DNA of 64,000 nucleotides from Dehalococcoidia bacterium (lineage in GTDB: Bacteria > Chloroflexota > Dehalococcoidia > SM23-28-2 > HRBIN24), in assembly GCA_025062275.1 (NCBI GenBank), contig JANXAP010000018.1, positions 62,001 to 126,000 on the forward strand, given 5' to 3'. Below are positions 1 to 64,000 of this stretch, in pieces; positions within the stretch are counted from its first letter, which is position 1, and every line of letters starts with the position of its first letter. A program made the translations under genes and the position numbers. A model generated the notes under the pieces. That model saw only the letters and a list, made by a program, of their open reading frames with translations. It ran no database searches and was not told the origin of the DNA.

Positions 1-1210
1 TCTCCAGCACCGCCACCTTTTTGCTGGACATCTCGGCTGCCTGACGGGCAGCCAGCAGGATGTTCTTGTCGTTGGGGAGGAGGATGACCTCCTGGGCGGG
101 CGCCGATTCGATGGCGTCCAGCAGTTGCCCGGCGCTGGGGTTCATGGTGGGGCCGCCGCTCACCACGATGGCCCCCAGGCTGCGGAGGGTCTGGGCCAGG
201 CCGTCGCCCGGGGCTACGGCCACCACCGCCGCCGTGGGCTGGAGCGACTCCTGGAGCTGGAAGAACTGCCCCGCCTGCTGACGGATGTTCTCGATGCGCA
301 CTTCCAGAAGCTCGCCGACGTCGGTGCCGATGCGTATCGCGCCTCCGGGGTCGTTGGTGTGGACGTGGGCGCGCACCAGGCGCTCGTCTCCCACGGCCAC
401 CACCGAATCGCCCAGTTGCTCCAGACGGGCGCGGATGGTCTCCGGCTCCAGCCCCTGCCCCTCCACCAGGAACTGGGTGCAGTAGCCGTAGAGAGAGGGC
501 TCGGCGGCATGCATCTCCTGTGTGTGGGAGAGCCAGTCGCGTTGCACGTGGGCGGGGGCCAGAGCTGGCGCTTCCTCCAGAGACTCGCCCCGCAGGCAGC
601 GGGCGAAGGAGTCCAGCAGCACCCACAGCCCCTGTCCGCCCGCGTCCACCACGCCGGCCTCGGCCAGCACGGGCAGCATCTCGGGGGTGCGGTCCACCGT
701 CTCCCTGGCCTTGTGGGCGGCGGCGGTGAAGAGGGTCACCAGGTCCTTCTCGCCGTCGTCTACCAGGGAGCGGACAGCGGCGGCCGTCTCGCGCGCCACC
801 GTCAGCATGGTGCCCTCTTTGGGGTTGGCGACGGCCTGGTAGGCCAGCCTCGCCGCCTCCTCCAGCCCCGCTGCCAGAGTGGGGGCGTCCAGCTGGGTGG
901 CGCCCGCAGCTGCCCGGGCCAGCCCCCGCACCATCTGGGAGAGGATGACGCCGGAATTGCCGCGGGCGCCCATCAGGGCGCCACGGGCCAGCGCCTCCAT
1001 CAGCTCGCCCACGGGGATGTCCCGGCCTTCGGGGTCGAGGCGGGCTGCCTCCTCCAGCGTGGCCCGCAGGGTGAGGAGCATGTTGGTGCCCGTGTCGCCG
1101 TCGGGGACAGGATATACGTTGATGGCGTTGAGGGCCTCTACCTGACCCTCGAAGCGCTGGACGGCTGCTCGCAGGGCGCGGAACAGGTCCGACGCGGAAA
1201 GGGAAGCAAC
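1..1210 (-). CDS. DAK2-domain fatty-acid-kinase-like protein (FakA/YloV type), 3' end outside window
   Basis: The minus-strand frame translates to a dihydroxyacetone-kinase-L-like (DAK2/DhaL) domain followed by the start of the FakA-type C-terminal region. Visible motifs, in order, are NVYPVPDGDTGTNM (nucleotide and metal binding), GARGNSGVILSQM, DAGGQGLW and later GDSVVAVGDERLVRAHVHTNDPG. Family members (YloV/FakA) phosphorylate acyl chains held by a DegV-type FakB partner; no FakB is in the window. The C terminus runs off the left edge. The start is unclear: the frame is open from a TGA at 1270-1268 but has no ATG, GTG or TTG before the conserved domain. CTG at 1186 is the nearest alternative, and TTG 1209 and GTG 1224 lie one frame away. 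The 1210 end is therefore approximate. Family call is firm; start is not. Confidence 0.85.
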
Positions 1211-1272
1211 GGCGGTGGCCTCACCGCCCGTTCCTCGCCGTCGCTCCCTGCGGCTGCCCGTGGCGCTTCACC

Positions 1273-1301
1273 TTGCCCTTGGCCTGCGGGGGTGGTAGGA
1301 T
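1273..1301 (+). promoter_or_regulatory. Putative sigma-70-like promoter for rpmB
   Basis: TTGCCC (1273-1278), 17-bp spacer, TAGGAT (1296-1301), about 50 bp before the bL28 start. Close but imperfect hexamers with ideal spacing. Confidence 0.45.
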
Positions 1302-1312
1302 ACCACTTGCGC

Positions 1313-1341
1313 ATTCTAGCAAGGGGCCGAAGAAGGGTAAA
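1313..1341 (-). promoter_or_regulatory. Putative promoter for the DAK2-domain gene
   Basis: On the minus strand TTTACC, a 17-bp spacer and TAGAAT (-10 at 1318-1313) face the DAK2 gene. It overlaps the divergent rpmB promoter region, so both genes probably share this roughly 150-bp spacer. Confidence 0.4.
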
Positions 1342-1355
1342 GCGAGGGATCGAGG

Positions 1356-1571
1356 GTGGCCAAGTGTCAGCTCTGTGGCAAAGGCACCCGCTTCGGGCGT
1401 AACATACGCCACCAGCACTCGGGCCGCTGGGAGCGGCGCGCTCCCAAGACCTCCCGTATCTTCAAGGCCAACGTCCAGAAGAAGACCCTCGTCATCGATG
1501 GACGGCCCCAGAAACTGAAGGTCTGCACCTCCTGCCTCAGCGCCCTCCTGAAGAAGACCGCCAGCCTCTAG
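1356..1571 (+). CDS. rpmB: 50S ribosomal protein bL28
   Basis: A 71-residue basic protein starting GTG (MAKCQLCGKG). It has the bL28 pattern: KTSRIFKANVQ in the middle, the VIDGRPQKLKVCTSC segment and a lysine-rich end. It is the zinc-binding (C+) form, with two CxxC pairs at residues 4/7 and 57/60. bL28 is a component of the large ribosomal subunit. In many Firmicutes rpmB lies next to the DAK2 gene; here the two are divergent neighbours. Length is within the family's usual range. Confidence 0.95.
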   Translation: MAKCQLCGKGTRFGRNIRHQHSGRWERRAPKTSRIFKANVQKKTLVIDGRPQKLKVCTSCLSALLKKTASL

Positions 1572-1655
1572 CCCCCTTGACCTTGCCGTCGCTGGAAGGT
1601 GTAGCGTCGGCAGCGGGGCCAGCCCTCTCGAGACCGACGCCAGGGAGGTGGCGAT

Positions 1656-1868
1656 ATGCAGCCTGTGGTGCGCTACAGCCTGTGTCCGGACTGCGAAGCC
1701 TGCCCGGAAGTGGCCATCTACCCCGACCGGGTGCTCATCGGCGAGGAGGGGAACCAGGTGCGCCTGACGCGCCAGGAGTGGGAGCGGCTGGTGGCGGCCG
1801 TCCGCTCGGGCGAGCTGGACGCGACGGCCGACCCCTGCTGCCCCGACTGCCCTCCCGATTGTTGCTGA
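1656..1868 (+). CDS. Cysteine-rich mini-protein, possible metal binder
   Basis: A 70-residue protein with eight cysteines in two clusters: C-x2-C-x2-C at residues 10/13/16, and CCPDCPPDCC at the very C terminus (61, 62, 65, 69, 70). The middle (residues 35-55) looks like a short amphipathic helix. A good ribosome-binding site (GGGAGG) precedes the ATG. It lies 49 bp upstream of a MerR regulator that is itself Cys-rich, so a role in metal binding, buffering or delivery is plausible. I do not recognise a named family; function is inferred from cysteine spacing and neighbourhood only. Confidence 0.7.
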   Translation: MQPVVRYSLCPDCEACPEVAIYPDRVLIGEEGNQVRLTRQEWERLVAAVRSGELDATADPCCPDCPPDCC

Positions 1869-1917
1869 GCTGCAGGGGGCGACCTGATCACGGGGGCTGG
1901 CCCCCGGAGGGGATAGC

Positions 1918-2313
1918 ATGGGCGCCATGGTCATCGGCGAGCTGGCAAGACGGGCCGGCGTGAGCCCGCGGACCGTCCGCTTCTACGAATCGTTGGGGCT
2001 GCTGCCATCGCCGCCCAGGAGCGAGGGCGGGTACCGCCTATACAGTGAAGACGACCTTCGACGCCTGCGCTTCGTGCGGCGGGCGCGGGAGCTGGGGCTG
2101 TCCCTGCGTGACATACGCGACCTGCTGGCCCAGGGCTGTCGCTGCGACGATGCCCGGCTGCTCCTAGAGCGCCGCCTGCAGCGCGTGGAGGAGGAGATGC
2201 GGGCACTGACGGCGCTGCGCGACCGCCTGCGTCGGCTCCTGGACGACTGGGACAGCCTGGAGGCCCAGGACGACTGCCCCTGCTACTGTCCGCGCATCGA
2301 GCAGAGCGCCTAG
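1918..2313 (+). CDS. MerR-family transcriptional regulator, likely metal-responsive
   Basis: 131 residues. The N terminus has the MerR winged helix-turn-helix ([19 protein letters not shown], then GLL...[14 protein letters not shown]), followed by a long dimerisation helix (about 80-115). Cysteines at 74 and 76 (GCRCDD) flank the start of that helix, and CPCYC at 120-124 ends the protein. Metal-sensing MerR proteins (ZntR, CueR, MerR) place ligand cysteines in these two regions, so metal sensing is inferred. The ATG at 1918 has a GGAGGGG site 7 bp upstream; a second ATG at 1927 is possible. Its stop overlaps that of convergent rpe. The upstream Cys-rich gene is a likely target. Confidence 0.85.
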
Positions 2314-2984
2314 GGCTGGAGCTCGGCCAGGGCGGCCCGCAGACGGGCCATGTTCTGGGCCACCGACGCCCGGTCGTTGAAGACGGCCGAAGCGGCCACC
2401 AGCGCTGTCGCTCCCGCCGCCACACAGCGGGGCGCGTTCTCGGGGTTGACTCCTCCGTCTACCTCGATCTCCACGTCCAGCCCCAACCCGTCCAGCAGGC
2501 GACGCAGCCGCCGCACCTTCCCCAGGGCTGCCTCGATGAAGGGCTGGCCGGCATAGCCCGGGTCCACGCTCATGACCATCACCTGGTCGACGATGGGCAA
2601 CAGCTCCTCGATGGCGCTGAGAGGGGTGCCCGGGTTGAGGCAGACGCCGGCCAGTCGTCCCCGTGCCTTGACCTGCTGCACGATGCGGTGCAGATGGGTG
2701 GCCGCCTCCACGTGCACGTTGATGATGTCTCCTCCAGCCTCCATGAACGCCTCGATGTGGCGCTCCGGCTCCACGACCATGAGGTGGATGTCCAGGGGCA
2801 GGCGGGTGACGCGTCGCACGGCCTCCACGACGGGCAACCCCATGCTGATGACGGGCACGAAGCGACCGTCCATGACGTCTATGTGGATGCGGTCGGCCCC
2901 CGCCGCCTCTGCCTCCCGCACCTGGTCGCCCAGGCGGGCGAAGTCGGCCGAGAGGATGGAAGGCGCCAGCTTCACCTGTCTCAC
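2310..2984 (-). CDS. rpe: Ribulose-phosphate 3-epimerase
   Basis: A 224-residue TIM barrel converting D-ribulose 5-phosphate and D-xylulose 5-phosphate (pentose phosphate pathway or Calvin cycle). Motifs visible: [13 protein letters not shown] at the N terminus, [11 protein letters not shown] (catalytic Asp and metal His), [16 protein letters not shown] and [11 protein letters not shown] (second catalytic Asp). It departs slightly from the usual FVPNITFG and VEPGFGGQ wording, but all key residues are present. It starts with GTG, overlapping the argH stop as GTGA, so it is probably translationally coupled to the end of the arginine operon. Confidence 0.93.
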
Positions 2985-4366
2985 GGGCCTTGCTCCAGCA
3001 GCGCCTTCGCCCTGGCGATGGCCTCCCGCACGCGGCCGCTGGCGGTGCCGCCGGGCACGTCCCGCGCCTCGATGGCCCCGCGGGCGTCCAGCTTCAGGGC
3101 GTCCTCGCCGAAGTGGGGGTCGAAGCGCCGGTATTCCTCCAGCGATAGCTCCCTCAGTCCCTTGCCCTGGGCCTGGGCGTGGGCCACCAGCTCCCGCACC
3201 GCCTGATAGGCGCGGCGGAAGGGCACCCCCTTGCGCACCAGGTAGTCGGCCAGGTCCGTGGCCAATAGGAAGGGGTCGGCAGCGGCCGCCTCCAGCCGCT
3301 CGCGACGGAAGCGCAGGGCGGGCAGCATGGCCGCGAACACCTCCAGGGTGCCCAGCAGGGCATCGGCCGACTCGAACAGGGGCACCTTGTCCTCCTGCAG
3401 GTCGCGGTCGTAGGCCAGCGGGAGGCCCTTCAGCAGGGCGAGCATGGCCGCCAGGTGCCCGGAGACGCGGGCCGCCTTGGCCCGGGCCAGTTCGGCCAGG
3501 TCCGGGTTCCGCTTCTGCGGCATGATGGAGGAGCCGGTGGCGAAGGCGGGCGGCAGCTCGATGAAGCCGAACTCGGGGCTGGCCCAGAGGACTATCTCCT
3601 CGGCCAGGCGCGAGAGGTGCACCAGGCAGGTAGCGGCGGCAGCGATGAACTCCACCACGAAGTCGCGGCTGGATACGGCGTCCACGGAGTTCGGAGAGAT
3701 GCGGCTGAAGCCCAGCTCTCGCGCCAGGAAGTCGCGGTCTATGGGGTAGGGGACCCCCGCCAGGGCACCGGCTCCCAGGGGAAGCTCGTCGGCCCGCTGG
3801 TGGCAGTCCAGCAGCCTCCCCCGGTCGCGCTCCAGCATCCAGAAATAGGCCATCAGATGGTGGGAGAGGAGGACAGGCTGCGCGTGCTGCAGGTGGGTGT
3901 AGCCCGGCATGGCCACGTCCAGGTGGGCCTCGGCCAGGGCCACGAAGGCCCTCTGCAGGCGTCGGACGGCGGCGGCACCCTCCCGGCAGGCGTCCATGAC
4001 GAACAGGCGCAGGTCGGTGGCGATGAGGTCGTTGCGGGAGCGGGCGGTGTGCAGCCAGCCCGCCGTCTCGCCCACCTTTTCGTAGAGGCGGGCCTCGATG
4101 TTGAGATGGATGTCCTCCAGCTCCTCGCGGAAGGGGAAGGCCCCCGACTCTATTTCTTGCTGTATCTCCTGCAGGGCATTGGCGATGGCCTCGGCCTCTG
4201 CCTGTGGGACGATGCCCTGGCGGGCCAGCATGCGAATGTGGGCCAACGAGCAGGCGATGTCGTAACGGTAGAGGCGGCGGTCGTGTTGGATGGAGACAGA
4301 GTAGGCCAGCGCCCTGGGGTCGAGGCCCTGGGCGGTGGGGCTCTGGGGAGGCTGCTCAGAGGTCAT
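2981..4366 (-). CDS. argH: Argininosuccinate lyase
   Basis: 461 residues, normal for the fumarase/aspartase superfamily lyase that splits argininosuccinate into arginine and fumarate, the last step of arginine synthesis. The signature loop GSSIMPQKRNPD is intact, as are HTARSRND (here followed by L rather than Q) and PGYTHLQHAQP with the catalytic His. The other arg genes lie 2.6 kb upstream on the same strand, separated by a deacetylase, a HAD hydrolase and a PIN/antitoxin pair. Rpe follows with a 4-base overlap. The ATG start gives a short variable N-terminal tail before DPRALAYSVSIQHDRRLY. Confidence 0.96.
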   Translation of the reverse strand: MTSEQPPQSPTAQGLDPRALAYSVSIQHDRRLYRYDIACSLAHIRMLARQGIVPQAEAEAIANALQEIQQEIESGAFPFREELEDIHLNIEARLYEKVGETAGWLHTARSRNDLIATDLRLFVMDACREGAAAVRRLQRAFVALAEAHLDVAMPGYTHLQHAQPVLLSHHLMAYFWMLERDRGRLLDCHQRADELPLGAGALAGVPYPIDRDFLARELGFSRISPNSVDAVSSRDFVVEFIAAAATCLVHLSRLAEEIVLWASPEFGFIELPPAFATGSSIMPQKRNPDLAELARAKAARVSGHLAAMLALLKGLPLAYDRDLQEDKVPLFESADALLGTLEVFAAMLPALRFRRERLEAAAADPFLLATDLADYLVRKGVPFRRAYQAVRELVAHAQAQGKGLRELSLEEYRRFDPHFGEDALKLDARGAIEARDVPGGTASGRVREAIARAKALLEQGP

Positions 4367-4420
4367 CCTGGCCCTAATATAGCCGGCCAGCGCCCCTTCC
4401 GGCCAATGCCAGCCGACCGC

Positions 4421-4939
4421 TCACCCTTCCCCGAAGGCGAGATGAACGTAGGCCGTGGTCCAAACCGGGTGCCCGCGTCCTGCCAGGTCGGTCATGTTCT
4501 TGGTCCAGATAGGCGCGTCCAAAGCCATTGCCAGCGCGAAATAGGGCACGTCGTCAGCGGGGACCGCCCTGGCGCGGGCCTTGGCCATGTGAGCGGCATA
4601 GACAGGTTCCGGACATATCCAGACCAGCGCCGGCAACACCTCCTCGATCAAGCCCCTGAGCAGATCCTGGGCCAGTCGGGCCGCGGTGGTCTCGTCCACC
4701 CCCAGGTCACGCCGGAGCACGTCAGCAGCCCTGGACTGCAAGTAGCGCACGTGCAGCAATTCGCGGAGGGCGTGCTCGGGGGCGCAGGGCAACACGCCCG
4801 CGGATACGGCGCGCCGCCACACGTTCACTACCTTGGTGGGCGGAGGCGGAGCCACACCCAGGCGCAGCGCTACGGCGTGACGCAGGAACCAGGCAAGCAG
4901 CTCTACCAAGACGTTGGCATCCAGGACCAGGTGGCGCAC
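4421..4939 (-). CDS. PIN-domain protein, possible toxin of a toxin-antitoxin pair
   Basis: A 172-residue protein starting GTG (MRHLVLDANVL). Features of a PIN-domain Mg-dependent RNase: Asp7 in LDANVLVEL, Glu60 in LRELLHV, the Asp pair at 129/130 (ADDVPYFALAMAL), and a final WTKNMTDL segment with T/N/D. It is longer than typical VapC proteins (about 130 residues), with extra helices at 65-105. It starts 1 bp after the stop of a small Phd-like gene, the usual antitoxin-toxin arrangement. Toxin activity is inferred; a housekeeping PIN nuclease is possible. Confidence 0.7.
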   Translation of the reverse strand: MRHLVLDANVLVELLAWFLRHAVALRLGVAPPPPTKVVNVWRRAVSAGVLPCAPEHALRELLHVRYLQSRAADVLRRDLGVDETTAARLAQDLLRGLIEEVLPALVWICPEPVYAAHMAKARARAVPADDVPYFALAMALDAPIWTKNMTDLAGRGHPVWTTAYVHLAFGEG

Positions 4940-4940
4940 C

Positions 4941-5225
4941 CTAGCCTGCGACGTCGCTCAGGACGCGGGCCACCTTCTCCAGGGCGTGAAGGCCCCTCTC
5001 CTCGCCGATCCCTCGCTCGCGGCACGAGGACAGCCACGCCTGCAGCACTGCTCCGGCCGAGGTCAGGGCCTCCACCTCGGCCCCCTCAGCGTCCAGGGCT
5101 ACGGGCACCACGACGGCCACCGGCCGACCGGCACGGGTGAGGAGGCAAGGGACGTGTCCCAGGGCCGTCTGAACGACCGGCCCCAGCTCTTCAATGGGCA
5201 CCTTGGGCAACCGGCCCTCTTTCAT
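4941..5225 (-). CDS. Phd/YefM-like antitoxin candidate
   Basis: 94 residues. The first 45 resemble the Phd/YefM fold that binds operator DNA: a VPIEELGPVVQTAL helix, then PCLLTRAGRPVAVVVPV, matching the family's strand-turn-strand (xLITRxGRPVAVLV). The C-terminal half is probably the toxin-binding part. I chose ATG 5225 (MKEGRLPK) over an in-frame TTG two codons upstream. The PIN gene follows immediately. Because the pair sits inside an otherwise metabolic minus-strand run, it may be a later insertion. Confidence 0.55.
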   Translation of the reverse strand: MKEGRLPKVPIEELGPVVQTALGHVPCLLTRAGRPVAVVVPVALDAEGAEVEALTSAGAVLQAWLSSCRERGIGEERGLHALEKVARVLSDVAG

Positions 5226-5281
5226 CGTCAACGCCCTCGCTCAAGCGACACCAGTTTAGCACAACCTCGGCCACCCCGATG

Positions 5282-6055
5282 CTACTCTTGGAGCGGGGGC
5301 AGCTCCAGCAACTGGGCGATGGAGTCGATGGTGTAGTCCGGGGCCACCTCGCCATCGTCCTGGGGGCGGTCGGCCGTCTCCTCCACCGGCTCGTCCCTGG
5401 GCGGGCGCCGCCAGATGGCCAGCATGCCCAGGGCCCTGGCCCCGGCCACGTCGGCGCGGAGGCTGTCGCCCACCATGGCTGTCTCCTCCGGCCGCAGGCC
5501 CATGTCCTCCAGGGCGACCTGGAAGATGCGGGGGTGGGGCTTCAGGTAGCCCACCTCGCAGGAGACGGCCACCGTCTCGAAGAAAGGCGCCAGCCCCAGG
5601 TCGTCCAGCTCTCGCCAGAAGCGCGGGCCCGACCAGCCGCGGTTGGTCACGGCCCCTAGACGGAAGCCCCTCGCCTTGAGCTGCTCCAGGGTGGGGATGA
5701 CATCGGGGAAAAGCTGGCGCCCCAGGAACCTGCCGCCCAAGTTCCATGTGTCCCAAAGCTCCTCTGCCTGCTCGCGGGTCAGCTCCAGGCCGTGGCGGGC
5801 GGCCACCTGTCGGCACAGCTCGGGGTAGTCGGGGCTTTTCAGGTCGCCCCAGAAGGCCCTCTCGGTGGCCTCCTCCACTGCCAGGCGGATGTCGCGGCCC
5901 AGGAAGTAGCGGTCGCCGTCCATGGAGTGGCCCCAGCGCTGCAGCAGGCGGCGGATGCGGGCCACCGTCTCGGCCCGTACCACCTCCTGGGGCGGCATGT
6001 TGGGGAAGTGCCAGAGGGTGTCGCCCAGGTCGAAGAGGACGGCCTTTATGCCCAT
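5282..6055 (-). CDS. HAD-superfamily hydrolase (phosphatase-like)
   Basis: 257 residues from ATG 6055. HAD motif I is FDLGDTLW (residues 8-15, nucleophile Asp then Asp). Motif II is AVTNRGW, motif III is the Lys in GYLKPHPRIF, and motif IV is MVGDSLRADVAGARALGM. An alpha-helical cap (residues 20-100) places it in subfamily I with phosphoglycolate phosphatases, haloacid dehalogenases and pyrophosphatases; motif III, GYLKPHP, fits this. The substrate cannot be told from sequence. It lies 67 bp downstream of the deacetylase gene in the arginine-operon run. Confidence 0.85.
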   Translation of the reverse strand: MGIKAVLFDLGDTLWHFPNMPPQEVVRAETVARIRRLLQRWGHSMDGDRYFLGRDIRLAVEEATERAFWGDLKSPDYPELCRQVAARHGLELTREQAEELWDTWNLGGRFLGRQLFPDVIPTLEQLKARGFRLGAVTNRGWSGPRFWRELDDLGLAPFFETVAVSCEVGYLKPHPRIFQVALEDMGLRPEETAMVGDSLRADVAGARALGMLAIWRRPPRDEPVEETADRPQDDGEVAPDYTIDSIAQLLELPPLQE

Positions 6056-6122
6056 AGTGCGTCGCTGTGCTGGCCCTCGAGTTCGACTATAGCGCCGCGC
6101 GGCTCTTGCGGGAAGCGCTGCC

Positions 6123-6995
6123 TCAGGGGGCGATGACCTCGGGCACGGTGTCGAAGCTGTAGCCCTCCCGGCGGAGCCCGTCGATGATGGCCTGGAGGGC
6201 CAGGGCGTCCTGCGACGCCGATCCGACATGGAAGACGTAAATGGCCCCCGGCTGCGCCAGCGACAGGCAGCGCTGCACGATCTCCTGGGCCGGCAGGCCG
6301 GCCCAGCCCTGGGAGTCGACGGTCCATGTGACGTTGTAAAGGTAGCCACGGGCATAGATGTCGGCGTTGACCGAGGCGTCGTAATCGCCATAGGGAGGAC
6401 GGAAGTAGGGCCTGGTGCTGGCGCCGGTCAGTCGCTGCACGATCTCCTCCGTCCGGTCCAGCTCCTGCCAGCGCTGGGCCTGCGTCATGGGTGGGCGGCC
6501 GGTAGAGCGTCCCGTAAAGGAATCGTGGCTGTAGGTGTGGTTGATGAGGTGGTGTCCCTCGGCCACCATTCGCCGCACCAGGTCGGGGTTCTGCTCCGCC
6601 CAGCGCCCGGTGATGCCGAAGCTGGCGCGGATGCCGTTGGCATGCAGGGTGTCGAGGATGCGGGCAGCATAGCCGGTGTCGGCGCCGGCGTCGAAGGTCA
6701 GGGCGACCATGCGCCGGGCCGGGTTGCCGCGGCTGACTACCCTGGCGCTGCCACCCGGCACCGGTGTGGGCGAGGGCGCCGGGGCTGCGGCGGCAGCAGC
6801 AGGGGACGGCGTCGGTCCGGGCACGTGCGTCGGGCTGGGGACCGCGGCGGACGGCGACGTCGGCGAGGGGCCCAACGTCGGCGCGGGGGTGGGCGTCGGG
6901 CCGCCCGTCACGGGAGCGGAAGGGGTGCCGCAGCCCGCCACCACCAGCGCCAGGAGGACGAGGGTCCCGACCGGCAGGGCCCAGCGATGGCTCAA
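6123..6995 (-). CDS. Polysaccharide deacetylase (CE4) lipoprotein
   Basis: 290 residues. A lipoprotein signal (hydrophobic stretch ending VVAGC, Cys22) is followed by a Pro/Thr/Ala-rich linker (about 25-85), then a NodB-type CE4 domain. Catalytic motifs are present: TFDAGADTGY with metal and base Asp, NHTYSHDSF with the two metal His, and RPPYGDYDASV. Such enzymes N-deacetylate peptidoglycan, chitin or related glycans outside the cell; exact substrate unknown. The start is TTG at 6995, sharing bases with the argG stop (TTGA), so translation is probably coupled to argG. That places a cell-envelope enzyme inside the arginine transcription unit. Confidence 0.9.
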   Translation of the reverse strand: MSHRWALPVGTLVLLALVVAGCGTPSAPVTGGPTPTPAPTLGPSPTSPSAAVPSPTHVPGPTPSPAAAAAAPAPSPTPVPGGSARVVSRGNPARRMVALTFDAGADTGYAARILDTLHANGIRASFGITGRWAEQNPDLVRRMVAEGHHLINHTYSHDSFTGRSTGRPPMTQAQRWQELDRTEEIVQRLTGASTRPYFRPPYGDYDASVNADIYARGYLYNVTWTVDSQGWAGLPAQEIVQRCLSLAQPGAIYVFHVGSASQDALALQAIIDGLRREGYSFDTVPEVIAP

Positions 6996-8224
6996 TGCTG
7001 TCCCTGTTCCCCGCCCACGTCCTCCCCCTCCTCCAGGGGCTGGGCCTGGGCCTGTACCCGCACCGGCAGGCCCCAAATGTGGATGAAGCCGGGCGAGGCC
7101 CGGTGGTCGAAGGCGTCCCCTGCCTCGTAGGTGGCCAGGGAGAAGTCGTAGAGGCTGCGGGGCGACTTCCTGCCCACGGCCACCGCCCGCCCCTTGTGCA
7201 GCTTCAGTCGCACCGTCCCTGTCACATGGCGCTGAGTGGAGGCCACGTAAGCGTCTAGGTCCTGGCGGTGGCGGCTGAACCAGAGGCCGTTGTAGACCAG
7301 CTCGGCGTACTCCTGGGCCACCCGCGCCTTGAAGCGGCGCTGGTCGCGGGAGAGGGTCATCTGCTCCAGGGCCTCGTGGGCGGCCAGCAGGGCTACCGCC
7401 GCCGGCGCCTCGTAGACCTCCCGCGACTTGATGCCCACCAGCCTGTCCTCCAGCATGTCTATGCGCCCCACGCCGTGCTCGCCGGCCAGGGCGTTCAGGG
7501 CCGAGACCAGCTCCACCGGCCCCATCTCGCGGCCGTCCAGGGCCACCGGCACCCCCTGCTCGAAGGTCACCTCCACGTAGGCGGGGGCGTCGGGCGTCCG
7601 GTCGAGGGGCCGAGTCCACTCGAAGGCGTCCTCGGGCGGCTCCTGCCAGGGGTCCTCCAGGGGGCCGCACTCCACCGAGCGTCCCCACAGGTTCACGTCC
7701 ACCGAATAGGGGCTGGCCCTGGTAACGGGCACGGGGATGCCGTGGCGCTGGGCGTATTCGATCTCCCGCTCCCGGTCCATGTCCCATTCCCGCACCGGCG
7801 CCACGATGCGCAGGTCGGGCGCCAGGGCCTGTACCGAGACGTCGAAGCGCACCTGGTCGTTGCCCTTCCCGGTGCAGCCATGGGCCACCGCCCTCGCCCC
7901 CTCCTCCCGTGCCACGTCCACCAGCAGGCGGGCGATGAGGGGGCGGGAGAGGGCTGTGGCCAGCGGGTAGTGCCCCTGGTAGACGGCCCCGGCGCGGAGG
8001 GCGCGAAAGGCGTACTCCCTCAGGAAGGCCTCCCGCGCGTCCCTCCACACGAACTTCTCGGCGCCGGCGGCCAGGGCCCGGGACTGGAGCGTCTCGCGGT
8101 CCCGGTCCATGCCCACGTCCACCGTCAGGGCGATGACGTCGTAGCCCCGCTCCTCCTTCAGCCAGCGGACGGCCACCGAGGTGTCCAGTCCGCCCGAATA
8201 GGCCAGCACCACCTTCTCGCCCAT
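6992..8224 (-). CDS. argG: Argininosuccinate synthase
   Basis: 410 residues, slightly longer than the usual ~400 because of a charged, Glu-rich C-terminal tail. N-type ATP pyrophosphatase motif LAYSGGLDTSV (residues 7-17) is followed by conserved ATGCTGKGNDQVRFD-like sequence (here VAHGCTGKGNDQVRF) and PYSVDVNLWGRSVECGPLEDP. The enzyme joins citrulline and aspartate with ATP. It lies 3 bp downstream of argD and is immediately followed by an overlapping deacetylase gene. Confidence 0.97.
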   Translation of the reverse strand: MGEKVVLAYSGGLDTSVAVRWLKEERGYDVIALTVDVGMDRDRETLQSRALAAGAEKFVWRDAREAFLREYAFRALRAGAVYQGHYPLATALSRPLIARLLVDVAREEGARAVAHGCTGKGNDQVRFDVSVQALAPDLRIVAPVREWDMDREREIEYAQRHGIPVPVTRASPYSVDVNLWGRSVECGPLEDPWQEPPEDAFEWTRPLDRTPDAPAYVEVTFEQGVPVALDGREMGPVELVSALNALAGEHGVGRIDMLEDRLVGIKSREVYEAPAAVALLAAHEALEQMTLSRDQRRFKARVAQEYAELVYNGLWFSRHRQDLDAYVASTQRHVTGTVRLKLHKGRAVAVGRKSPRSLYDFSLATYEAGDAFDHRASPGFIHIWGLPVRVQAQAQPLEEGEDVGGEQGQH

Positions 8225-8227
8225 CTT

Positions 8228-9427
8228 TCAGCACTCCATCTGGGACTCGATGCGGCCGATGACCCTGTCCAGGGCCGCCACCGCCCACTCCAGCTCCTCG
8301 CGGGCGATGGTCAGGGGCGGCATCAGTCGCAGCGCGTTGGGACGGACGTTGTTCACCAGCAGGCCCTCTTCCAGGGAGAGGGCCACCGCCTGCTCGGCGG
8401 CGTCCCGGGTGAACTCCACCGCCCAGAGGAGGCCCAGCCCCCGCACCTCCCGCACCAGGGGGTGGCGGTCGGCCAGGGCCGAGAGGCGCTCGGACAGAAA
8501 GCGCCCCAACTCGGCGGCCCGCCCCGGCAGATCCTCTTCCAGCATGTAGCCCACGACCCGGCAGGCCACCCTGCAGGCCAGGGGGTTGCCGCCGAAGGTA
8601 GAGCCGTGGTCGCCTGCCACGAAGGCGGCAGCCCCCTCGCGGGCCAGCAGTGCACCGATGGGGAAGCCACCGCCCAGCCCCTTGGCCAGGGCCATCACGT
8701 CGGGTGGGGCATCGTATAGCTGGTGGGCGAAGAGGGCCCCGCAGCGCCCCAGCCCCGTCTGGACTTCGTCCAGCATGAACAGGATGCCAGCCTCGCGGCA
8801 CCAGTCTCGCACCCGCCGCAGGTAATCGGGCGGCGGCACGATGACCCCGTTCTCGCCCTGCACCGGCTCCAGCAGCACGGCAGCGGTGCGCTCGGTGGTG
8901 GCGCGGCGGACGGCGTCGGCGTCGCCGAAGGGCACCCGCACGAAGCCGGGCGGCAGCGGCTCGAAGGGGGCGCGGTAGCGCTCCACGCCGCTGGCCGCCA
9001 CCGTGGCCAGGGTGCGGCCGTGAAAGGCCCCCTCGGCCACGATGATCTCGTAGGCGCCGCGACGGTGGTCTCGGCCCCAGCGACGGGCCAGCTTGATGGC
9101 CGCCTCCACCGCCTCCGCCCCCGAGTTGCAGAAGAAGGCGCGGTCCATCCCCGATGCCCGGCAGAGGAGTTCGGCCAGCTCCACCTGCGGCACCGTGTAG
9201 AACAGGTTGGAGACGTGCATCAGGGTGCGGGCCTGCTCCGTGAGGGCCTCCACCACCACCGGGTGGCAGTGGCCCAGGCTGACGGTGGCGATGCCGGCCA
9301 CCAGATCGAGATAGCGGCGGCCGCGGTCGTCCCAGACATAGCATCCCTCGCCCCGCACCAGCACCACCGGCTGGCGCCGGAAGAGGGGGAACATGAACTG
9401 GGCTTCCAGGCCCCGCCAGTCCTTCAT
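8228..9427 (-). CDS. argD: Acetylornithine aminotransferase
   Basis: 399 residues, a class III PLP-dependent aminotransferase. Motifs: SLGHCHPVVVEAL, the FFCNSGAEAVEAAIKLAR phosphate-binding region, LDEVQTGLGR (Asp220, pyridine N partner), and the PLP lysine Lys249 in ALAKGLGGGFPIGAL. It converts N-acetylglutamate semialdehyde to N-acetylornithine, and may double as succinyldiaminopimelate aminotransferase as in other bacteria. It lies between argB and argG with gaps under 20 bp, consistent with one operon. Confidence 0.95.
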   Translation of the reverse strand: MKDWRGLEAQFMFPLFRRQPVVLVRGEGCYVWDDRGRRYLDLVAGIATVSLGHCHPVVVEALTEQARTLMHVSNLFYTVPQVELAELLCRASGMDRAFFCNSGAEAVEAAIKLARRWGRDHRRGAYEIIVAEGAFHGRTLATVAASGVERYRAPFEPLPPGFVRVPFGDADAVRRATTERTAAVLLEPVQGENGVIVPPPDYLRRVRDWCREAGILFMLDEVQTGLGRCGALFAHQLYDAPPDVMALAKGLGGGFPIGALLAREGAAAFVAGDHGSTFGGNPLACRVACRVVGYMLEEDLPGRAAELGRFLSERLSALADRHPLVREVRGLGLLWAVEFTRDAAEQAVALSLEEGLLVNNVRPNALRLMPPLTIAREELEWAVAALDRVIGRIESQMEC

Positions 9428-9445
9428 GGGGAAGCTGTCTCCAGT

Positions 9446-10219
9446 CTACTCGACGACGGTGCCCACCGTCTGCCCGCCCACCGCTGCCAGCAGGGCACCC
9501 GGCTGGCGCCCGTCGACGATGATGGCGGCGACGCCCGCCGCCCGCGCCCTCAGACAGGCCTCCACCTTGGGCACCATCCCGCCGTCGATGACCCTCGCCT
9601 CCATCAGCCTAGTCGCCTCGGCCGCCGTCAGCCGCTGACGCACCCTTCCCTCGTCGTCCAGCACGCCGGGGACGTCCGTCAGCAGCACCAGCAGGCGGGC
9701 ACCCAGGGCGGCGGCCACCGCGCCCGCTGCCAGGTCGGCGTTGACGTTCAGCAGGCGTCCGCTGGCTGTCCCGCTCTCCCACTCCAGGGCGATGGGGGCC
9801 ACCACTGGCAGCAGCCCCTTTCCGAGGAGCGCCTGCACCAAGTCGGCGTCCACGTCCGTGACCTCGCCCACCAGCCCCAGCTCAGGCTCGAAGACGCGGG
9901 CACGCAGCAGGCCACCGTCGGCCCCCGACAGGCCCAGGGCTGGGACGCCCCGTTTCTGGAGGGACGCCACCAGCTCCTTGTTGACCAGGCCCGCCAGCAC
10001 CGCCGTCACCACCTGCAGGGCCTCGGCATCGGTGACCCTCTGCCCCCGGTGGAAGCGGACGGGGGCGCCCAGGCGCGAAAGCCAGGAGGAGATGAGGGCG
10101 CCGCCGCCGTGAACTACCACCGGCCGCAGGCCCCGGCGCCAGAGGGCGGCCAGGTCGTCCAGGCTGGTGTCGTGCTCGCCCAGGGTGGAACCGCCTATCT
10201 TGACCACTACCGTGTCCAT
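9446..10219 (-). CDS. argB: Acetylglutamate kinase
   Basis: 257 residues, amino-acid kinase fold. Visible: VVVKIGGSTL at the N terminus (Lys7, ATP binding), VVVHGGGALISSWL glycine loop, FHRGQRVTDAEAL, LNVNADLAAGAVAAALGA and the C-terminal IIDGGMVPKVEACLRA lysine motif. It phosphorylates N-acetylglutamate in step 2 of the pathway. It lacks the N-terminal helix typical of hexameric, arginine-inhibited enzymes, so allosteric feedback may be weak; that last point is inference. It sits 10 bp downstream of argJ. Confidence 0.94.
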   Translation of the reverse strand: MDTVVVKIGGSTLGEHDTSLDDLAALWRRGLRPVVVHGGGALISSWLSRLGAPVRFHRGQRVTDAEALQVVTAVLAGLVNKELVASLQKRGVPALGLSGADGGLLRARVFEPELGLVGEVTDVDADLVQALLGKGLLPVVAPIALEWESGTASGRLLNVNADLAAGAVAAALGARLLVLLTDVPGVLDDEGRVRQRLTAAEATRLMEARVIDGGMVPKVEACLRARAAGVAAIIVDGRQPGALLAAVGGQTVGTVVE

Positions 10220-10229
10220 GCTGCCTTCC

Positions 10230-11447
10230 CTAGGTGGTGTAGAGGCTGTTGAGGCGCACGTAGTCCTCGGTGAGGTCGGACCCCCAGGCTACGGCTGTCG
10301 CCTCGCCCAGGCCCAGGTGGGCGCGGAAGCGGACCTCCCGCTGGCGCAGGAGGGCACGGGCGCGGGCCTCGTCGAAGGGATGGGGCGCCCCCAGGCGGAA
10401 CAGGCAGAGATCCTCACCCTCGCCGTCCCGGAGCCAGAGGGTGAGGCGGTCCAAGGCCAGCTGGCAGCCCGAGTTGCCCAGGGCGGCCACCACCCGTCCC
10501 CAGTTGGGGTCGGCGCCCTTCACCGCTGTCTTCACCCCCAGGGAGCGCACCACCTCGCGGGCGGCGCGGCGGGCGTCCTGGAGGGAGGCCGCCCCCTCGA
10601 CGGTCATCTCGATGAGGCGGCTGGCGCCCTCGGCGTCCAGGACCATGGCCCGGGCCAGGCGCTGGCAGGCCAGCGTCAGCGCCTCTCGGAAGGCACCGGC
10701 CAGGGGGTGACCGTGGTCGATGGCCTCTCCCCCGCCCAGGCCATTGGCCAGCACCACGGCCATGTCGTTGGTGCTGGTGTCCGAGTCCACGTCTATGAGA
10801 TTGAAGGAGGCGTCCACCGCAGCCCGCAACGCCTCCTGGAGGAAGGGCTGGGCCACCGGGGCGTCGGTGGTGAGGAAGCAGAGCATGGTGGCCATGTTGG
10901 GGTGGATCATGCCGGCGCCCTTGGCTACCCCGCCCAGGGCGTAGGGGCCGAAGCGGACAGCCAGGTGCTTGGGACGGGTGTCCGTGGTCATGATGGCCAG
11001 GGCGAAGTCGCGGCCGCCCTCGGCGCTCAAGCCGATCCTCTCCAGGGTCAGGGCGATCTTCTCCATGGGCAGGAAGGTGCCGATAACGCCAGTGGATGCC
11101 ACCACCACGTCCTGGGGCGACAGGCCCAGGCGACGGGCCGCCAGGCGGGCCATCTGGCGGGCGTCTTCCAGGCCGCGGGCGCCGGTGGCGGCGTTGGCGC
11201 AGCCCGAGTTGGCGATGATGGCCTGGGCGCGGCCGTCGGCCAGGTGCTCCCTGGTCACCAGCAGGGGGGCCGCCTGGACGCGGTTACTGGTGTAGACGGC
11301 AGCGGCGGTACAGGGCGCCTCGGACAGGAGAAGGCCCAGGTCGTACTTGCTGGGGTTGTAGCGGATGCCGGCGTGGGCCGCACCGGCCACGAATCCCCTG
11401 GGGGTGGTGACGGTGCCCGACTCCAGCACTTGCAGCGCGTCGCTCAT
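10230..11447 (-). CDS. argJ: Bifunctional glutamate N-acetyltransferase / ornithine acetyltransferase
   Basis: 405 residues from ATG 11447. The precursor is cleaved by itself at the Ala-Thr bond in NMATML (residues 184-189, new N-terminal Thr187); the preceding GVAKGAGMIHP matches the family. Other motifs are STGVIGTFLPMEKI, DVDSDTSTNDM and ADPNWGRVVAALGNSG. ArgJ transfers the acetyl group from acetylornithine back to glutamate, giving the cyclic pathway. No argA or argE is visible nearby, which fits ArgJ serving both steps. It lies 11 bp downstream of argC. Confidence 0.95.
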   Translation of the reverse strand: MSDALQVLESGTVTTPRGFVAGAAHAGIRYNPSKYDLGLLLSEAPCTAAAVYTSNRVQAAPLLVTREHLADGRAQAIIANSGCANAATGARGLEDARQMARLAARRLGLSPQDVVVASTGVIGTFLPMEKIALTLERIGLSAEGGRDFALAIMTTDTRPKHLAVRFGPYALGGVAKGAGMIHPNMATMLCFLTTDAPVAQPFLQEALRAAVDASFNLIDVDSDTSTNDMAVVLANGLGGGEAIDHGHPLAGAFREALTLACQRLARAMVLDAEGASRLIEMTVEGAASLQDARRAAREVVRSLGVKTAVKGADPNWGRVVAALGNSGCQLALDRLTLWLRDGEGEDLCLFRLGAPHPFDEARARALLRQREVRFRAHLGLGEATAVAWGSDLTEDYVRLNSLYTT

Positions 11448-11458
11448 GGCCGCCTCCT

Positions 11459-12499
11459 TCAGGGGTAGAGGGCGGGCATCTCCAGCCCCATGGTCTCGGG
11501 CAGGCCCAGCATCACGTTCATGTTCTGGACGGCCTGCCCGGCCGCCCCCTTCACCAGGTTGTCGATGGCGCTGACGGCCACCAGTCGGCCTGCCGCCTCG
11601 TCCAGGGTCGGGTAGACGAGACAAAGGTTGCTGCCCAGGGTCTGCTTGGTGGAGGGCGGCTCGGACACCACCTGCACGAAGGGCTCGTCGCGGTAGAACT
11701 GGCGATACAGCTCCCAGAGGGCGCGGCGGCCCGCCTCGCCCTCTGGCAAGGCCCCCGGGCGGAGGGGGGCATAGCACGTGCAGAGGATGCCCCTAGTCAT
11801 GGGCACGAGGTGAGGGACGAAGGTGAGGCGGGGACGGGTGCCCTCGGGCGAGAGGCGGGCCAGCTCCTGGACCATCTCCGGCTGGTGACGGTGCCCCCCC
11901 AGGCCGTAGGCGGCCACGCTCTCGTTGGCCTCGGAATAGTGGTAAGAGAGGGCCAGGGTGCGACCCGCTCCCGAGATGCCCGACTTGGCGTCCACCACCG
12001 CGTCTGGCTCGACGATGCCGGCCCTCAGGGCGGGAGCCAGGGCCAGCACTGCGGCGGTGGGGTAGCAGCCCGGATTGGCCACCACCTGGGCCGAGCGCAG
12101 GGCCTCGCGGTTCAGCTCGGTGAGGCCATAGACGGAGCGCTCCAGAAGCTCCGGCGCCGGATGCTGGAGGCCGTACCAACGGGCGTATTCCTGGGGATCC
12201 CGCAGGCGGAAGTCGGCCGACAGGTCGATGACGGGCAGCCCGGCACGGACGTACGGCAGGAGGGCCTCGGCGCTGGCAGCATGGGGCAGGGCCGAGAAGA
12301 CCACGTCCACCCCGTCGTCCAGCTCCTCCCGGACCGTCAGGTCGTAGCAGGCCAGGTGAGGGAACACCTGCGCCAGCGGCCTGCCCGCCGCCGACCTCCC
12401 CGTCACCGAGACCACCCTGGCCTGAGGGTGGAGGCGCAGGATGCGGGCCAGCTCGGCGCCGGCGTAGCCTGTGACTCCCAGGATGCCGATCTTGAACAT
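11459..12499 (-). CDS. argC: N-acetyl-gamma-glutamyl-phosphate reductase
   Basis: 346 residues from ATG 12499, which has a GGGAGG site about 7 bases upstream. NAD(P)-binding GVTGYAGAELARIL near the N terminus; active-site Cys145 in VANPGCYPTAAVLAL; later GISGAGR and the catalytic His region GHRHQPEM. It reduces acetylglutamyl phosphate to the semialdehyde. First structural gene of the arginine operon. Its 160-bp leader holds a promoter, an Arg-rich leader peptide and a terminator-type hairpin (see those entries), so it is the gene most directly exposed to attenuation. Confidence 0.96.
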   Translation of the reverse strand: MFKIGILGVTGYAGAELARILRLHPQARVVSVTGRSAAGRPLAQVFPHLACYDLTVREELDDGVDVVFSALPHAASAEALLPYVRAGLPVIDLSADFRLRDPQEYARWYGLQHPAPELLERSVYGLTELNREALRSAQVVANPGCYPTAAVLALAPALRAGIVEPDAVVDAKSGISGAGRTLALSYHYSEANESVAAYGLGGHRHQPEMVQELARLSPEGTRPRLTFVPHLVPMTRGILCTCYAPLRPGALPEGEAGRRALWELYRQFYRDEPFVQVVSEPPSTKQTLGSNLCLVYPTLDEAAGRLVAVSAIDNLVKGAAGQAVQNMNVMLGLPETMGLEMPALYP

Positions 12500-12516
12500 G
12501 GCTGCGACCTCCCGAC

Positions 12517-12552
12517 AAAAAGGCGAGGCCCCACCGCTGGCAGGTGGGGCCT
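12517..12552 (-). terminator. Attenuator-type intrinsic terminator in the argC leader
   Basis: On the minus strand a 10-bp perfect stem (AGGCCCCACC / GGTGGGGCCT, 12552-12543 with 12535-12526), loop TGCCAGC, then CGCC and five T (12521-12517). It lies about 18 bp before the argC ATG and after the leader-peptide stop. Placement upstream of the first gene means it must act conditionally, i.e. as an attenuator. Confidence 0.8.
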
Positions 12553-12592
12553 TAGACACGTCTCGCTCGAGTACTATCGGGCCGAAGGCGCG

Positions 12593-12658
12593 CTAAAGCC
12601 CCCCGCCGCCGCGTCGGACGCGTCGTCGCAGAGGGCAGAAGCTACGCGCCTCTCCCAT
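12593..12658 (-). CDS. Arginine leader peptide (attenuation peptide) upstream of argC
   Basis: A 21-codon frame, ATG 12658 to TAG 12593, encoding MGEARSFCPL then RRRVRR then GGGGL. Five of six consecutive codons (12628-12611) are arginine: CGA CGA CGC GTC CGA CGC, plus one more at residue 5. The promoter -10 at 12674-12669 places transcription start near 12662, so the peptide mRNA would be almost leaderless. A terminator hairpin follows 41 bases after the stop. This is the classic layout of ribosome-mediated attenuation (as in trp, his, leu operons). An in-frame ATG at 12673 lies inside the -10 box and cannot be transcribed from this promoter. Confidence 0.75.
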   Translation of the reverse strand: MGEARSFCPLRRRVRRGGGGL

Positions 12659-12668
12659 CACACGCTGC

Positions 12669-12697
12669 AGCATATGCCCCCCGGCCCCGTGTGTCAA
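12669..12697 (-). promoter_or_regulatory. Promoter of the arginine operon
   Basis: TTGACA (12697-12692), exactly 17 bp, then TATGCT (12674-12669). Perfect -35 and good -10. Predicted start point about 12662, four bases before the leader-peptide ATG. Confidence 0.75.
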
Positions 12698-12787
12698 TAG
12701 CGCCCGTCGGCCCCCTGCCCCGGCCGGGCCCCTGGCCGGGCGGAATGCCGCCGACGGGCAGGGTGGGGGTGTGGAGGCGCTGCTGCC

Positions 12788-12808
12788 GGGCTGCCTTCGG
12801 GCAGTCCC
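12788..12808 (+). other. GC-rich hairpin with TTCG loop between the arg and XRE promoters
   Basis: GGGCTGCC-TTCG-GGCAGTCC forms a very stable stem-loop (one G-T pair) directly upstream of the -35 box for the XRE gene. No T tract on either side. It may insulate the divergent promoters; role unknown. Confidence 0.4.
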
Positions 12809-12838
12809 TTGAAACGGCTACACGGTTCCGTGTAAAAT
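12809..12838 (+). promoter_or_regulatory. Promoter with palindromic operator for the XRE regulator
   Basis: TTGAAA (12809-12814), 18-bp spacer, TAAAAT (12833-12838). The spacer contains a perfect inverted repeat, ACACGG-TT-CCGTGT (12820-12833), touching the -10 box. The predicted start point is only about 3 bases before the ATG at 12848. A palindrome here is where an autorepressor would bind; binding by the adjacent XRE protein is inferred. Confidence 0.65.
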
Positions 12839-12847
12839 AGGGCAGTC

Positions 12848-13090
12848 ATGGCGAGGAAGGGGCCTGTATGGGACGCCGGGCAGGTGCGGCGTCTGCGTCG
12901 CTTCCTGGGCCTCAGCCAGGCCCAGCTGGCCCGCGAGCTGGGCGTTCGCCAGCAGACCGTGAGCGACTGGGAGACGGCCCGCTACCGGCCGCGAGGCGCC
13001 TCCGCCCGCCTGCTGACGCTGGTGGCCGAGCGGGCAGGGTTCCCTTACGGCCAGGGGGCCGAGGGTGAACAGGGGCCAGGCGACGCCTGA
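12848..13090 (+). CDS. XRE-family helix-turn-helix DNA-binding protein
   Basis: 80 residues. A single HTH_3 domain spans residues 10-65: VRRLRRFLGLSQAQLARELGV, then RQQTVSDWETARYRPRG with the recognition helix, then a closing helix. The tail is short and acidic. No effector domain, so it resembles small autoregulators. The ATG is nearly at the predicted transcription start (leaderless). Its 3' end overlaps the next gene by 26 bp, suggesting co-expression with the DUF2851 protein. Confidence 0.85.
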   Translation: MARKGPVWDAGQVRRLRRFLGLSQAQLARELGVRQQTVSDWETARYRPRGASARLLTLVAERAGFPYGQGAEGEQGPGDA

Positions 13091-14234
13091 GGGGGCCGGG
13101 GCCGGCGAGAGGTGGCTGGCCCGGCTCTGGCAGGACGCCGCCCTGCCGCCCGCCGCCCTGCGCACCCGCGACGGGCAGCGCCTGCGGGTGGTCTTCCGCG
13201 GCCTTCCCAACCCCGGGCCGGGCCCCGATTTCCGTTACGCCCTCATCGCCAGCGAGGGAGGGCTCCTGCGGGGGGACGTGGAGGTCCATGTCCTGGCCAG
13301 CGACTTTCGTCGCCACCGCCACCATCTGGACCCGGCCTACAACGGCCTGGCCCTGCACGTGGTGATGTGGGACGACGAGGGCCGTGACACCGAGCTGGCC
13401 TGCGGACGGCGCGTTCCCGTGGTGGCCGTGGGGCCTCACCTGCACGGGCCTCGTCCCGAAGCCTGGCGGGAGCCGTGCCGCAGCGCCCTGGAACGGCTGG
13501 GGGCACGGGAGACGGCCCATCGCCTGGACAAAATGGGCGAGATGCGGCTGCGCCAGAAGGCCCACCGCTTGCGGCGAGAGGTGGCCGCCCTGGGTAGGGA
13601 GGAGGCCCTCTATCGCGCCCTGGCAACCGCCTGCGGCTACGGCGGCAACGAGGAGGACTTCGCCACTGTGGCCGAGGCCCTGCCCTGGGCCGGCCTGCGG
13701 CGAAGCCTGGCCGGGGCGCCCGTGGCGGAGGCCGCATCGCTGGCCCTGCGTCTCCTGTCGGCCCACCTGCCCCCCGCTGCCGGCGGCAGGCGACGGCGGG
13801 GGCGGCCGGCCAACGCCCTCCACCGCCGCCTGGGGGCCTTCGCCTGCCTGCTGGCGACGCTGGCTGGTCCTGGGCTGGCAGCCAGCCTCCTGCCACCGGT
13901 GGCGGCCGCCGATGCCCCACGGCTACTGAAGGCCATCATGGTGCGGGGGCCCTGGGGAAGCATCGGTCGGGGGAGGGCGGTGGAGATAGCCGTCAACGCC
14001 GTGCTGCCCTTCGCCCTGGCCCTGGCCGAGGAGGCCCGCCAGCGTCCCTTGGAGGCGGCGGTCCTGCAGGCCTACCGCTCCCTGCCGCGGCCCGGCTCCT
14101 ACGGATGCACCCGCCACCTGGAGGAGGCCCTGGTCGGCGGCGTTCCCGTGGGCGCCCAGCGGCAGCAGGGAATGCTCTACCTCTACCGCCACTATTGCAC
14201 CCAGGGCGGCTGTGGCCGCTGCCCCCTCTCTTAG
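13065..14234 (+). CDS. DUF2851 family protein
   Basis: 389 residues, start GTG overlapping the XRE gene. The N-terminal half carries the DUF2851 pattern: LRTRDGQRLRVVFRGLPN, GPDFRYALI, LRGDVEVHV, a His-rich patch around RRHRHHLDPAYN, and ALHVVMWDDEG. The C terminus ends with LYLYRHYCTQGGCGRCP, a conserved Cys cluster. The family is widespread in Bacteroidetes and Chloroflexi and has no assigned function; the acidic and His residues in the first domain recall a nuclease-like active site, which is only a guess. Pairing with a small XRE protein supports regulated expression. Confidence 0.8.
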   Translation: MNRGQATPEGAGAGERWLARLWQDAALPPAALRTRDGQRLRVVFRGLPNPGPGPDFRYALIASEGGLLRGDVEVHVLASDFRRHRHHLDPAYNGLALHVVMWDDEGRDTELACGRRVPVVAVGPHLHGPRPEAWREPCRSALERLGARETAHRLDKMGEMRLRQKAHRLRREVAALGREEALYRALATACGYGGNEEDFATVAEALPWAGLRRSLAGAPVAEAASLALRLLSAHLPPAAGGRRRRGRPANALHRRLGAFACLLATLAGPGLAASLLPPVAAADAPRLLKAIMVRGPWGSIGRGRAVEIAVNAVLPFALALAEEARQRPLEAAVLQAYRSLPRPGSYGCTRHLEEALVGGVPVGAQRQQGMLYLYRHYCTQGGCGRCPLS

Positions 14235-14236
14235 CT

Positions 14237-15172
14237 ATGGCCGAGGCGAAGAAGGGACGTCGGCGCAAGGCCCCCTTTCGGGCCGGCGTGGTGGCCATCC
14301 TGGGGAGGCCCAATGTGGGCAAGTCCACCCTCCTCAACCAGCTGCTGCAGTTCAAGGTCTCGGCCGTGGCCCCCAAGCCCCAGACCACCCGCGAAAACAT
14401 CAAGGGCATCCTCACCGGCCCCGACTACCAGATAGTCCTGCTGGACACCCCTGGCTACCTAGGCCGGCCCGCCCACCTGCTGGACCAACAGATGGTGCGG
14501 CTGGCCCGCGACGCCCTCCTGGAGGCGGACCTGGTGGTGCTGATGGTGGAGCCCCTGCCCCCTGGCGACATCGAGGAGACCATCATGAAGATGCTGGCCG
14601 AGGAGAGGAAGGCGGCCATCCTGGCCATCAACAAGGTGGACACGCTGCGCAACAAGGCCCAGCTGCTGCCGGTGATGGACGAATACGCCCGCAGGCACCC
14701 CTTTCGAGAGATCGTGCCCATCAGCGCCCTCAAGGCCGACGGCGTGGACCTGCTCCTGCAGCTCATGGTCCGTCACCTGCCAGAAGGGGACCCCCTCTAT
14801 CCCCCGGATGAGGTGACCGACCGCAGCGAACGGGCCCTCGCCGCCGACATCGTGCGGGAGGAGGTCTACCACCTCTACCGTCAGGAAGTGCCTTACGCCG
14901 TGGCGGTGGCCATCGACGAGTTCCGGGAGCAGGACCCCGAGCATGGGGGAAAGGACTACATCCGCGCCCTGGTGTTCGTGGAGCGGCAGGGGCAAAAGGG
15001 GATCCTCATCGGCAAGGGGGGACAGGCCCTCAAGGAGGTGGGCACCCGGGCCCGCCAGCAGTTGGAGCTGTTGCTCGGGCGCCCCATCTACCTGGAGCTG
15101 TGGGTGAAGGTGCGGCCTGGCTGGCGGAAGGACCCTCAATTCCTGCGCTGGCTCCAGGAGACCAACCGCTGA
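14237..15172 (+). CDS. era: GTPase Era
   Basis: 311 residues from ATG 14237, two bases after the preceding stop. G1 GRPNVGKS (23-30), G3 DTPG (70-73), G4 NKVD (132-135), G5 ISA near 160. The C-terminal KH RNA-binding domain shows QKGILIGKGGQALKEVG. Era binds the 3' end of 16S rRNA and acts in 30S subunit maturation and cell-cycle control. The N terminus has an extra 12 basic residues compared with E. coli Era. Operon partner of DUF2851 by spacing. Confidence 0.96.
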   Translation: MAEAKKGRRRKAPFRAGVVAILGRPNVGKSTLLNQLLQFKVSAVAPKPQTTRENIKGILTGPDYQIVLLDTPGYLGRPAHLLDQQMVRLARDALLEADLVVLMVEPLPPGDIEETIMKMLAEERKAAILAINKVDTLRNKAQLLPVMDEYARRHPFREIVPISALKADGVDLLLQLMVRHLPEGDPLYPPDEVTDRSERALAADIVREEVYHLYRQEVPYAVAVAIDEFREQDPEHGGKDYIRALVFVERQGQKGILIGKGGQALKEVGTRARQQLELLLGRPIYLELWVKVRPGWRKDPQFLRWLQETNR

Positions 15173-15314
15173 GGCAGGGGAGGCGTCGGGGCCTCGGGCC
15201 TGAAGGGGGCGCCGGGCAGAGCGTAGGCGCGGGCGGCTTTGCCGCAGCGCCTGGTACCCAGGGGCGGGAGCCGTCCCCCGCCGGCCAGCGGGTCTCGGAC
15301 AGAGCGTCTACACA

Positions 15315-15343
15315 TTGACACAGGCGTTGCGCTTGGCTAGAAT
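15315..15343 (+). promoter_or_regulatory. Consensus promoter upstream of the bifunctional-nuclease gene
   Basis: TTGACA (15315-15320), 17 bp, TAGAAT (15338-15343); predicted start about 15350, leaving a 29-base leader before GTG 15379. The rest of the 15173-15314 gap holds no gene or clear structure that I can see. Confidence 0.75.
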
Positions 15344-15378
15344 GCCCTGTGCACTGCCAGGACGGGGGGCGGTCAGGC

Positions 15379-15936
15379 GTGATCGAGATGGTGGTGGACA
15401 GCGTCCGGGTGAGCCTCTCCACTTATCAGCGGGTGGTCATCCTCAAAGAGAAGGAGGCTGACCGCTACCTGCCCATCTGGATCGGCCCCGCCGAGGCCGA
15501 CGCCATCGCCGTGCGGCTGCAGGAGGTGGCGGTGCCCCGGCCCCTCACCCACGACCTGCTGCGCAGCGTCATCGAGGCCCTGGGCGCCTCCGTGAGCTAT
15601 GTGCTGGTGAACGACCTGGCCAACGACACCTTCTACGCCAAGATCTACCTGGAGGTGAACGGCCGCCTCCTGGAGGTGGACTCTCGCCCCAGCGACGCCA
15701 TTGCCCTGGCCGTCCGCGTCCAGGCCCCCATCTTCGCCGAGGAATCGGTCCTGGAGAGGGCGGGGGTGCGGCTGGACGAGGAAGGGCAGCTGGTGGAAGG
15801 CCCCCAGGAGGGCCCCCAGGAGCCCGAGCGGGGCCGCGGCGTCACCGCCGAGGAGCTGGAGAAGCTCTCGCCCTTCCGCGAGGTCATCGAGAGCCTGAAC
15901 CTGGAAGACCTGGGCAAGGAGCAGCAGGACTCCTAG
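15379..15936 (+). CDS. Bifunctional nuclease family protein (BFN/DUF151)
   Basis: 185 residues if started at GTG 15379 (a start 30 bp upstream is excluded by the predicted transcription start only weakly). The DUF151 core covers residues 1-130: MVVDSVRVS, VVILKEKEADRYLPIWIGPAEADAI, PLTHDLLRSVIEALGASV, NDTFYAKIYLEVNG and VDSRPSDAIALAVRVQAPIFAEESVL. The acidic C-terminal half (QEGPQEPERG...) is linker-like, and the last 30 residues resemble a UVR-type helix. The plant founder member has RNase and DNase activity; the bacterial role is not settled. Confidence 0.85.
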   Translation: MIEMVVDSVRVSLSTYQRVVILKEKEADRYLPIWIGPAEADAIAVRLQEVAVPRPLTHDLLRSVIEALGASVSYVLVNDLANDTFYAKIYLEVNGRLLEVDSRPSDAIALAVRVQAPIFAEESVLERAGVRLDEEGQLVEGPQEGPQEPERGRGVTAEELEKLSPFREVIESLNLEDLGKEQQDS

Positions 15937-15957
15937 CCCGACGGATCGAGCCGGAAA

Positions 15958-15978
15958 AGACCCCCAGCTGGGGGGTCT
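15958..15978 (+). other. Strong hairpin after the bifunctional-nuclease gene
   Basis: AGACCCCC / GGGGGTCT, 8-bp perfect stem with a 5-base loop, 22 bp after the stop codon. On the plus strand no T tract follows; four A precede it, which makes a T tract for the minus strand. It probably ends or pauses transcription before the atp promoter, but is not a textbook plus-strand terminator. Confidence 0.45.
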
Positions 15979-16042
15979 GTCATGTCGGAGAGGGCTGGCC
16001 CTGGGGGGCCGGCAGGCCGGAGCGGCGGGGGCCGCAGGGCGG

Positions 16043-16071
16043 TTGGCCATAGGCCCTGGTTGTGATACAAT
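16043..16071 (+). promoter_or_regulatory. Putative promoter of the ATP synthase operon
   Basis: TTGGCC, 17 bp, TACAAT (16066-16071), 31 bp before the first gene. The -35 is weak; the -10 is good. Confidence 0.5.
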
Positions 16072-16101
16072 TCACGCGACGGGAAGGGGGAGGCGATAGA
16101 G

Positions 16102-16332
16102 TTGGGACGCCTCCCCCCCAGCGTGCGCCTGATCGGCATTGGCTGGTACGTGGCACTCTGCATCGGGCTGGGAGCGGGTCTGGGGGCCTTCCTGGACGAT
16201 AGGTTGGACACCCGCCCGCTCCTCACCATGCTGGGCCTCTTCTCGGGCCTGGCACTCGCCTTCTGGGGAGGCATCCGCATGCTCCTGGACCTGATACGGG
16301 CCAGCGGGCCCAAGGGGCGCAAGGGCCCATGA
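16102..16332 (+). CDS. atpZ: AtpZ/AtpI-like F1Fo-ATPase accessory membrane protein
   Basis: 76 residues starting TTG behind a GGGGGAGG site. Two transmembrane helices (about 9-31 and 39-62) joined by a short acidic loop, DDRLDT, then a basic cytoplasmic tail. This size and topology, and the position directly before atpB, match the AtpZ/AtpI family (putative F0F1-ATPase assembly or Mg/Ca transport subunit). Overlaps atpB by ATGA. Symbol given by family and position; sequence identity in this family is always low. Confidence 0.7.
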   Translation: MGRLPPSVRLIGIGWYVALCIGLGAGLGAFLDDRLDTRPLLTMLGLFSGLALAFWGGIRMLLDLIRASGPKGRKGP

Positions 16333-17444
16333 GGGGCAGACTACTGGTGCTGGGGGCCATCGCCCTGGCGGGCGTGGGCTTCATCTTCCTGCGCGGCCCC
16401 AGCCCCCACATCCAGATCCGCCCCGAGGTGTTGGCCGATTTCGGCCTGGTGAAGATCACCAACACCATGGTCACCTCGTGGGTGGTGGTGCTGCTGATGG
16501 TGGGCACCGTCTTCCTCCTCACTCGGCGGTGGGAGTTGGTGCCCCGGGGTGCTCAGAACTTCATCGAGGCAGTCATCGAGGCCTTCTACAACCTGGTGAC
16601 GGGCGTGGCTGGCGAGAAGAACGGTCGCCGCTTCTTCCCCGTCGTTGCCACCATCTTCTTCTTCATCCTCTTCGCCAACTGGTTCGCCCTGACGCCTCTC
16701 TTCAACGTCGTTGGCCTGGTGAAGCAGGTACCTTCGGAGGCGGTGGCGGAGCACCCGGAGGGCAAGGTCTTCGTGATGGACAAAGTGGACGTGGGGCCGC
16801 TGCCGGTGGGCCTCGTGCCCTTCCCGGGGCTCGGCCAGTGGCAGGGGGAGGCTATTGAGCTGGGCGAGCCGGGGGCGCAGGAGGAGGTCCGCCATGCCGA
16901 GGAGGAAGGCAAGCTGGTGGGCGAGTTCCTGCCCTTCCTGCGTAGCATGAACACCGACGTCAACATGCCCCTGGCGCTGGCCCTGGCAGCAACCATCGCC
17001 GTGGAGTACTGGGGCATTACCGCCCTGGGGCTGGGCACCTATGCTGGCAAGTTCTTCAACTTCGGGCGTCTGGTGCGCGGCATCGTTTCGTTCAGGCCGT
17101 CGCTGGTGTTCGAGGGCGTCATAGATGCTTTCGTGGGCGTCCTCGAGCTCTTTTCGGAGATCATCCGCATCATCAGCTTCACCTTCCGTCTCTTCGGCAA
17201 TATGTTCGCCGGAGAGGTGGTCATCCTCATGTTCACCTTCCTGACGCCCCTGCTGCTTACGCTGCCCTTCTATGGCCTCGAATTGTTCGTCGGCGTGATC
17301 CAGGCTTTCATTTTCGCGATCCTGACCCTGGTTTTCGGGATGGCAGCCGTCTCCCATGGCGCTCACGAGGCTGGGGAGCACGCGGCTGGCCATGCTGGCC
17401 ATGTCGAGGAAGCAACGGCCGTAGCTGGCCACACATCAAGCTAG
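16329..17444 (+). CDS. atpB: F1Fo ATP synthase subunit a
   Basis: 371 residues, much longer than the usual 240-270. The essential Arg is in ISFTFRLFGNMFAGE, and the last two helices are clear. Two additions stand out. First is a hydrophilic, acidic insertion between early membrane segments (about residues 135-200) rich in Glu, Gly and Pro. Second is a His- and Ala-rich C-terminal tail (last ~30 residues, with HGAHEAGEHAAGHAGH). Subunit a forms the proton half-channels against the c-ring. The extensions should not touch the conserved channel, but the tail could bind metal or be surface-exposed. Confidence 0.93.
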   Translation: MRGRLLVLGAIALAGVGFIFLRGPSPHIQIRPEVLADFGLVKITNTMVTSWVVVLLMVGTVFLLTRRWELVPRGAQNFIEAVIEAFYNLVTGVAGEKNGRRFFPVVATIFFFILFANWFALTPLFNVVGLVKQVPSEAVAEHPEGKVFVMDKVDVGPLPVGLVPFPGLGQWQGEAIELGEPGAQEEVRHAEEEGKLVGEFLPFLRSMNTDVNMPLALALAATIAVEYWGITALGLGTYAGKFFNFGRLVRGIVSFRPSLVFEGVIDAFVGVLELFSEIIRIISFTFRLFGNMFAGEVVILMFTFLTPLLLTLPFYGLELFVGVIQAFIFAILTLVFGMAAVSHGAHEAGEHAAGHAGHVEEATAVAGHTSS

Positions 17445-17456
17445 AGGAGGTGTTCC

Positions 17457-17765
17457 ATGGACCTGTTCCTGGCTGTTCTGCCGCCGGTAGTGGAGGCCCT
17501 GCGGGCCGCCGCCCAGGAGCAGACAAACATGGCCTTCACCGACGAAGGTCTGCGTTTCCTGGCGGCGGGCATGTCCATAGCCTTTGGCGTCATTGCGCCC
17601 GCCCTGGCCATCGGTAACCTCGTCGGGAAGGCCATGGAGGCCCTGGGCCGCAACCCTGAGGCCCAGCCGGCCATCCAGACCAACATGATCCTGGGCCTCG
17701 CTTTCGCGGAGGCGCTGGGCATTTACGCCCTGGTCACCGCCGTCATGATCGGCTTCGTGTTCTAG
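17457..17765 (+). CDS. atpE: F1Fo ATP synthase subunit c
   Basis: 102 residues, two-helix hairpin preceded by a roughly 25-residue N-terminal extension not found in short c subunits. The polar loop is RNPEAQ (65-70), and the ion-carrying carboxylate is Glu85 in LAFAEALGIYALV. No Gln/Ser/Thr sodium signature accompanies it (AEA rather than ES/ET), so proton coupling is inferred. Helix 1 is Ala-rich (AAGMSIAFGVIAPALAIG) with fewer Gly than the usual GxGxGxG. The N-terminal extension may be a cleaved or membrane-inserting segment. Confidence 0.93.
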   Translation: MDLFLAVLPPVVEALRAAAQEQTNMAFTDEGLRFLAAGMSIAFGVIAPALAIGNLVGKAMEALGRNPEAQPAIQTNMILGLAFAEALGIYALVTAVMIGFVF

Positions 17766-17783
17766 CTCTGGGGGTGTGAGGCG

Positions 17784-18329
17784 ATGCCCTTCCTGGCCGG
17801 CATCACCGAGGGGCTGAAGGCGCTGGGCATCAACCTGCCCAGCCTTCTGGCCCAGCTGGTCAACTTCACCGTCCTGCTGGTAGTGCTCTACTTCCTGGCC
17901 TACAAGCCGGTGCTGCGGCTGCTGGACGAGCGGCGTCGGCGCATTCAGGAAGGGCTACAGGCCTCGGAGGAGGCCAAGCGGCGGTTGGCCGAGGCCGAGC
18001 AGGAGGTGAAGGCCCAGCTGGACCGGGCGCGCCAGGAGTCCCAGGCCCTCATCTCCCAGGCCCAGCAGGTGGCGGCCCGCATCCAGGAGGAGGCCCGCGC
18101 TCAGGCCCGGCAGGAAGCGGAGCAGCTGCTGGCCCGCGCCCGCAGCGAGATAGAGATGGAGCGGGACGCCGCCATCGCCCAGCTGCGGCGAGAGTTCGCC
18201 GACCTGACCATCCGCGCCGCCGAGAGGGTCATTCGCCGCTCGCTCGACCGTGAGGCGCATCGTCGCCTCATCGAGGAGACGCTGGCCGAGGCGCCCCTCG
18301 GCGACGGGGGAGGGGACAGAGGGGCGTGA
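17784..18329 (+). CDS. atpF: F1Fo ATP synthase subunit b
   Basis: 181 residues. One N-terminal membrane span (about 21-40, LLAQLVNFTVLLVVLYFLAYKP) is followed by a long charged coiled coil (40-170) rich in Ala, Glu, Arg and Gln, with RRRIQEGLQASEEAKRRLAEAE. The conserved ERVIRRSLD region near the end contacts delta. It is the peripheral stalk, holding F1 against rotation. Its stop overlaps the atpH start as GTGA, so translation is coupled. Confidence 0.93.
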   Translation: MPFLAGITEGLKALGINLPSLLAQLVNFTVLLVVLYFLAYKPVLRLLDERRRRIQEGLQASEEAKRRLAEAEQEVKAQLDRARQESQALISQAQQVAARIQEEARAQARQEAEQLLARARSEIEMERDAAIAQLRREFADLTIRAAERVIRRSLDREAHRRLIEETLAEAPLGDGGGDRGA

Positions 18330-18865
18330 TCCGCAAGGCCGCTGCCAAACGCTATGCCGAGGCCGTCCTGCAGCTCGCCAAGGAGAAGGGGCGGCTGGAG
18401 GAGTGGGCCGAGCAGCTGGACTTCATCGCCCGGGTGCTGGGCCATCCGGAGGTAGCCGAGGCCCTGGACAACGCCCGCTTGCCCGTGGCCCAGAAGCTGC
18501 GCATCCTGGAGGAGTACCTGGTGGGCCTGGACCCCCTGGTGCTCAACCTGGCCAAGCTGCTGGTGGCCCGGGGGCGCGCCCACCTGGCCGGCGACATCGC
18601 CGAGGCCTACCGGGAGCTGGCCGACGAGGAGCGGGGCATCGTCCACGCCCACGTCACCACCGCCGTCCCCCTGAGCGAGGAGGAGAAGCAGGCCCTGGTC
18701 AGGCGCCTGGAGGAGGCCACCGGCCGCAAGGTGGTGCTCCACGACCAGGTGGACGAGGGCATCATCGGCGGGATGGTGATCCGCATCGGCGACCGCCTGA
18801 TCGACGGCAGCACCAGGAGCCAGCTTATGGCCCTGCGGCGCCAGCTAGAGGAGGCCCGCGCCTAG
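18326..18865 (+). CDS. atpH: F1Fo ATP synthase subunit delta
   Basis: 179 residues, start GTG within the atpF stop. Begins [18 protein letters not shown], the family's N-terminal helix. Ends with the conserved strand [26 protein letters not shown], which closes the C-terminal domain. It links the top of the alpha3beta3 head to subunit b. Length is normal. Confidence 0.94.
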
Positions 18866-18887
18866 GGGGCAAGGAGGAAGGGTAAGC

Positions 18888-20399
18888 ATGGCTGTAAGGC
18901 CCGACGAGATAGCCTCCATCATTCGCCAGCAGATCGAGCAGTTCACCGCCGGGGTCACCGCCACCGACGTGGGGGTGGTAGTGGAGGCGGGCGACGGCAT
19001 CGCCCGCATCTACGGCCTGCGCAACTGCATGTACAACGAGGTGCTGGAGTTCGAGAACGGCACCCTGGGCCTGGCCCTCAACCTGGAAGAGGACACGGTG
19101 GGGGCCATCGTCCTCGGGGAATACATCCACATCAAGGAAGGCGACCAGGTACGCACCACCGGCCGCATCATCGAGGTCCCGGTGGGAGACGGGCTTCTGG
19201 GACGGGTGGTGGACCCCCTGGGGCGGCCCCTGGACGGCAAGGGCCCCGTCCGCTATGAGCGCACCCGGCCGGTGGAGCGCATCGCCCCCAACGTGGTGGT
19301 GCGCCAGAGCGTCGACACCCCGGTGCACACGGGCATCAAGGCCATCGACGCCATGATCCCCATCGGCCGCGGCCAGCGAGAGCTCATCATCGGCGACCGC
19401 TTCACCGGCAAGACAGCCATCTGTCTGGACACCATCATCGCCCAGAAGGGTGGAGACCTGCTGTGTATCTATGTGGCCATCGGCCAGCAGGCCTCCAAGG
19501 TGGCCGAGGTGGTGGCCACGCTGGAGGAGCACGGGGCCATGGAGCACACCATCGTGGTGGCGGCCAACGCCTCCGACCCGGCCGCCCTCCAGTATCTGGC
19601 CCCCTACGCCGGCTGCGCCATGGGCGAGGAGTTCATGGAACAGGGCAGGGATGCCCTCATCGTCTATGACGACCTGACGCGACACGCCTGGGCCTACCGT
19701 CAGATGTCGCTGCTGCTGCGGCGTCCCCCAGGCCGCGAGGCCTACCCGGGCGACGTGTTCTACCTGCACTCGCGGCTGCTGGAGCGCGCGGCCAAGCTGG
19801 CGCCTGAATACGGCGGCGGCTCCCTGACGGCCCTGCCCATCATCGAGACCCAGGCAGGCGACATCTCGGCCTATATCCCCACCAACGTCATCTCCATCAC
19901 CGACGGCCAGATCTATCTGGAGACGGACCTTTTCAACGCCGGCATCCGCCCGGCCATCAACGCTGGTCTGTCGGTATCGCGGGTGGGGGGTGCTGCCCAG
20001 ACGCGGGCCATGCGCCGGGTGGCAGGAGGCCTGCGCCTCTCCCTGGCCCAGTACCGCGAGCTGGCCGCCTTCGCCCAGTTCGGCACCGGCGAGCTGGACG
20101 TGGCCACCCGCCGCCAGCTGGAGCGGGGCCAGCGCCTAACGGAGGTGCTGAAACAGCCCCAGTTCCAGCCCCAGAAGCTCTGGCAGGAGGTCACCATCAT
20201 CTACTGCGGCATCCACGGCTTCCTGGACGATGTCCCTGTGGCCAAGGTGCGCGACTTCGAGGCCGCCTTCCACCGCTTCCTGGAGGCCCAGCATCCGGAC
20301 ATCGTGCGGGGCATCGAGGAGAGCAAGGACCTGACCCCGGAGATGGAGGAGAAGCTGCGGGAGGCCATCCGCCAGTTCAAGGAGACGGTGCCCTACTGA
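18888..20399 (+). CDS. atpA: F1 ATP synthase subunit alpha
   Basis: 503 residues, normal length. Non-catalytic nucleotide-binding P-loop GDRFTGKT at residues 169-176, where nearly all alpha subunits have GDRQTGKT, so Phe172 replaces Gln. The following [12 protein letters not shown] also differs from the common GQKASTV. The [17 protein letters not shown] segment with the arginine finger is intact (usual PAVNPGISVSRVG wording is altered). The N-terminal amphipathic helix that binds delta is present ([13 protein letters not shown]). Confidence 0.95.
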
Positions 20400-20409
20400 G
20401 GGGCAGGCC

Positions 20410-21288
20410 ATGCCCAGCCTGAGGCAGATAAGAAGGCGCATACGCAGCGTCCAGAACATCGCCAAGGTCACCAGGGCGATGGAGCTGGTGGCCGCTTCCA
20501 AGATGCGGCGCGCCCAGGCGGCCGCCCTGGCTGCCCGCCCCTACGCCGAGCGCATGCGTTGGGTCCTGGCCGACCTGGCCGAGACGGCCCACTTGCTGGA
20601 GCCAGAGCAGCTCCACCCCTTGCTGCGGCGCCGTCCCGAGGTGCGCACGGTGGAGGTGATATTCATCACCCCCGACCGCGGCCTGTGCGGCGGGCTGCCG
20701 GCCAACCTGAACCGTCGCGCGGCCCAGTTCTTGCTGGAGCTGGGCCGGCCGGCCCGCATCATCGCCGTGGGGCGTAAGGGGCGCGACTTCATGTTGCGCA
20801 GCGGCCAGAACGTGGTGGCGGAGTTCATCGGCCTCGGGGACCGGCCCGGTTACGATGACATCCTGCCCATCGCCCGCATCGCCATGGACGACTACGTCTC
20901 GGAGGCGGCCGACGAGGTGTACCTCCTCTACGCCCGTTTCGTGAGCACCTCCGTGCAGCGGCCCGAGGTCTTCAAGCTGCTGCCGGTGGAGCCGCCCACC
21001 GAGGCTGTCACCTGGCGCTACGACTACATATACGAGCCCGACCGGGAGTCGGTGCTGGCAGAGCTGCTGCCCCGTTACGTGGAGCGCCAGATATACGAGG
21101 CGGTGCTGGAGGCAGTCGCCAGCGAGCAGTCGGCGCGAATGGTGGCCATGCGCAACGCCACCGACAACGCCAACGGGCTCATCCGCGACCTGACGCTGCT
21201 CCTGAACAAGGTGCGGCAGGAAGTCATCACCAAGGAGCTGCTGGAGATCACGGCCGGGGTGGAGGCCCTCAAGGCCGCCACTGCCTAG
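20410..21288 (+). CDS. atpG: F1 ATP synthase subunit gamma
   Basis: 292 residues. The N-terminal coiled-coil helix MPSLRQIRRRIRSVQNIAKVTRAMELVAASKMRRAQ and the closing helix (NATDNANGLIRDLTLLLNKVRQEVITKELLEI) are both highly typical and form the rotor shaft. The middle Rossmann-like region includes ITPDRGLCGGLPANLNRRA. It turns inside alpha3beta3 and couples the c-ring to catalysis. Confidence 0.95.
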   Translation: MPSLRQIRRRIRSVQNIAKVTRAMELVAASKMRRAQAAALAARPYAERMRWVLADLAETAHLLEPEQLHPLLRRRPEVRTVEVIFITPDRGLCGGLPANLNRRAAQFLLELGRPARIIAVGRKGRDFMLRSGQNVVAEFIGLGDRPGYDDILPIARIAMDDYVSEAADEVYLLYARFVSTSVQRPEVFKLLPVEPPTEAVTWRYDYIYEPDRESVLAELLPRYVERQIYEAVLEAVASEQSARMVAMRNATDNANGLIRDLTLLLNKVRQEVITKELLEITAGVEALKAATA

Positions 21289-21310
21289 ACCAAGCAGGGA
21301 CGGGAGGTAA

Positions 21311-22732
<1,422 letters not shown>

Positions 22733-22745
22733 GGGGGACGACGGG

Positions 22746-23036
22746 ATGCCCCAGCGTCCGGCCCGAACCCTTCCCCGCCCCTTCTCCCTCCACTGGGGCA
22801 GCGGGCGTATCGTGGAGGAAGCCACATACGTGGGCCGCTACCACGAGCCGTCCCTGCAGCTGCTGGAGTTCGACGACGGTTCCCTGGCCCTGCGGTTCTG
22901 CTACTATGACCACGCAGGGCGGTTCCAGCGGAGCCCTCTCATCCTGGGGAGGGACGAGATAACGGGCCTGAGCGAGGCGCTGGCGCGGACGCCACGCCTG
23001 CGGGCGCTGCTGGAGGAGCTGGTCCGATGCCGTTGA
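22746..23036 (+). CDS. Small unknown protein encoded between atpD and atpC
   Basis: 96 residues; I do not recognise a family. A basic, Pro-rich N terminus is followed by a compact region likely to be beta-strands (RIVEEATYVGRYHEPSLQLLE, then GSLALRFCYYDHAGRFQRSPL) and a C-terminal helix (ITGLSEALARTPRLRALLEELV). No membrane segment and one Cys pair at most. It starts 13 bp after atpD and overlaps atpC by 10 bp, so it is clearly co-translated with the synthase. The frame is intact and matches local composition, so it is a real gene. A regulatory or assembly role is only a positional inference. Confidence 0.7.
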   Translation: MPQRPARTLPRPFSLHWGSGRIVEEATYVGRYHEPSLQLLEFDDGSLALRFCYYDHAGRFQRSPLILGRDEITGLSEALARTPRLRALLEELVRCR

Positions 23037-23452
23037 AGGTCGAGATCATCACGGCTGAGCGGGTGGTCTACACCGCCGAGGACGTGGACTCGGTCACCCT
23101 CCCCGGCGTCATGGGGGAGCTGACGGTGCTGCCCAAGCACGCCCCTCTCATGACCATGCTCCAGCCCGGCATCATGCGCATCGTCCGTCGTGGCCAGGAG
23201 GAAGAAATGGCCGTCCACGGCGGCTTCCTGGAGGTGATGGGCGACAGGGTGACAGTGTTGGCCGACGCCGCCGAGCGGGCCGAGGAGCTGGACGTGGAGC
23301 GTGCCGAGGCTGCCCGCCGTCGCGCCCAGGAGCGGCTGGCCCAGCGCCGGGCCGAGGCGGTGGACATGGCCATAGCCGAGGCGGCTCTGCGTCGCGCCCT
23401 GGTGCGCCTCAAGCTAGCCGAACGCGCCCGCCGCCGTCGCCCTGGCGCCTGA
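23027..23452 (+). CDS. atpC: F1 ATP synthase subunit epsilon
   Basis: 141 residues. N-terminal beta-sandwich: PLKVEIITAERVVYTAEDVDSVTLPGVMGELTVLPKHAP is the family hallmark (GE-x-TVLP-x-HAP). The C-terminal helical pair (about 85-138) is very Arg/Ala-rich. It sits at the base of the rotor with gamma and can inhibit hydrolysis. Overlaps the preceding unknown gene; murA follows 10 bp later in the same direction. Confidence 0.95.
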   Translation: MPLKVEIITAERVVYTAEDVDSVTLPGVMGELTVLPKHAPLMTMLQPGIMRIVRRGQEEEMAVHGGFLEVMGDRVTVLADAAERAEELDVERAEAARRRAQERLAQRRAEAVDMAIAEAALRRALVRLKLAERARRRRPGA

Positions 23453-23462
23453 AGGTCGCATC

Positions 23463-24755
23463 ATGCCTCCCCCTGCCACTGGCGCCAAGGAGCGGACCAG
23501 CAGCCGCTTCCTCATCGATGGGGGGCAACCCCTGAGGGGCGCCGTCGATGTCTCCGGGTCCAAGAACGCCGCCCTGGGGGCCATGGCCGCTGCCCTCCTC
23601 ACCGCCGACGACTGCTACATCGAGAACGTCCCCGATATAGGCGACGTCCGCTTCATGGCCGATGTCTTGCGCAGCCTGGGAGCGAGGGTGGAATGGACGG
23701 GGCCGGGAGTCCTGCGCATCAACGCCGCCAGCGTGCACACCTTCGCGCCGCCCAGCGAGCTGGTGGCCAACCTCCGTGGCAGCTTTCTGGTGATGGGTGC
23801 CCTGCTGGGGCGTTTCGGGCGGGCTGCCTGCGCCCCGCCCGGTGGGGACGTCATCGGCCAGCGGCCCATAGACGTGCACCTGAAGGGCTTCGAAATGCTG
23901 GGCGCCCGTGTCTGGCGGGAAGAGGAGAAGTTCGTCGCCGAGGCCCGCCAGCTCAGGGGTGCCCGCATCTTCCTGGACTACCCCAGTGTCCTGGGCACAC
24001 AGAATCTGATGCTGGCGGCCGTCACTGCCCCGGGCCGCACCGTCATCGTCAACGCCGCCTGTGAGCCGGAGGTGTCAGCCCTGGCCGAGATGCTGGTAGG
24101 CATGGGGGCCCGCATCCGGGGGGCCGGCACCCATACCATCGAGATAGAGGGGGTGCCTCAGCTGCGGGGAACGACCCACCGCAACATCCCCGACCGCATC
24201 GAGGCGGGCACCTTCGCCATCGCCGCCGCCATCACCGGCGGCGAGGTGGAGGTGCGGGGCCTGGTGCCCCAGCACCTCTGGTCCCTCATCCAGAAGCTGC
24301 AAGAGGCGGGTGTGGAGGTGGAGGAGGGTGAGTCCTGGCTGAGGGTGCGGGGCACTCGTCCCCTGCGGGCCGTCACCGTCCAGGCCCTGCCCTACCCGGG
24401 GCTGGCCACCGACCTTCAGGCTCCCATGGCTGCCCTGCTCACCCAGGCCGAGGGCGTCAGCTACGTGCACGAGCGGGTGTTCGAGAACCGCCTGCTGTAT
24501 GTGGCCGAGTTGCGCAAGATGGGCGCCGAGGTAGTCACCACCGGCACCACTACGGCCATCATCGCCGGGCCGACCCCGCTGCTGGGTGCCTGGGTACGGG
24601 CGCTGGACGTCAGGGCGGGCGCAGCCCTGGTCCTGGCAGGCCTGGCTGCCCATGGTCGAACGGAGATCACCGACATTTACCACGTGGACAGGGGATACGA
24701 GCGCATCGACGAGAAGCTGAACGCCCTCGGCGCCCGCATCCAGCGGGTGGATTAG
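23463..24755 (+). CDS. murA: UDP-N-acetylglucosamine 1-carboxyvinyltransferase, Asp-type
   Basis: 430 residues. First committed step of peptidoglycan synthesis, transferring enolpyruvate from PEP. Motifs: [21 protein letters not shown] (Lys22-type lysine and Asn), [46 protein letters not shown]. The active-site loop reads [13 protein letters not shown], so the residue equivalent to E. coli Cys115 is Asp129 (codon 23847-23849). Asp at this position is known from mycobacterial and chlamydial MurA and makes those enzymes insensitive to fosfomycin. Co-directional with the atp operon. Confidence 0.94.
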
Positions 24756-24838
24756 GGACGGCCGTTAGGGCATCATGGGAGAGGCCGCCGAAGGCGTGGC
24801 CGCATCACAGACTCCATGCGGGGGAGAAGGGGGTTGCC

Positions 24839-25867
24839 GTGCTAGGTAAGCAACTGGGCGTGGACCTGGGCACCGCCAACGTCCTGGTATACGTGAAGGG
24901 GCGGGGCATCGTCATCAACGAGCCGTCCATCGTGGCCGTGGCCCGCCAGAACAACACCATCGTGGCGGTGGGTAGCGAGGCTGCCGAGATGGAGGGCCGC
25001 ACCCCCGAGGCTATACAGGTCATCCGTCCCATGCGCCACGGCGTCATCGCCGACTATCTGACCACCGAGGCCATGCTTCGCTACCTCATCGCCAAGGCGG
25101 TGGGACGCCTGTCCTTCGTCAAGCCGGAGGTGGTGGTCTGCGCCCCGGTGGGGGCGACGGGGGTGGAACGGCGGGCGGTGCAGGAGGCGTGCGAGGCGGC
25201 CGGCGCCCGTCGGCCGGTCCACGTCATACCGGAGCCTCTGGCCGCTGCCCTGGGTGCCCACATACCCATCGACTCCCCCCAGGGCCACATGGTGGTGGAC
25301 ATAGGCGGCGGCCGCACCGAGGCGGCCATCATTTCCCTCTACGGCATCGTCGTCAGCGAGTCGGTGCGGGTGGCCGGCGACCGTCTGGACGAGGCCATCG
25401 CCAACCACGTCAAGCGTCGGCACAACCTCATCATCGGCGAACGCACAGCCGAAGAGGTCAAGATCGCCCTGGGGTCGGCCCTGCCCCTGGAGGAGGAGCT
25501 GACTATGGAAGTGCGGGGCCGGGACCAGATCACCGGCCTGCCCCGCACCGTGACCATCACCTCCAGCGAGGTCTGTCAGGCGCTGCAGGAGCCTCTACAG
25601 GCCATCCTGGGCGCCATTCGCTCCGTCTTCGAGCGGACTCCCCCCGAGCTGGTATCGGACATCATCGACCACGGCATCGTGCTGGTGGGCGGAGGCGCCC
25701 TATTGCGCAACCTGGACCGTCTCATCACCCAGGTCGTCGGCATTCCCTGCTATGTGGCCGAAAACCCCCTCACCTGCGTGGCCATGGGTGCCGGGGTGGC
25801 CCTGGAGTATCTCGACCTGATCAAGCGGGCCATGCCGCCGGAAGAGGAGTGGGCGGTGGCCTTCTAG
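24839..25867 (+). CDS. mreB: Rod-shape-determining actin homologue MreB
   Basis: 342 residues starting GTG behind GGGGGAGAAGGGG. Actin-fold motifs: LGVDLGTANVLVY (phosphate 1), MVVDIGGGRTEAAIISL (phosphate 2), and VLVGGGALLRNLDRLI (adenosine). It polymerises under the membrane to guide cell-wall synthesis. No mreC or mreD follows; the adjacent rex gene is convergent with 5 bp between stops. Together with murA it indicates a peptidoglycan-containing, probably rod-shaped cell. A Mbl paralogue cannot be excluded. Confidence 0.92.
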   Translation: MLGKQLGVDLGTANVLVYVKGRGIVINEPSIVAVARQNNTIVAVGSEAAEMEGRTPEAIQVIRPMRHGVIADYLTTEAMLRYLIAKAVGRLSFVKPEVVVCAPVGATGVERRAVQEACEAAGARRPVHVIPEPLAAALGAHIPIDSPQGHMVVDIGGGRTEAAIISLYGIVVSESVRVAGDRLDEAIANHVKRRHNLIIGERTAEEVKIALGSALPLEEELTMEVRGRDQITGLPRTVTITSSEVCQALQEPLQAILGAIRSVFERTPPELVSDIIDHGIVLVGGGALLRNLDRLITQVVGIPCYVAENPLTCVAMGAGVALEYLDLIKRAMPPEEEWAVAF

Positions 25868-25872
25868 GGCCG

Positions 25873-26526
25873 CTACTTGGCCGCCTGGGCGTTGCTCACC
25901 TGGCGCAGGTAGTAGGTCATGCTCTGCAGGGCCAGCACCGGGTCCACCCGCCGTATCTGGACGCCCCTGGGGACGCGGGCAGCGATGGGCGCATAGTTGA
26001 GGATGGCCCGCACGCCAGCCCGCACCAGCCGGTCGATGACCTCCTGGGCCACCACCGCTGGCACAGCCACGATGCCTATCTCCACCGGCTCGCGGGCCAG
26101 CACCTCCTCCAGCTCGCTGACATCGCGCACCGTCAGCCCGTTGACCTCCTGGCCTACTATGCGGGGGTCGGCGTCGAAGGCGTGGACGATGCGGAAGCCC
26201 TGAGGTGCGAACCCCTCGTACTGGACGATGGCCCTGCCCAGACGGCCCACGCCCACCAGGGCCATGCGCCACTGCCTGTCCAGCCCCAGTATCTGGCGCA
26301 GGGCTGAGAGCAGCGTCTGGACGTTGTAGCCGCGCCCCTGCTTGCCGAAGCGACCGAAATAGCTCAGGTCTTTGCGGATCTGGGCCGGCGTCACCCCCAG
26401 GCGCTGTCCGAGCTCCTGCGAGCTGACCACTTCCCTGCCTTCCTGGGCCAGCGCCTCCAGCACGCGCGCGTAAAGCGGTAAGCGTTCGATGACGACCGGC
26501 GGTATCTCCACGGCCTTTTTCCCCAC
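25873..26526 (-). CDS. rex: Redox-sensing transcriptional repressor Rex
   Basis: About 217 residues. N-terminal winged helix: IPPVVIERLPLYARVLEALAQEG, then SSQELGQRLGVTPAQIRKDLSYFGRFGKQGRGYNV. C-terminal Rossmann domain with VGVGRLGRAIVQYEGF and AFDADP, binding NADH. Rex lifts repression of fermentative and respiratory genes when NADH/NAD rises. I prefer GTG 26526 (GGGAG just upstream); a longer frame begins at TTG 26577, but that codon lies between the -10 box and the predicted start point. GTG 26511 is also possible. Convergent with mreB. Confidence 0.9.
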   Translation of the reverse strand: MGKKAVEIPPVVIERLPLYARVLEALAQEGREVVSSQELGQRLGVTPAQIRKDLSYFGRFGKQGRGYNVQTLLSALRQILGLDRQWRMALVGVGRLGRAIVQYEGFAPQGFRIVHAFDADPRIVGQEVNGLTVRDVSELEEVLAREPVEIGIVAVPAVVAQEVIDRLVRAGVRAILNYAPIAARVPRGVQIRRVDPVLALQSMTYYLRQVSNAQAAK

Positions 26527-26569
26527 CAGCTCCCAGAGGGATTCCCGAGCTGTGGCCGTCGCAGAATGC

Positions 26570-26606
26570 TTGTGCAATTTATAACATTGGCCCGGGTCGC
26601 GGTCAA
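26570..26606 (-). promoter_or_regulatory. rex promoter with overlapping Rex-type operator
   Basis: Minus strand: TTGACC (26606-26601), 17 bp, TATAAA (26583-26578). The -10 is embedded in an 18-bp imperfect palindrome, TTGTGCAATTTATAACAT (26570-26587, plus-strand reading), resembling the Rex operator TTGTGAA-N4-TTCACAA. Autoregulation is likely. Confidence 0.6.
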
Positions 26607-26631
26607 TAGCGCGCTGTCGCGGCCAGGGAGC

Positions 26632-27654
26632 CTATATCCGGTGCACCTCCTCGATGACCTTTCGCACCACGTCGTCGGCCTCGCCGTTGCGCAGCATGAA
26701 GCCCAGGGTGACGGTGGTGACGATGCCGCCCCAGCGCTCCTTCAGCTGCGGGGCGATCTCGTCGGGGGCGCCGATGATGGCGAACTCCTTCAGCATTTCG
26801 TCGCTGACGAGGTTGGCCATCTCCTGCCACTTGCCCTCCAGGGAGAGCTGGTGCAGGCGCATGCCCACCTCGCCCCAGCCGTGCACCTCCAGCACCCCGT
26901 GGTAGGTGCGGGTGGAGCCGTAGAAGGCTATCTGGGAGCGGGTGGCGGCCTTGGCCCGCTCTATCTCCTCCCGGTTGCGGCCGGTGATTATGAACCCGCC
27001 TCCCACGATGTCGATGTCCTTCAGGCTGCGGCCCGCCTTCCTGGCCCCCGCCTCCAGGTTGGGCAGGATGACCTCCTTGGTGTATTTCAGGGTGTTGAAG
27101 CCGTGGAGGCGGATGCCGTCGCACAGCTCGCCGGCCAGGCGGCACATGTAGGGCCCCACCGCCGAGATGTAGATGGGTATGTGGGGGTGCTCGATGGGCC
27201 CAGCGTTGAAGAAGGGGGACATGAGGGTGAACTGGTAGTACTTGCCCTGGAACCGTGGCGGGGCGTTGTTCTGGAAGCTGTCGAAGATGGCCCGCAGGCA
27301 GAGGATGTATTCCCTCAGGCGGGGGCCGGGAGGCCCCACCCAGGGCGTCGAGTAGCGACGCTCGTTGTGTCCCTTCACCTGCGTGCCCAGGCCCAGGAGG
27401 AAGCGACCGCCCGAGAAGTGCTGCAGGTCCCAGGCGATCTGGGCCATGACGAAGGGGCTGCGGGGGAAGGCGATGGCCACCCCCGTGCCCAGGGTGATGC
27501 GACGGGTGTGCTCGGCAGCGATGAGCAGCGGGAAGAAGGGGTCGTGGCCGGTCTCCGGGGTCACGACGCCGTCGAAGCCCAGGGCTTCCGCCCTCTGGGC
27601 CGACTGGGCTATCTCAGCGAAGGTGCGTCCGGTGAGGCCCGTTTCGATCCTCAT
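26632..27654 (-). CDS. LLM-class flavin/F420-dependent oxidoreductase
   Basis: 340 residues from ATG 27654. Luciferase-like monooxygenase TIM barrel: RAEALGFDGVVTPETGHDPFFPL, RRITLGTGVAIAFPRSPFVMAQIAWDLQ, SGGRFLLGLGTQVKGHNERRYS and PIYISAVGPYMCRLAGELCDGIRLHGF. This wording matches the TIGR03617-type F420-dependent subgroup common in Actinobacteria and Chloroflexi. Cofactor choice and substrate are not decided by sequence. The last residues (FMLRNGEADDVVRKVIEEV) are normal, so it is complete. Confidence 0.88.
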   Translation of the reverse strand: MRIETGLTGRTFAEIAQSAQRAEALGFDGVVTPETGHDPFFPLLIAAEHTRRITLGTGVAIAFPRSPFVMAQIAWDLQHFSGGRFLLGLGTQVKGHNERRYSTPWVGPPGPRLREYILCLRAIFDSFQNNAPPRFQGKYYQFTLMSPFFNAGPIEHPHIPIYISAVGPYMCRLAGELCDGIRLHGFNTLKYTKEVILPNLEAGARKAGRSLKDIDIVGGGFIITGRNREEIERAKAATRSQIAFYGSTRTYHGVLEVHGWGEVGMRLHQLSLEGKWQEMANLVSDEMLKEFAIIGAPDEIAPQLKERWGGIVTTVTLGFMLRNGEADDVVRKVIEEVHRI

Positions 27655-27749
27655 CTGTCCTTTGTCCTCCTGCTGACGTCCGCCAGATGCCTTCGCCTCA
27701 ATTGTGCTGCTGGCTCCTGCGAGCCGCAACCGCGCGGCGGCTGGCCGCC

Positions 27750-28649
27750 TCAGGCACCGGTGCCCTCGCCCAGCACGAAGGCGGTCACCTCGGCGTTGAC
27801 CAGCTCCGGCCGCTCACGCATGAGGAAGTGGCCGGCCTGGGGGACCCGCTTGAGGGTGAAGCGGGCGAAGTAGTCTCCCAGGCGGTCGCTCCAGGCCACG
27901 GGCAGGATGGGGTCGGCCTCGGCCCACAGCACCAGGGTGGGCGCCTCGATCTTGGGCTGTGGCGACGCCCACTGGCCGGCCTCGGCCTGGAAGGTGGCGC
28001 GGTAGCAGTTGAAGCCGCCGCGCAGGGCGCCTGGCTGGGAGAAGGCGTCCACGTAACGCGCTATCTCTTCGTCGGTCCACAGGCCTTTGTCGTAGGACCA
28101 GTGGGACAGGAAGTGGCGCAGGTAGGCCTCGGTGGCGCGACGCGACGAGCCCACCAGCTCCTCGGCCAGGGATAGCTGGTGGAAGAACATGTACCACACC
28201 TCCCCCAGACGGGAAGGCTCGAACCAGCGGGGGCCGATGCCCGGATAGGGCGGGTCGAACAGCACCAGCCGGTCCACCCTCTGGGGATAGGTGCGGGCGA
28301 AGCGCTGCACCCAGATGGCGCCGAAGTCGTGGGCCACGAAGCTGGCCCGCTCCCAGCCCAGGTGGTCCAGCAGTGCAGCCAGGTCCTGGGCGAAGTGGGC
28401 CGAAGTGTAGCCCTCGCCCGGGGGTACGTCGGGCTTGTCGGTGTAGCCGTAGCCCCGCATGTCGGGTGCCACCACATCGAACCTCTGAGAGAGGGGGCCG
28501 ATGTTCAGGTGCCACTCGTAATAGAAGCCGGGCCAGCCATGGACCAGCACTAGGGGAAGGCCGGCGCCCTGGCGCACGTAGTGATAGCGCAGGCCATTTA
28601 TCTGGGCCTGGTGGTGAGAAAAGCCATCGTCCTCCGGGAAGGGCGACAT
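27750..28649 (-). CDS. Alpha/beta hydrolase, epoxide hydrolase-like
   Basis: 299 residues from ATG 28649. Oxyanion motif HGWPGFYYEW, nucleophile Asp in FVAHDFGAIW (Asp rather than Ser, as in epoxide hydrolases and fluoroacetate dehalogenases), acid Asp in LWAEADPILP and His in QAGHFLMRE. A cap domain (about 140-215) contains the Tyr-rich WYMFFHQL segment expected in epoxide hydrolases. Epoxide hydrolysis or dehalogenation is inferred from the Asp nucleophile. Upstream of the LLM gene, 95 bp apart and same strand. Confidence 0.85.
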   Translation of the reverse strand: MSPFPEDDGFSHHQAQINGLRYHYVRQGAGLPLVLVHGWPGFYYEWHLNIGPLSQRFDVVAPDMRGYGYTDKPDVPPGEGYTSAHFAQDLAALLDHLGWERASFVAHDFGAIWVQRFARTYPQRVDRLVLFDPPYPGIGPRWFEPSRLGEVWYMFFHQLSLAEELVGSSRRATEAYLRHFLSHWSYDKGLWTDEEIARYVDAFSQPGALRGGFNCYRATFQAEAGQWASPQPKIEAPTLVLWAEADPILPVAWSDRLGDYFARFTLKRVPQAGHFLMRERPELVNAEVTAFVLGEGTGA

Positions 28650-28773
28650 CGCTCCTGCCTCCAGCGCGCGAGTCCTCGTTGCGGGAGTCCGCTCCCTACA
28701 TCCTAGCAACTTCGCGGACTCGTTTCACGCCGGAAGTGCGGGCCGAGGAGGAGGCCGCCTTCCCTCCCCTCGT

Positions 28774-31227
28774 TCAGCGCTCCGCGCCCCCCACGGCCAC
28801 CGCCTTCTTCTCGAAGACGTACTCCCCGTCCCTGTAGTCCACCAGCACCGTGTCCCCCTCCTGGAACTCCCCGGCCAGGATCTTGAGGGACAGGGGGTTG
28901 GCGATGCGCCGCTCGATGGTGCGGCGCAGGGGACGGGCGCCGAACTGGGGGTCGTAGCCCTCGCGCACCAGGGCCGCCTTGGCCTCCTCCGTCAGCTCCA
29001 GCCCCAGCCCCCGCTCCGACAGCCGCTCCCGCAGGTCCTTCAGCATCAGCTCCACGATCTTCTTCAGGTCATCCTCGGTGAGCGGGTCGAAGATGATGAT
29101 CTCATCGATGCGGTTCAGCAGCTCGGGGCGGAAGGCCTGGCGCAGCGCCCGCTCCACCGACTCCCGCAACCGCTCCCGCTCGCTCTGGCTGGGCTTGGCA
29201 TGGGCCAGGAAGCCCACCGGCGGCCGCTGCAGCTCGGCCGTGCCCAGGTTGGAGGTCATGATGATAATGGTGTTGCGGAAGTCCACCGTCCGCCCGTGAC
29301 CGTCGGTCAGGCGGCCGTCCTCCAGCACCTGGAGGAGCAGGTTGAAGACGTCGGGGTGGGCCTTCTCGATCTCGTCGAAGAGGACGACGCTGTAGGGGCG
29401 GCGGCGGACCGCCTCCGTGAGCTGGCCCCCCTCCTCGTAGCCCACGTAGCCGGGCGGGGCGCCGATGAGCCGTGAGACGGTGTGCTGCTCCTGGTACTCG
29501 CTCATGTCGATGCGCACCATGGCCTCCTCGTCGTCGAAGAGGAACTCGGCCAGGGCTCGCGCCAGCTCCGTCTTGCCCACGCCCGTGGGGCCCAGGAAGA
29601 TGAAGCTCCCAATGGGCCGCTTGGGGTCCTTCAGGCCGGCGCGGGCGCGGCGGATGGCGTTGGCCACCGCTCGCACCGCCTCCTCCTGGTCCACGATGCG
29701 CTGGTGCAGCCGCTCCTCCATGTGCACCAGCTTCTCCTGCTCGCCTTCCATGAGGCGGCCCACGGGTATGCCGGTGGCCTCGGCCACCAGCTCGGCGATG
29801 TCGCGGGCGTCCACCACCAGGTCGATGTGATGCTGGCGGGCCCACTCCTCCCGCTCCTGGGCGAACTCCTGCTCCAGGCGCAGGCGCTGGGCCTTCAGGT
29901 TGGCCGCCCGCTCGTAGTCGCCCTGGCTGGCGGCTGCCTCCTCCTCCCGCTTCAGCCTCTCGATATCCTCCCGCTTCTGGCGGATGTGCTGGGGCAGGCT
30001 CTGGGCCTCGATGACGTGCTTGGAGGCGGCCTCGTCCATTAGATCGATGGCCTTGTCGGGGAGGAAGCGGCCGGAGATGTAGCGGGCCGAGAGCTTGGCC
30101 GCCGCCTCCAGGGCCTCGTCGGTGATCTTGACCTTGTGGTGGGCCTCGTAGCGCGGCCTGAGACCCTTCAGGATCTCGATGGTCTCCTCCACCGACGGCT
30201 CCTCCACCAGTACGGGGGAGAAGCGGCGCTCCAGGGCGGGGTCCGACTCGATGTATTTGCGGTAGTCGTCCAGGGTGGTGGCGCCGATGCAGCGCAGCTC
30301 GCCCCTGGCCAGAGCGGGCTTGAGCATGGTGGAGGCATCGATGGCGCTGCCCTCGGCGGAGCCGGCGCCCACCACCTGGTGTATCTCGTCGATGAAGACG
30401 ATGATCTCGCCCTGGGCCTGCTTGATCTCGTCCAGGACGGCCTTCATGCGCTCCTCGAACTCGCCGCGGAACTTGGAGCCGGCCACCATGGCGGCGATGT
30501 CCAGGGCCAGCACCCGCTTGCCCTTCAGGTTTTCGGGCACGTCGCCCTGGGCGATCTTCTGGGCCAGACCCTCGACGATGGCCGTCTTGCCCACGCCCGG
30601 CTCGCCGATGATGACCGGGTTGTTCTTGGTGCGGCGGTTGAGGATCTGCATGACCCGCTTGATCTCTTCCTCGCGGCCGATGACGGGGTCCAGCTTGCCC
30701 TGGCGGGCGGCCTCGGTGAGGTCGACGGCGTAGCGCTCCAGGGCACGGTAGCGGGCCTCGGCCCGGGGCGAGTCCACCCGGTGGGCGCCGCGAATGTCGG
30801 CCAGGGCGCGGTATATCTTCTCCTTGTCGATGCCGAAGTCGCGCAGGATGCGCGGTGCATCGCCGTCGCGCAGGTCGGCCATGGCCAGCAGCAGGTGGTC
30901 CACGCCGATGTATTCGTCCTTGAGGCGACGGGCCTCGGCGTCGGCGTTCTCCAGCAGGCGCACGACGCGGGGGGTCATGTAGAGCTGGGCGCTCTCGTAG
31001 GTGAGCTTGGGTGTGCGGGCCAGGGCCGCCTCCACCCGCTCGCGCAGGGCGTCCATGTCCACGCCCAGCTTGCGGAAGACGTCCTGGGCCAGGTTGCCCT
31101 GGTGGGCCAGCATGGCCAGGAGGATGTGCTCGGCGTCCCACTGGGCGTGGCGCATGCGCCGGACGATCTGCTGGCTCTCGGCCAGCACCTCCTGTGCCTG
31201 CTCGGTGAACCTGTCCTGCCGCATCAT
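28774..31227 (-). CDS. clpC: Hsp100 ATPase ClpC
   Basis: 817 residues. N-terminal double Clp repeat, first AAA+ with GEPGVGKT near 203, a short middle region containing a UVR-like helix ([17 protein letters not shown]), and second AAA+ with GPTGVGKT near 540. The loop [10 protein letters not shown] carries the VGF tripeptide used to dock onto ClpP, which ClpB disaggregases lack; length also fits ClpC. It therefore probably unfolds proteins for ClpP, although no clpP is in the window. A second Met directly follows the first. Third gene of the dnaJ-hspR-clpC unit. Confidence 0.85.
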
Positions 31228-31265
31228 GGCTCAGATCACCCCTCGCTCGTTGTGCGAAAACCTCA

Positions 31266-31670
31266 TCACTGCTCTCCCCTCGCCTCGTGCTCTACCCTCG
31301 CAACGCTGTTCTGGGCCGGTGCCGGCAGCAGGCGGTCGCGGTAGGCCTGCAGCTCCCGCCGCAGCTCCTCTATCTGCCGCTCCAGGGCGGCGATGTGCTC
31401 CCGCAGCTTGAGGATGGCCTCGGCGCCGGCCAGGTTGACGCCCAGCTCGTCCATGAGCCGCTGCACCTGGCGCAGGCGCTGGATGTCGGAACGAGAGTAG
31501 AGACGGATGCGCCCCTTGGAGCGGGCCGGCCGGATGATGCCCATGCGCTCGTAGTAGCGCAGGGTCTGCTCGTGCATGCCCACCATGCGGGCGGCCACGC
31601 TGATGACGTAGAGGGGCTCGTCCTCGGGCAGCTCCTCGTCGTCAGTCTGACCGCGCCGACGCCTGGCCAT
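31266..31670 (-). CDS. hspR: HspR heat-shock repressor (MerR family)
   Basis: 134 residues. MerR-type HTH starting PLYVISVAARMVGMHEQTLRYYERMGIIRPARSKGRIRLYS, the HspR wording, then a dimerisation coiled coil (IAALERQIEELRRELQAYRDRL). HspR represses dnaK/clp genes in actinobacteria and related phyla with DnaK as co-repressor. Sits 19 bp after dnaJ and 38 bp before clpC, so it probably regulates its own operon. I found no exact HAIR repeat (CTTGAGT-N7-ACTCAAG) upstream, so its operator here may differ. Confidence 0.9.
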   Translation of the reverse strand: MARRRRGQTDDEELPEDEPLYVISVAARMVGMHEQTLRYYERMGIIRPARSKGRIRLYSRSDIQRLRQVQRLMDELGVNLAGAEAILKLREHIAALERQIEELRRELQAYRDRLLPAPAQNSVARVEHEARGEQ

Positions 31671-31689
31671 GGCTTCACCTCTCGCTGCC

Positions 31690-32703
31690 TCACCTGCGCA
31701 CGGTGGAGCGCCTCAGCTCCCGCAGGCGACGGTATAGCTCCCTCTCCTCCTCCGTCAGGTGCTCGGGCAGCCGCACCTTGACGGTGACGTAGAGGTCGCC
31801 GCGGCCGCTGCCCTCCAGCCTGGGCATGCCCAGGCCCGAGAGGCGGAAGGTGCGGCCGTTCTGGGTCAGGGGCGGCACCTTCAGCAACACCCGCCGGCCG
31901 CTGAGGAGGGGCACCTCCACCTCGCCGCCCAGCACCGCATCCTCTACCGGCACCTCCACCTCGGTGTACAGGTCGTCGCCCTCGCGGCGGAAGCGAGGGT
32001 GAGGCTGGACCGACACCACCAGGTAGAGGTCGCCGCGGGGGCCCCCCATGGGGCCGGGTCGCCCCTCGCCGGCAATGCGTATGCGGGAGCCGTCCCTCAC
32101 CCCCGGCGGTATGCGGACCTCCAGCCGCTTGGGCTGCTCAACGTAGCCGCTGCCCAGGCAGCGGCTGCACACGGCCCCGAAGGCGCCGCCACGGCCCCCG
32201 CAGGCGGGGCAGGCCTCCAGGGAAGGCACCTGGATGACCCGGGTGGTGCCGTTGTAGGCCTCCTCCAGGGTCACCTCGATGGGCGCCTCCATGTTCTGGC
32301 CGCGGGAGGGGCCGCGGCGACGGGTGCCGAAGAAGGTCTCGAACAGGTCACCGAACAGCCCCTCGCCGAAGATGTTGCCCAGGTCGCCGAAGAGGTCCCC
32401 GGTGGACCAGGTGAAGGTGGCGTGGCCCTGAGGGCCGGCCGCCCCCGCCTGGCGGCGGGCCTGCTCGAAGGCGGCCGCCTGCTCCCAGCGCTCGCCGTAC
32501 ATGTCGTAGAGGCGGCGCTTCTCCGGATCCGACAGCACCTCGTAGGCCTTGTTGATCTCCTTGAAGCGCTCCTCGGCCTCCTTGTCGCCCGGGTTCAGGT
32601 CCGGGTGGTACTTGCGGGCCAGGCGACGATAGGCCCGCTTTATCTCCTTCTCGGAGGCGTTGCGAGGGACGCCCAGTATCTCGTAGTAGTCGCGCCCGGG
32701 CAT
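31690..32703 (-). CDS. dnaJ: DnaJ-family co-chaperone with reduced zinc finger
   Basis: 337 residues from ATG 32703 (GTG three codons upstream is less likely). J domain [34 protein letters not shown], with HPD. It continues with a G/F-rich region, then only one zinc centre (CPACGGRG and CSRCLGSG) instead of the four CxxCxGxG repeats of classical DnaJ. The C-terminal substrate domains are complete ([18 protein letters not shown]...). It is thus between DnaJ and CbpA in type. Leads the dnaJ-hspR-clpC operon; dnaK and grpE are elsewhere. Confidence 0.88.
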
Positions 32704-32721
32704 GGCTACCACCCGCTGCCC

Positions 32722-32750
32722 ATGGTAGCCCGTCGCAACACGTGTGTCAA
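32722..32750 (-). promoter_or_regulatory. Putative promoter of dnaJ-hspR-clpC
   Basis: Minus strand TTGACA (32750-32745), 17 bp, TACCAT (32727-32722); predicted start about 32715, with GGGTGG as ribosome-binding site. The spacer contains an ACACGTGT palindrome that could be an operator. Confidence 0.5.
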
Positions 32751-32790
32751 CCCGTTGGACGAAAACCTGACAATGACTTTATAAGAGGTC

Positions 32791-32820
32791 TTGACAGGGC
32801 CTCCTGCCCCTCTCTATAAT
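32791..32820 (+). promoter_or_regulatory. Strong consensus promoter of the hsp20 genes
   Basis: TTGACA (32791-32796), 18-bp spacer, TATAAT (32815-32820): both hexamers perfect. Start about 32827 gives a roughly 200-base leader before the first hsp20. That leader has no gene; it is extremely GC-rich and able to fold strongly. Confidence 0.8.
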
Positions 32821-32981
32821 TGGGGGCGGAAGCCGGGGGAGCGCCCCGGCGGATGGCCCGAGGATGGCCGGGGCCAGCGGCCCTGCGCCCCACCTGGGCG
32901 GTGGGGAGGCCTGGGCGGCGGTGCCGAGGTCGCCCCTCGGGGGTGGAGCCGTCAGGGTGCGTGGCCCTGGCCGCCAGCCGA

Positions 32982-33030
32982 GTCTCCTTTCACCGCTCAA
33001 CAGACCGAGGGGGAAAGGAGGTGATGGGCC
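32982..33030 (+). promoter_or_regulatory. Shine-Dalgarno-sequestering hairpin (RNA thermometer candidate) of hsp20
   Basis: GTCTCCTTTC (32982-32991) pairs with GAAAGGAGGT (33013-33022): eight Watson-Crick plus two G-U pairs. CC/GG and CTC/GAG continue the stem inward around an 8-base loop. The paired strand contains the perfect Shine-Dalgarno AAAGGAGGTGAT (33014-33025), six bases before the ATG. This is the design of heat-opened thermometers in small heat-shock mRNAs (ROSE, fourU types), though the sequence is not either consensus. Confidence 0.65.
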
Positions 33031-33489
33031 ATGACCCTCATGCGCTGGGAGCCGTGGGCTGAGGTGCGGCGCATCGCCCGCGCCATGGACGAGATGATGG
33101 ACGAGCTCTTCGGCCGCCTGCGGCCCTGGCACGGCACCGCCTCCTTCCCGCTGAACGTCTACGAGACGAAGGAGGCGGTGGTGGTGGAGGCGGCCCTGCC
33201 CGGCTTCCGGCCTGAGGACTTCGACATCTCGGTGCAGGACGGCCTCCTGACCATCCGCGCCGAGCGGCGGCCGGAGCGGGAGGAGGAGCACCGCACCTAC
33301 CACTGGCGCGAGCTGGGCTACGGCTCCTTCTACCGCTCCGTCTCCCTGCCGGCGCCCGTGGAGGCCGACCAGGCCGAGGCCATCTATGAGCGGGGCCTGC
33401 TGACCATCACCCTGCCCAAGGCGGCCGAGGCCAGGCCCAGGACCATCCAGGTGCGGGCCCGCGAGGTCGTGGAGGCCAGGGCCTCCTGA
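33031..33489 (+). CDS. Hsp20/alpha-crystallin small heat-shock protein 1
   Basis: 152 residues. Alpha-crystallin domain about 35-130: PLNVYETKEAVVVEAALPGFRPEDFDISVQ, LLTIRAERR, then the GLLTITLPKA motif. Oligomeric holdase that binds unfolding proteins. N-terminal MRWEPWAEVRRIARAMDEMMDELF is shared with the next gene, indicating tandem duplication. Its translation is probably gated by the hairpin covering its Shine-Dalgarno. Divergent from dnaJ-hspR-clpC. Confidence 0.94.
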   Translation: MTLMRWEPWAEVRRIARAMDEMMDELFGRLRPWHGTASFPLNVYETKEAVVVEAALPGFRPEDFDISVQDGLLTIRAERRPEREEEHRTYHWRELGYGSFYRSVSLPAPVEADQAEAIYERGLLTITLPKAAEARPRTIQVRAREVVEARAS

Positions 33490-33506
33490 GCGGGCCCGCT
33501 CCTTTT
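33488..33506 (+). terminator. Weak terminator-like hairpin between the hsp20 genes
   Basis: GAGCGGGCCCGCTC palindrome starting at the hsp20 stop codon, followed by CTTTTC. A second palindrome, GCCGGGGCGCCCCGGC, lies at 33522-33537. They could terminate or tune readthrough to the second gene. Confidence 0.4.
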
Positions 33507-33575
33507 CTCCTGCGGGCCACCGCCGGGGCGCCCCGGCAGCCGGAAAAAATCTGAGACCATCGGGAGGTGGAAGGG

Positions 33576-34019
33576 ATGACCCTCATGCGTTGGGACCCCT
33601 GGGAGGAGTTCCGAGCCATCCGACGCTCCATGGACCGCCTCTGGGACGAGCTGATGGGCCGTCGCGAGACCGGCACCGCAGTAGAGGAGGTCTACACCTT
33701 CCCTGTGGACGTCTACGAGACCGATGATGCCCTGGTGGTGAGGGCGGCCCTGCCCGGCCTGCGCCCGGAGGACGTGGACATCTCCATCCAGGGCGACCAG
33801 CTCACCATCCGCGGCGAGTACCGCCACGAGGCCAAGGAGGAGAAGGGCAATTACCACCGTCGCGAGCTGCGCTACGGGACCTTCGCCCGCAGCATCGCCC
33901 TGCCGGTGCAGGTGGACGCCGACAAGGCGGAGGCGGTCTTCGAGCACGGCATGCTGACGGTGACCCTGCCCAAGGCGCCCGAGGTGCGCCCCAAGAGCAT
34001 CAGGGTGAAGGCCAAGTAG
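33576..34019 (+). CDS. Hsp20/alpha-crystallin small heat-shock protein 2
   Basis: 147 residues from ATG 33576, aligned with the start of its paralogue (MTLMRWDPWEEFRAIRRSMDRLWDELM). Crystallin domain: PVDVYETDDALVVRAALPGLRPEDVDISIQGDQLTIRGEYRHE, then HGMLTVTLPKAPEVRPKSIRVK. GGGAGGTGG lies at suitable spacing and is not obviously sequestered, unlike the first gene. A GTG nine bases upstream is the alternative start. The pair probably forms homo- or hetero-oligomers. Confidence 0.94.
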   Translation: MTLMRWDPWEEFRAIRRSMDRLWDELMGRRETGTAVEEVYTFPVDVYETDDALVVRAALPGLRPEDVDISIQGDQLTIRGEYRHEAKEEKGNYHRRELRYGTFARSIALPVQVDADKAEAVFEHGMLTVTLPKAPEVRPKSIRVKAK

Positions 34020-34037
34020 TGGGGTCGAGGCGATGCG

Positions 34038-34073
34038 GGGGCGGCGGGCCGAACCCGCCGCCCCTCTTTCATT
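34038..34073 (+). terminator. Intrinsic terminator after the hsp20 genes
   Basis: Perfect 11-bp stem GGGGCGGCGGG / CCCGCCGCCCC (34038-34048 with 34054-34064), loop CCGAA, then TCTTTCATT. It ends where the convergent GH15 gene stops, so it may serve both strands. Confidence 0.75.
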
Positions 34074-35880
34074 CCTCTCGGCCGGCAGGGGCCAGCAGGT
34101 CGGGGCTGCCTGCCAGGACGCGGTCCAGCACGAGGGCCGTGTCCACCAAGGCGATGTGGGTGTAGGCCTGGGGATAGTTCCCCAGAAAGCGGCCCGTGTG
34201 CGGATCCACCATTTCGGCGTAGAGGCCAAGGCCGCGGCCTAGGGCCGCCACCCGCTGGAAGATGTGCAGGGCCTCCCGTGCCCTGCCCATGAGGCCCAGG
34301 GCCTGCGCGAGCCACAGGCTGCAGAGGAGGAAGGCACCCTCCTCCTCGTCCAGGCCGTCGGGGGCCTCCTCGGGCAGGTAGCGGCGCAGGAACACGTCCC
34401 CCAGCTCCCGGCGAATGGCCTCCACCGTCGCCACGGCCCGCGGGTCGTCGGGGGACAGGAAGCCCACCAGGGGCAGCAACAGCAAGGCGGCGTCCAGCGC
34501 CTGCCCGCCGTAGCTCTGCACGAAGGTGCCCCGCCGCCCGTCCCAGCCCCGTTCCAGCACCTCCTGGCGGATGGCGTCGCGGGCCTTTCGCCAGCGCCCC
34601 AGGTCGGCCGGGCGGTGGAGGGCCTCGGCCAGCCTTATGCCCCTGTCCAGGGCGGCCCAGGCCATCACCTTGGAGACGACGAAGTGGCGCGGCTGGGAGC
34701 GGATCTCCCAGATGCCGCTGTCGGGTTCCTGCCACCGGGAGAGGGCCCCCTCCACCAGGGAGTGCACCAGCGTCCAGAGGGCATCGTCCACCTGCCCGCC
34801 CTGTCGGTGGTAGGAGTATATGGCCAGCACCAGCTCGCCGTAGACGTCCAGCTGAAACTGGTCGGCGGCGGCGTTGCCGATGCGCACGGGCCGCGAGCCG
34901 CTGTAGCCCTCCAGGTGGTCCAGCACCTCCTCGTGCAGTTCGGCCGGGTCGCGGTGATAGGTGATGGGGTACAAAGGGCGAAGGCTGGCGCCTTCTTCCT
35001 GAGCCAGGGCCAGCCACCGCAGGAAGGGCAGGGTATGCTCGCGATGGCCCAGGCGGTGGAACAAGTCGATGGCGAAGGCCGAGTCGCGGAGCCAGCAGTA
35101 CCGGTAGTCCCAGTTGCGAGCGCCGCCCAGGTGCTCCGGCAGGGAGGTGGTGAGGGCGGCGCACATGGCGCCCGAGGGCGCATACAGGAGCAGGTGCAGG
35201 GCCAGCAGCGAGCGCTTCACCAGGTCGGGCCAGTGGCCCCGGTAGGTCCACTCCCGGGACACATCGCGCCAGAAATCTATGGCCCGCCGCAGCTTATCGT
35301 CCACCGCCTCCATCTCCAGCGGCGGGGGCGCGGTCTCGCCCCATTGCAGCAGGAAGGCGGCCGTCTCGCCCTCTCGCAGCAGGAAGTGGGCGCCTGCCGT
35401 GCCGTCGGGCACCGTCAGGGCCACCGAGGAGGAGAGGGCCAGGCCCTGATGCCCATCGCTGGCCAGCACGGCACGAGGGCCCAGGGGTCGCAGAGAGGTG
35501 CGGCCTCGGGCGTAGTCCAGGGCCGGGGAGAACTCAAGTTCCATTCGGGCGGCGCCACGAAGGCAGCGGACGATGCGCACCAGCTCCGGCGCGGGGGCGT
35601 CCACCGTCATGAAGTCGGTGATGGCCACTTCCGCCTCCGGGGAAGAGAAAGTGGTCACCAGCACATTCGTGTCCTGCAGGTAGGACTGGCGGCTGTCGAA
35701 GGCCCCCACCGGCGCCAGGCGGAAGCGGCCGCCGCGGGCGTCGTCCAGGAGAGCGGCGAAGACGCTGGGAGAATCGAAGCGGGGCAGGCACAGCCAGTCG
35801 ACTGAGCCCCCGCTGCTGACAAGGGCCGCCGTGCGCATATCGCCCACGGCGCCGTAGTCCTCGATGGGCCTATAGGTCAT
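34069..35880 (-). CDS. Glycoside hydrolase family 15 protein (glucoamylase/trehalase type)
   Basis: 603 residues from ATG 35880. Begins YRPIEDYGAVGDMRTAALVSSGGSVDWLCLPRFDSPSVFAALLD, the N-terminal GH15 (super-beta-sandwich) pattern. The (alpha/alpha)6 barrel contains the RNWDYRYCWLRDS signature and, near residue 530, DEEEGAFLLCSLWLAQALGLMGR with a candidate catalytic Glu. Family members hydrolyse alpha-glucans or trehalose; bacterial and actinobacterial proteins of this exact layout are often trehalases. No signal peptide, so cytoplasmic. Monocistronic. Confidence 0.88.
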   Translation of the reverse strand: MTYRPIEDYGAVGDMRTAALVSSGGSVDWLCLPRFDSPSVFAALLDDARGGRFRLAPVGAFDSRQSYLQDTNVLVTTFSSPEAEVAITDFMTVDAPAPELVRIVRCLRGAARMELEFSPALDYARGRTSLRPLGPRAVLASDGHQGLALSSSVALTVPDGTAGAHFLLREGETAAFLLQWGETAPPPLEMEAVDDKLRRAIDFWRDVSREWTYRGHWPDLVKRSLLALHLLLYAPSGAMCAALTTSLPEHLGGARNWDYRYCWLRDSAFAIDLFHRLGHREHTLPFLRWLALAQEEGASLRPLYPITYHRDPAELHEEVLDHLEGYSGSRPVRIGNAAADQFQLDVYGELVLAIYSYHRQGGQVDDALWTLVHSLVEGALSRWQEPDSGIWEIRSQPRHFVVSKVMAWAALDRGIRLAEALHRPADLGRWRKARDAIRQEVLERGWDGRRGTFVQSYGGQALDAALLLLPLVGFLSPDDPRAVATVEAIRRELGDVFLRRYLPEEAPDGLDEEEGAFLLCSLWLAQALGLMGRAREALHIFQRVAALGRGLGLYAEMVDPHTGRFLGNYPQAYTHIALVDTALVLDRVLAGSPDLLAPAGREE

Positions 35881-35969
35881 GTCGTGCGCCCGTTGCCCCC
35901 AACTATAAGATATGAACGCCAACGCTTAGGCAAAAGGTTCGGGGCCGGGCATTTCCGTAGGAGCGCGCG

Positions 35970-35999
35970 TTGTGGGGGCCTCCGGGCCAGCCCTACAAT
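35970..35999 (+). promoter_or_regulatory. Putative uvrC promoter
   Basis: TTGTGG (35970-35975), 18 bp, TACAAT (35994-35999). Predicted start near 36006, only about 4 bases before GTG 36010. Confidence 0.5.
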
Positions 36000-36009
36000 G
36001 ATAGGTGCC

Positions 36010-37851
36010 GTGAGCGATAGGCGCAGCGAGCTGCTGGAGCGAGTGCGGGCGCTGCCGGAGCGTCCCGGCGTGTACATATTCAAGGACGCCAAGGGGCGGG
36101 TCATCTATGTGGGCAAGGCTGCCCGCCTGCGCGACCGTGTCCGCTCTTACTTCGGGTCTCCCCGCAGCCTGGAGCCCAAGGTCCGCAACCTGGTCTCCCA
36201 GATAGCGGACCTGGAATACATCGTCACCGGCACCGCTGCCGAGGCGCTGGTGCTGGAGGCGTCCCTGGTCAAGCGCTACCAGCCCCATTTCAACGTCCGC
36301 CTCAAGGACGACAAGCACTATCCATATCTCAAGATCGACCTGTCGGACCCCTGGCCGAGGGTCGAGATAGCGCGACGGGTTCTACCCGATGGCGCCCGCT
36401 ATTTCGGCCCCTATGCCAGCGCGGGTTCGGTGCGCAAGACCCTGGACCTGGTGAAGAAGCTCTTCCCCTGGCGCTCCTGCACCAAGGTCATCACCGGCAA
36501 CGATCCCCGTCCCTGTCTGGAGTACTACATACACCGTTGCCTGGGGCCTTGCGCTGGCCTGTGCAGCCGAGAGGAGTACGAGCGTGTCATTCAGCAGACC
36601 ATCAAGTTCCTGGAGGGCCGCACCGACGAGGTGGTCCAGGACCTCTGGCGCCAGATGGACGAGGCGGCCGAGGCGCTGGAGTTCGAGCGGGCGGCCCGCT
36701 TGCGCGACCAAATTCGGGCCATCCAGCGCATGGGCGAACGGCAAGCCGTAGACCTGGGGCGCTATGTCGATGCCGATGTCTTCGGGCTGGCGCGAGAGGG
36801 GGCCGACGCCTGCGTGCAGGTGTTCTTCGTCCGCGGGGGCAACGTCATCGGCCGCGACCACTTCGCCCTGGACGGCGCTCAGGACGAGGCCCAGGACGCG
36901 GTGCTGGCCAGCTTCCTTTCCCAGTTCTACGAGGCGGCCACCTTCGTGCCCGAGCTGGTGCTGCTGCCGGTGCCCGTGCGCGAACAGACGCTGCTCCAGG
37001 CCTGGCTGTCGCAACGGCGAGGAGGCCCGGTGCGGGTGCGAGTGCCCAAGGACGGCAAGGAGCGGGCCCTGGTGGAGATGGTCACCGAGAACGCCCGCCA
37101 GTCCCTCCAGGACATGCGGTTGCGCCTCCTCTCCCAGCGAGGGGCGCTGCGGCAGGCGCTGGAGGAGCTGGCCGAGGAGCTGGAGCTGCCGGGCCCGCCG
37201 GCCCGCATCGAGTGCTACGACATCTCCAACATCCAGGGCGCCCATGCCGTGGGATCCATGGTGGTGTTCGTGGACGGACAGCCGCGGCCGTCGGAGTACC
37301 GCCGCTTCCGCATCAAGGCCACCGCCGGCCCGAACGACTATGCCATGCTGCAGGAGGTGTTGCGGCGGCGCTTCCGACGCGCCCGCGACGCGGCCGCTCG
37401 CAAGGAGGACGAGGACTCCTTCGCCAAGCTGCCGGACCTGCTGATGGTGGACGGGGGCAAGGGGCAGGTCTCAGCGGCCCATGACGTCCTGCGCGACATG
37501 GGGCTGGGCCACATACCGCTGGTGGGGCTGGCCAAGCGCTTCGAAGAGCTGTACGTGGTGGACATGTCCGAGCCCATCGTCCTGTCCCGCACCTCCCAGG
37601 CCCTCTACCTGGTGCAGCGCATCCGCGACGAGGCCCACCGCTTCGCCGTCACCTATCACCGGCGCGTGCGCGACAAGGCGGGGATGGAGTCGGTACTGGA
37701 CTCCATACCGGGCATCGGCCCCAAGCGCAAGCGGGCGCTACTGCGCAAGTTCGGCTCGCTACAGGGCATACGCGAGGCACCCCTGGACGAGATCGCGGCC
37801 ACCCCGGGCTTCACCCGTGCCCTGGCCCGCAAGGTGCTGGAGTCTATCTGA
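36010..37851 (+). CDS. uvrC: Excinuclease ABC subunit C
   Basis: 613 residues from GTG 36010. GIY-YIG nuclease (RPGVYIFKDAKGRVIYVGKAARL), a Cys-containing region (PRPCLEYYIHRCLGPCAGLC), UVR helix (EALEFERAARLRDQIRAI), RNase-H-like second nuclease (IECYDISNIQGAHAVGSMVVF), and C-terminal helix-hairpin-helix pair (LDSIPGIGPKRKRALLRKFGS). Makes both incisions in nucleotide excision repair. An ATG at 35998 lies inside the -10 box, so I prefer the GTG; transcript is probably leaderless. Confidence 0.94.
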   Translation: MSDRRSELLERVRALPERPGVYIFKDAKGRVIYVGKAARLRDRVRSYFGSPRSLEPKVRNLVSQIADLEYIVTGTAAEALVLEASLVKRYQPHFNVRLKDDKHYPYLKIDLSDPWPRVEIARRVLPDGARYFGPYASAGSVRKTLDLVKKLFPWRSCTKVITGNDPRPCLEYYIHRCLGPCAGLCSREEYERVIQQTIKFLEGRTDEVVQDLWRQMDEAAEALEFERAARLRDQIRAIQRMGERQAVDLGRYVDADVFGLAREGADACVQVFFVRGGNVIGRDHFALDGAQDEAQDAVLASFLSQFYEAATFVPELVLLPVPVREQTLLQAWLSQRRGGPVRVRVPKDGKERALVEMVTENARQSLQDMRLRLLSQRGALRQALEELAEELELPGPPARIECYDISNIQGAHAVGSMVVFVDGQPRPSEYRRFRIKATAGPNDYAMLQEVLRRRFRRARDAAARKEDEDSFAKLPDLLMVDGGKGQVSAAHDVLRDMGLGHIPLVGLAKRFEELYVVDMSEPIVLSRTSQALYLVQRIRDEAHRFAVTYHRRVRDKAGMESVLDSIPGIGPKRKRALLRKFGSLQGIREAPLDEIAATPGFTRALARKVLESI

Positions 37852-37863
37852 AGCGGCTATCCC

Positions 37864-38313
37864 CTACTGTACGAACAGGGTCCCCGTCATCTGCTGGGGG
37901 TGCACGGTGCAGTTGAAGAAATAACGCCCTGCGGGCAGGTTCACGCTGATGGTCTCGTCGCAGGGTGCGGTGCAGGTGCGGGTGCCGGCCAGCCGCTCGC
38001 TAGCGGTGCGGTCGCGCCAGACGGTGAAGTCGTGCACCTGGCCCGTGTCTTCGTTGATGAAGTGGATGGTGACGTCCTGCCCGGCCGCGATGACCAACTG
38101 GTTGGTGTTGAAGCGGATGGAGCGCACCGCGCGGATCTCGGCGGCGGTGACAGGCGGCCCGGCCGGCCCCTGACCACCTTCCGCCGCTGTCTCGCCGCCG
38201 CCCCCTTCGCCCACCGTCAGGGCGAAGGCGATGAGGAAGGTGGCCATGACGGCCATGGCCAGCCCTCCCAGCACCAGCAGGTCCATCGGTAGCTTGGTGA
38301 TGTCCAGCCGCAT
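37864..38313 (-). CDS. Membrane-anchored cupredoxin-like protein
   Basis: 149 residues. One N-terminal membrane span (about 11-34), a Gly/Pro/Gln-rich linker, then a cupredoxin domain (60-149). Type-1 copper ligands are recognisable: His94 in VHDFTVW, then Cys135, His138 and Met142 in FFNCTVHPQQMTGTL. A likely disulfide joins Cys114 and Cys118 (CTAPC). Probably an electron carrier on the outer face of the membrane; redox partner unknown. Convergent with uvrC, 12 bp between stops. Confidence 0.85.
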   Translation of the reverse strand: MRLDITKLPMDLLVLGGLAMAVMATFLIAFALTVGEGGGGETAAEGGQGPAGPPVTAAEIRAVRSIRFNTNQLVIAAGQDVTIHFINEDTGQVHDFTVWRDRTASERLAGTRTCTAPCDETISVNLPAGRYFFNCTVHPQQMTGTLFVQ

Positions 38314-38343
38314 GGGGCACCTCCGCCCCTATTGTTACAGCAT

Positions 38344-39117
38344 TCACGCGCTGGCGGAAGGGGTGGCGACGTCCTGGCCCAGAGCCTGCAGATGCTCCAT
38401 GAGGGCGAGCGCATTGAAGACAGCGAAGGCGCAGGCGTCGTTGTTGAAGTAGACGTAGACGGCCTCCAGCCCCTCCCCCAGGGCGGCCAGCCGCCGGGCC
38501 CACTGGGCCAGCTCTTCGTCGCTATAATTGCTGGCATAGAGGGCCTCGGCGCCGTGGAAGCGCATGTAGGCAAAGGGGGCCGTAGCCACCAGCGGTGTCC
38601 GCAGGCGGGGCGCATCGAAGCAGCAAAGGGCCACCCCATGTTCCCCCAGGAGACGACAGGTATCGTCGGTCAGCCAGGAGCGGTGGCGAAACTCTATGGC
38701 GTGGCGCAGGCCCCGCGGCAGTATGGCCAGGAAGCGCGCCAGCCGCTCCTCGTTCTCGACCGTTCGATGGAAGGACGGCGGCAGCTGGTAGAGGATGGGG
38801 CCCAGGTGCGGCCCCAGGCGCGTGGCCCCCTCCAGGAACCGTCGCAGAGGCTCCTCCACGTCCTTGAGCCGCTTGATGTGGGTGAGAAAGCGGTTGGCCT
38901 TCACGGCGAAGACGAAGCCCTCGGGCGCCGTCCGCCGCCACAGGTCCCAGGCGGCTGCCCTGGGCTGACGGTAGAAGGGGTTGTTGAGCTCGACGGTGGC
39001 GAAGCGACGGGCGTAGTGGGCCAGCCAGCGGGAGGGAGGCAGGTCCTCGGGGTAGAAGGCCCCCAGCCAGTGGTAGTAGTGCCAGCCGGAGGTCCCGACG
39101 TAGAAGGTGGCCGCCAT
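38344..39117 (-). CDS. DUF72 family protein (YecE-like)
   Basis: 257 residues, TIM-barrel-like DUF72. Motifs: YVGTSGWHYYHWLGAFYPEDLP, FATVELNNPFYRQP, FVFAVKANRFLTHIKRL, HAIEFRHRSWL and AYMRFHGAEALYASNYSDEEL, YVYFNNDACAFAVFNAL. Widespread, sometimes near nucleases; no proven activity. Divergent from the methyltransferase gene, with start codons about 50 bp apart. Confidence 0.88.
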   Translation of the reverse strand: MAATFYVGTSGWHYYHWLGAFYPEDLPPSRWLAHYARRFATVELNNPFYRQPRAAAWDLWRRTAPEGFVFAVKANRFLTHIKRLKDVEEPLRRFLEGATRLGPHLGPILYQLPPSFHRTVENEERLARFLAILPRGLRHAIEFRHRSWLTDDTCRLLGEHGVALCCFDAPRLRTPLVATAPFAYMRFHGAEALYASNYSDEELAQWARRLAALGEGLEAVYVYFNNDACAFAVFNALALMEHLQALGQDVATPSASA

Positions 39118-39169
39118 CTCCCACCGCGATTATACCGGCCGCCGCAGGGGGCGGCGGGGGGCAGCGGCC

Positions 39170-39838
39170 TTGAGCGATGAGGAGCTGCGCAGGGCCAAGG
39201 AGGCCCTCCTGGCCGAGCTGGCCGCCTCGGTCAGGGACCGCCGAGTTCTGGAGGCCATGGCGCGCGTGCCCCGCGAGCGCTTCGTCCCGCCGGAGCTGGT
39301 GCCCCACGCCTACGACAACCGCCCGCTGCCCATCGGCCACGGACAGACCATCTCCCAGCCCCTCATCGTGGCGCTGATGACGGAGGCCCTGGAGCTGCGA
39401 GGCCACGAGAAGGTGCTGGAGGTGGGTACCGGCTCCGGCTATCAGGCGGCCATCCTGGCCGAGCTGGCGCGCGAGGTGGTGACAGTGGAACGGGTCCCGG
39501 AGCTGGCGCAGAGGGCGGCGCGGGTCTTGGCGGAGCTGGGCTACCAGAACGTGCGGGTCTATCTGGCCGGCGAGACCCTGGGATGGCCCCCCGAGGCCCC
39601 CTACGATGCTATTATGGTCACCGCTAGTGCCCCCAGGGTGCCCAAATCGCTGGTTGAACAGCTTGCAGAGGGGGGACGCATGGTGATTCCGGTGGGAGGG
39701 CGGGAGCTGCAGGAGCTGGTGCTGGTGGAGAAGGGGCCTCACGGCACCAGGCAGCGCGGCCTGGGGCCTTGCGGCTTCGTGCCCCTCATCGGGCCGGAGG
39801 CCTGGCCAGCGGAGGGAGAGCCGCCCCGAAGGGGGTGA
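39170..39838 (+). CDS. pcm: Protein-L-isoaspartate O-methyltransferase
   Basis: 222 residues from TTG 39170. RVLEAMARVPRERFVPPELVPHAYDNRPLPIGHGQTISQP is the family N terminus, then the AdoMet site KVLEVGTGSGYQAAILAELA and PYDAIMVTASAPRVPKSLVEQL. It methylates isoaspartyl residues to repair aged proteins. A longer frame begins at 39107 but overlaps the divergent DUF72 start and adds a non-conserved Arg-rich tail, so the TTG is preferred. Confidence 0.9.
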   Translation: MSDEELRRAKEALLAELAASVRDRRVLEAMARVPRERFVPPELVPHAYDNRPLPIGHGQTISQPLIVALMTEALELRGHEKVLEVGTGSGYQAAILAELAREVVTVERVPELAQRAARVLAELGYQNVRVYLAGETLGWPPEAPYDAIMVTASAPRVPKSLVEQLAEGGRMVIPVGGRELQELVLVEKGPHGTRQRGLGPCGFVPLIGPEAWPAEGEPPRRG

Positions 39839-39883
39839 TAGGGAAAAGAGGTGGACTACATCCCGACCCGTGGAGGGTAGTGA

Positions 39884-39916
39884 GTGGAAAAACTGTGGAA
39901 AATATGTGGTTGCTGA
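39884..39916 (+). repeat. Three 11-bp tandem repeats starting GTGG upstream of xerD
   Basis: GTGGAAAAACT, GTGGAAAATAT and GTGGTTGCTGA lie head to tail at exact 11-bp spacing (39884, 39895, 39906), one helical turn apart. The whole 39839-39974 gap is AT-richer than its surroundings and ends in an excellent AAAGGAGGTGAGG ribosome-binding site. Probably a regulator-binding array; further GTGG copies occur at 39851 and 39870. Confidence 0.55.
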
Positions 39917-39974
39917 ACGTAAAAGGGGGCGCTGGGGAAAGGAAAATGCGTAAGCGAAAGGAGGTGAGGTCGCT

Positions 39975-40913
39975 ATGGCGGTCGGGATGCAGCGCAGGCC
40001 CGCGCCTGCCCTGGGCGATGGCCTGGCCCGCTTCCTCCACTACCTGGAGGTAGAGAAGGGGGCGTCGGCCAACACCATCGCTGCCTACCGCAACGACCTC
40101 CAGCAGCTCGCCGACTTCATTGGGGGGAAGCTGGGGCCTGAGGCCTCTTGGGGGGCCGTGGACAGGGCCCTGATCCAGGACTTCATCCTGGAGATGCGCC
40201 GCCGGGGCTACACCGATACGTCGGTGGCCCGCAAGGTGGCTGCCATCCGCTCCTTCTTCTCCTTCCTGGTGGCGGAGGGGCTGGTCCGTCGCAACCCCAC
40301 CGACGGACTGGCCTCGCCGCGCATCAACAAGTCCCTGCCCAGGGCTATCTCCCCTAATGAGGTCGACGAGCTGCTGGAGCAACCGGCCCGTCGCGACACC
40401 CCCGAGGCGCGGCGGGACCAGGCGATGCTGGAGCTCCTCTATGCCACCGGCATGCGCGTGACGGAGCTGGTCTCGTTGGACGTGAGCGACGTCCACCTGG
40501 GCCCGGCGCCCTTCGTCCGCTGTCGGGGTAAAGGGGGCAAGGAACGCAGCATCCCCATCCACGAGCACGCCGCCGAGGCCCTGCGCCTCTACCTGGAGGA
40601 GGCGCGACCCTTGCTGGCGCGCGACCGGTCGGAGCAGGCCCTCTTCCTCAACCGCCGGGGAGAGCGGCTGACCCGACAGGGCTTCTGGCTCATCCTGAAG
40701 GGCTATGCCGCCCAGGCCGGCCTGGGGAAGCAGGTGACGCCTCACACCTTGCGTCACAGCTTCGCCACCCACATGTTGCGGGGCGGCATGCCACTGCGCG
40801 ACCTTCAGGAGCTGCTGGGCCATGCCAGCATCGCCACCACTCAGGTGTACACGCACCTGACTCGGGATCACCTGCGGGAAGCGTACCAGAAGGCACACCC
40901 CAGGGCATCCTAG
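39975..40913 (+). CDS. xerD: Tyrosine recombinase XerD/XerC
   Basis: 312 residues. N-terminal SAM-like DNA-binding domain (FLHYLEVEKGASANTIAAYRNDLQQL). Catalytic residues all present: Arg161 (TGMRVTEL), Lys in GKGGKER, HTLRHSFATH (His257, Arg260), LGHASIATTQVYTH (His283, nucleophile Tyr292). Resolves chromosome dimers at dif. Conserved context is not decisive between XerC and XerD; GRGxxRAIS wording (PRAISPNEVDELL) fits XerD. No mobile-element genes nearby, so housekeeping. Confidence 0.88.
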   Translation: MAVGMQRRPAPALGDGLARFLHYLEVEKGASANTIAAYRNDLQQLADFIGGKLGPEASWGAVDRALIQDFILEMRRRGYTDTSVARKVAAIRSFFSFLVAEGLVRRNPTDGLASPRINKSLPRAISPNEVDELLEQPARRDTPEARRDQAMLELLYATGMRVTELVSLDVSDVHLGPAPFVRCRGKGGKERSIPIHEHAAEALRLYLEEARPLLARDRSEQALFLNRRGERLTRQGFWLILKGYAAQAGLGKQVTPHTLRHSFATHMLRGGMPLRDLQELLGHASIATTQVYTHLTRDHLREAYQKAHPRAS

Positions 40914-40917
40914 CCGG

Positions 40918-40957
40918 AGGGAGGGGTGGGCGACGGCACGGTCGTCCGCCCCTCCCT
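40918..40957 (+). terminator. Long GC-rich hairpin after xerD
   Basis: A 17-bp stem (two G-T pairs) with a 6-base loop, starting 5 bp after the xerD stop: AGGGAGGGGTGGGCGAC pairs with GTCGTCCGCCCCTCCCT. No T tract follows, so it would be a U-less terminator or an mRNA 3'-end stabiliser. Confidence 0.55.
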
Positions 40958-41078
40958 GCCAGCGAGGCCGCGACCGTGCCAGCGGCGGCTCTCCTCCCTC
41001 GCATGGAGGGCCTATCCGGAAGACGTATGTTAAGATAGATGTCGCCCCGGGGAAGCTGCTGCGAGGGATACATCGGCC

Positions 41079-41579
41079 GTGGTCATGATATCGGTCATCG
41101 GAGGCGAGAACGCCCCTCCCGAGGCAGTGCGTCTGGCCGAGGAGGTGGGGCGGGAGCTCGCCCGCCGCGGCGCCGTGGTGGTATGCGGCGGCGGCTCGGG
41201 GGTGATGGCCGCTGTCTGTAGGGGAGCCCGCGAGGAGGGGGGTCACACCATCGGCATAATGCCCGGCCACGGCCCCCAGGAGACCCCTCCCAACCCGTGG
41301 GTGGAGTTTCCCATTTACACCGGCATCGGCTACGCCCGCAACTCCATGGTGGTGCTCTCGGGGGAAGCGGTCATAGCCATCGATGGCTCCTACGGGACCC
41401 TCTCGGAGATCGCCTATGCCCTGATCCACAACGTGCCCATCGTGGGGCTGGAGACCTGGGACTTTTCCTATGCCGGCCACGAGTCCGGGCGCATCGTGAG
41501 GGCCCGGGACGCCCGCGAGGCGGTGGAACTGGCCCTGCGGCTGGCCCAGGAGCGTCGCTCCGCTCGTGCCAAGGGCTGA
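41079..41579 (+). CDS. TIGR00725 family nucleotide-binding protein (SLOG/LOG-like)
   Basis: 166 residues from GTG 41079 (ATG two codons later also possible). ISVIGGENAPPEAVRLAEEVGRELARRGAVVVCGGGSGVM is a Rossmann-like nucleotide site; IGIMPG, then YARNSMVVLSGEAVIAIDGSYGTLSEIAYAL with the PGGxGT-like turn (here DGSYGTL). The family is related to the lysine-decarboxylase-like/LOG cytokinin-riboside hydrolases. Function in bacteria unsettled. Confidence 0.85.
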   Translation: MVMISVIGGENAPPEAVRLAEEVGRELARRGAVVVCGGGSGVMAAVCRGAREEGGHTIGIMPGHGPQETPPNPWVEFPIYTGIGYARNSMVVLSGEAVIAIDGSYGTLSEIAYALIHNVPIVGLETWDFSYAGHESGRIVRARDAREAVELALRLAQERRSARAKG

Positions 41580-41607
41580 GGCGGCCCTGCGGGCCTGCAG
41601 GGGCTGA

Positions 41608-42948
<1,341 letters not shown>

Positions 42949-43021
42949 CAGAGGCGGCAACCTGGGCCATAATCGGAACCGTCTGGCGCATTCACGCGAA
43001 CACATAGGCGGGAGGTATCGC

Positions 43022-43774
43022 ATGGCCGCGGACATTCAGACGGTAGGCATCCTGGGCGGTGGCGTCATGGGGTCGGGCATCGGCCAGGTGCTGGCCCAAT
43101 CGGGCTACAAGGTGATCATCCGCGACCTGAACCAGGAGCTGCTGGACCGCTGCCGCAACACCATCGTCGAGGGGCGCTTCGGCCTCAAGCGGGCTGTGGA
43201 GCGGGGCCGCATCAGCCAGGAGCAGATGGACCGGGCCCTGGCCAACCTGTCCTTCACTACCCGGCTGGAGGACCTGGCGCAGGTGGACCTGCTCATCGAG
43301 GCGGTGCCCGAGAACCTGGACCTGAAGAAGCAGGTCTTCGCCGAGGTGGACCGCATCGTGCAGCCGGGAGCCATCTTCGCTTCCAACACCTCGGGCTTCC
43401 CCATCTCGGAGCTGAACAAGGCCGTGTCGGAGGAAAGGCGCCCTCGCTTCATCGGCATGCACTGGTTCAGCCCCGTGCCGGTCATGAAGCTGGTCGAGCT
43501 GGTCCATGCCCCCGAGACGGCCGAGGAGACCATCGTCGCTCTGGAGGGGGTCTGCCAGCGGGCCGATAAGGTCAGCATCCGCGTGAAGGATGCCCCCGGC
43601 ACCTACGGCTTCGTCGCCAACCGCATTTATTTCGCCGCCGTCCGCGAGGCCCAGAAGGTGCTGCAGGAGGGCATCGCCAGTGCCGAGGACATAGACAAGG
43701 CGATGGTCTACGGCTTCAACTGGCCGGTGGGGCCTCTGTCCATGGGTCGGGGCGCCCGCGCCGGCTGGCAGTAG
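43022..43774 (+). CDS. 3-hydroxyacyl-CoA dehydrogenase (3-hydroxybutyryl-CoA type), C-terminally truncated
   Basis: 250 residues from ATG 43022; relatives have about 280-290. The NAD domain is complete: VGILGGGVMGSGIGQVLAQSGYKV, LLIEAVPENLDLKKQVFAE, FASNTSGFPISEL (Ser and Asn), and the His-Glu region GMHWFSPVPVMKLVELV. The C-terminal domain starts normally (DAPGTYGFVANRIYFAAVREAQKVL...GFNWPVGPL), then departs into MGRGARAGWQ and stops. About 35-40 residues, including the usual LDxxLxxxxYLxEE and GRKTGRGFYDY, are missing, and neither other frame downstream encodes them. Dimerisation and activity may be lost. Confidence 0.75.
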   Translation: MAADIQTVGILGGGVMGSGIGQVLAQSGYKVIIRDLNQELLDRCRNTIVEGRFGLKRAVERGRISQEQMDRALANLSFTTRLEDLAQVDLLIEAVPENLDLKKQVFAEVDRIVQPGAIFASNTSGFPISELNKAVSEERRPRFIGMHWFSPVPVMKLVELVHAPETAEETIVALEGVCQRADKVSIRVKDAPGTYGFVANRIYFAAVREAQKVLQEGIASAEDIDKAMVYGFNWPVGPLSMGRGARAGWQ

Positions 43775-43786
43775 CCCGCGGATTCC

Positions 43787-44644
43787 ATGGCCGCTGGGCG
43801 GCCTCGTCTGCGCATCGGCCCGCTGCAGGTGGCCGGGGGCTACGAGCTGCCGCCCCGCCCACCGGGCCCGGCTGCTGCCCAGGACGCCTACCGCCAGACA
43901 TTCTTTCTGCTGGGGGAGGAGCTGGAGGCCTTCCGCCAGGGCATGGCGCTGCAGGCAGAGGCGGCGTCGGCCGTGGCCAGGGCGCGCACCCCCGAGGCGG
44001 CCGTCATCCTGGGGCTGTGGTCGCGCTGCTTCTTCTGCCTGGCCGATGCCTGCCGGCTGATGCTCTGGGGCTCCTATCCGTCGTGTCCGCCGCTGGTGAG
44101 AACGGCCTGCGACATGGTGGCGGCCCAGCGGGGCCTCCTGTCTTCGGGTTTTCAGGAGTGGCGTGCCTGGCTGGAGTCTTGGCCGGCTCAGGACCGTGAA
44201 CGGGCGGCCCTGGGGCTGGAGATGGGGCGTTATCGAGCCTCGGCGTCCATCGCTGGCGAGGCTCGGCTGGCATCCGTCTACCGTGCAGCGGCCGAGCTAT
44301 CGCAGCCCCACTTCGGGGCCACCCTGTTGCAGGTGGGGCCCGAAGTGGCCCTGGACCATCTGCCTGTGGCCTTTGCCGACTGCGCCTTCCATCTGGGCTG
44401 GGCGGAGCTGGTGCTGGGGTGGCTGCTGAGGCTCTGCCACCTGCAGGCCGAGACGGTGGCCTCGGCGGACCTGGCGCCGCTGCCGCAGGGCACTGCCGAA
44501 GCGGTGGCCCGGCTGGGCGATGCGGTGGAGGCGGCCCTTTCCCGTCCCGACCGCTGTCAGCTCACGGAGGAGCCCGACGGCCGCTTCCTGCTGGTGAACT
44601 TCCGCCGCAAGGCCGGAGGTCATCCCCGCCGCCTCGTCCTCTAG
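43787..44644 (+). CDS. Unknown protein, helical, Cys-containing
   Basis: 285 residues from ATG 43787, 12 bp after the truncated dehydrogenase. No family recognised. Predicted mostly alpha-helical: LGEELEAFRQGMALQAEAASAVARA, AAVILGLWSRCFFCLADACRLMLWGSYPSCPPLVRTACDM (five Cys in about 35 residues), and FADCAFHLGWAELVLGWLLRLCHLQAE. No signal peptide, and hydrophobic stretches are too broken for certain membrane spans. Codon use matches neighbours, so it is an established gene. A helical sensor or DUF domain is possible but unproven. Confidence 0.65.
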   Translation: MAAGRPRLRIGPLQVAGGYELPPRPPGPAAAQDAYRQTFFLLGEELEAFRQGMALQAEAASAVARARTPEAAVILGLWSRCFFCLADACRLMLWGSYPSCPPLVRTACDMVAAQRGLLSSGFQEWRAWLESWPAQDRERAALGLEMGRYRASASIAGEARLASVYRAAAELSQPHFGATLLQVGPEVALDHLPVAFADCAFHLGWAELVLGWLLRLCHLQAETVASADLAPLPQGTAEAVARLGDAVEAALSRPDRCQLTEEPDGRFLLVNFRRKAGGHPRRLVL

Positions 44645-44668
44645 CTGCGGGACGGCTGTCGGCACATC

Positions 44669-44703
44669 GGGGGCCTGCTCCTCGGCTTTCCGCCCTCTTT
44701 TTT
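44669..44703 (+). terminator. Putative intrinsic terminator
   Basis: GGGGGC pairs with GCCCTC (one G-T) around a 17-base loop, followed by six T (44698-44703). Located 25 bp after the unknown gene and 40 bp before the thiI -10 box. Confidence 0.5.
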
Positions 44704-44744
44704 GCTGTTCGGTTCCGGAGGAAGGTCGGAGGTGGCAGGGCGGG

Positions 44745-44750
44745 TATACT
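44745..44750 (+). promoter_or_regulatory. Putative -10 element of thiI
   Basis: TATACT, 14 bp before the thiI ATG; no convincing -35. Start point would be about 7 bases before the ATG, too short for a standard ribosome-binding site. Confidence 0.4.
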
Positions 44751-44763
44751 GGACGGTGCGGCC

Positions 44764-45987
44764 ATGAACGGAAGCGATGCGTTCGCGTCCGTCCATCTGG
44801 GCACCGCCTCGGGGGCCGAGGCGCCACTGCGATGGGCGGTGGTGGTGCGCTTCGGGGAGGTGGCCCTGAAGAAGGGTCATCGGCAGCTCTTCATGGGGGC
44901 GCTGCGCCGGAACATCGAGCGGTCCCTGGAGGGGCTGCCCGTGGAGCGGGTGTCCATCCGCCCCAATCGCTGCTTCGTCTGGCTGGCCGATGTCTCCGCC
45001 TGGCCCGAGGTCCGGAGGCGTCTGGCCCATGTCTTCGGCATCGTCGGCTATGCCCTCTGCCTGCGGGTGCCGCCGAGCCTGGAGGCGGCGAAGGAGGCCT
45101 ATGGCCTGCTGGTGCCCTCGCCCCCCGCTTCCTTCGCCGTGCGTGCCCATCGCGGCGACAAGGGCTTTCCCCTCACCTCTCAGGAGATAGAGCGGGAGCT
45201 GGGAGCTTACATCAAGGGCGTCACGGGCGCCCGTGTCGACCTGACGCAGCCGGAGCTGACCTTCTATGTGGAGGTCCAGCCCGAGGGCATCTTCTGCACC
45301 ACCCAGCAGATTCCCGGCCCCGGGGGTTTGCCCGTGGGCACAGGCGGACGGGTGGCCTGTCTCCTGTCGGGAGGGATCGATTCCCCGGTGGCCTCCTACC
45401 GCATGACGAAGCGGGGCTGTCAGGCCGTTTTCGTCCACTTCACTTCCTTTCCCTTCACCGATGCCTCGTCTTGGGACAAGTGCCGGGAGCTGGTCAGGCT
45501 CTTGGCCCGCTATCTGCTGGAGGCGCGCCTTTACGTGGTGAAGCTGGGAGAGGTGCAGAGGCGTATAGTGGTGGCAGTGCCGCCCCAGTACCGCATCCTG
45601 ATGTACAGGCGGATGATGCTGCGCATCGCCGAGGCCATCGCCCGGCAGGAGGGCTGCAAGGCGCTGGTGACGGGCGAGAGCCTGGGCCAGGTGGGCTCCC
45701 AGACGCTGGACAACCTGGTGGCTGTCCAGGAGGCCACCACCATGCCGGTGCTGCGTCCGCTCATCGGCATGGACAAGCAGGAGATCATCGCCGAGGCGCG
45801 TCGCATCGGCACTTACGAGGTGTCCATCCTGCCCGATATGGACTGCTGCCAGTTCCTGGTGCCGCCGCGGGTGGCGACGACCTCCACCCCTGAGCGGCTG
45901 CGAGAGCTGGAGTCGCGAGTGGACGTTCCTGCCCTGGTAGAGGTGGCCCTGAAGGAGATGGAGGTGGAGGAGTTCCGATGGCCCTAG
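44764..45987 (+). CDS. thiI: tRNA sulfurtransferase ThiI
   Basis: 407 residues from ATG 44764. Ferredoxin-like plus THUMP domains (about 20-190) bind tRNA; PP-loop ATPase with CLLSGGIDSPVAS (SGGIDSP at 202-208). Lacks the C-terminal rhodanese domain of E. coli ThiI, like most bacterial homologues, so sulfur must come from a separate carrier. The MDCCQFLVPP Cys pair near the end is conserved in the short forms. Makes 4-thiouridine at tRNA position 8 and can feed thiamine synthesis. Overlaps the next gene by 10 bp. Confidence 0.92.
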   Translation: MNGSDAFASVHLGTASGAEAPLRWAVVVRFGEVALKKGHRQLFMGALRRNIERSLEGLPVERVSIRPNRCFVWLADVSAWPEVRRRLAHVFGIVGYALCLRVPPSLEAAKEAYGLLVPSPPASFAVRAHRGDKGFPLTSQEIERELGAYIKGVTGARVDLTQPELTFYVEVQPEGIFCTTQQIPGPGGLPVGTGGRVACLLSGGIDSPVASYRMTKRGCQAVFVHFTSFPFTDASSWDKCRELVRLLARYLLEARLYVVKLGEVQRRIVVAVPPQYRILMYRRMMLRIAEAIARQEGCKALVTGESLGQVGSQTLDNLVAVQEATTMPVLRPLIGMDKQEIIAEARRIGTYEVSILPDMDCCQFLVPPRVATTSTPERLRELESRVDVPALVEVALKEMEVEEFRWP

Positions 45988-46415
45988 CCGTTTCGGTGGC
46001 CATCTTCCACGGGGACGACCGCCGTCAGGTGCTGCTGGTGCGCCGCCCCGATGACCCGGCCGAGGAGCACCCTGGCCTGTGGGGGCTGCCGGCCGTCACC
46101 CTCCGTCCGGGCGAGACCCCCGAAGATGGGGTGAGGCGAGTCGGTCGCCAGAAGCTGGGGCTGGAGTTGCGGCCCGGCCCGGTGCTGGCCTACGGTCAGC
46201 AGCTGCGCCCCAACGGTGTGCTGGCCATGCTGCTGATGGAGGCCGAGGCCCTTTCCTGGCCGCCGCGCCTGGAGCCCGAGGAGCGTGAGGAGGGGGTGAC
46301 CTATTACACCGCCTGGACATGGGGCGATCCTCAGCTTCTGGTGCCTGCCGCGGTCATGGGCTCCCTCTGCTCGCGGCTGTTGCTGGATGCACTGGGGGAC
46401 TACTGGCTGCCATGA
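45978..46415 (+). CDS. Nudix-fold protein with degenerate catalytic box
   Basis: 145 residues. Overall Nudix layout: strands LAVSVAIF, RRQVLLVRRPD, HPGLWGLPAVTLRPGETPEDGVRRVG, later YYTAWTW. The Nudix box (GX5EX7REUXEEXGU) keeps Glu46, Arg54 and Gly61, but RExxEE reads R-V-G-R-Q-K (54-59), losing all metal-binding Glu of that helix. Hydrolysis is therefore unlikely; a binding or regulatory role is inferred. Overlaps thiI at its start and the next gene at its stop (ATGA). Confidence 0.75.
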   Translation: MALAVSVAIFHGDDRRQVLLVRRPDDPAEEHPGLWGLPAVTLRPGETPEDGVRRVGRQKLGLELRPGPVLAYGQQLRPNGVLAMLLMEAEALSWPPRLEPEEREEGVTYYTAWTWGDPQLLVPAAVMGSLCSRLLLDALGDYWLP

Positions 46416-46978
46416 GAGCTGCCCTTCTCCTGTTCGTGGCCTCGCTGCTGGCGCTCCTGTCGTCCCTGGCCGCCCTGCCCGCTGGCGCCGAGGGGACGGT
46501 AGAAAGGCAGGTGGGACCCTACCTGCTACGCCTTTCCCTGGACCACCCGCCACGTCTCGACGATGCCAACGCCCTGCTGCTGGAGGTGGTGGACACCCGC
46601 GATGGTCGCCTGGTGGAGGGACTGCAGGACTCGCTGCGCATGGAAGGGTGGGTCTACCCCACCGAGGGAGCACGACGCTATGTTCCCGTCTTCCTGCGTC
46701 CGTCGCGGGAGCGTCCCGGCACTTACGAGGGGGTCTTCGTTCCGCCGGCCCTGGGCCCCTATCGCTTCTACATACTGGGCTCCATCGAGAAGACACCGGT
46801 GCAGGAGGAGTTCGCTACCGGTCCGGGCGGCCTGCCCGATGTGCTGCCCCCCGAGGACGAGCTGCTTACTCCGGGGGCGGTGGTGGGCCTGGTGATCCTG
46901 GGGCTTTATCTGGCAGGGATGGCCGGTCTGGGGGCCTGGTACCTGCGGCAGCGCCGCCGCTCCGCCGCCACCGGCTGA
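46412..46978 (+). CDS. Signal-anchored extracytoplasmic protein, Ig-like
   Basis: 188 residues from ATG 46412. Signal peptide (residues 1-26, ending PAGAEG), a beta-rich outer domain (EGTVERQVGPYLLRLSLDHPPR...LGPYRFYILGSI) resembling YtkA/CopC-like Ig folds, and one C-terminal membrane span (about 152-176) followed by a basic tail (YLRQRRRSAATG). Such domains occur in copper-handling or c-type cytochrome regions, but no Met/His copper motif is clear here. Named function not assigned. Confidence 0.7.
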   Translation: MRAALLLFVASLLALLSSLAALPAGAEGTVERQVGPYLLRLSLDHPPRLDDANALLLEVVDTRDGRLVEGLQDSLRMEGWVYPTEGARRYVPVFLRPSRERPGTYEGVFVPPALGPYRFYILGSIEKTPVQEEFATGPGGLPDVLPPEDELLTPGAVVGLVILGLYLAGMAGLGAWYLRQRRRSAATG

Positions 46979-47032
46979 GGTTCTCCACCCCTTTTTCCCC
47001 CGATACTTTCGTCCGACCCCCTGCCCCATAAA

Positions 47033-47061
47033 TTGCCAGGCGAGCTGGAAAGAGCTATAAT
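47033..47061 (+). promoter_or_regulatory. Promoter upstream of the glycosyltransferases
   Basis: TTGCCA (47033-47038), 17 bp, TATAAT (47056-47061). Predicted start near 47068, about 40 bases before the TTG start of the first glycosyltransferase. Confidence 0.7.
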
Positions 47062-47108
47062 GAGCGTGACGGAGCCTGGAGTTGGACTGAGGGGGTGGTG
47101 ATGCTCCG

Positions 47109-48014
47109 TTGTCCACGGCTGTCCACCAGTTATTAACAGCGCCTGCAACTTCCGCTGGCGACCTCCAGGAACGGCCTGGCCCTCTCGTCTCGGTGGCCAT
47201 TCCCACCCGTAACTCGGGCAGCGTCATCGGTCGCTGCCTGGAGTCGGTCTGTCGTCAGACGTATCCGCACCTGGAGGTCTTGGTGGTGGACGGCTGCTCC
47301 CGGGACGGGACGCCGCAAATGGCGGCCGTCTACGGCGCCACGGTGGTGCCCTGCACCGGGGGGCTGCTCGCCGCCCGCTATGAGGGGGTTCTGCGCTCCC
47401 GTGGCCAGTTCGTGCTCATGCTGGACTCGGACCAGGTCCTGGAGCCCACAGCCGTCGAGCGGGCGGTGGCCATGATGGGCCAGGGCTACGACATGCTGGT
47501 GCTGGAGGAGATGTCCTTTCGTCCCCGCACCTGGCTGCAGCGCCTCTTCGCCGCTCATCGCCGTCTCATCCACCTCTACCTGAACGAGGAGGCGCTGGAC
47601 CCGTATCGCGGCACGGTGCTGCCGCGCTTCTTCCGTCGGGAGCTGCTGTTGCAGGCCTTGCAGAACGTGCCGGCGGGCCTGCTGGAAAAAGTGGTCCACC
47701 ACGACCACGCCATCATCTATCTCGAGTGCTGGCGGCTGTCGCGGCGGGTCGGCATCCTGCCCCGAGCCGTGTACCATCAGGAGCCGTCCAGCCTGTGGGA
47801 GGTGGTGCGGAGGAACTTCCGCTACGGCCGCAGCCTGGCCGTCCTGGCCGCCGGCGGCCCCTACGCCGACCTGGCCCGGCGGCGTGACGGCTACATCTGG
47901 CCGCGGCGCTTGCGTCCAGGGGACGTGCCCCTGGCACTGCAGTCGGCCCTGTTGCTGACCCTGCTGAAGCTGGCGCAGGGGGCGGGCCTCTTCTGGGAAC
48001 GGGCCCTCCGCTAG
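47109..48014 (+). CDS. Family 2 glycosyltransferase
   Basis: 301 residues, GT-A fold. LVSVAIPTRNSGSVIGRCLESVCRQTYPHLEVLVVDGCSRDGT is the nucleotide-sugar site; metal-binding DSD is in FVLMLDSDQVLEPTAVERA. The C terminus ends in a hydrophobic segment (LALQSALLLTLLKLAQGAGLF) that may attach to the membrane. The start is TTG 47109; no ATG or GTG occurs in frame before the conserved SVAIPTRN. A short overlapping frame with a better ribosome-binding site begins 8 bases earlier. Probably acts with the next gene in surface-glycan synthesis. Confidence 0.88.
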   Translation: MSTAVHQLLTAPATSAGDLQERPGPLVSVAIPTRNSGSVIGRCLESVCRQTYPHLEVLVVDGCSRDGTPQMAAVYGATVVPCTGGLLAARYEGVLRSRGQFVLMLDSDQVLEPTAVERAVAMMGQGYDMLVLEEMSFRPRTWLQRLFAAHRRLIHLYLNEEALDPYRGTVLPRFFRRELLLQALQNVPAGLLEKVVHHDHAIIYLECWRLSRRVGILPRAVYHQEPSSLWEVVRRNFRYGRSLAVLAAGGPYADLARRRDGYIWPRRLRPGDVPLALQSALLLTLLKLAQGAGLFWERALR

Positions 48015-48058
48015 GGGGTCCTGGTCCCGCCGATCATACCAGTCCGGGAGGTGTGCGG

Positions 48059-49153
48059 ATGACGTTCATAGTGACCATCGGCCGAGGCTCCATGGACCGT
48101 TACTCGCTGAAGCTGGCCCGTCACCTGCGGGTGCCCAAGCTGTTCACCGACATCTACCAGAAAGTGGCGGAGATGTTCAATGTGCCCCTGGTGAGCTGCC
48201 GTTCCCTATACGCTTTGTGGCAGGACGCGAACTTCCTGCGGCGCCTGCGCCGCCTGGACGACATTCTCCACTTCCCGAACCACCACATGGGCCGTTACGG
48301 ACTGTTCCTGCGCCAGCCCTACGTCATCACTGTTCACGACCTGATCCGCTATTTCGACCTGAAGGGCTACGGGACGTATATCCACCGTCCCAACCTGCGA
48401 GATCGCATCTACCTGAACATGGACTATGCCGGCATCCGTCGCGCTGCGGCCATCATCGCTATCTCCGAGACCACCAAGAGGGACATCGTGCGGCACCTGA
48501 GCTATCCGGAGGAGCGCATATTCGTCGTCTACCACGGCATCGACCATGACCTCTTCCGGCCGGTGGAGGAGCGGCCCATAGAGGAGCCTTACGTGCTCTT
48601 CGTAGGCTCCGAGCACCCGCGCAAGAACCTGCCGGCCCTGCTGCGGGCCTTCAAGCTGGTGAAGGACAGCGACAGCCGCTTTCGCCATCTGAAGCTGGTG
48701 AAGGTGGGGGCGGCCGGAGGACGCGAGGCGCCCTTCCGCCAGTACACCCTGCGGGCCATGGCCGAGATCGGGCTCGATGGAGACGTGGTCTTCGCCGAGG
48801 GGGTGCCCGATCACGAGCTGCCGGCCTACTACTCGGGGGCGGAGGTGCTGGTCAATCCCTCCCTGTATGAGGGGTTCGGGTTCCCGCCGGTGGAGGCGAT
48901 GGCCTGCGGCTGTCCCGTCATCGTCTCGAAGGCCGGCGCCCTGCCCGAGGTAGTGGGGGATGCAGGCCTGGTGGTGGACCCCAACGACCCCCTGGCCCTG
49001 GCCGAGGCGATCCGCCAGGTGCTGACGGACTCGTCCCTGCGCCGGCGGCTGGTGGAGGCAGGCCTGCAGCGGGCAGCCCAGTTCACCTGGGAGCGCTGTG
49101 CCCGTGAGACGGAGCAGGTCTACGAGCGAGTGGAAGCGGAACTGGCCGCCTAG
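48059..49153 (+). CDS. Family 4 glycosyltransferase
   Basis: 364 residues from ATG 48059 (GGGAGGTG upstream; a GTG two codons earlier is possible). GT-B fold: [68 protein letters not shown] and the nucleotide-sugar EX7E motif [11 protein letters not shown], then [18 protein letters not shown]. Retaining transferase of the mannosyl/glucosyl type. Linked to the GT2 gene; the pair may build one glycan or glycolipid. Overlaps the convergent TIGR01777 gene by 4 bp. Confidence 0.9.
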
Positions 49154-50037
49154 CGCCCCAGGGCGTGCCGCAGCGATGCCTCCAGCTCCGGGTAGCGGAA
49201 CTGAAATCCGGCCGCCTGCAGGCGGGCAGGGAGCACCCTCTGGCCCGAGAGCAGTGCCTCTCGGGCCATTTCCCCCAGCAGCACCTGAAGGGCGAAGGCC
49301 GGCACGCGGAACAGGGCAGGTCGTCCCAGCACTCGCGCCAGCGTGCGGGTGAACTCAGCGTTGGTGACCGGGTTGGGGGAAGTGACGTTGACGGGCCCCG
49401 AGAACTCCTCCCGCGAGAGGAGGAAGAGGACTGCCTGCACCAGGTCGTCCATGTCCACCCAGCTCATGTACTGACGGCCGCTGCCGAGGCTTCCCCCTAG
49501 CCCCAGGCGAAAAACGGGCAGAAGTCGGGCCAGCGCCCCGCCCCGGGCCGATAGCACGACGCCGAAGCGCGGGTTGACCACCCGGGTGCCAGCAGCGGCA
49601 GCGGTCTGGGCTGCCTGCTCCCAGGCCTGGCACAGCTCAGCCAGGAAGCCGCGGCCCGGCGCGGCCCCCTCGTCCAGGGCCTCATCGCCTCGGTCCCCGT
49701 AGTAACCGGTGGCGGAAGCGGAGATGAAGACTTTGGGCGGCGCGGGGGAGGCGGCGATGGCCTCGGCCAGGAGACGCGTCCCCTCGACCCGGCTCCGCCA
49801 GATGCGTTCCTTGCTGGCCGGCGTCCAGCGCTGGCCGATGTTCTCGCCGGCCAGGTGGACAACGGCCTCGACCCCCTCCAGGGCGCGCGCGTCCATCTGC
49901 CCTCTCAGGGGGTCCCAGACGAAGTCTGCCGTCTCGGGACGTCGGCCCAGACGCAGGACCTGATGCCCCTCTCGCTCCAAGGCAGGCACTAGGTGGGAAC
50001 CGATGAGACCGCTGGCGCCCGTCACCAGCACACGCAT
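49150..50037 (-). CDS. TIGR01777 family NAD-dependent epimerase/dehydratase-like protein
   Basis: 295 residues. RVLVTGASGLIGSHLVPALEREGHQVL (NAD site), AVVHLAGENIGQRWTPASKERIWRSRVEGT, SASATGYYGDRGDEALDEGA (YxxxK replaced, as in the family), NPRFGVVLSARGGAL and YMSWVDMDDLVQAV. The C-terminal DUF1731 region (LGRPALFRVPAFALQVLLGEMAREALLSGQRV) confirms the family. Function unproven; homologues in plants and bacteria are linked to cell division or iron homeostasis by weak evidence. Confidence 0.9.
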   Translation of the reverse strand: MRVLVTGASGLIGSHLVPALEREGHQVLRLGRRPETADFVWDPLRGQMDARALEGVEAVVHLAGENIGQRWTPASKERIWRSRVEGTRLLAEAIAASPAPPKVFISASATGYYGDRGDEALDEGAAPGRGFLAELCQAWEQAAQTAAAAGTRVVNPRFGVVLSARGGALARLLPVFRLGLGGSLGSGRQYMSWVDMDDLVQAVLFLLSREEFSGPVNVTSPNPVTNAEFTRTLARVLGRPALFRVPAFALQVLLGEMAREALLSGQRVLPARLQAAGFQFRYPELEASLRHALGR

Positions 50038-50119
50038 GCTCCGTCCTCCCGCGAAGGCTGGCCCTTCAGGATAAGGGAGCGAGGGCTAGACGCGCAAGGG
50101 CCGTGATTCCGGGGGAGTA

Positions 50120-50605
50120 TCAGCCGCTGCGGGCGGTGCCGGGCAGCTCTACAGGCTCGTAGAGCTTCTTCTTGAGGGCCTCTCGCGGCGGGTCGATGTA
50201 TATGGCGCCCCAGCCACACACGTCCTCGCACAGACGGCAGCCAGTGCAGCGCCGCTCGATGACGGTGGCCACGCCGAAGAAGTCGCCCACCCGCTCGCCA
50301 GAGGTGTCCAGGTAGAGGGCCTCGAAGGGGCAGATGTTGATGCACAGCTCACAGCCGGAGCCAATGCAGTTCTCCTCGATGACGGTCGCCTTGGGCCACT
50401 CGCGACGGGGGAAGCCCTTGCAGATGTCCCCCGCGTCGTCAGCGATGCACTCCACAGGGCAGACCACGCCGCAGGCGCCGCAGTCGATGCACAGGGTGGG
50501 GTCGATAACGTGCAGCTTGTTGCGCTCCCCCGAGATGGCATCGGTGGGACAGCGCTTGGTGCATGCGGTGCAGCCTATGCACCAGTCCAGGATCTTGTAG
50601 GCCAC
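50120..50605 (-). CDS. Ferredoxin with four [4Fe-4S] motifs
   Basis: 161 residues starting GTG behind GGAGG. Four clusters by spacing: C9-x2-C-x2-C-x3-C19; C39-x2-C42-x2-C45-x3-C49; C80-x4-C85-x2-C88-x3-C92; C120-x2-C123-x2-C126-x3-C130. Extra Cys at 53 and 62 lie between. Two typical 2[4Fe-4S] ferredoxin units have thus been joined. Cytoplasmic electron carrier, perhaps for a 2-oxoacid oxidoreductase given sucC/sucD next door; that link is inference. Confidence 0.88.
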   Translation of the reverse strand: MAYKILDWCIGCTACTKRCPTDAISGERNKLHVIDPTLCIDCGACGVVCPVECIADDAGDICKGFPRREWPKATVIEENCIGSGCELCINICPFEALYLDTSGERVGDFFGVATVIERRCTGCRLCEDVCGWGAIYIDPPREALKKKLYEPVELPGTARSG

Positions 50606-50666
50606 GCTACTCGCCTCCGTCCTTCCTAGGGCAGTCTAACAGGTGCAGGGGACAGGAGCAACCGCG

Positions 50667-51551
50667 CTAGAGCAGTCCTCGCTCGCGCAGCACCGCCTCG
50701 GTCGCGGCGCCGATCTCGGCTGGGCTGTCGACGATGGTGGCTCCGGCTGCGGCCAGGGCCTTCTTCTTGGCCTGGGCCGTGGCCGCCTCGCCCACGATGA
50801 TGGCCCCGGCGTGGCCCATGCGCCGCCCCGGCGGCGCCGAGGCCCCCGCTATGAAGGCGATGACGGGCTTGCGCATCTCGCTGGCGATATAGGCCGCCGC
50901 TTCCTGCTCGGCGGTGCCTCCGATCTCGCCGATGAGGACCACTGCCTTGGTCTCCGGGTCCTCGTTGAACAGGCGCAGCACCTCCACCGGGGCCGTCCCG
51001 ATGACGGGGTCGCCCCCCACCCCCACGCAGGTGCTCTGGCCGATGCCTCGTGCTGTGAGCTGGGACACCGCCTCGTAGACCAGGGTCCCGGAGCGTGAGA
51101 TGACCCCCACCGGCCCCGGGCTGAACACGTCGCCGGGCATGATGCCCACCCGGCACTGACCGGGAGTGATGACGCCCGGGCAGTTGGGGCCGATGAGGCG
51201 AATGCCGGAGCCACGCAGGTAGCGCTTGACCCGCACCATGTCCACCACCGGGATGCCCTCGGTTATACAGACGATGACGGGCACCTCGGCGTAGGCCGCC
51301 TCCAGGATGGCATCGGCGGCGGCCGGCGCGGGCACGAATATCAGGGAGCAATCGGCGCCGGTACGGGCCACCGCCTGCCGCACCGTGTCGAAGACCGGGA
51401 CCCCGTCTATCTCCTCGCCACCTCGACCCGGGGTGACGCCGGCCACCACCTTGGTGCCGTACTCGATGCAGCGACGGGTCTGGAAGGAGCCTTCGCGTCC
51501 GGTGATGCCCTGCACCACCACCTTGGTGTCACGGTTGACCAGAATGGGCAT
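50667..51551 (-). CDS. sucD: Succinate-CoA ligase, alpha subunit
   Basis: 294 residues. CoA-binding Rossmann domain ([35 protein letters not shown]), [24 protein letters not shown], and the phosphorylated His in [15 protein letters not shown]-cycle enzyme coupling succinyl-CoA to NTP synthesis. Its partner sucC is 3.8 kb upstream on the same strand; the two are normally adjacent, and a DinB gene, an IS remnant and two plus-strand genes now separate them. Confidence 0.95.
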
Positions 51552-51566
51552 GGTCTCGCTCCTCGT

Positions 51567-52586
51567 TCAGGATACGGGCTGCTTTTGCCAGCGACGGGCG
51601 CGGCTGGCGGGCACCATCTTCCCGCCGTGGGAGGCCTCGTGGGCGGCCAACAGCTCGATGTATTCCAGCAGCGGCACCCGGCGGCCGTCGGCCAGGGTCA
51701 CCTCTGCCGTCAGGTGCTCCCTGCCCAGGCGGGATAGGAGGCGGAGGGTCTGGTAACGGTTCCAGGCCAGCTCGTCCACTAGCTCCCGCACGCTGCGGCC
51801 CCGCCTGGCCTCCACCTGCTCTTGGTTCCAGGCGTCCACGCCGCGCAGGGCGTCCAGGGCGGCCGGCGGCTCCTCTCCCAGCAACACCCTCAGCCGCAGG
51901 TGGGCGCGCAGGTCGTTGCTGGCCACGTGGGCCAGGAGGTCGCGGTAGGTCCAGCCGGGCGTCTCGGGGCAGGGCTCGTCCCAGGCGTCATCGGCCAGGG
52001 AATACACGGCCCGCAGGAAGCCCTCGCGATACCGCCACAGGAGGCGGAACTTCGCCTCTATTTCGGGAAGGAACGTCAAAGGCTCGGGGCGCCAGTCCTG
52101 CTCCAGGGCGCGGCGGATATCGTCGGCGTGCTGGCGGTCGTGGTATCCCGCCCAGAGCCAGTCCTCCACCTTGAGGGTGTAGCCGGGGCCCATGGGCACC
52201 GGCATCTCCAGGTAGTGCAGGTGGCGCTTGCCGATGCGTCGGGCAGCGGCGATGAAGCGGTCGTGGGAGTGGAAGAGGAGCTGACGCAGGTCGGCGGGCG
52301 TGAGGCGGGCCCGCTCGGCCACCAGGCGGGCGTTCATGGCCCGCCGGTCGAGGCTCTCGGCGGTGCCGGCGATGAACTCAGGCGTGAGGATGCCGGCCAG
52401 GATGAGGCCCGCCCCGCCCGGGCTCAGGTCGCCCACCAGGTGGGCCACCAGGTCCTTGACCGTCCACTCGCCGTAGGGCACGTAGCGGTACCAGTCCTCG
52501 GGGGAGAGGGAGTCTACTAGGCGCAGCAGATGTCGGTGCGCCTGTCTCAGGTCGCGGATGGCCGCCTGCACCTGGGGAAGGGGCAC
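51567..52586 (-). CDS. DinB-like / maleylpyruvate-isomerase-N-like tandem domain protein
   Basis: 339 residues from GTG 52586 (GGGAGGAG upstream). Two four-helix-bundle domains. The first has VDSLSPEDWYRYVPYGEWTVKDLVAHLVGD (DinB helix-3 signature with metal His) and WLWAGYHDRQHADDI; the second has YSLADDAWDEPCPETPGWTYRDLLAHVASNDLRAHLR and YIELLAAHEASHGGKM. Each domain seems to keep three His-type ligands. Superfamily members are thiol-dependent transferases or metal hydrolases (mycothiol, bacillithiol). Exact activity unknown. Confidence 0.8.
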   Translation of the reverse strand: MPLPQVQAAIRDLRQAHRHLLRLVDSLSPEDWYRYVPYGEWTVKDLVAHLVGDLSPGGAGLILAGILTPEFIAGTAESLDRRAMNARLVAERARLTPADLRQLLFHSHDRFIAAARRIGKRHLHYLEMPVPMGPGYTLKVEDWLWAGYHDRQHADDIRRALEQDWRPEPLTFLPEIEAKFRLLWRYREGFLRAVYSLADDAWDEPCPETPGWTYRDLLAHVASNDLRAHLRLRVLLGEEPPAALDALRGVDAWNQEQVEARRGRSVRELVDELAWNRYQTLRLLSRLGREHLTAEVTLADGRRVPLLEYIELLAAHEASHGGKMVPASRARRWQKQPVS

Positions 52587-52608
52587 GCCTCTCCTCCCGT
52601 CGCTAGCT

Positions 52609-52614
52609 ATAATA
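52609..52614 (-). promoter_or_regulatory. Putative -10 element of the DinB-like gene
   Basis: Minus-strand TATTAT (52614-52609) 23 bp before GTG 52586; the -35 (TTCCCC) is poor. A GGGAGGG/CCCTCCC hairpin (52628-52644) lies just upstream. Confidence 0.35.
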
Positions 52615-52708
52615 CGGGGCCTTCGGGGGGAGGGGAACCCTCCCTCCCCGCCCCCTAGGCCCATGCATATCGCCTCATCTGCCTGAGTGAAAAAGGACAC
52701 CATTTCTA

Positions 52709-53657
52709 TTAGCGAGACCCTGGGCTTGTCTTGCAAATCACGACCTGCAGCGGGCGGGTGCAGGGCTGAGGGACCAGGGCCGTAGCAAGTGCCATAAGAG
52801 GCGCAACAGCAGGCGCAAGGATGACGGCCACGGCCTCCAGGTAGGCCCCCTTCTGGGCCATCTGGGGCAGCACCTCCGGCAGGCGGCCGCCCCACAGCCT
52901 CGTCTTCACCGCCCCGCAGACGCCCTCCACCACCCCCCGCAACCGGTAGAGGGAGGGACCTGGGCGCCTCCTGCCCAAGAGCCGCCTCTCGTCCCTCGGC
53001 TCTCCCCCTCCCTTGAGGGGGATGTGCTCCCCAAGCCCCCTCTGGGCTGCCAGTTGCCGCAGGGAGATGGCACCTGGGCCGGCATCAGCTAGGAGGTGGC
53101 CTTGGGCCCTCGCCCCTGCCAGGGCCAGGAGCCCCAGGCGGACATCCGAGGCGTAGGCAGGGCCCACCGCCACCCCCTCCAGGGCCATAAGCCTCCCTCG
53201 CCGGCGATAGCGCACCAGGCAGAGGAGGCGGCTGTGGCCGCGCACCTGCTCAAGCTGGCTTCCCCGCCGCCACCTGAGCCGCTGCCCCTTGCTCCGGTGG
53301 GCCAGCCCCGTGCTGGCACGTCACAGCAGCGCCTCCTCCTGGGGGAGCAGGGGCTGGAGCCGCCCCCTGAGCCTCCCCAAGAGGCCCCAAAGCTCCTCCC
53401 CCCTATCCCCTTGGCGAAGCGGTGCAGGGACTCCTAGGAGGGGCAGGGCCGGTCAGGGAAGAGCTTCTGGTAAAGCGCCACGGTGTGGCGGTAAGGGGCC
53501 TTAAGATAGGCCCGGCAAGGAGGGCCAGCACTTCTCCCAGCCGTAGAGCCAGGGGTGGCCCCGCCGGCGCTGGGGCCCCCGCCCCCTGGCGATGGGCCTC
53601 GGCCAGCTCAAGACAGACCAGAAACGCCTGCCGCAGCCTGCCGCTACCTCTCGCCAT
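52709..53657 (-). pseudogene. Decayed IS transposase (DDE, IS4/IS5-like)
   Basis: Minus strand. The C-terminal part (52709-53245) reads LLADAGPGAISLRQLAAQRGLG...IPLKGGGEPRDERRL...YRLRGVVEGVCGAVKTRLWGGRL. This is the DDE pattern with a second Asp (ADAG) and the final Glu in YR-x5-VEGVxGAxKxR. The N-terminal part lies in two other frames: RLRQAFLVCLELAEAHRQ, then PYRHTVALYQKLFPDRPCPS, ended by a TAG near 53431. Frameshifts and a stop make it inactive. Family placement is approximate. Confidence 0.7.
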
Positions 53658-53707
53658 GGCACACCAAGCCTATCTCCAGCCCTTTTGCAAGAGAAGCCCG
53701 CGAGATC
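52715..53707 (-). mobile_element. Degenerate insertion sequence with terminal inverted repeats
   Basis: Imperfect terminal repeats bound the transposase remnant: GAGACCCTGGGCTTGTCTTGCAAA (52715-52738) and the reverse complement of 53684-53707. They match at 17 of 24 positions, including TCTTGCAAA and GGGCTT. The element is about 1 kb. No target duplication is obvious. It lies between sucC and sucD, next to an odd-composition secreted-protein gene. Confidence 0.6.
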
Positions 53708-53795
53708 CTTGACAAAAGGCCGTCCCCCTGCTATCCTTCAGCCAGTTCGTGAGTGCTGGACGGGGGGTGGGTGATGAGGGGGCTAGCACTCCTGT

Positions 53796-54557
53796 GTGGG
53801 GTCGTGGTGGGGGGCAGCGGTGGCCCTTTCTCCCCTCGGGGAGGGCGGGCCCACCACCGGTGCGGGTGAGTCCATCCGCCTCGAGTGGATGTCAGGCGCA
53901 GCGTTCGTCCGCGCGGATCTCTCGGGCTGGTTCTGCCCGTCTGCTGGCCCTAGTAGCAGTCACCAAGGTGCCTGGGACCTTATAGCCGACGATAACGGTG
54001 CTGATGGTTGCTCGTGGAGCTGGGTCATAAATGGCCAACGGCCCATATATCTAGATACACGGGGAACCTCTTCGAGCACGGCCCATAACACTGTCGCAGC
54101 ATTCGGCTACAGGCTACAAGGGGGAACGAGAATTTGCGATATCTACCATTGGAACGTCGTGGAGATCGGTAGCGGCATTTTGCGCGGCAAAATGCGCTAC
54201 GTGCACGTCGTGTTGCATCCCTCAATGCTGGACGGCGGCGGAGTAAATATCCCGGCATCTCCGAGTGGAAGCCAGCAGTCGGTAGAGGTGGGTGTATTGG
54301 CAAACGACCATCAAGATGGTTCAGGCTGTTCGACGGGATGGCATATCCACCAGGACAACTGGCAGCAGGGCCAGTTCAGGCAGCAGAACGGTACCTGTTC
54401 AAGTAGCACCACAAGCCAGCGTTGTTTGTTTGGTGCTACTAATACGACCTCAAACCTGCCCGTCGGAACCGTAGCTAACGTATGGGGAACTACCAAGTGG
54501 ATACACAGGTGGTGCTACACGGAGGGGGTTAGTGGCGAGCCGGGCGGCTGGTGCTAA
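53796..54557 (+). CDS. Secreted protein, possible M23-peptidase-like, signal sequence in another frame
   Basis: 253 residues in the open frame. An AT-richer, Ser/Thr/Gly/Asn/Trp-rich protein, unlike its neighbours. Near the end, YVHVVLHPSM...SVEVGVLANDHQDGSGCSTGWHIHQD recalls the LytM/M23 pattern (YxHL...GxxxG..STGxHxH) with an HxH, but the first metal motif is not evident. Six Cys may form disulfides. The GTG start gives no good signal peptide; an ATG at 53774 with a strong ribosome-binding site begins MRGLALLCGVVVG in another frame, and removing one G from the G6 run at 53809-53814 fuses it to this frame. Possibly a recent transfer. Confidence 0.55.
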   Translation: MGSWWGAAVALSPLGEGGPTTGAGESIRLEWMSGAAFVRADLSGWFCPSAGPSSSHQGAWDLIADDNGADGCSWSWVINGQRPIYLDTRGTSSSTAHNTVAAFGYRLQGGTRICDIYHWNVVEIGSGILRGKMRYVHVVLHPSMLDGGGVNIPASPSGSQQSVEVGVLANDHQDGSGCSTGWHIHQDNWQQGQFRQQNGTCSSSTTSQRCLFGATNTTSNLPVGTVANVWGTTKWIHRWCYTEGVSGEPGGWC

Positions 54558-54573
54558 GGGGAGGCGATAAGTG

Positions 54574-55317
54574 ATGGGCAAGGTGGTATCTCTGTTGGGG
54601 GTCCTGGTGCTGGCAGCCCTGGCCTCCTGGCTGCTGGTGCGCATGGCCAGAGGCGGGCCTGAGGAGGCAGCGGGCGAGCCCGCACCGCCGGGCGACGTCG
54701 TGGAGCGAGAGCGCCAGGTTCGCCAAGAGGACGCAGCCAAAGCACCTTTCTGGGGTACCCTCGGCCCCTTCCACATCGTCCCGGAGGAACAGCCTTCCGG
54801 CTCAGACGAGGAGCAGGCGCGCTGGTTCCAGGACCGGTTCAAGATGCTGTGGGGCCTCGATTGCCAGCAGCCGGTGACCATCCGGAGGGACAGCGCTAGC
54901 AACCCCTTCTACATCGTTTTCAATACCTATGGCCCGCCCTACTACACCGTCTGCGCCAACGGCCAGGTGATGTCCTCCGGCGTGGGCGAGGGGTTCGCCC
55001 CTGAAGAAGGGTCCGGGGACGCCCTGCCTTTCACCTTCATTCGGCTCGCCATCGCCAAGGTGCCAGTAGCGATAGAGGTTCGCGGTACGCCTCTCGAGCG
55101 GCTCCAGGTGCTGAGCGTGCGCGGCAAGGACGTGTTGGTGGAGAAGCCTGTGCCGGGAACGCTGTCTCCCGTGACCCGCTTCTGGATCATTGAGCGCTAC
55201 CCGGAGCCTGGGCGTCAGGGGGTGCTGTCCCTGTTGGTGGTGGCGGATGAGCCGTCCCAGGCCCTAGCGGTGCTGGAGGAGGTGCTGACGGTGGCGGAGC
55301 GGTTCCCACCTAGGTAG
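54574..55317 (+). CDS. Membrane-anchored unknown protein
   Basis: 247 residues from ATG 54574 (GGGAGG upstream). N-terminal membrane span (about 5-24, VVSLLGVLVLAALASWLLV), then a charged linker and a globular extracytoplasmic domain with two Cys (DCQQPVTIRRD and YTVCANGQVM). No family recognised. It follows the secreted-protein gene by 16 bp, so the two are likely co-expressed. Its last 8 bp overlap the convergent sucC stop. Confidence 0.65.
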   Translation: MGKVVSLLGVLVLAALASWLLVRMARGGPEEAAGEPAPPGDVVERERQVRQEDAAKAPFWGTLGPFHIVPEEQPSGSDEEQARWFQDRFKMLWGLDCQQPVTIRRDSASNPFYIVFNTYGPPYYTVCANGQVMSSGVGEGFAPEEGSGDALPFTFIRLAIAKVPVAIEVRGTPLERLQVLSVRGKDVLVEKPVPGTLSPVTRFWIIERYPEPGRQGVLSLLVVADEPSQALAVLEEVLTVAERFPPR

Positions 55318-56488
55318 CAAGCGCCTCGCCCCGGGCGGCGGCCACCGCCTTGGCTGCCGCCTCCCCCAGGTCCCTGGCCCGCACCACCGGCAGTCCCGAT
55401 TCGGCCAGGATCCGCTCCCCTGCCTCCACGTTGGTGCCGGCCAGCCGCACCACCACCGGGACGCGAACGTCCATCTCCCGGAAGGCCCGCACCACGCCTT
55501 CGGCGATGACGTCCACCCGCGCCATCCCCCCGAAGATGTTGATCAGGATGGCCCGCACCTGCTCGTCGGAGGTGAGGATGCGGAAGGAGTTGACCACCCG
55601 CTCCACGTTGTTGACGGTGCCGATGTCCAGGAAGTTGGCCGGCTCCCCGCCCGCCAGCTTGATGGCGTCCATGGTGGCCATGGCCAGCCCGGCGCCGTTT
55701 ACCACGCAGCCGATGTTGCCCGACAGGCGCACGTAGTTGTTGATGCCCATCTCCTGGGCCTGGACCTCCAGCGGGTCCTCCTCGTGGGGGTCGCGCAGGG
55801 CCTGCACGTCGGGGTGGCGGAAGAGGGCGTTGTCGTCGAAGTTCACCTTGGCATCGGCCGCCAGCAGCCGCCCGTCATCCGTCACCACCAGGGGGTTGAC
55901 CTCGACCAGCGAGCAGTCCTTGTCCATGAACAGGCGGTAGAGGCCGCCCATGGCCTGCACCCCCTGCTTCAGCAGGTCGCCCGTGAGGCCGATGGCCATG
56001 CCCAGCTCACGGCCCATGAAGGGCTGGAAGCCGATGGCCGGGTCCACCGGCAGACGGTGGATGCGCTCCGGCGAGGTGGCTGCCACCTCCTCGATGTCCA
56101 CCCCACCGGCATCGGAGGCCATCAGTACCGGCATGCCTAGGGCGTTCTCAATGACCACCGCCAGGTAAAGCTCACGGGCGGGCCGGACCGCTTCCTCCAC
56201 CAGCACCGATCGGACCAGCCGCCCCTCGGGACCCGTCTGGTGGGTGACCAGGACGCGTCCCAGTATCTGCGCGGCTGCCTGCCGTGCCTCCTCGGGGGTA
56301 GCGGCGAGCTTGATGCCTCCCGCCTTGCCGCGGCCGCCAGCATGGATCTGGGCCTTCACGGCCACCGGCACCCCCAGCTCGCGGGCGATGTCCTCCGCCT
56401 CTTCGGGCGAGCGGGCTACTCGGCCCCTGGGGACGGGCACTCCGTAGTCCTGCAGCAGCTGCTTGGCCTGGAACTCGTGGACCTTCAA
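55310..56488 (-). CDS. sucC: Succinate-CoA ligase, beta subunit
   Basis: 392 residues from TTG 56488 (GGAGG upstream), matching family starts (KVHEFQAKQLLQDYGVPVP). ATP-grasp domain: VAVKAQIHAGGRGKAGGIKLA, LVEVNPLVVTDDGRLLAADAKVNFDDNALFRHPD, and the C-terminal phosphohistidine-facing part GNIGCVVNGAGLAMATMDAIK, NIFGGMARVDVIAEG. The GGEPANFLDIGTVNN segment differs from the usual FLDVGGGA. Works with sucD. Confidence 0.94.
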   Translation of the reverse strand: MKVHEFQAKQLLQDYGVPVPRGRVARSPEEAEDIARELGVPVAVKAQIHAGGRGKAGGIKLAATPEEARQAAAQILGRVLVTHQTGPEGRLVRSVLVEEAVRPARELYLAVVIENALGMPVLMASDAGGVDIEEVAATSPERIHRLPVDPAIGFQPFMGRELGMAIGLTGDLLKQGVQAMGGLYRLFMDKDCSLVEVNPLVVTDDGRLLAADAKVNFDDNALFRHPDVQALRDPHEEDPLEVQAQEMGINNYVRLSGNIGCVVNGAGLAMATMDAIKLAGGEPANFLDIGTVNNVERVVNSFRILTSDEQVRAILINIFGGMARVDVIAEGVVRAFREMDVRVPVVVRLAGTNVEAGERILAESGLPVVRARDLGEAAAKAVAAARGEALAT

Positions 56489-56652
56489 CCTCGACCTCCG
56501 GGGCAGTGGTGGCGGCTGGGCGCCGCGCACCAATACCATAGCACACGGCCGCCCTTGACAGAACGCCGATTCCGTCCCGGGCCATCACAGTCGCACGCAT
56601 GGCGAAGGGGCTGTGTTATGGAGAAGCGCCTCTGGCAGGGCGGGCTGTGACT

Positions 56653-57981
56653 TTACGGGCTGCCCCGTTGCCAGCGCATGGTTACGGCGGCCAGGGCTGT
56701 CACGGCCGCCGCTATGAGCAGCAGCACGATGGTTATGCCGGGCGGCCCCCCCAGCTGCCCCAGCAGGTCCGTGAGGCCGCCGATGAACAGAACAGGCATC
56801 AGGGCCAGGGAGTTGGCCAGCACCGCCTGCACGGCGAATATGCGCCCCCGCATATGCGGCGGCGCCCTCTCGTGCAGCACGGTTTGGGCAGGGGCATTGA
56901 GGAGAGCGTAGCTGAAGCCCAGAGGCCCTGCCAGGGCCATGGTTATGGTCTGCAGGAGCGACAGCCCCAGCAGGTTCTCCGGGTTGAGGGGGCCCGAGGC
57001 GCGGTCCATGAAGGAGGCCAGGGGCTGCACCAGGGCCAGCCCCACCAGGCAGAGACCGATGCCAGCCAGACCCAGGGGGACCAGCCGCTGCCTGCCCAGG
57101 CGCACTGCCAGCCAGGGCAGCACCCGCAGCCCCAGCAGCGCCCCCAGACCCGTAGGGGCGAAGACGAAGGCGGCGTTGTCGGGGGCGATGCCCAGGATAT
57201 CGTTCATGTAGCGGGGGATGAGGGTGGCGAAGAGCAGCACTAAGGTGTTGCCCGCCACCAGATGGGCCATAGCCAGGGCTGCCTGCCGGTCGCTGCGCAG
57301 GGCTGCCAGGGCGCTCAACAGCTCCCGCGGCATCGCTGTGCGCACCGGGGCCTGCCCTATCGCAGACCCTTCCGGTGGCAGCAGCAGCGAGACCGCGGCC
57401 GCGGCGGCGAACATGGCAGCGCCGGTGGCGAACATGATCTCCTCGCCGGCGCCTCCGGCCAGCTTCAGCACCAGGGGCGCCAGGAGGACCATCCCCACCA
57501 GCTGCCCACCCGTGACCGTGAGGTTGTACAGGCTGTTGGCGTCCACCAGCCTGTCCCTGGGCACCAGGGCCGGCAGGAGGGCTACCAGGGCTGGATTGAA
57601 AAGGAGGGAGGCCGCCGAAAAGAGGAGCCCCAGCAGGTATATGGCGCCCACCCACTGATGGGCGAACACCAGCCCGACGCAGGCCAGGGCGCGCACGGCG
57701 TTGCTCAGCGCCATCACTCTCGCCTTGGGCCAGCGGTCCAGCATCACCCCGGCCAGAGGGCCTACCAGGAGGGTAGGGGCGATGAAAGCCAGCACCAGCA
57801 GGCTGGTCTGGGTGCTGGAGCCGGTGGCCTTCAGCACCACGATGAGGAGGGTGAAGAGGAGGGCGCTGTAGGCCACCTGGGAAAGGCCCTGCCCCAGCCA
57901 CAGGGGCAGGAAGCGACGGTGGAAGAGCAGAGAGGCAGCTGGCGGGGCCGCCGGCCGCCCCGGGGCCTTACCGATGATCAT
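56653..57981 (-). CDS. Major facilitator superfamily transporter
   Basis: 442 residues from ATG 57981, about 12 hydrophobic segments. Typical MFS loop after helix 2, [21 protein letters not shown], and again in the second half, [17 protein letters not shown]. Layout and the [17 protein letters not shown] start resemble the EntS/MFS_3 drug or siderophore exporter group. Substrate unknown. Its start overlaps the DUF951 gene by 14 bp. Confidence 0.88.
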
Positions 57982-58189
57982 GCTCGGCTGTGCCTGCCGC
58001 CCCCTCCTCGGCCCACACCGCGCGAAGGCGGCGGTCCAGCTGGCCGAGGGGCAAGAGAACCCGTCGCCCACAGCCCAGGCAGCGCAGCCGCACGTCGGCA
58101 CCGGTCCTCTCTACGTGCCAGCGGTCGCTGCCGCAGGGGTGGGGCTTGCGCAGCTGGACGATGGCCCCCGGTGACACGTCCGCCAGCAA
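57968..58189 (-). CDS. DUF951 family protein
   Basis: 73 residues starting TTG, 3 bp after pyr[50 protein letters not shown] matches DUF951 closely (KKPHPCG, GADIRLKCLGC). Three Cys (CG and CLGC) plus His suggest a small zinc site. The family is found in Firmicutes and Chloroflexi, often near engD or DNA-replication genes; function unknown. Confidence 0.88.
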
Positions 58190-58192
58190 GAG

Positions 58193-59017
58193 CTATCGAC
58201 CTCCTCTACGGGCGGCCAGGGCCTCGGCCCGGGCACGCTGGATCTCCTCTCGCAGGGCCAGGGCCTCCCTTCGGGCCGCCTGGGCGAAATCGCGGTCGCG
58301 GGAGGCGAAGAGCACTTGCCTGGCCGCTACCACTATGAGCCCTCCGCCGCGGTCGTCCAGGCCGGCCTCCACTGCGGCCCGCAGGTCTCCCCCTTGGGGG
58401 CCGACGCCAGGCACCAGGAAGGGCATGTCCGGGCAGGCGCGGCGAAGGAGGGCCATGTCCTCGGGGGCGGTGGCCCCCACCACCAGACCCACGTTGCCGG
58501 CCCGGTCCAGGTTGCGGGCCAGCTGCGCCACCGCCAGGAAGAGGGGGCGACCATCGGCCAGAGGGAGGGATTGGACGTCGGCGGCGCCCGGGTTGGAGCC
58601 TCGACACCAGACGAAGACGCCCCTGTCCTCGTATTCCACGAAGGGCAGGAGCGAGTCGCTGCCGCCGTAGGGGTGGACGGTGACGGCATCGAAGCCGTAT
58701 ACCTCGAAGAGGGCGCGGGCGTAGAGGCGGGACACGTTGGGCACGTCGGCTCGCTTGGCGTCGGCGATGACCGGAATCTCGGGCGGGACGGGGGCCAGGG
58801 CCTCCTGCAGCATGCTCATGCCCCCGGGCCCCAGCGCCTCGAAGAAGGCCAGGTTGGGCTTGTAGCAGCAGACCAGGTCCATTGTGGCCTCGATGATGGC
58901 CTGCAAGAAGGAGACGATGTGGCGGCCCTGCAGCAGGTCAGGGTCGGGGTCGAGCCCGATGCACAGCAGGCTCTGGTTGCGCTCCTGGGCGGCCTGTAGC
59001 CGCTCCCGAAAGGTCAT
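58193..59017 (-). CDS. pyrF: Orotidine 5'-phosphate decarboxylase (type 2)
   Basis: 275 residues from ATG 59017. CIGLDPDPDLL, CYKPNLAFFEALG (substrate Lys), VIADAKRADVPNVSRLYA (catalytic Asp-Lys-Asp), VTVHPYGGSDSLLPF and the phosphate loop VPGVGPQGGDL. Length and motifs fit the longer pyrF subfamily. Final step of UMP synthesis. Followed by DUF951 and the MFS gene, and divergent from the ComB-like gene. Confidence 0.94.
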   Translation of the reverse strand: MTFRERLQAAQERNQSLLCIGLDPDPDLLQGRHIVSFLQAIIEATMDLVCCYKPNLAFFEALGPGGMSMLQEALAPVPPEIPVIADAKRADVPNVSRLYARALFEVYGFDAVTVHPYGGSDSLLPFVEYEDRGVFVWCRGSNPGAADVQSLPLADGRPLFLAVAQLARNLDRAGNVGLVVGATAPEDMALLRRACPDMPFLVPGVGPQGGDLRAAVEAGLDDRGGGLIVVAARQVLFASRDRDFAQAARREALALREEIQRARAEALAARRGGR

Positions 59018-59059
59018 TCGGGCATTGGCCCTCCCTTGCGACGCGATGATAGAGGGGCC

Positions 59060-59824
59060 ATGAGGCACGGTCAAGGTCGAAGCCCGTCCCTGCTGGTGGC
59101 ACCTCTGCCCTCCCTGGCGCCCAGCACCGAGGCAGTGGGGGTGGCCATAGATGTCCTGAGAGCTTCTTCCACAGCTGTGGTGGCTCTGGGCAGGGGGATG
59201 CCGAGGCTGGTGGTGACCTCGTCCCTTCGGGAGGCGCGACGGCTCCGCCGTGCCCTCGTCGACCACCTGCTAGCCGGCGAAAGGGGAGGCCTTCCGCCCC
59301 GCGACTTCGATCTGGGCAACTCGCCCCTGCAGCTGCTATCGGCTGACCTGCAGGGGCGCGGCCTGATCCTCACCACCTCCAACGGCACCCGCCTGCTGCG
59401 TCGCCTGGCCCGCCTGCCCGTGGTGCTGGTCGGGTGCCTGCTGGACCGCCGCGCCGTGGCCCGCCTGGCCGTGACCAAGGCCCGGTCCCTGGGCCTGCCC
59501 ATCGTCTTGGTTTGCGCCGGCGAGGGCGGGGGGCGGGAGATGGCCCTGGAGGACATCATCGGAGCGGGGGCCATCGCCGAGGCTGCCCTCGAGATGGACC
59601 CCGAGCTGGAGGCCGACGAGTGGGCGCGGCTGGCCCTCCTCGCCTTCGCGGCCGCCCGCAACGACCTGCCTGCCGCTCTGGGCGCCACCCGCCACGGCCG
59701 CCACCTAGCGTCCTTGGGCCTGGGTGAGGATGTGGCCTACTGCGCCCGCATGGACGAGTGGGAGGCCGTGCCAAGTCTGGAGCGGGACGCGGAGGGGTTG
59801 CTGGTCCTGCGGCCCGCGCCTTGA
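59060..59824 (+). CDS. 2-phosphosulfolactate phosphatase family protein (ComB-like)
   Basis: 254 residues from ATG 59060. Family motifs: GVAIDVLRASSTAVVALGRG, FDLGNSPLQLL, LTTSNGTRLLRRLA, and a conserved acidic C-terminal region (EDVAYCARMDEWEAVPSL). ComB acts in coenzyme M synthesis in methanogens; many bacteria carry homologues without the pathway, and none of the other com genes are here, so the true substrate may differ. About 40 bp divergent from pyrF. Confidence 0.82.
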   Translation: MRHGQGRSPSLLVAPLPSLAPSTEAVGVAIDVLRASSTAVVALGRGMPRLVVTSSLREARRLRRALVDHLLAGERGGLPPRDFDLGNSPLQLLSADLQGRGLILTTSNGTRLLRRLARLPVVLVGCLLDRRAVARLAVTKARSLGLPIVLVCAGEGGGREMALEDIIGAGAIAEAALEMDPELEADEWARLALLAFAAARNDLPAALGATRHGRHLASLGLGEDVAYCARMDEWEAVPSLERDAEGLLVLRPAP

Positions 59825-59859
59825 CGGGCGGAAGCGGGCCGCCATAGGCTGGGGGCGGG

Positions 59860-61107
59860 ATGAGGGCGGAGCTCATATCCGTCGGCACCGAGATCCTGCT
59901 GGGAGAGATCCTGGACACCAACTCCCAGTTCATTGCTTCCCGGTTGCCGGCCCTGGGGATCGACCTCTACTACATGTCGGTGGTGGGCGACAACCTGGAG
60001 CGGCTGAAGGAGGTCATCGGCCGTGCCTACTCCCGCTCCGACCTGGTCATCACCACCGGCGGCCTCGGCCCCACCGACGACGACCTGACGCGGGAGGCCA
60101 TCGCTGCCGTCGTGGGGGAGGAGCCGCGCGTAGAACCGACGCTGGAACAGCAGTTGCGGGCCTTCTTCGCTGCCCGCGGCGTGTCCTTTCCCGAGCGCAA
60201 CCTCAAGCAGGCCTGGCTCATTCCCTCCGCCCGCCCCATCCCCAACCCCCGCGGCACCGCCCCGGGCTGGTGGGTGGAAAAGGACGGCCGCATCATCGTG
60301 GCCATGCCCGGCCCCCCGCCCGAGATGGAGCGCATGTGGAACGAGGAGGTGGCGCCCCGCCTGCGGGAGCGGGTGCGGGGAGCGGTGCTGGTCACCCGCA
60401 CCCTCAAGACCATCGGCATCGGCGAGGGGCACCTGGACGAGATGCTGGGGGAGCTTACCCGTTCCCAGAACCCCACCATCGGCGTCTACGCCCGCCCCGA
60501 CGGCGTCCACGTGCGCATCGGCGCCAAGGCCGCCGACGAGGAATCGGCCCGCGCCCTCATCGCCCCGATGGAGGAGAGGGTGCGGGCCATTCTGGGTGAA
60601 TACATCTGGGGCGCCGACGACGAGACCCTGGAGCTGGTGGTCGGGCGCCTGCTCAGGGAGCGAGGGCTGACCCTGGCCACCATGGAGTCCTGCACCGGCG
60701 GCCTGCTGGCCGATACCATCACCAACGTCCCCGGCTCCTCGGCCTACTTCCGCGCCGGCTACGTGGCCTACGACCCCGAGGTGAAGGTGGCGCTGGGCGT
60801 CCAGCGGGGCCTCATCGAGTCCCACGGAGTGGTGAGCGCCGAGGTGGCGGCGGACATGGCCCGCGCCGCCCGCGCAGTGGCCAGCGCCGATATCGGCGTG
60901 GGCATCACGGGCGTGGCTGGCCCCGACCCCCTGGAGGGTAAGCCCCCCGGGACCGTCCATATCGGCCTGCACGACGGCGAGACGGCCCAGGTCCAGTCCA
61001 TGACCTTCTACCAGGGGCGACTGGCCACTAAGCGCCGGGCCGTCACCATCGCCCTGGGGATGCTCTGGCGGCACCTGAGACAAAATACGGTGCGCCAGGG
61101 CGAGTGA
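59860..61107 (+). CDS. cinA: CinA-family competence/damage protein, nicotinamide-nucleotide deamidase
   Basis: 415 residues, two domains. N-terminal MoCF/ADP-ribose pyrophosphatase-like part: AELISVGTEILLGEILDTNSQ, ITTGGLGPTDDDLTREA, AMPGPPPEMERM. C-terminal NMN deamidase part: ATMESCTGGLLADTITNVPGSSAYFRAGYVAYDPEVKVALGV and VGITGVAGPDPLEGKPPGTV, with the Ser/Cys active site ESCTGG. Recycles pyridine nucleotides. Begins 35 bp after the ComB-like gene. Confidence 0.94.
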   Translation: MRAELISVGTEILLGEILDTNSQFIASRLPALGIDLYYMSVVGDNLERLKEVIGRAYSRSDLVITTGGLGPTDDDLTREAIAAVVGEEPRVEPTLEQQLRAFFAARGVSFPERNLKQAWLIPSARPIPNPRGTAPGWWVEKDGRIIVAMPGPPPEMERMWNEEVAPRLRERVRGAVLVTRTLKTIGIGEGHLDEMLGELTRSQNPTIGVYARPDGVHVRIGAKAADEESARALIAPMEERVRAILGEYIWGADDETLELVVGRLLRERGLTLATMESCTGGLLADTITNVPGSSAYFRAGYVAYDPEVKVALGVQRGLIESHGVVSAEVAADMARAARAVASADIGVGITGVAGPDPLEGKPPGTVHIGLHDGETAQVQSMTFYQGRLATKRRAVTIALGMLWRHLRQNTVRQGE

Positions 61108-61114
61108 GGGGGCT

Positions 61115-61143
61115 TTGCGTTTTGCCGCTTCCCCGCCTATCAT
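61115..61143 (+). promoter_or_regulatory. Putative promoter of the small membrane-protein gene
   Basis: TTGCGT (61115-61120), 17 bp, TATCAT (61138-61143), 32 bp before the ATG. Confidence 0.5.
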
Positions 61144-61174
61144 AGGCCTGCAGTCACCTGCTGGGAGGGAGGAT

Positions 61175-61651
61175 ATGGTCTACTTTCTCTTGCGCCATTC
61201 CCCCTGGCTATCGTCCCTGGCCCTGGGCCTGGTGCTGGTGGCGGCTGGCGTCTACACCGTCGTCCGGGCGTTGGACGTGAGGGACGAGATTCGGGACGAG
61301 CTGCGGGACGAGCAGATCGTCACCAGCCAGGATGCCCGCATCCCCGGGGTGCTGGTGCAGGACGCGGCCACCGCCAAGGCCCAGGCCGACGTCATCAAGG
61401 AGCACACCCTGGGGCGCTGGGGTCCTTACAGCCAGTTGCCGCGGGATGACCCCCGCCGCGCCCAGTATATCGATGGCGTGGCCCTGCGCACCGCCCTCAA
61501 CCTGGCGGTGATGGGCTTCGGCATCACCGATCTGCTGCTGGGGTTGGGGGCCATTCTCCTGGTGGCCGGGGCGGCCACTGTGGCCCTGGCCACGCCTGCC
61601 CTCTACTTCCTGGCCGGGATGGTGGTGCGGCGCCCCCAGGCGCAGGGCTAG
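61175..61651 (+). CDS. Two-to-four-helix membrane protein of unknown function
   Basis: 158 residues from ATG 61175 (GGGAGGGAGG upstream). A first membrane span (about 10-31), a charged stretch DVRDEIRDELRDEQ, an extracytoplasmic loop with IVTSQDARIPGVLV and KEHTLGRWGPYSQLPRDDPRR, then a hydrophobic region (about 105-148) that fits two more spans. The loop resembles small actinobacterial and chloroflexi membrane proteins annotated only as hypothetical. Ends 4 bp into the convergent malic-enzyme stop. Confidence 0.7.
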   Translation: MVYFLLRHSPWLSSLALGLVLVAAGVYTVVRALDVRDEIRDELRDEQIVTSQDARIPGVLVQDAATAKAQADVIKEHTLGRWGPYSQLPRDDPRRAQYIDGVALRTALNLAVMGFGITDLLLGLGAILLVAGAATVALATPALYFLAGMVVRRPQAQG

Positions 61652-63048
61652 CCCACCCGGGCGACGCCGGTGCGGATGGCCGCCTCCCTGACTGCCTGGG
61701 CCACCGCCTGGAACATCTCCCGCTTGAAGATGCTGGGGATGATGTATTCCTCCGACAGCTCCGACTCGTCCACAGCGGCAGCGATGGCCTCCGCCGCGGC
61801 CAGCTTCATCTCCAGGTTGACGGTCCTGGCGCGGGCGTCCAGCGCCCCCCGGAACAGGCCCGGGAAGCAGAGGGCGTTGTTGATCTGGTTGGGGAAGTCG
61901 GAGCGGCCGGTGGCCATCACCCGCACGTAAGGCTCCGCCACCTCCGGCCTTATCTCGGGGTCGGGGTTGGCCAGGGCGAAGACGATGGGGTCGGGGGCCA
62001 TCTTTTGCAGGTCCTCGGCCGACAGCAGGTCTCCCACCGAGACGCCCAGGAAGAAGTCGGCCCCCTCCATGGCGTCCGACAGGCTACCCCGGCGGCCCTC
62101 TCGGTTGGTGTTTTCGGCCAGCCAGCGCTTGTAGGGGTCCATGTCCCGGTCGCGCCCCTCGTAGATGATGCCCGCCCTGTCCACTACCAGCATTTCCCGC
62201 ACCCCCAGGGAGAGGAGCAGGCGGGCGCAGGCGTAGCCCGCTGCCCCGGCGCCGGAGATGACCACCCGCAGGTCCTCCAGCCGCTTGCCCACCAGCTTGA
62301 GGGCGTTGCGCAGGCCCGCCAGCACCACCACCGCCGTGCCGTCCTGGTCGTCGTGGAACACGGGGATGTCCAGCGTCTCCTGCAGTCGCTCCTGGACGGC
62401 GAAGCAGCGCGGGGCGGCGATGTCCTCCAGGTTGATGCCACCGAAGGCAGGGGCGATCTCCGTCACCGTCCGCACGATCTCGTCCACGTCCTGAGTGGCG
62501 AGGCAGATGGGCCAGGCGTCCACGCCGCCGAATTCCTTGAAGAGCATGGCCTTGCCCTCCATCACTGGCAGCGCTGCCTCGGGCCCCAGGTTGCCCAGCC
62601 CCAATATCGCCGAGCCGTCGGTGACGATGGCCACCGTGTTGGCCTTGATGGTGTAGTCCCAGACGCTCTCGGGGTGGTGGTGGATGTGGCGACAGACCCT
62701 GGCCACCCCCGGAGTGTAGACGGCGGCCAGGTCCTGACGGGTGGCGAGGGCGATCCGGTTGCGCACCATGATCTTGCCGCCCCGGTGCAGGTCCAGGATG
62801 CGGTCGGTGACCTGGTGCACCCGGACGTCGGGCAGGGCGGCGATGGCCTGCACCACCAGCCGGGCGTGCTCCTCGTCGGCGACGCGAATGGTGAAGTCGC
62901 GGACGATGGTGCTGCCCCCGGCCTGGACGATATCGATGGCGCCGATGTCGCCCCCCGTCTGGCCGACGATGGAGGCCACTTTGCCCAGCATGCCCGGTCG
63001 GTTAGGGTATTCGGCCCGCACGGTGATGGTATAGCCGTCGCTCAGCAT
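61648..63048 (-). CDS. NAD(P)-dependent malic enzyme with N-terminal ACT domain
   Basis: 466 residues from ATG 63048. Residues 1-80 form an ACT domain (YTITVRAEYPNRPGMLGKVASIVGQTGGDIGAIDIV), a ligand sensor; the rest is a short-type malic enzyme. Motifs: AAVYTPGVARVCRHI (catalytic Tyr), KANTVAIVTDGSAILGLGNLGPEAALPVMEGKA (Lys and NAD site), NLEDIAAPRCF, VFHDDQDGTAVV, VISGAGAAGYACARLL. Oxidative decarboxylation of malate to pyruvate, probably under amino-acid feedback through ACT. Confidence 0.93.
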   Translation of the reverse strand: MLSDGYTITVRAEYPNRPGMLGKVASIVGQTGGDIGAIDIVQAGGSTIVRDFTIRVADEEHARLVVQAIAALPDVRVHQVTDRILDLHRGGKIMVRNRIALATRQDLAAVYTPGVARVCRHIHHHPESVWDYTIKANTVAIVTDGSAILGLGNLGPEAALPVMEGKAMLFKEFGGVDAWPICLATQDVDEIVRTVTEIAPAFGGINLEDIAAPRCFAVQERLQETLDIPVFHDDQDGTAVVVLAGLRNALKLVGKRLEDLRVVISGAGAAGYACARLLLSLGVREMLVVDRAGIIYEGRDRDMDPYKRWLAENTNREGRRGSLSDAMEGADFFLGVSVGDLLSAEDLQKMAPDPIVFALANPDPEIRPEVAEPYVRVMATGRSDFPNQINNALCFPGLFRGALDARARTVNLEMKLAAAEAIAAAVDESELSEEYIIPSIFKREMFQAVAQAVREAAIRTGVARVG

Positions 63049-63074
63049 CGCTGCCCCCCTCCATCGACAGCAAC

Positions 63075-63083
63075 AGCATACCA
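63075..63083 (-). promoter_or_regulatory. Extended -10 promoter of the malic-enzyme gene
   Basis: Minus-strand TGGTATGCT: TATGCT (63080-63075) preceded by the TGn extended element; no clear -35. Start about 63068 leaves room for the GGAGGGGGG ribosome-binding site. Confidence 0.45.
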
Positions 63084-63169
63084 CTCAGGGACGTTATATT
63101 GGACGAAGGGGGCAGGAGGGCATCTGGCCGGTGCGTCCGCCCCCGACACCACACGGGAGGTGTTCGCTC

Positions 63170-63742
63170 ATGAGGCCCCCGGCCTATGCCCTGCTGGCCC
63201 TGGTGGCAGCGCTGACGCTGATGGTGGCCTGCGGCGGCGAGGAGTCTCCCTCGCCCACACCTCAGGCGGTGGCTGGCATCACACCCGCCGCCTCCTCGCC
63301 CACGCCCACCGCCACCGTCGCCCCCACGCCGACGCCGACACCCACTCCTCCGACCCCATCGCCGACCCCCACTGCCCCGGCTGCCTGTACCGCCCCGGCC
63401 GCCCCCAGCGGCCCTGCGGGCTGGACGCAGAAGGGGCAGGGCTGCGTCATCCTGCAGGTCCCGCCCGGCGGCGAGGTCGCTGTGGACGCCATGCAGCTTT
63501 CGGGCGCCAACATCGGCTGTGCCGGGGCGGGCAGCACCAACGGCTGGCAGGTGTGGCTGCCGCCCGGGGCCAGCGTGAACATTCGAACGGCCGTCTCCAC
63601 TGGCGGCGGGCCCACCACCATCGCCAGCGGCAACAGCGGCACCGCCGGCGGCTACTGCGGCACCATCTTCGTGCAGAATCCGGGATCGGCCACGGTGACG
63701 GTGCACGTCAACTGGAGGATGTGGTGCGCAGCCCCCTGCTGA
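63170..63742 (+). CDS. Lipoprotein with Pro/Thr linker and Cys-rich C-terminal domain
   Basis: 190 residues from ATG 63170 (GGGAGGTG upstream). Lipoprotein signal ending LMVAC (Cys21; Met at -3 is slightly atypical). A low-complexity P/T/S/A linker (about 25-85) resembles that of the deacetylase at 6,123. Then a compact domain with five Cys (about 90-190): GQGCVILQVPPGGEVAVDAMQLSG, GGYCGTIFVQNPG and the end RMWCAAPC. Probably a surface-exposed, disulfide-stabilised beta domain; no family recognised. Confidence 0.75.
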   Translation: MRPPAYALLALVAALTLMVACGGEESPSPTPQAVAGITPAASSPTPTATVAPTPTPTPTPPTPSPTPTAPAACTAPAAPSGPAGWTQKGQGCVILQVPPGGEVAVDAMQLSGANIGCAGAGSTNGWQVWLPPGASVNIRTAVSTGGGPTTIASGNSGTAGGYCGTIFVQNPGSATVTVHVNWRMWCAAPC

Positions 63743-63755
63743 AGGGGCCGCGGCC

Positions 63756-64000
63756 CTAGCGCGTCAGCTCGCGGTAGAGCTGGGTGATGCGCGAGGGCAG
63801 CGACTCCACGTCGGGCACGACGGCGTAGCCCACGTCCTGGCACATCTGCTTCAGGTAGTCGTGCCCGTAGCGGTCCACCGTCAGGCAGAAGGGCACCACG
63901 CCCTTGCGCTTGGCCTCCACGAGGGCCATATGGGTGTCGTGGATGGCGTATTCCTTCTCGGTGCGGTCGCGTCCGTAGCCGTGGTCCTGAGGTCGGCCGT
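63756..64000 (-). CDS. NorD-like von Willebrand factor A protein, C-terminal part
   Basis: Minus strand, 81 codons to the stop at 63758-63756; the rest lies beyond the right edge. The sequence GRPQDHGYGRDRTEKEYAIHDT, then ALVEAKRKGVVPFCLTVDRYG and YAVVPDVESLPSRITQLYREL matches the end of the VWA domain of NorD/NirK-cluster proteins (nitric-oxide reductase activation type). These act with a MoxR AAA+ partner to insert metals or activate enzymes. Its partner would lie outside the window. Confidence 0.75.
   Translation of the reverse strand, partial: GRPQDHGYGRDRTEKEYAIHDTHMALVEAKRKGVVPFCLTVDRYGHDYLKQMCQDVGYAVVPDVESLPSRITQLYRELTR

Follow-up and report, generated by a model that had tools for sequence, protein, structure and literature searches.

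The locus considered here lies within a window of 64,000 nucleotides from a Dehalococcoidia bacterium (contig JANXAP010000018.1) and raises the question of whether translation of a small heat-shock gene, hsp20, may be gated by temperature through the structure of its own messenger. The initial annotation had proposed a single-hairpin RNA thermometer over the Shine-Dalgarno (SD) sequence; the masking of the SD was upheld, whereas the extent was not, as the feature comprises an entire structured leader of approximately 204 nt and is confined to one genus. On the evidence of the predicted folds, masking of the SD in front of hsp20 is real, extreme within the genome and kept in the sole available sister species, HRbin24. 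We favor, with a probability of roughly 0.55 and with the temperature response taken from folding predictions, a model in which the leader is a lineage-specific translational thermometer of a thermophile, acting beneath transcriptional control by HspR.

The features of the locus are collected in Table 1. The promoter had been annotated as a perfect -35/-10 pair, and it is one at all 12 positions; a TTGAC box is also present at nearly all hsp20 loci read in the class. The leader, for which 150 bases had been given, is longer when measured from the presumed transcription start. Its predicted fold combines the small 5′ hairpin, the long GC-rich hairpin and the SD hairpin with a closing helix (leader pairs 29-33 x 200-204), for which a rival local fold appears once more coding sequence enters the prediction. 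Pairing of the start codon varies among predicted folds and between the two species. A repeat or mobile element was rejected as an explanation, the leader DNA not being repeated elsewhere in the genome: a DNA search for further copies returned only the same locus in the two genomes, apart from a short stretch at the start of the second hsp20. A coding leader was likewise rejected, as indels of 2, 1, 2 and 1 nt separate the leaders of the two species.

Table 1. Features of the hsp20 locus, in window coordinates
Feature	Position	Strand	Detail
ClpB-type disaggregase	28774..31227	-	TIGR03346, 1151 bits, under cut-off 1232
hspR, MerR-family heat-shock repressor	31266..31670	-	NF047375 HspR, 117.4 bits, cut-off 105 exceeded
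dnaJ-type co-chaperone, divergent to hsp20	31690..32712	-	
Degenerate HAIR-like (HspR) operator CCTGACA-N7-TATAAGA, upstream of -35	32770..32790	+	9/14 to CTTGATA-N7-TATCAAG
Sigma-70-type promoter TTGACA-18-TATAAT	32791..32820	+	12/12 match
Predicted 5′ leader of hsp20, structured	32827..33030	+	~204 nt, 77% G+C; start inferred from -10 box
Small 5′ leader hairpin	32832..32850	+	pairs identical in HRbin24
Closing helix, 5′ side	32855..32859	+	pairs with 33026-33030 (GGGCC abutting ATG); 5 bp identical in HRbin24
Long GC-rich leader hairpin	32862..32975	+	compensatory changes vs HRbin24
SD-masking hairpin	32982..33022	+	anti-SD arm 32983-32998, loop 32999-33006, SD arm 33007-33021
Shine-Dalgarno AAAGGAGGTGAT	33014..33025	+	perfect complement of own 16S 3′ end (GGATCACCTCCTTTCT)
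hsp20, small heat-shock protein, 152 aa	33031..33489	+	PF00011, E 2.5e-21
Second hsp20, 147 aa	33576..34019	+	PF00011, E 2.4e-22

In the hsp20 leader, GTCTCCTTTC (32982-32991) stands opposite GAAAGGAGGT (33013-33022), and the predicted outer stem spans 9 bp (32983-32991 x 33013-33021), the outermost of which is U-G; a tenth, outermost G-U pair is possible and is absent from the predicted minimum. Inward of this stem follow a bulged A32992, 2 bp (32993-32994 x 33011-33012), a G32995 x G33010 mismatch and 3 bp (32996-32998 x 33007-33009) beneath an 8-nt loop, such that sequence and predicted fold reproduce the hairpin originally described, with its one-base bulge, G-G mismatch and 8-base loop. 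The perfect SD is also as described, although its distance from the ATG at 33031 is 5 nt rather than six bases. Eight of its 12 bases are paired in the predicted hairpin, and the anti-SD arm repeats the 16S 3′ tail (CUCCUUUC). The predicted fold thus contains the general mark of an RNA thermometer, namely an SD and/or start codon paired within the 5′ UTR.

In a G+C-rich genome such as this one structures abound, and the hairpin was therefore set against the genome's own gene starts, drawn by simple gene calling from a 363-kb sample (290 starts for the SD and 266 for opening energy; mean SD opening energy, 5.7 kcal/mol). Among the 290 starts, hsp20 alone carries a 12/12 SD. In local context (-55..+20) its SD opening energy is 13.5 kcal/mol at 37 °C, which ranks second of 266 and exceeds that of all others among the 88 genes with an SD of 6 or more; the local-context rank slips to 9/266 at 70 °C, and extending the context to -100..+20 makes the masking stand out less (9/266 at 37 °C, 27/266 at 70 °C). 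The most telling feature is that the strongest SD is hidden within one of the strongest masks. The leader together with the first codons folds better than its shuffles (z -2.65), as does the homologous leader of HRbin24 (z -3.37), and when the leader bases before a fixed SD were shuffled, only 2 of 1000 sequences masked the SD equally well. The SD-masking hairpin is not a chance structure.

Conservation was assessed against a single relative, HRbin24, one other species of the genus, whose leader is 79% identical at the DNA level and folds like that of the window. Between the two species, the arms of the SD hairpin differ at no position but the weak outer U-G, so that the pairing is conserved in this one close relative, as the thermometer proposal would have it, while the bulge and loop differ. 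Before the SD, 45 of 180 aligned leader bases are substituted in HRbin24, with changes at 26 of 133 paired sites vs 19 of 47 unpaired sites. When the 45 substitutions were redistributed at random in 300 simulated sequences, 54.9 +/- 2.3 pairs were expected to be kept, against the 62 actually kept in HRbin24; one simulation in 300 did as well, none matched the folding energy of the real leader, and SD masking equal to that of HRbin24 was reached by 5 to 7. Candidate covariation, which the initial annotation had suggested seeking, is present in the upstream long hairpin, where both partners of two pairs (alignment columns 58-128 and 66-118) have been replaced in a compensatory manner and one partner of further pairs compatibly, although the count of two-sided changes is insignificant by itself (reached by 117 of 300 simulations). 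It is absent from the SD stem, where comparison with HRbin24 yields no compensatory change and the core has no substitution at all; for the SD stem, therefore, conservation is claimed and not covariation.

Beyond the genus, the arrangement differs at the 28 further hsp20 loci examined within the class. Wherever a TTGAC box could be located, their predicted leaders measure 13-98 nt, and the SD of these loci opens at a cost of 0-7 kcal/mol at 37 °C, vs 9.3-13.5 kcal/mol in the two species; the loci with short leaders and open SDs include those of a sister genus of the same family (two species, L004 and L005). From these short, open leaders we infer that the long leader was probably acquired recently by one genus. 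The motif CTCCTTT-N8-30-AAAGGAGGTG was sought across 393 genomes of the class and 201 of the phylum; it occurs in 7 of the 393 and in no further genome among the 201 sampled. It precedes hsp20 only in the species of the window and in HRbin24, and was not seen before hsp20 in the five other motif-bearing class genomes. In one class member (G276, L084 about 1501-1545), a CTCCTTT...AAAGGAGGTG hairpin lies ahead of a gene whose translation, judged by eye, resembles an ammonium transporter, providing a second masked SD that is not associated with heat shock.

The predicted response to temperature is steep, opening of the SD growing approximately 20-fold with each 10 °C from 55 to 75 °C, with absolute melting placed above 85 °C; folding energies above 37 °C are extrapolations and apply to 1 M NaCl. 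Opening of the hsp20 SD core is predicted to rise 22.9-fold from 55 to 65 °C (rank 1/266), then a further 19.1-fold by 75 °C (rank 2/266), relative to a median of approximately 2-fold per 10 °C over the 266 gene starts. The second hsp20 (ATG 33576), correctly noted earlier to lack a hairpin of this kind, has an SD that is predicted to be less strongly masked and nearly temperature-insensitive, its opening rising 1.9- and 1.6-fold over the same two steps. From 37 to 70 °C the opening energy of hsp20 falls more steeply than that of any other of the 266 genes in local context, and with the -100..+20 context hsp20 stands outside the five steepest. Third in the same genome sample is a lipoprotein-like ORF at 63170 (+), with a signal peptide, a Cys and a Thr/Pro-rich stretch; its SD, too, is predicted to be masked in a steeply temperature-dependent way.

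In absolute terms the isolated hairpin is predicted to be very stable, its open fraction climbing from 7e-5 at 65 °C to 0.8% by 80 °C, and to be largely closed still at 85 °C (1 M NaCl parameters). The duplex between the SD and the 16S anti-SD also weakens with heat (-12.5 kcal/mol at 65 °C), so that the net gain for the ribosome would be below what opening alone suggests. As a rough guide, the opening cost of 4.7-6.4 kcal/mol at 65 °C may be set beside the 5.6-4.8 kcal/mol predicted for Escherichia coli ibpB at 30-37 °C. E. coli ibpA was dropped as an energy yardstick, its predicted opening being flat at approximately 2 kcal/mol, probably because the non-canonical pairs of ROSE elements are not modelled; only ibpB thus served, which makes the calibration weak. 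With melting predicted at so high a temperature, action as a thermometer would be possible only in a thermophile. The G+C content of the organism's own 16S is 63.3%, a value typical for a thermophile, and the host is probably heat-loving. A study of geothermal-stream cultures at 65/70 °C included Chloroflexi MAGs but does not name HRbin24. In ROSE-like (ibpA) leaders of Pseudomonas, the gene stayed locked off at every temperature once pairing of the SD had been made perfect (PMC3669281), so that the design seen at hsp20 is plausible only in a hot-living organism.

Transcription is likely to be the other level of heat control. The HAIR-like repeat of the window, 4 nt from TTGAC, is not significant alone (9/14, shuffle p 0.105); its counterpart in HRbin24 matches at 10/14 (p 0.015), and matches rise to 14/14 in other class members, usually 4 nt before TTGAC. 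CTTGATA-N7-TATCAAG-like repeats occur upstream of hsp20 at L003, L005-L007, L009, L014, L019, L024-L027 and other loci. This distribution of sequence matches suggests a long-lived HspR-hsp20 regulon in the class. As hspR adjoins the locus and HAIR-like repeats recur across the class, heat control of hsp20 via transcription is likely, and the leader would form a second layer. Both genomes also possess two groEL loci (L090-L093), one with groES and one without, bearing CIRCE-like repeats (GAGTGCTAA and an upstream partner); these loci, leaders included, were inspected by eye alone, and the repeats would imply control by HrcA beside HspR.

The favored model, a thermometer beneath HspR, proposes that at normal growth temperature the SD stem bars 30S subunits and translation is low. 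In hotter conditions the stem would be open more often, and the freed SD would be captured at once by ribosomes because it is the strongest possible. HspR, putatively bound at the HAIR-like operator beside the promoter, would separately control transcription, and the GC-rich upstream domain would probably keep the SD hairpin in register and block alternative pairing. More tentatively, and at slightly less than even odds, the leader may represent a high-temperature thermometer of its own type, with a canonical SD/anti-SD stem as the sensor near 65-80 °C, a maximal SD and HspR as a second layer; the length of the SD would let pairing with rRNA still work at 65-80 °C, and so fully canonical a stem would be locked shut in a mesophile. 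If true, this would test whether the rule of “weak, mismatched anti-SD pairing” holds for mesophiles only and in what way the strength of an SD and its masking evolve together as growth temperature changes, and would supply a natural part for gene control at high temperature.

Other explanations account for part of these data. The masked SD could be a constant brake or insulator that lowers Hsp20 or couples it to the state of the mRNA, the hairpin being too stable to respond and HspR exerting all of the heat control. The very high predicted stability even at 75-85 °C is consistent with such a brake, as is the locking of Pseudomonas ibpA leaders by full canonical SD pairing (PMC3669281); further, HspR and the HAIR-like operators constitute a heat control of their own, and the leader is dispensable in relatives. 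However, a stable brake has no need of a 12/12 SD, few genes in the genome have so steep a predicted dependence on temperature, and the opening energy at 65 °C falls within the range predicted for ibpB at 30-37 °C, which makes a constant brake rather unlikely. It is also possible to envisage a factor other than temperature working the leader, either a small molecule or a protein (Hsp20, another RNA-binding chaperone or a cold-shock protein) sensed by the large upstream hairpin, given that the conserved part extends beyond the SD hairpin to the whole leader and that a plain thermometer would not be expected to have so large a 5′ domain. This is distinctly improbable, as no riboswitch or other Rfam family was matched and as conservation resides in paired sites, not in the loops whose bases ligand pockets usually conserve.

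The very stable GC-rich 5′ structure might, alternatively, serve chiefly to protect or stabilize the mRNA at high temperature, with masking of the SD as a by-product; yet equal masking is rare among the leader shuffles, and the SD stem has kept its two arms although neighboring bases changed, so that we give this little credence. Strong predicted structures are common in this genome, as its mean SD opening energy attests, and a functionless chance structure in a G+C-rich leader might be suspected on that ground, but the two folding z-scores, the substitution test on HRbin24 and the rarity of the motif, with its restriction before hsp20 to the two species of the genus, render it very improbable indeed.

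The RNA thermometers of the cited literature are those of mesophiles, opening near 37-42 °C, and a search of the open-access literature aimed at thermophiles found no thermophile RNA thermometer. Control by HspR and HAIR is shared in that hspR adjoins and a HAIR-like repeat precedes the hsp20 promoter; it acts, however, on transcription, and would account for the gene's heat control but not for the leader. An Rfam search at gathering thresholds and at E up to 10 gave no thermometer or riboswitch, only two unrelated snoRNA chance matches, so that the leader is neither ROSE nor fourU, in agreement with the initial annotation, and the sequence marks of both are absent. ROSE elements (Bradyrhizobium japonicum hspA, E. 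coli and Pseudomonas ibpA) resemble it in preceding a small heat-shock gene and in having several hairpins, with the SD in the last and stable hairpin(s) at the 5′ end; in contrast, the hsp20 leader lacks the U(U/C)GCU anti-SD and non-canonical SD-core pairs, its anti-SD being UCUCCUUUC in canonical pairs, and has no Rfam match. The fourU element of Salmonella agsA is likewise an SD hairpin preceding a small heat-shock gene, but sets four consecutive U against the SD, whereas the anti-SD here has UUU only. The Synechocystis hsp17 thermometer (PMC4477652) comes nearer: it too precedes a small heat-shock gene with a single SD hairpin, a canonical anti-SD (UCCU vs AGGA), a bulge or internal loop and an enlarged apical loop (10 nt there vs 8 nt here), and the SD hairpin of hsp20 fits this type, while start-codon pairing differs by predicted fold and species. 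The likeness is one of anatomy, and the differences are that 9 bp are paired at the SD here vs a 4-base SD core there, that a large GC-rich 5′ domain is present, and that the expected working range would be some tens of degrees higher. As predicted, then, the anatomy of the hsp20 leader is closest to that of the Synechocystis hsp17 thermometer, to which a large upstream domain is added.
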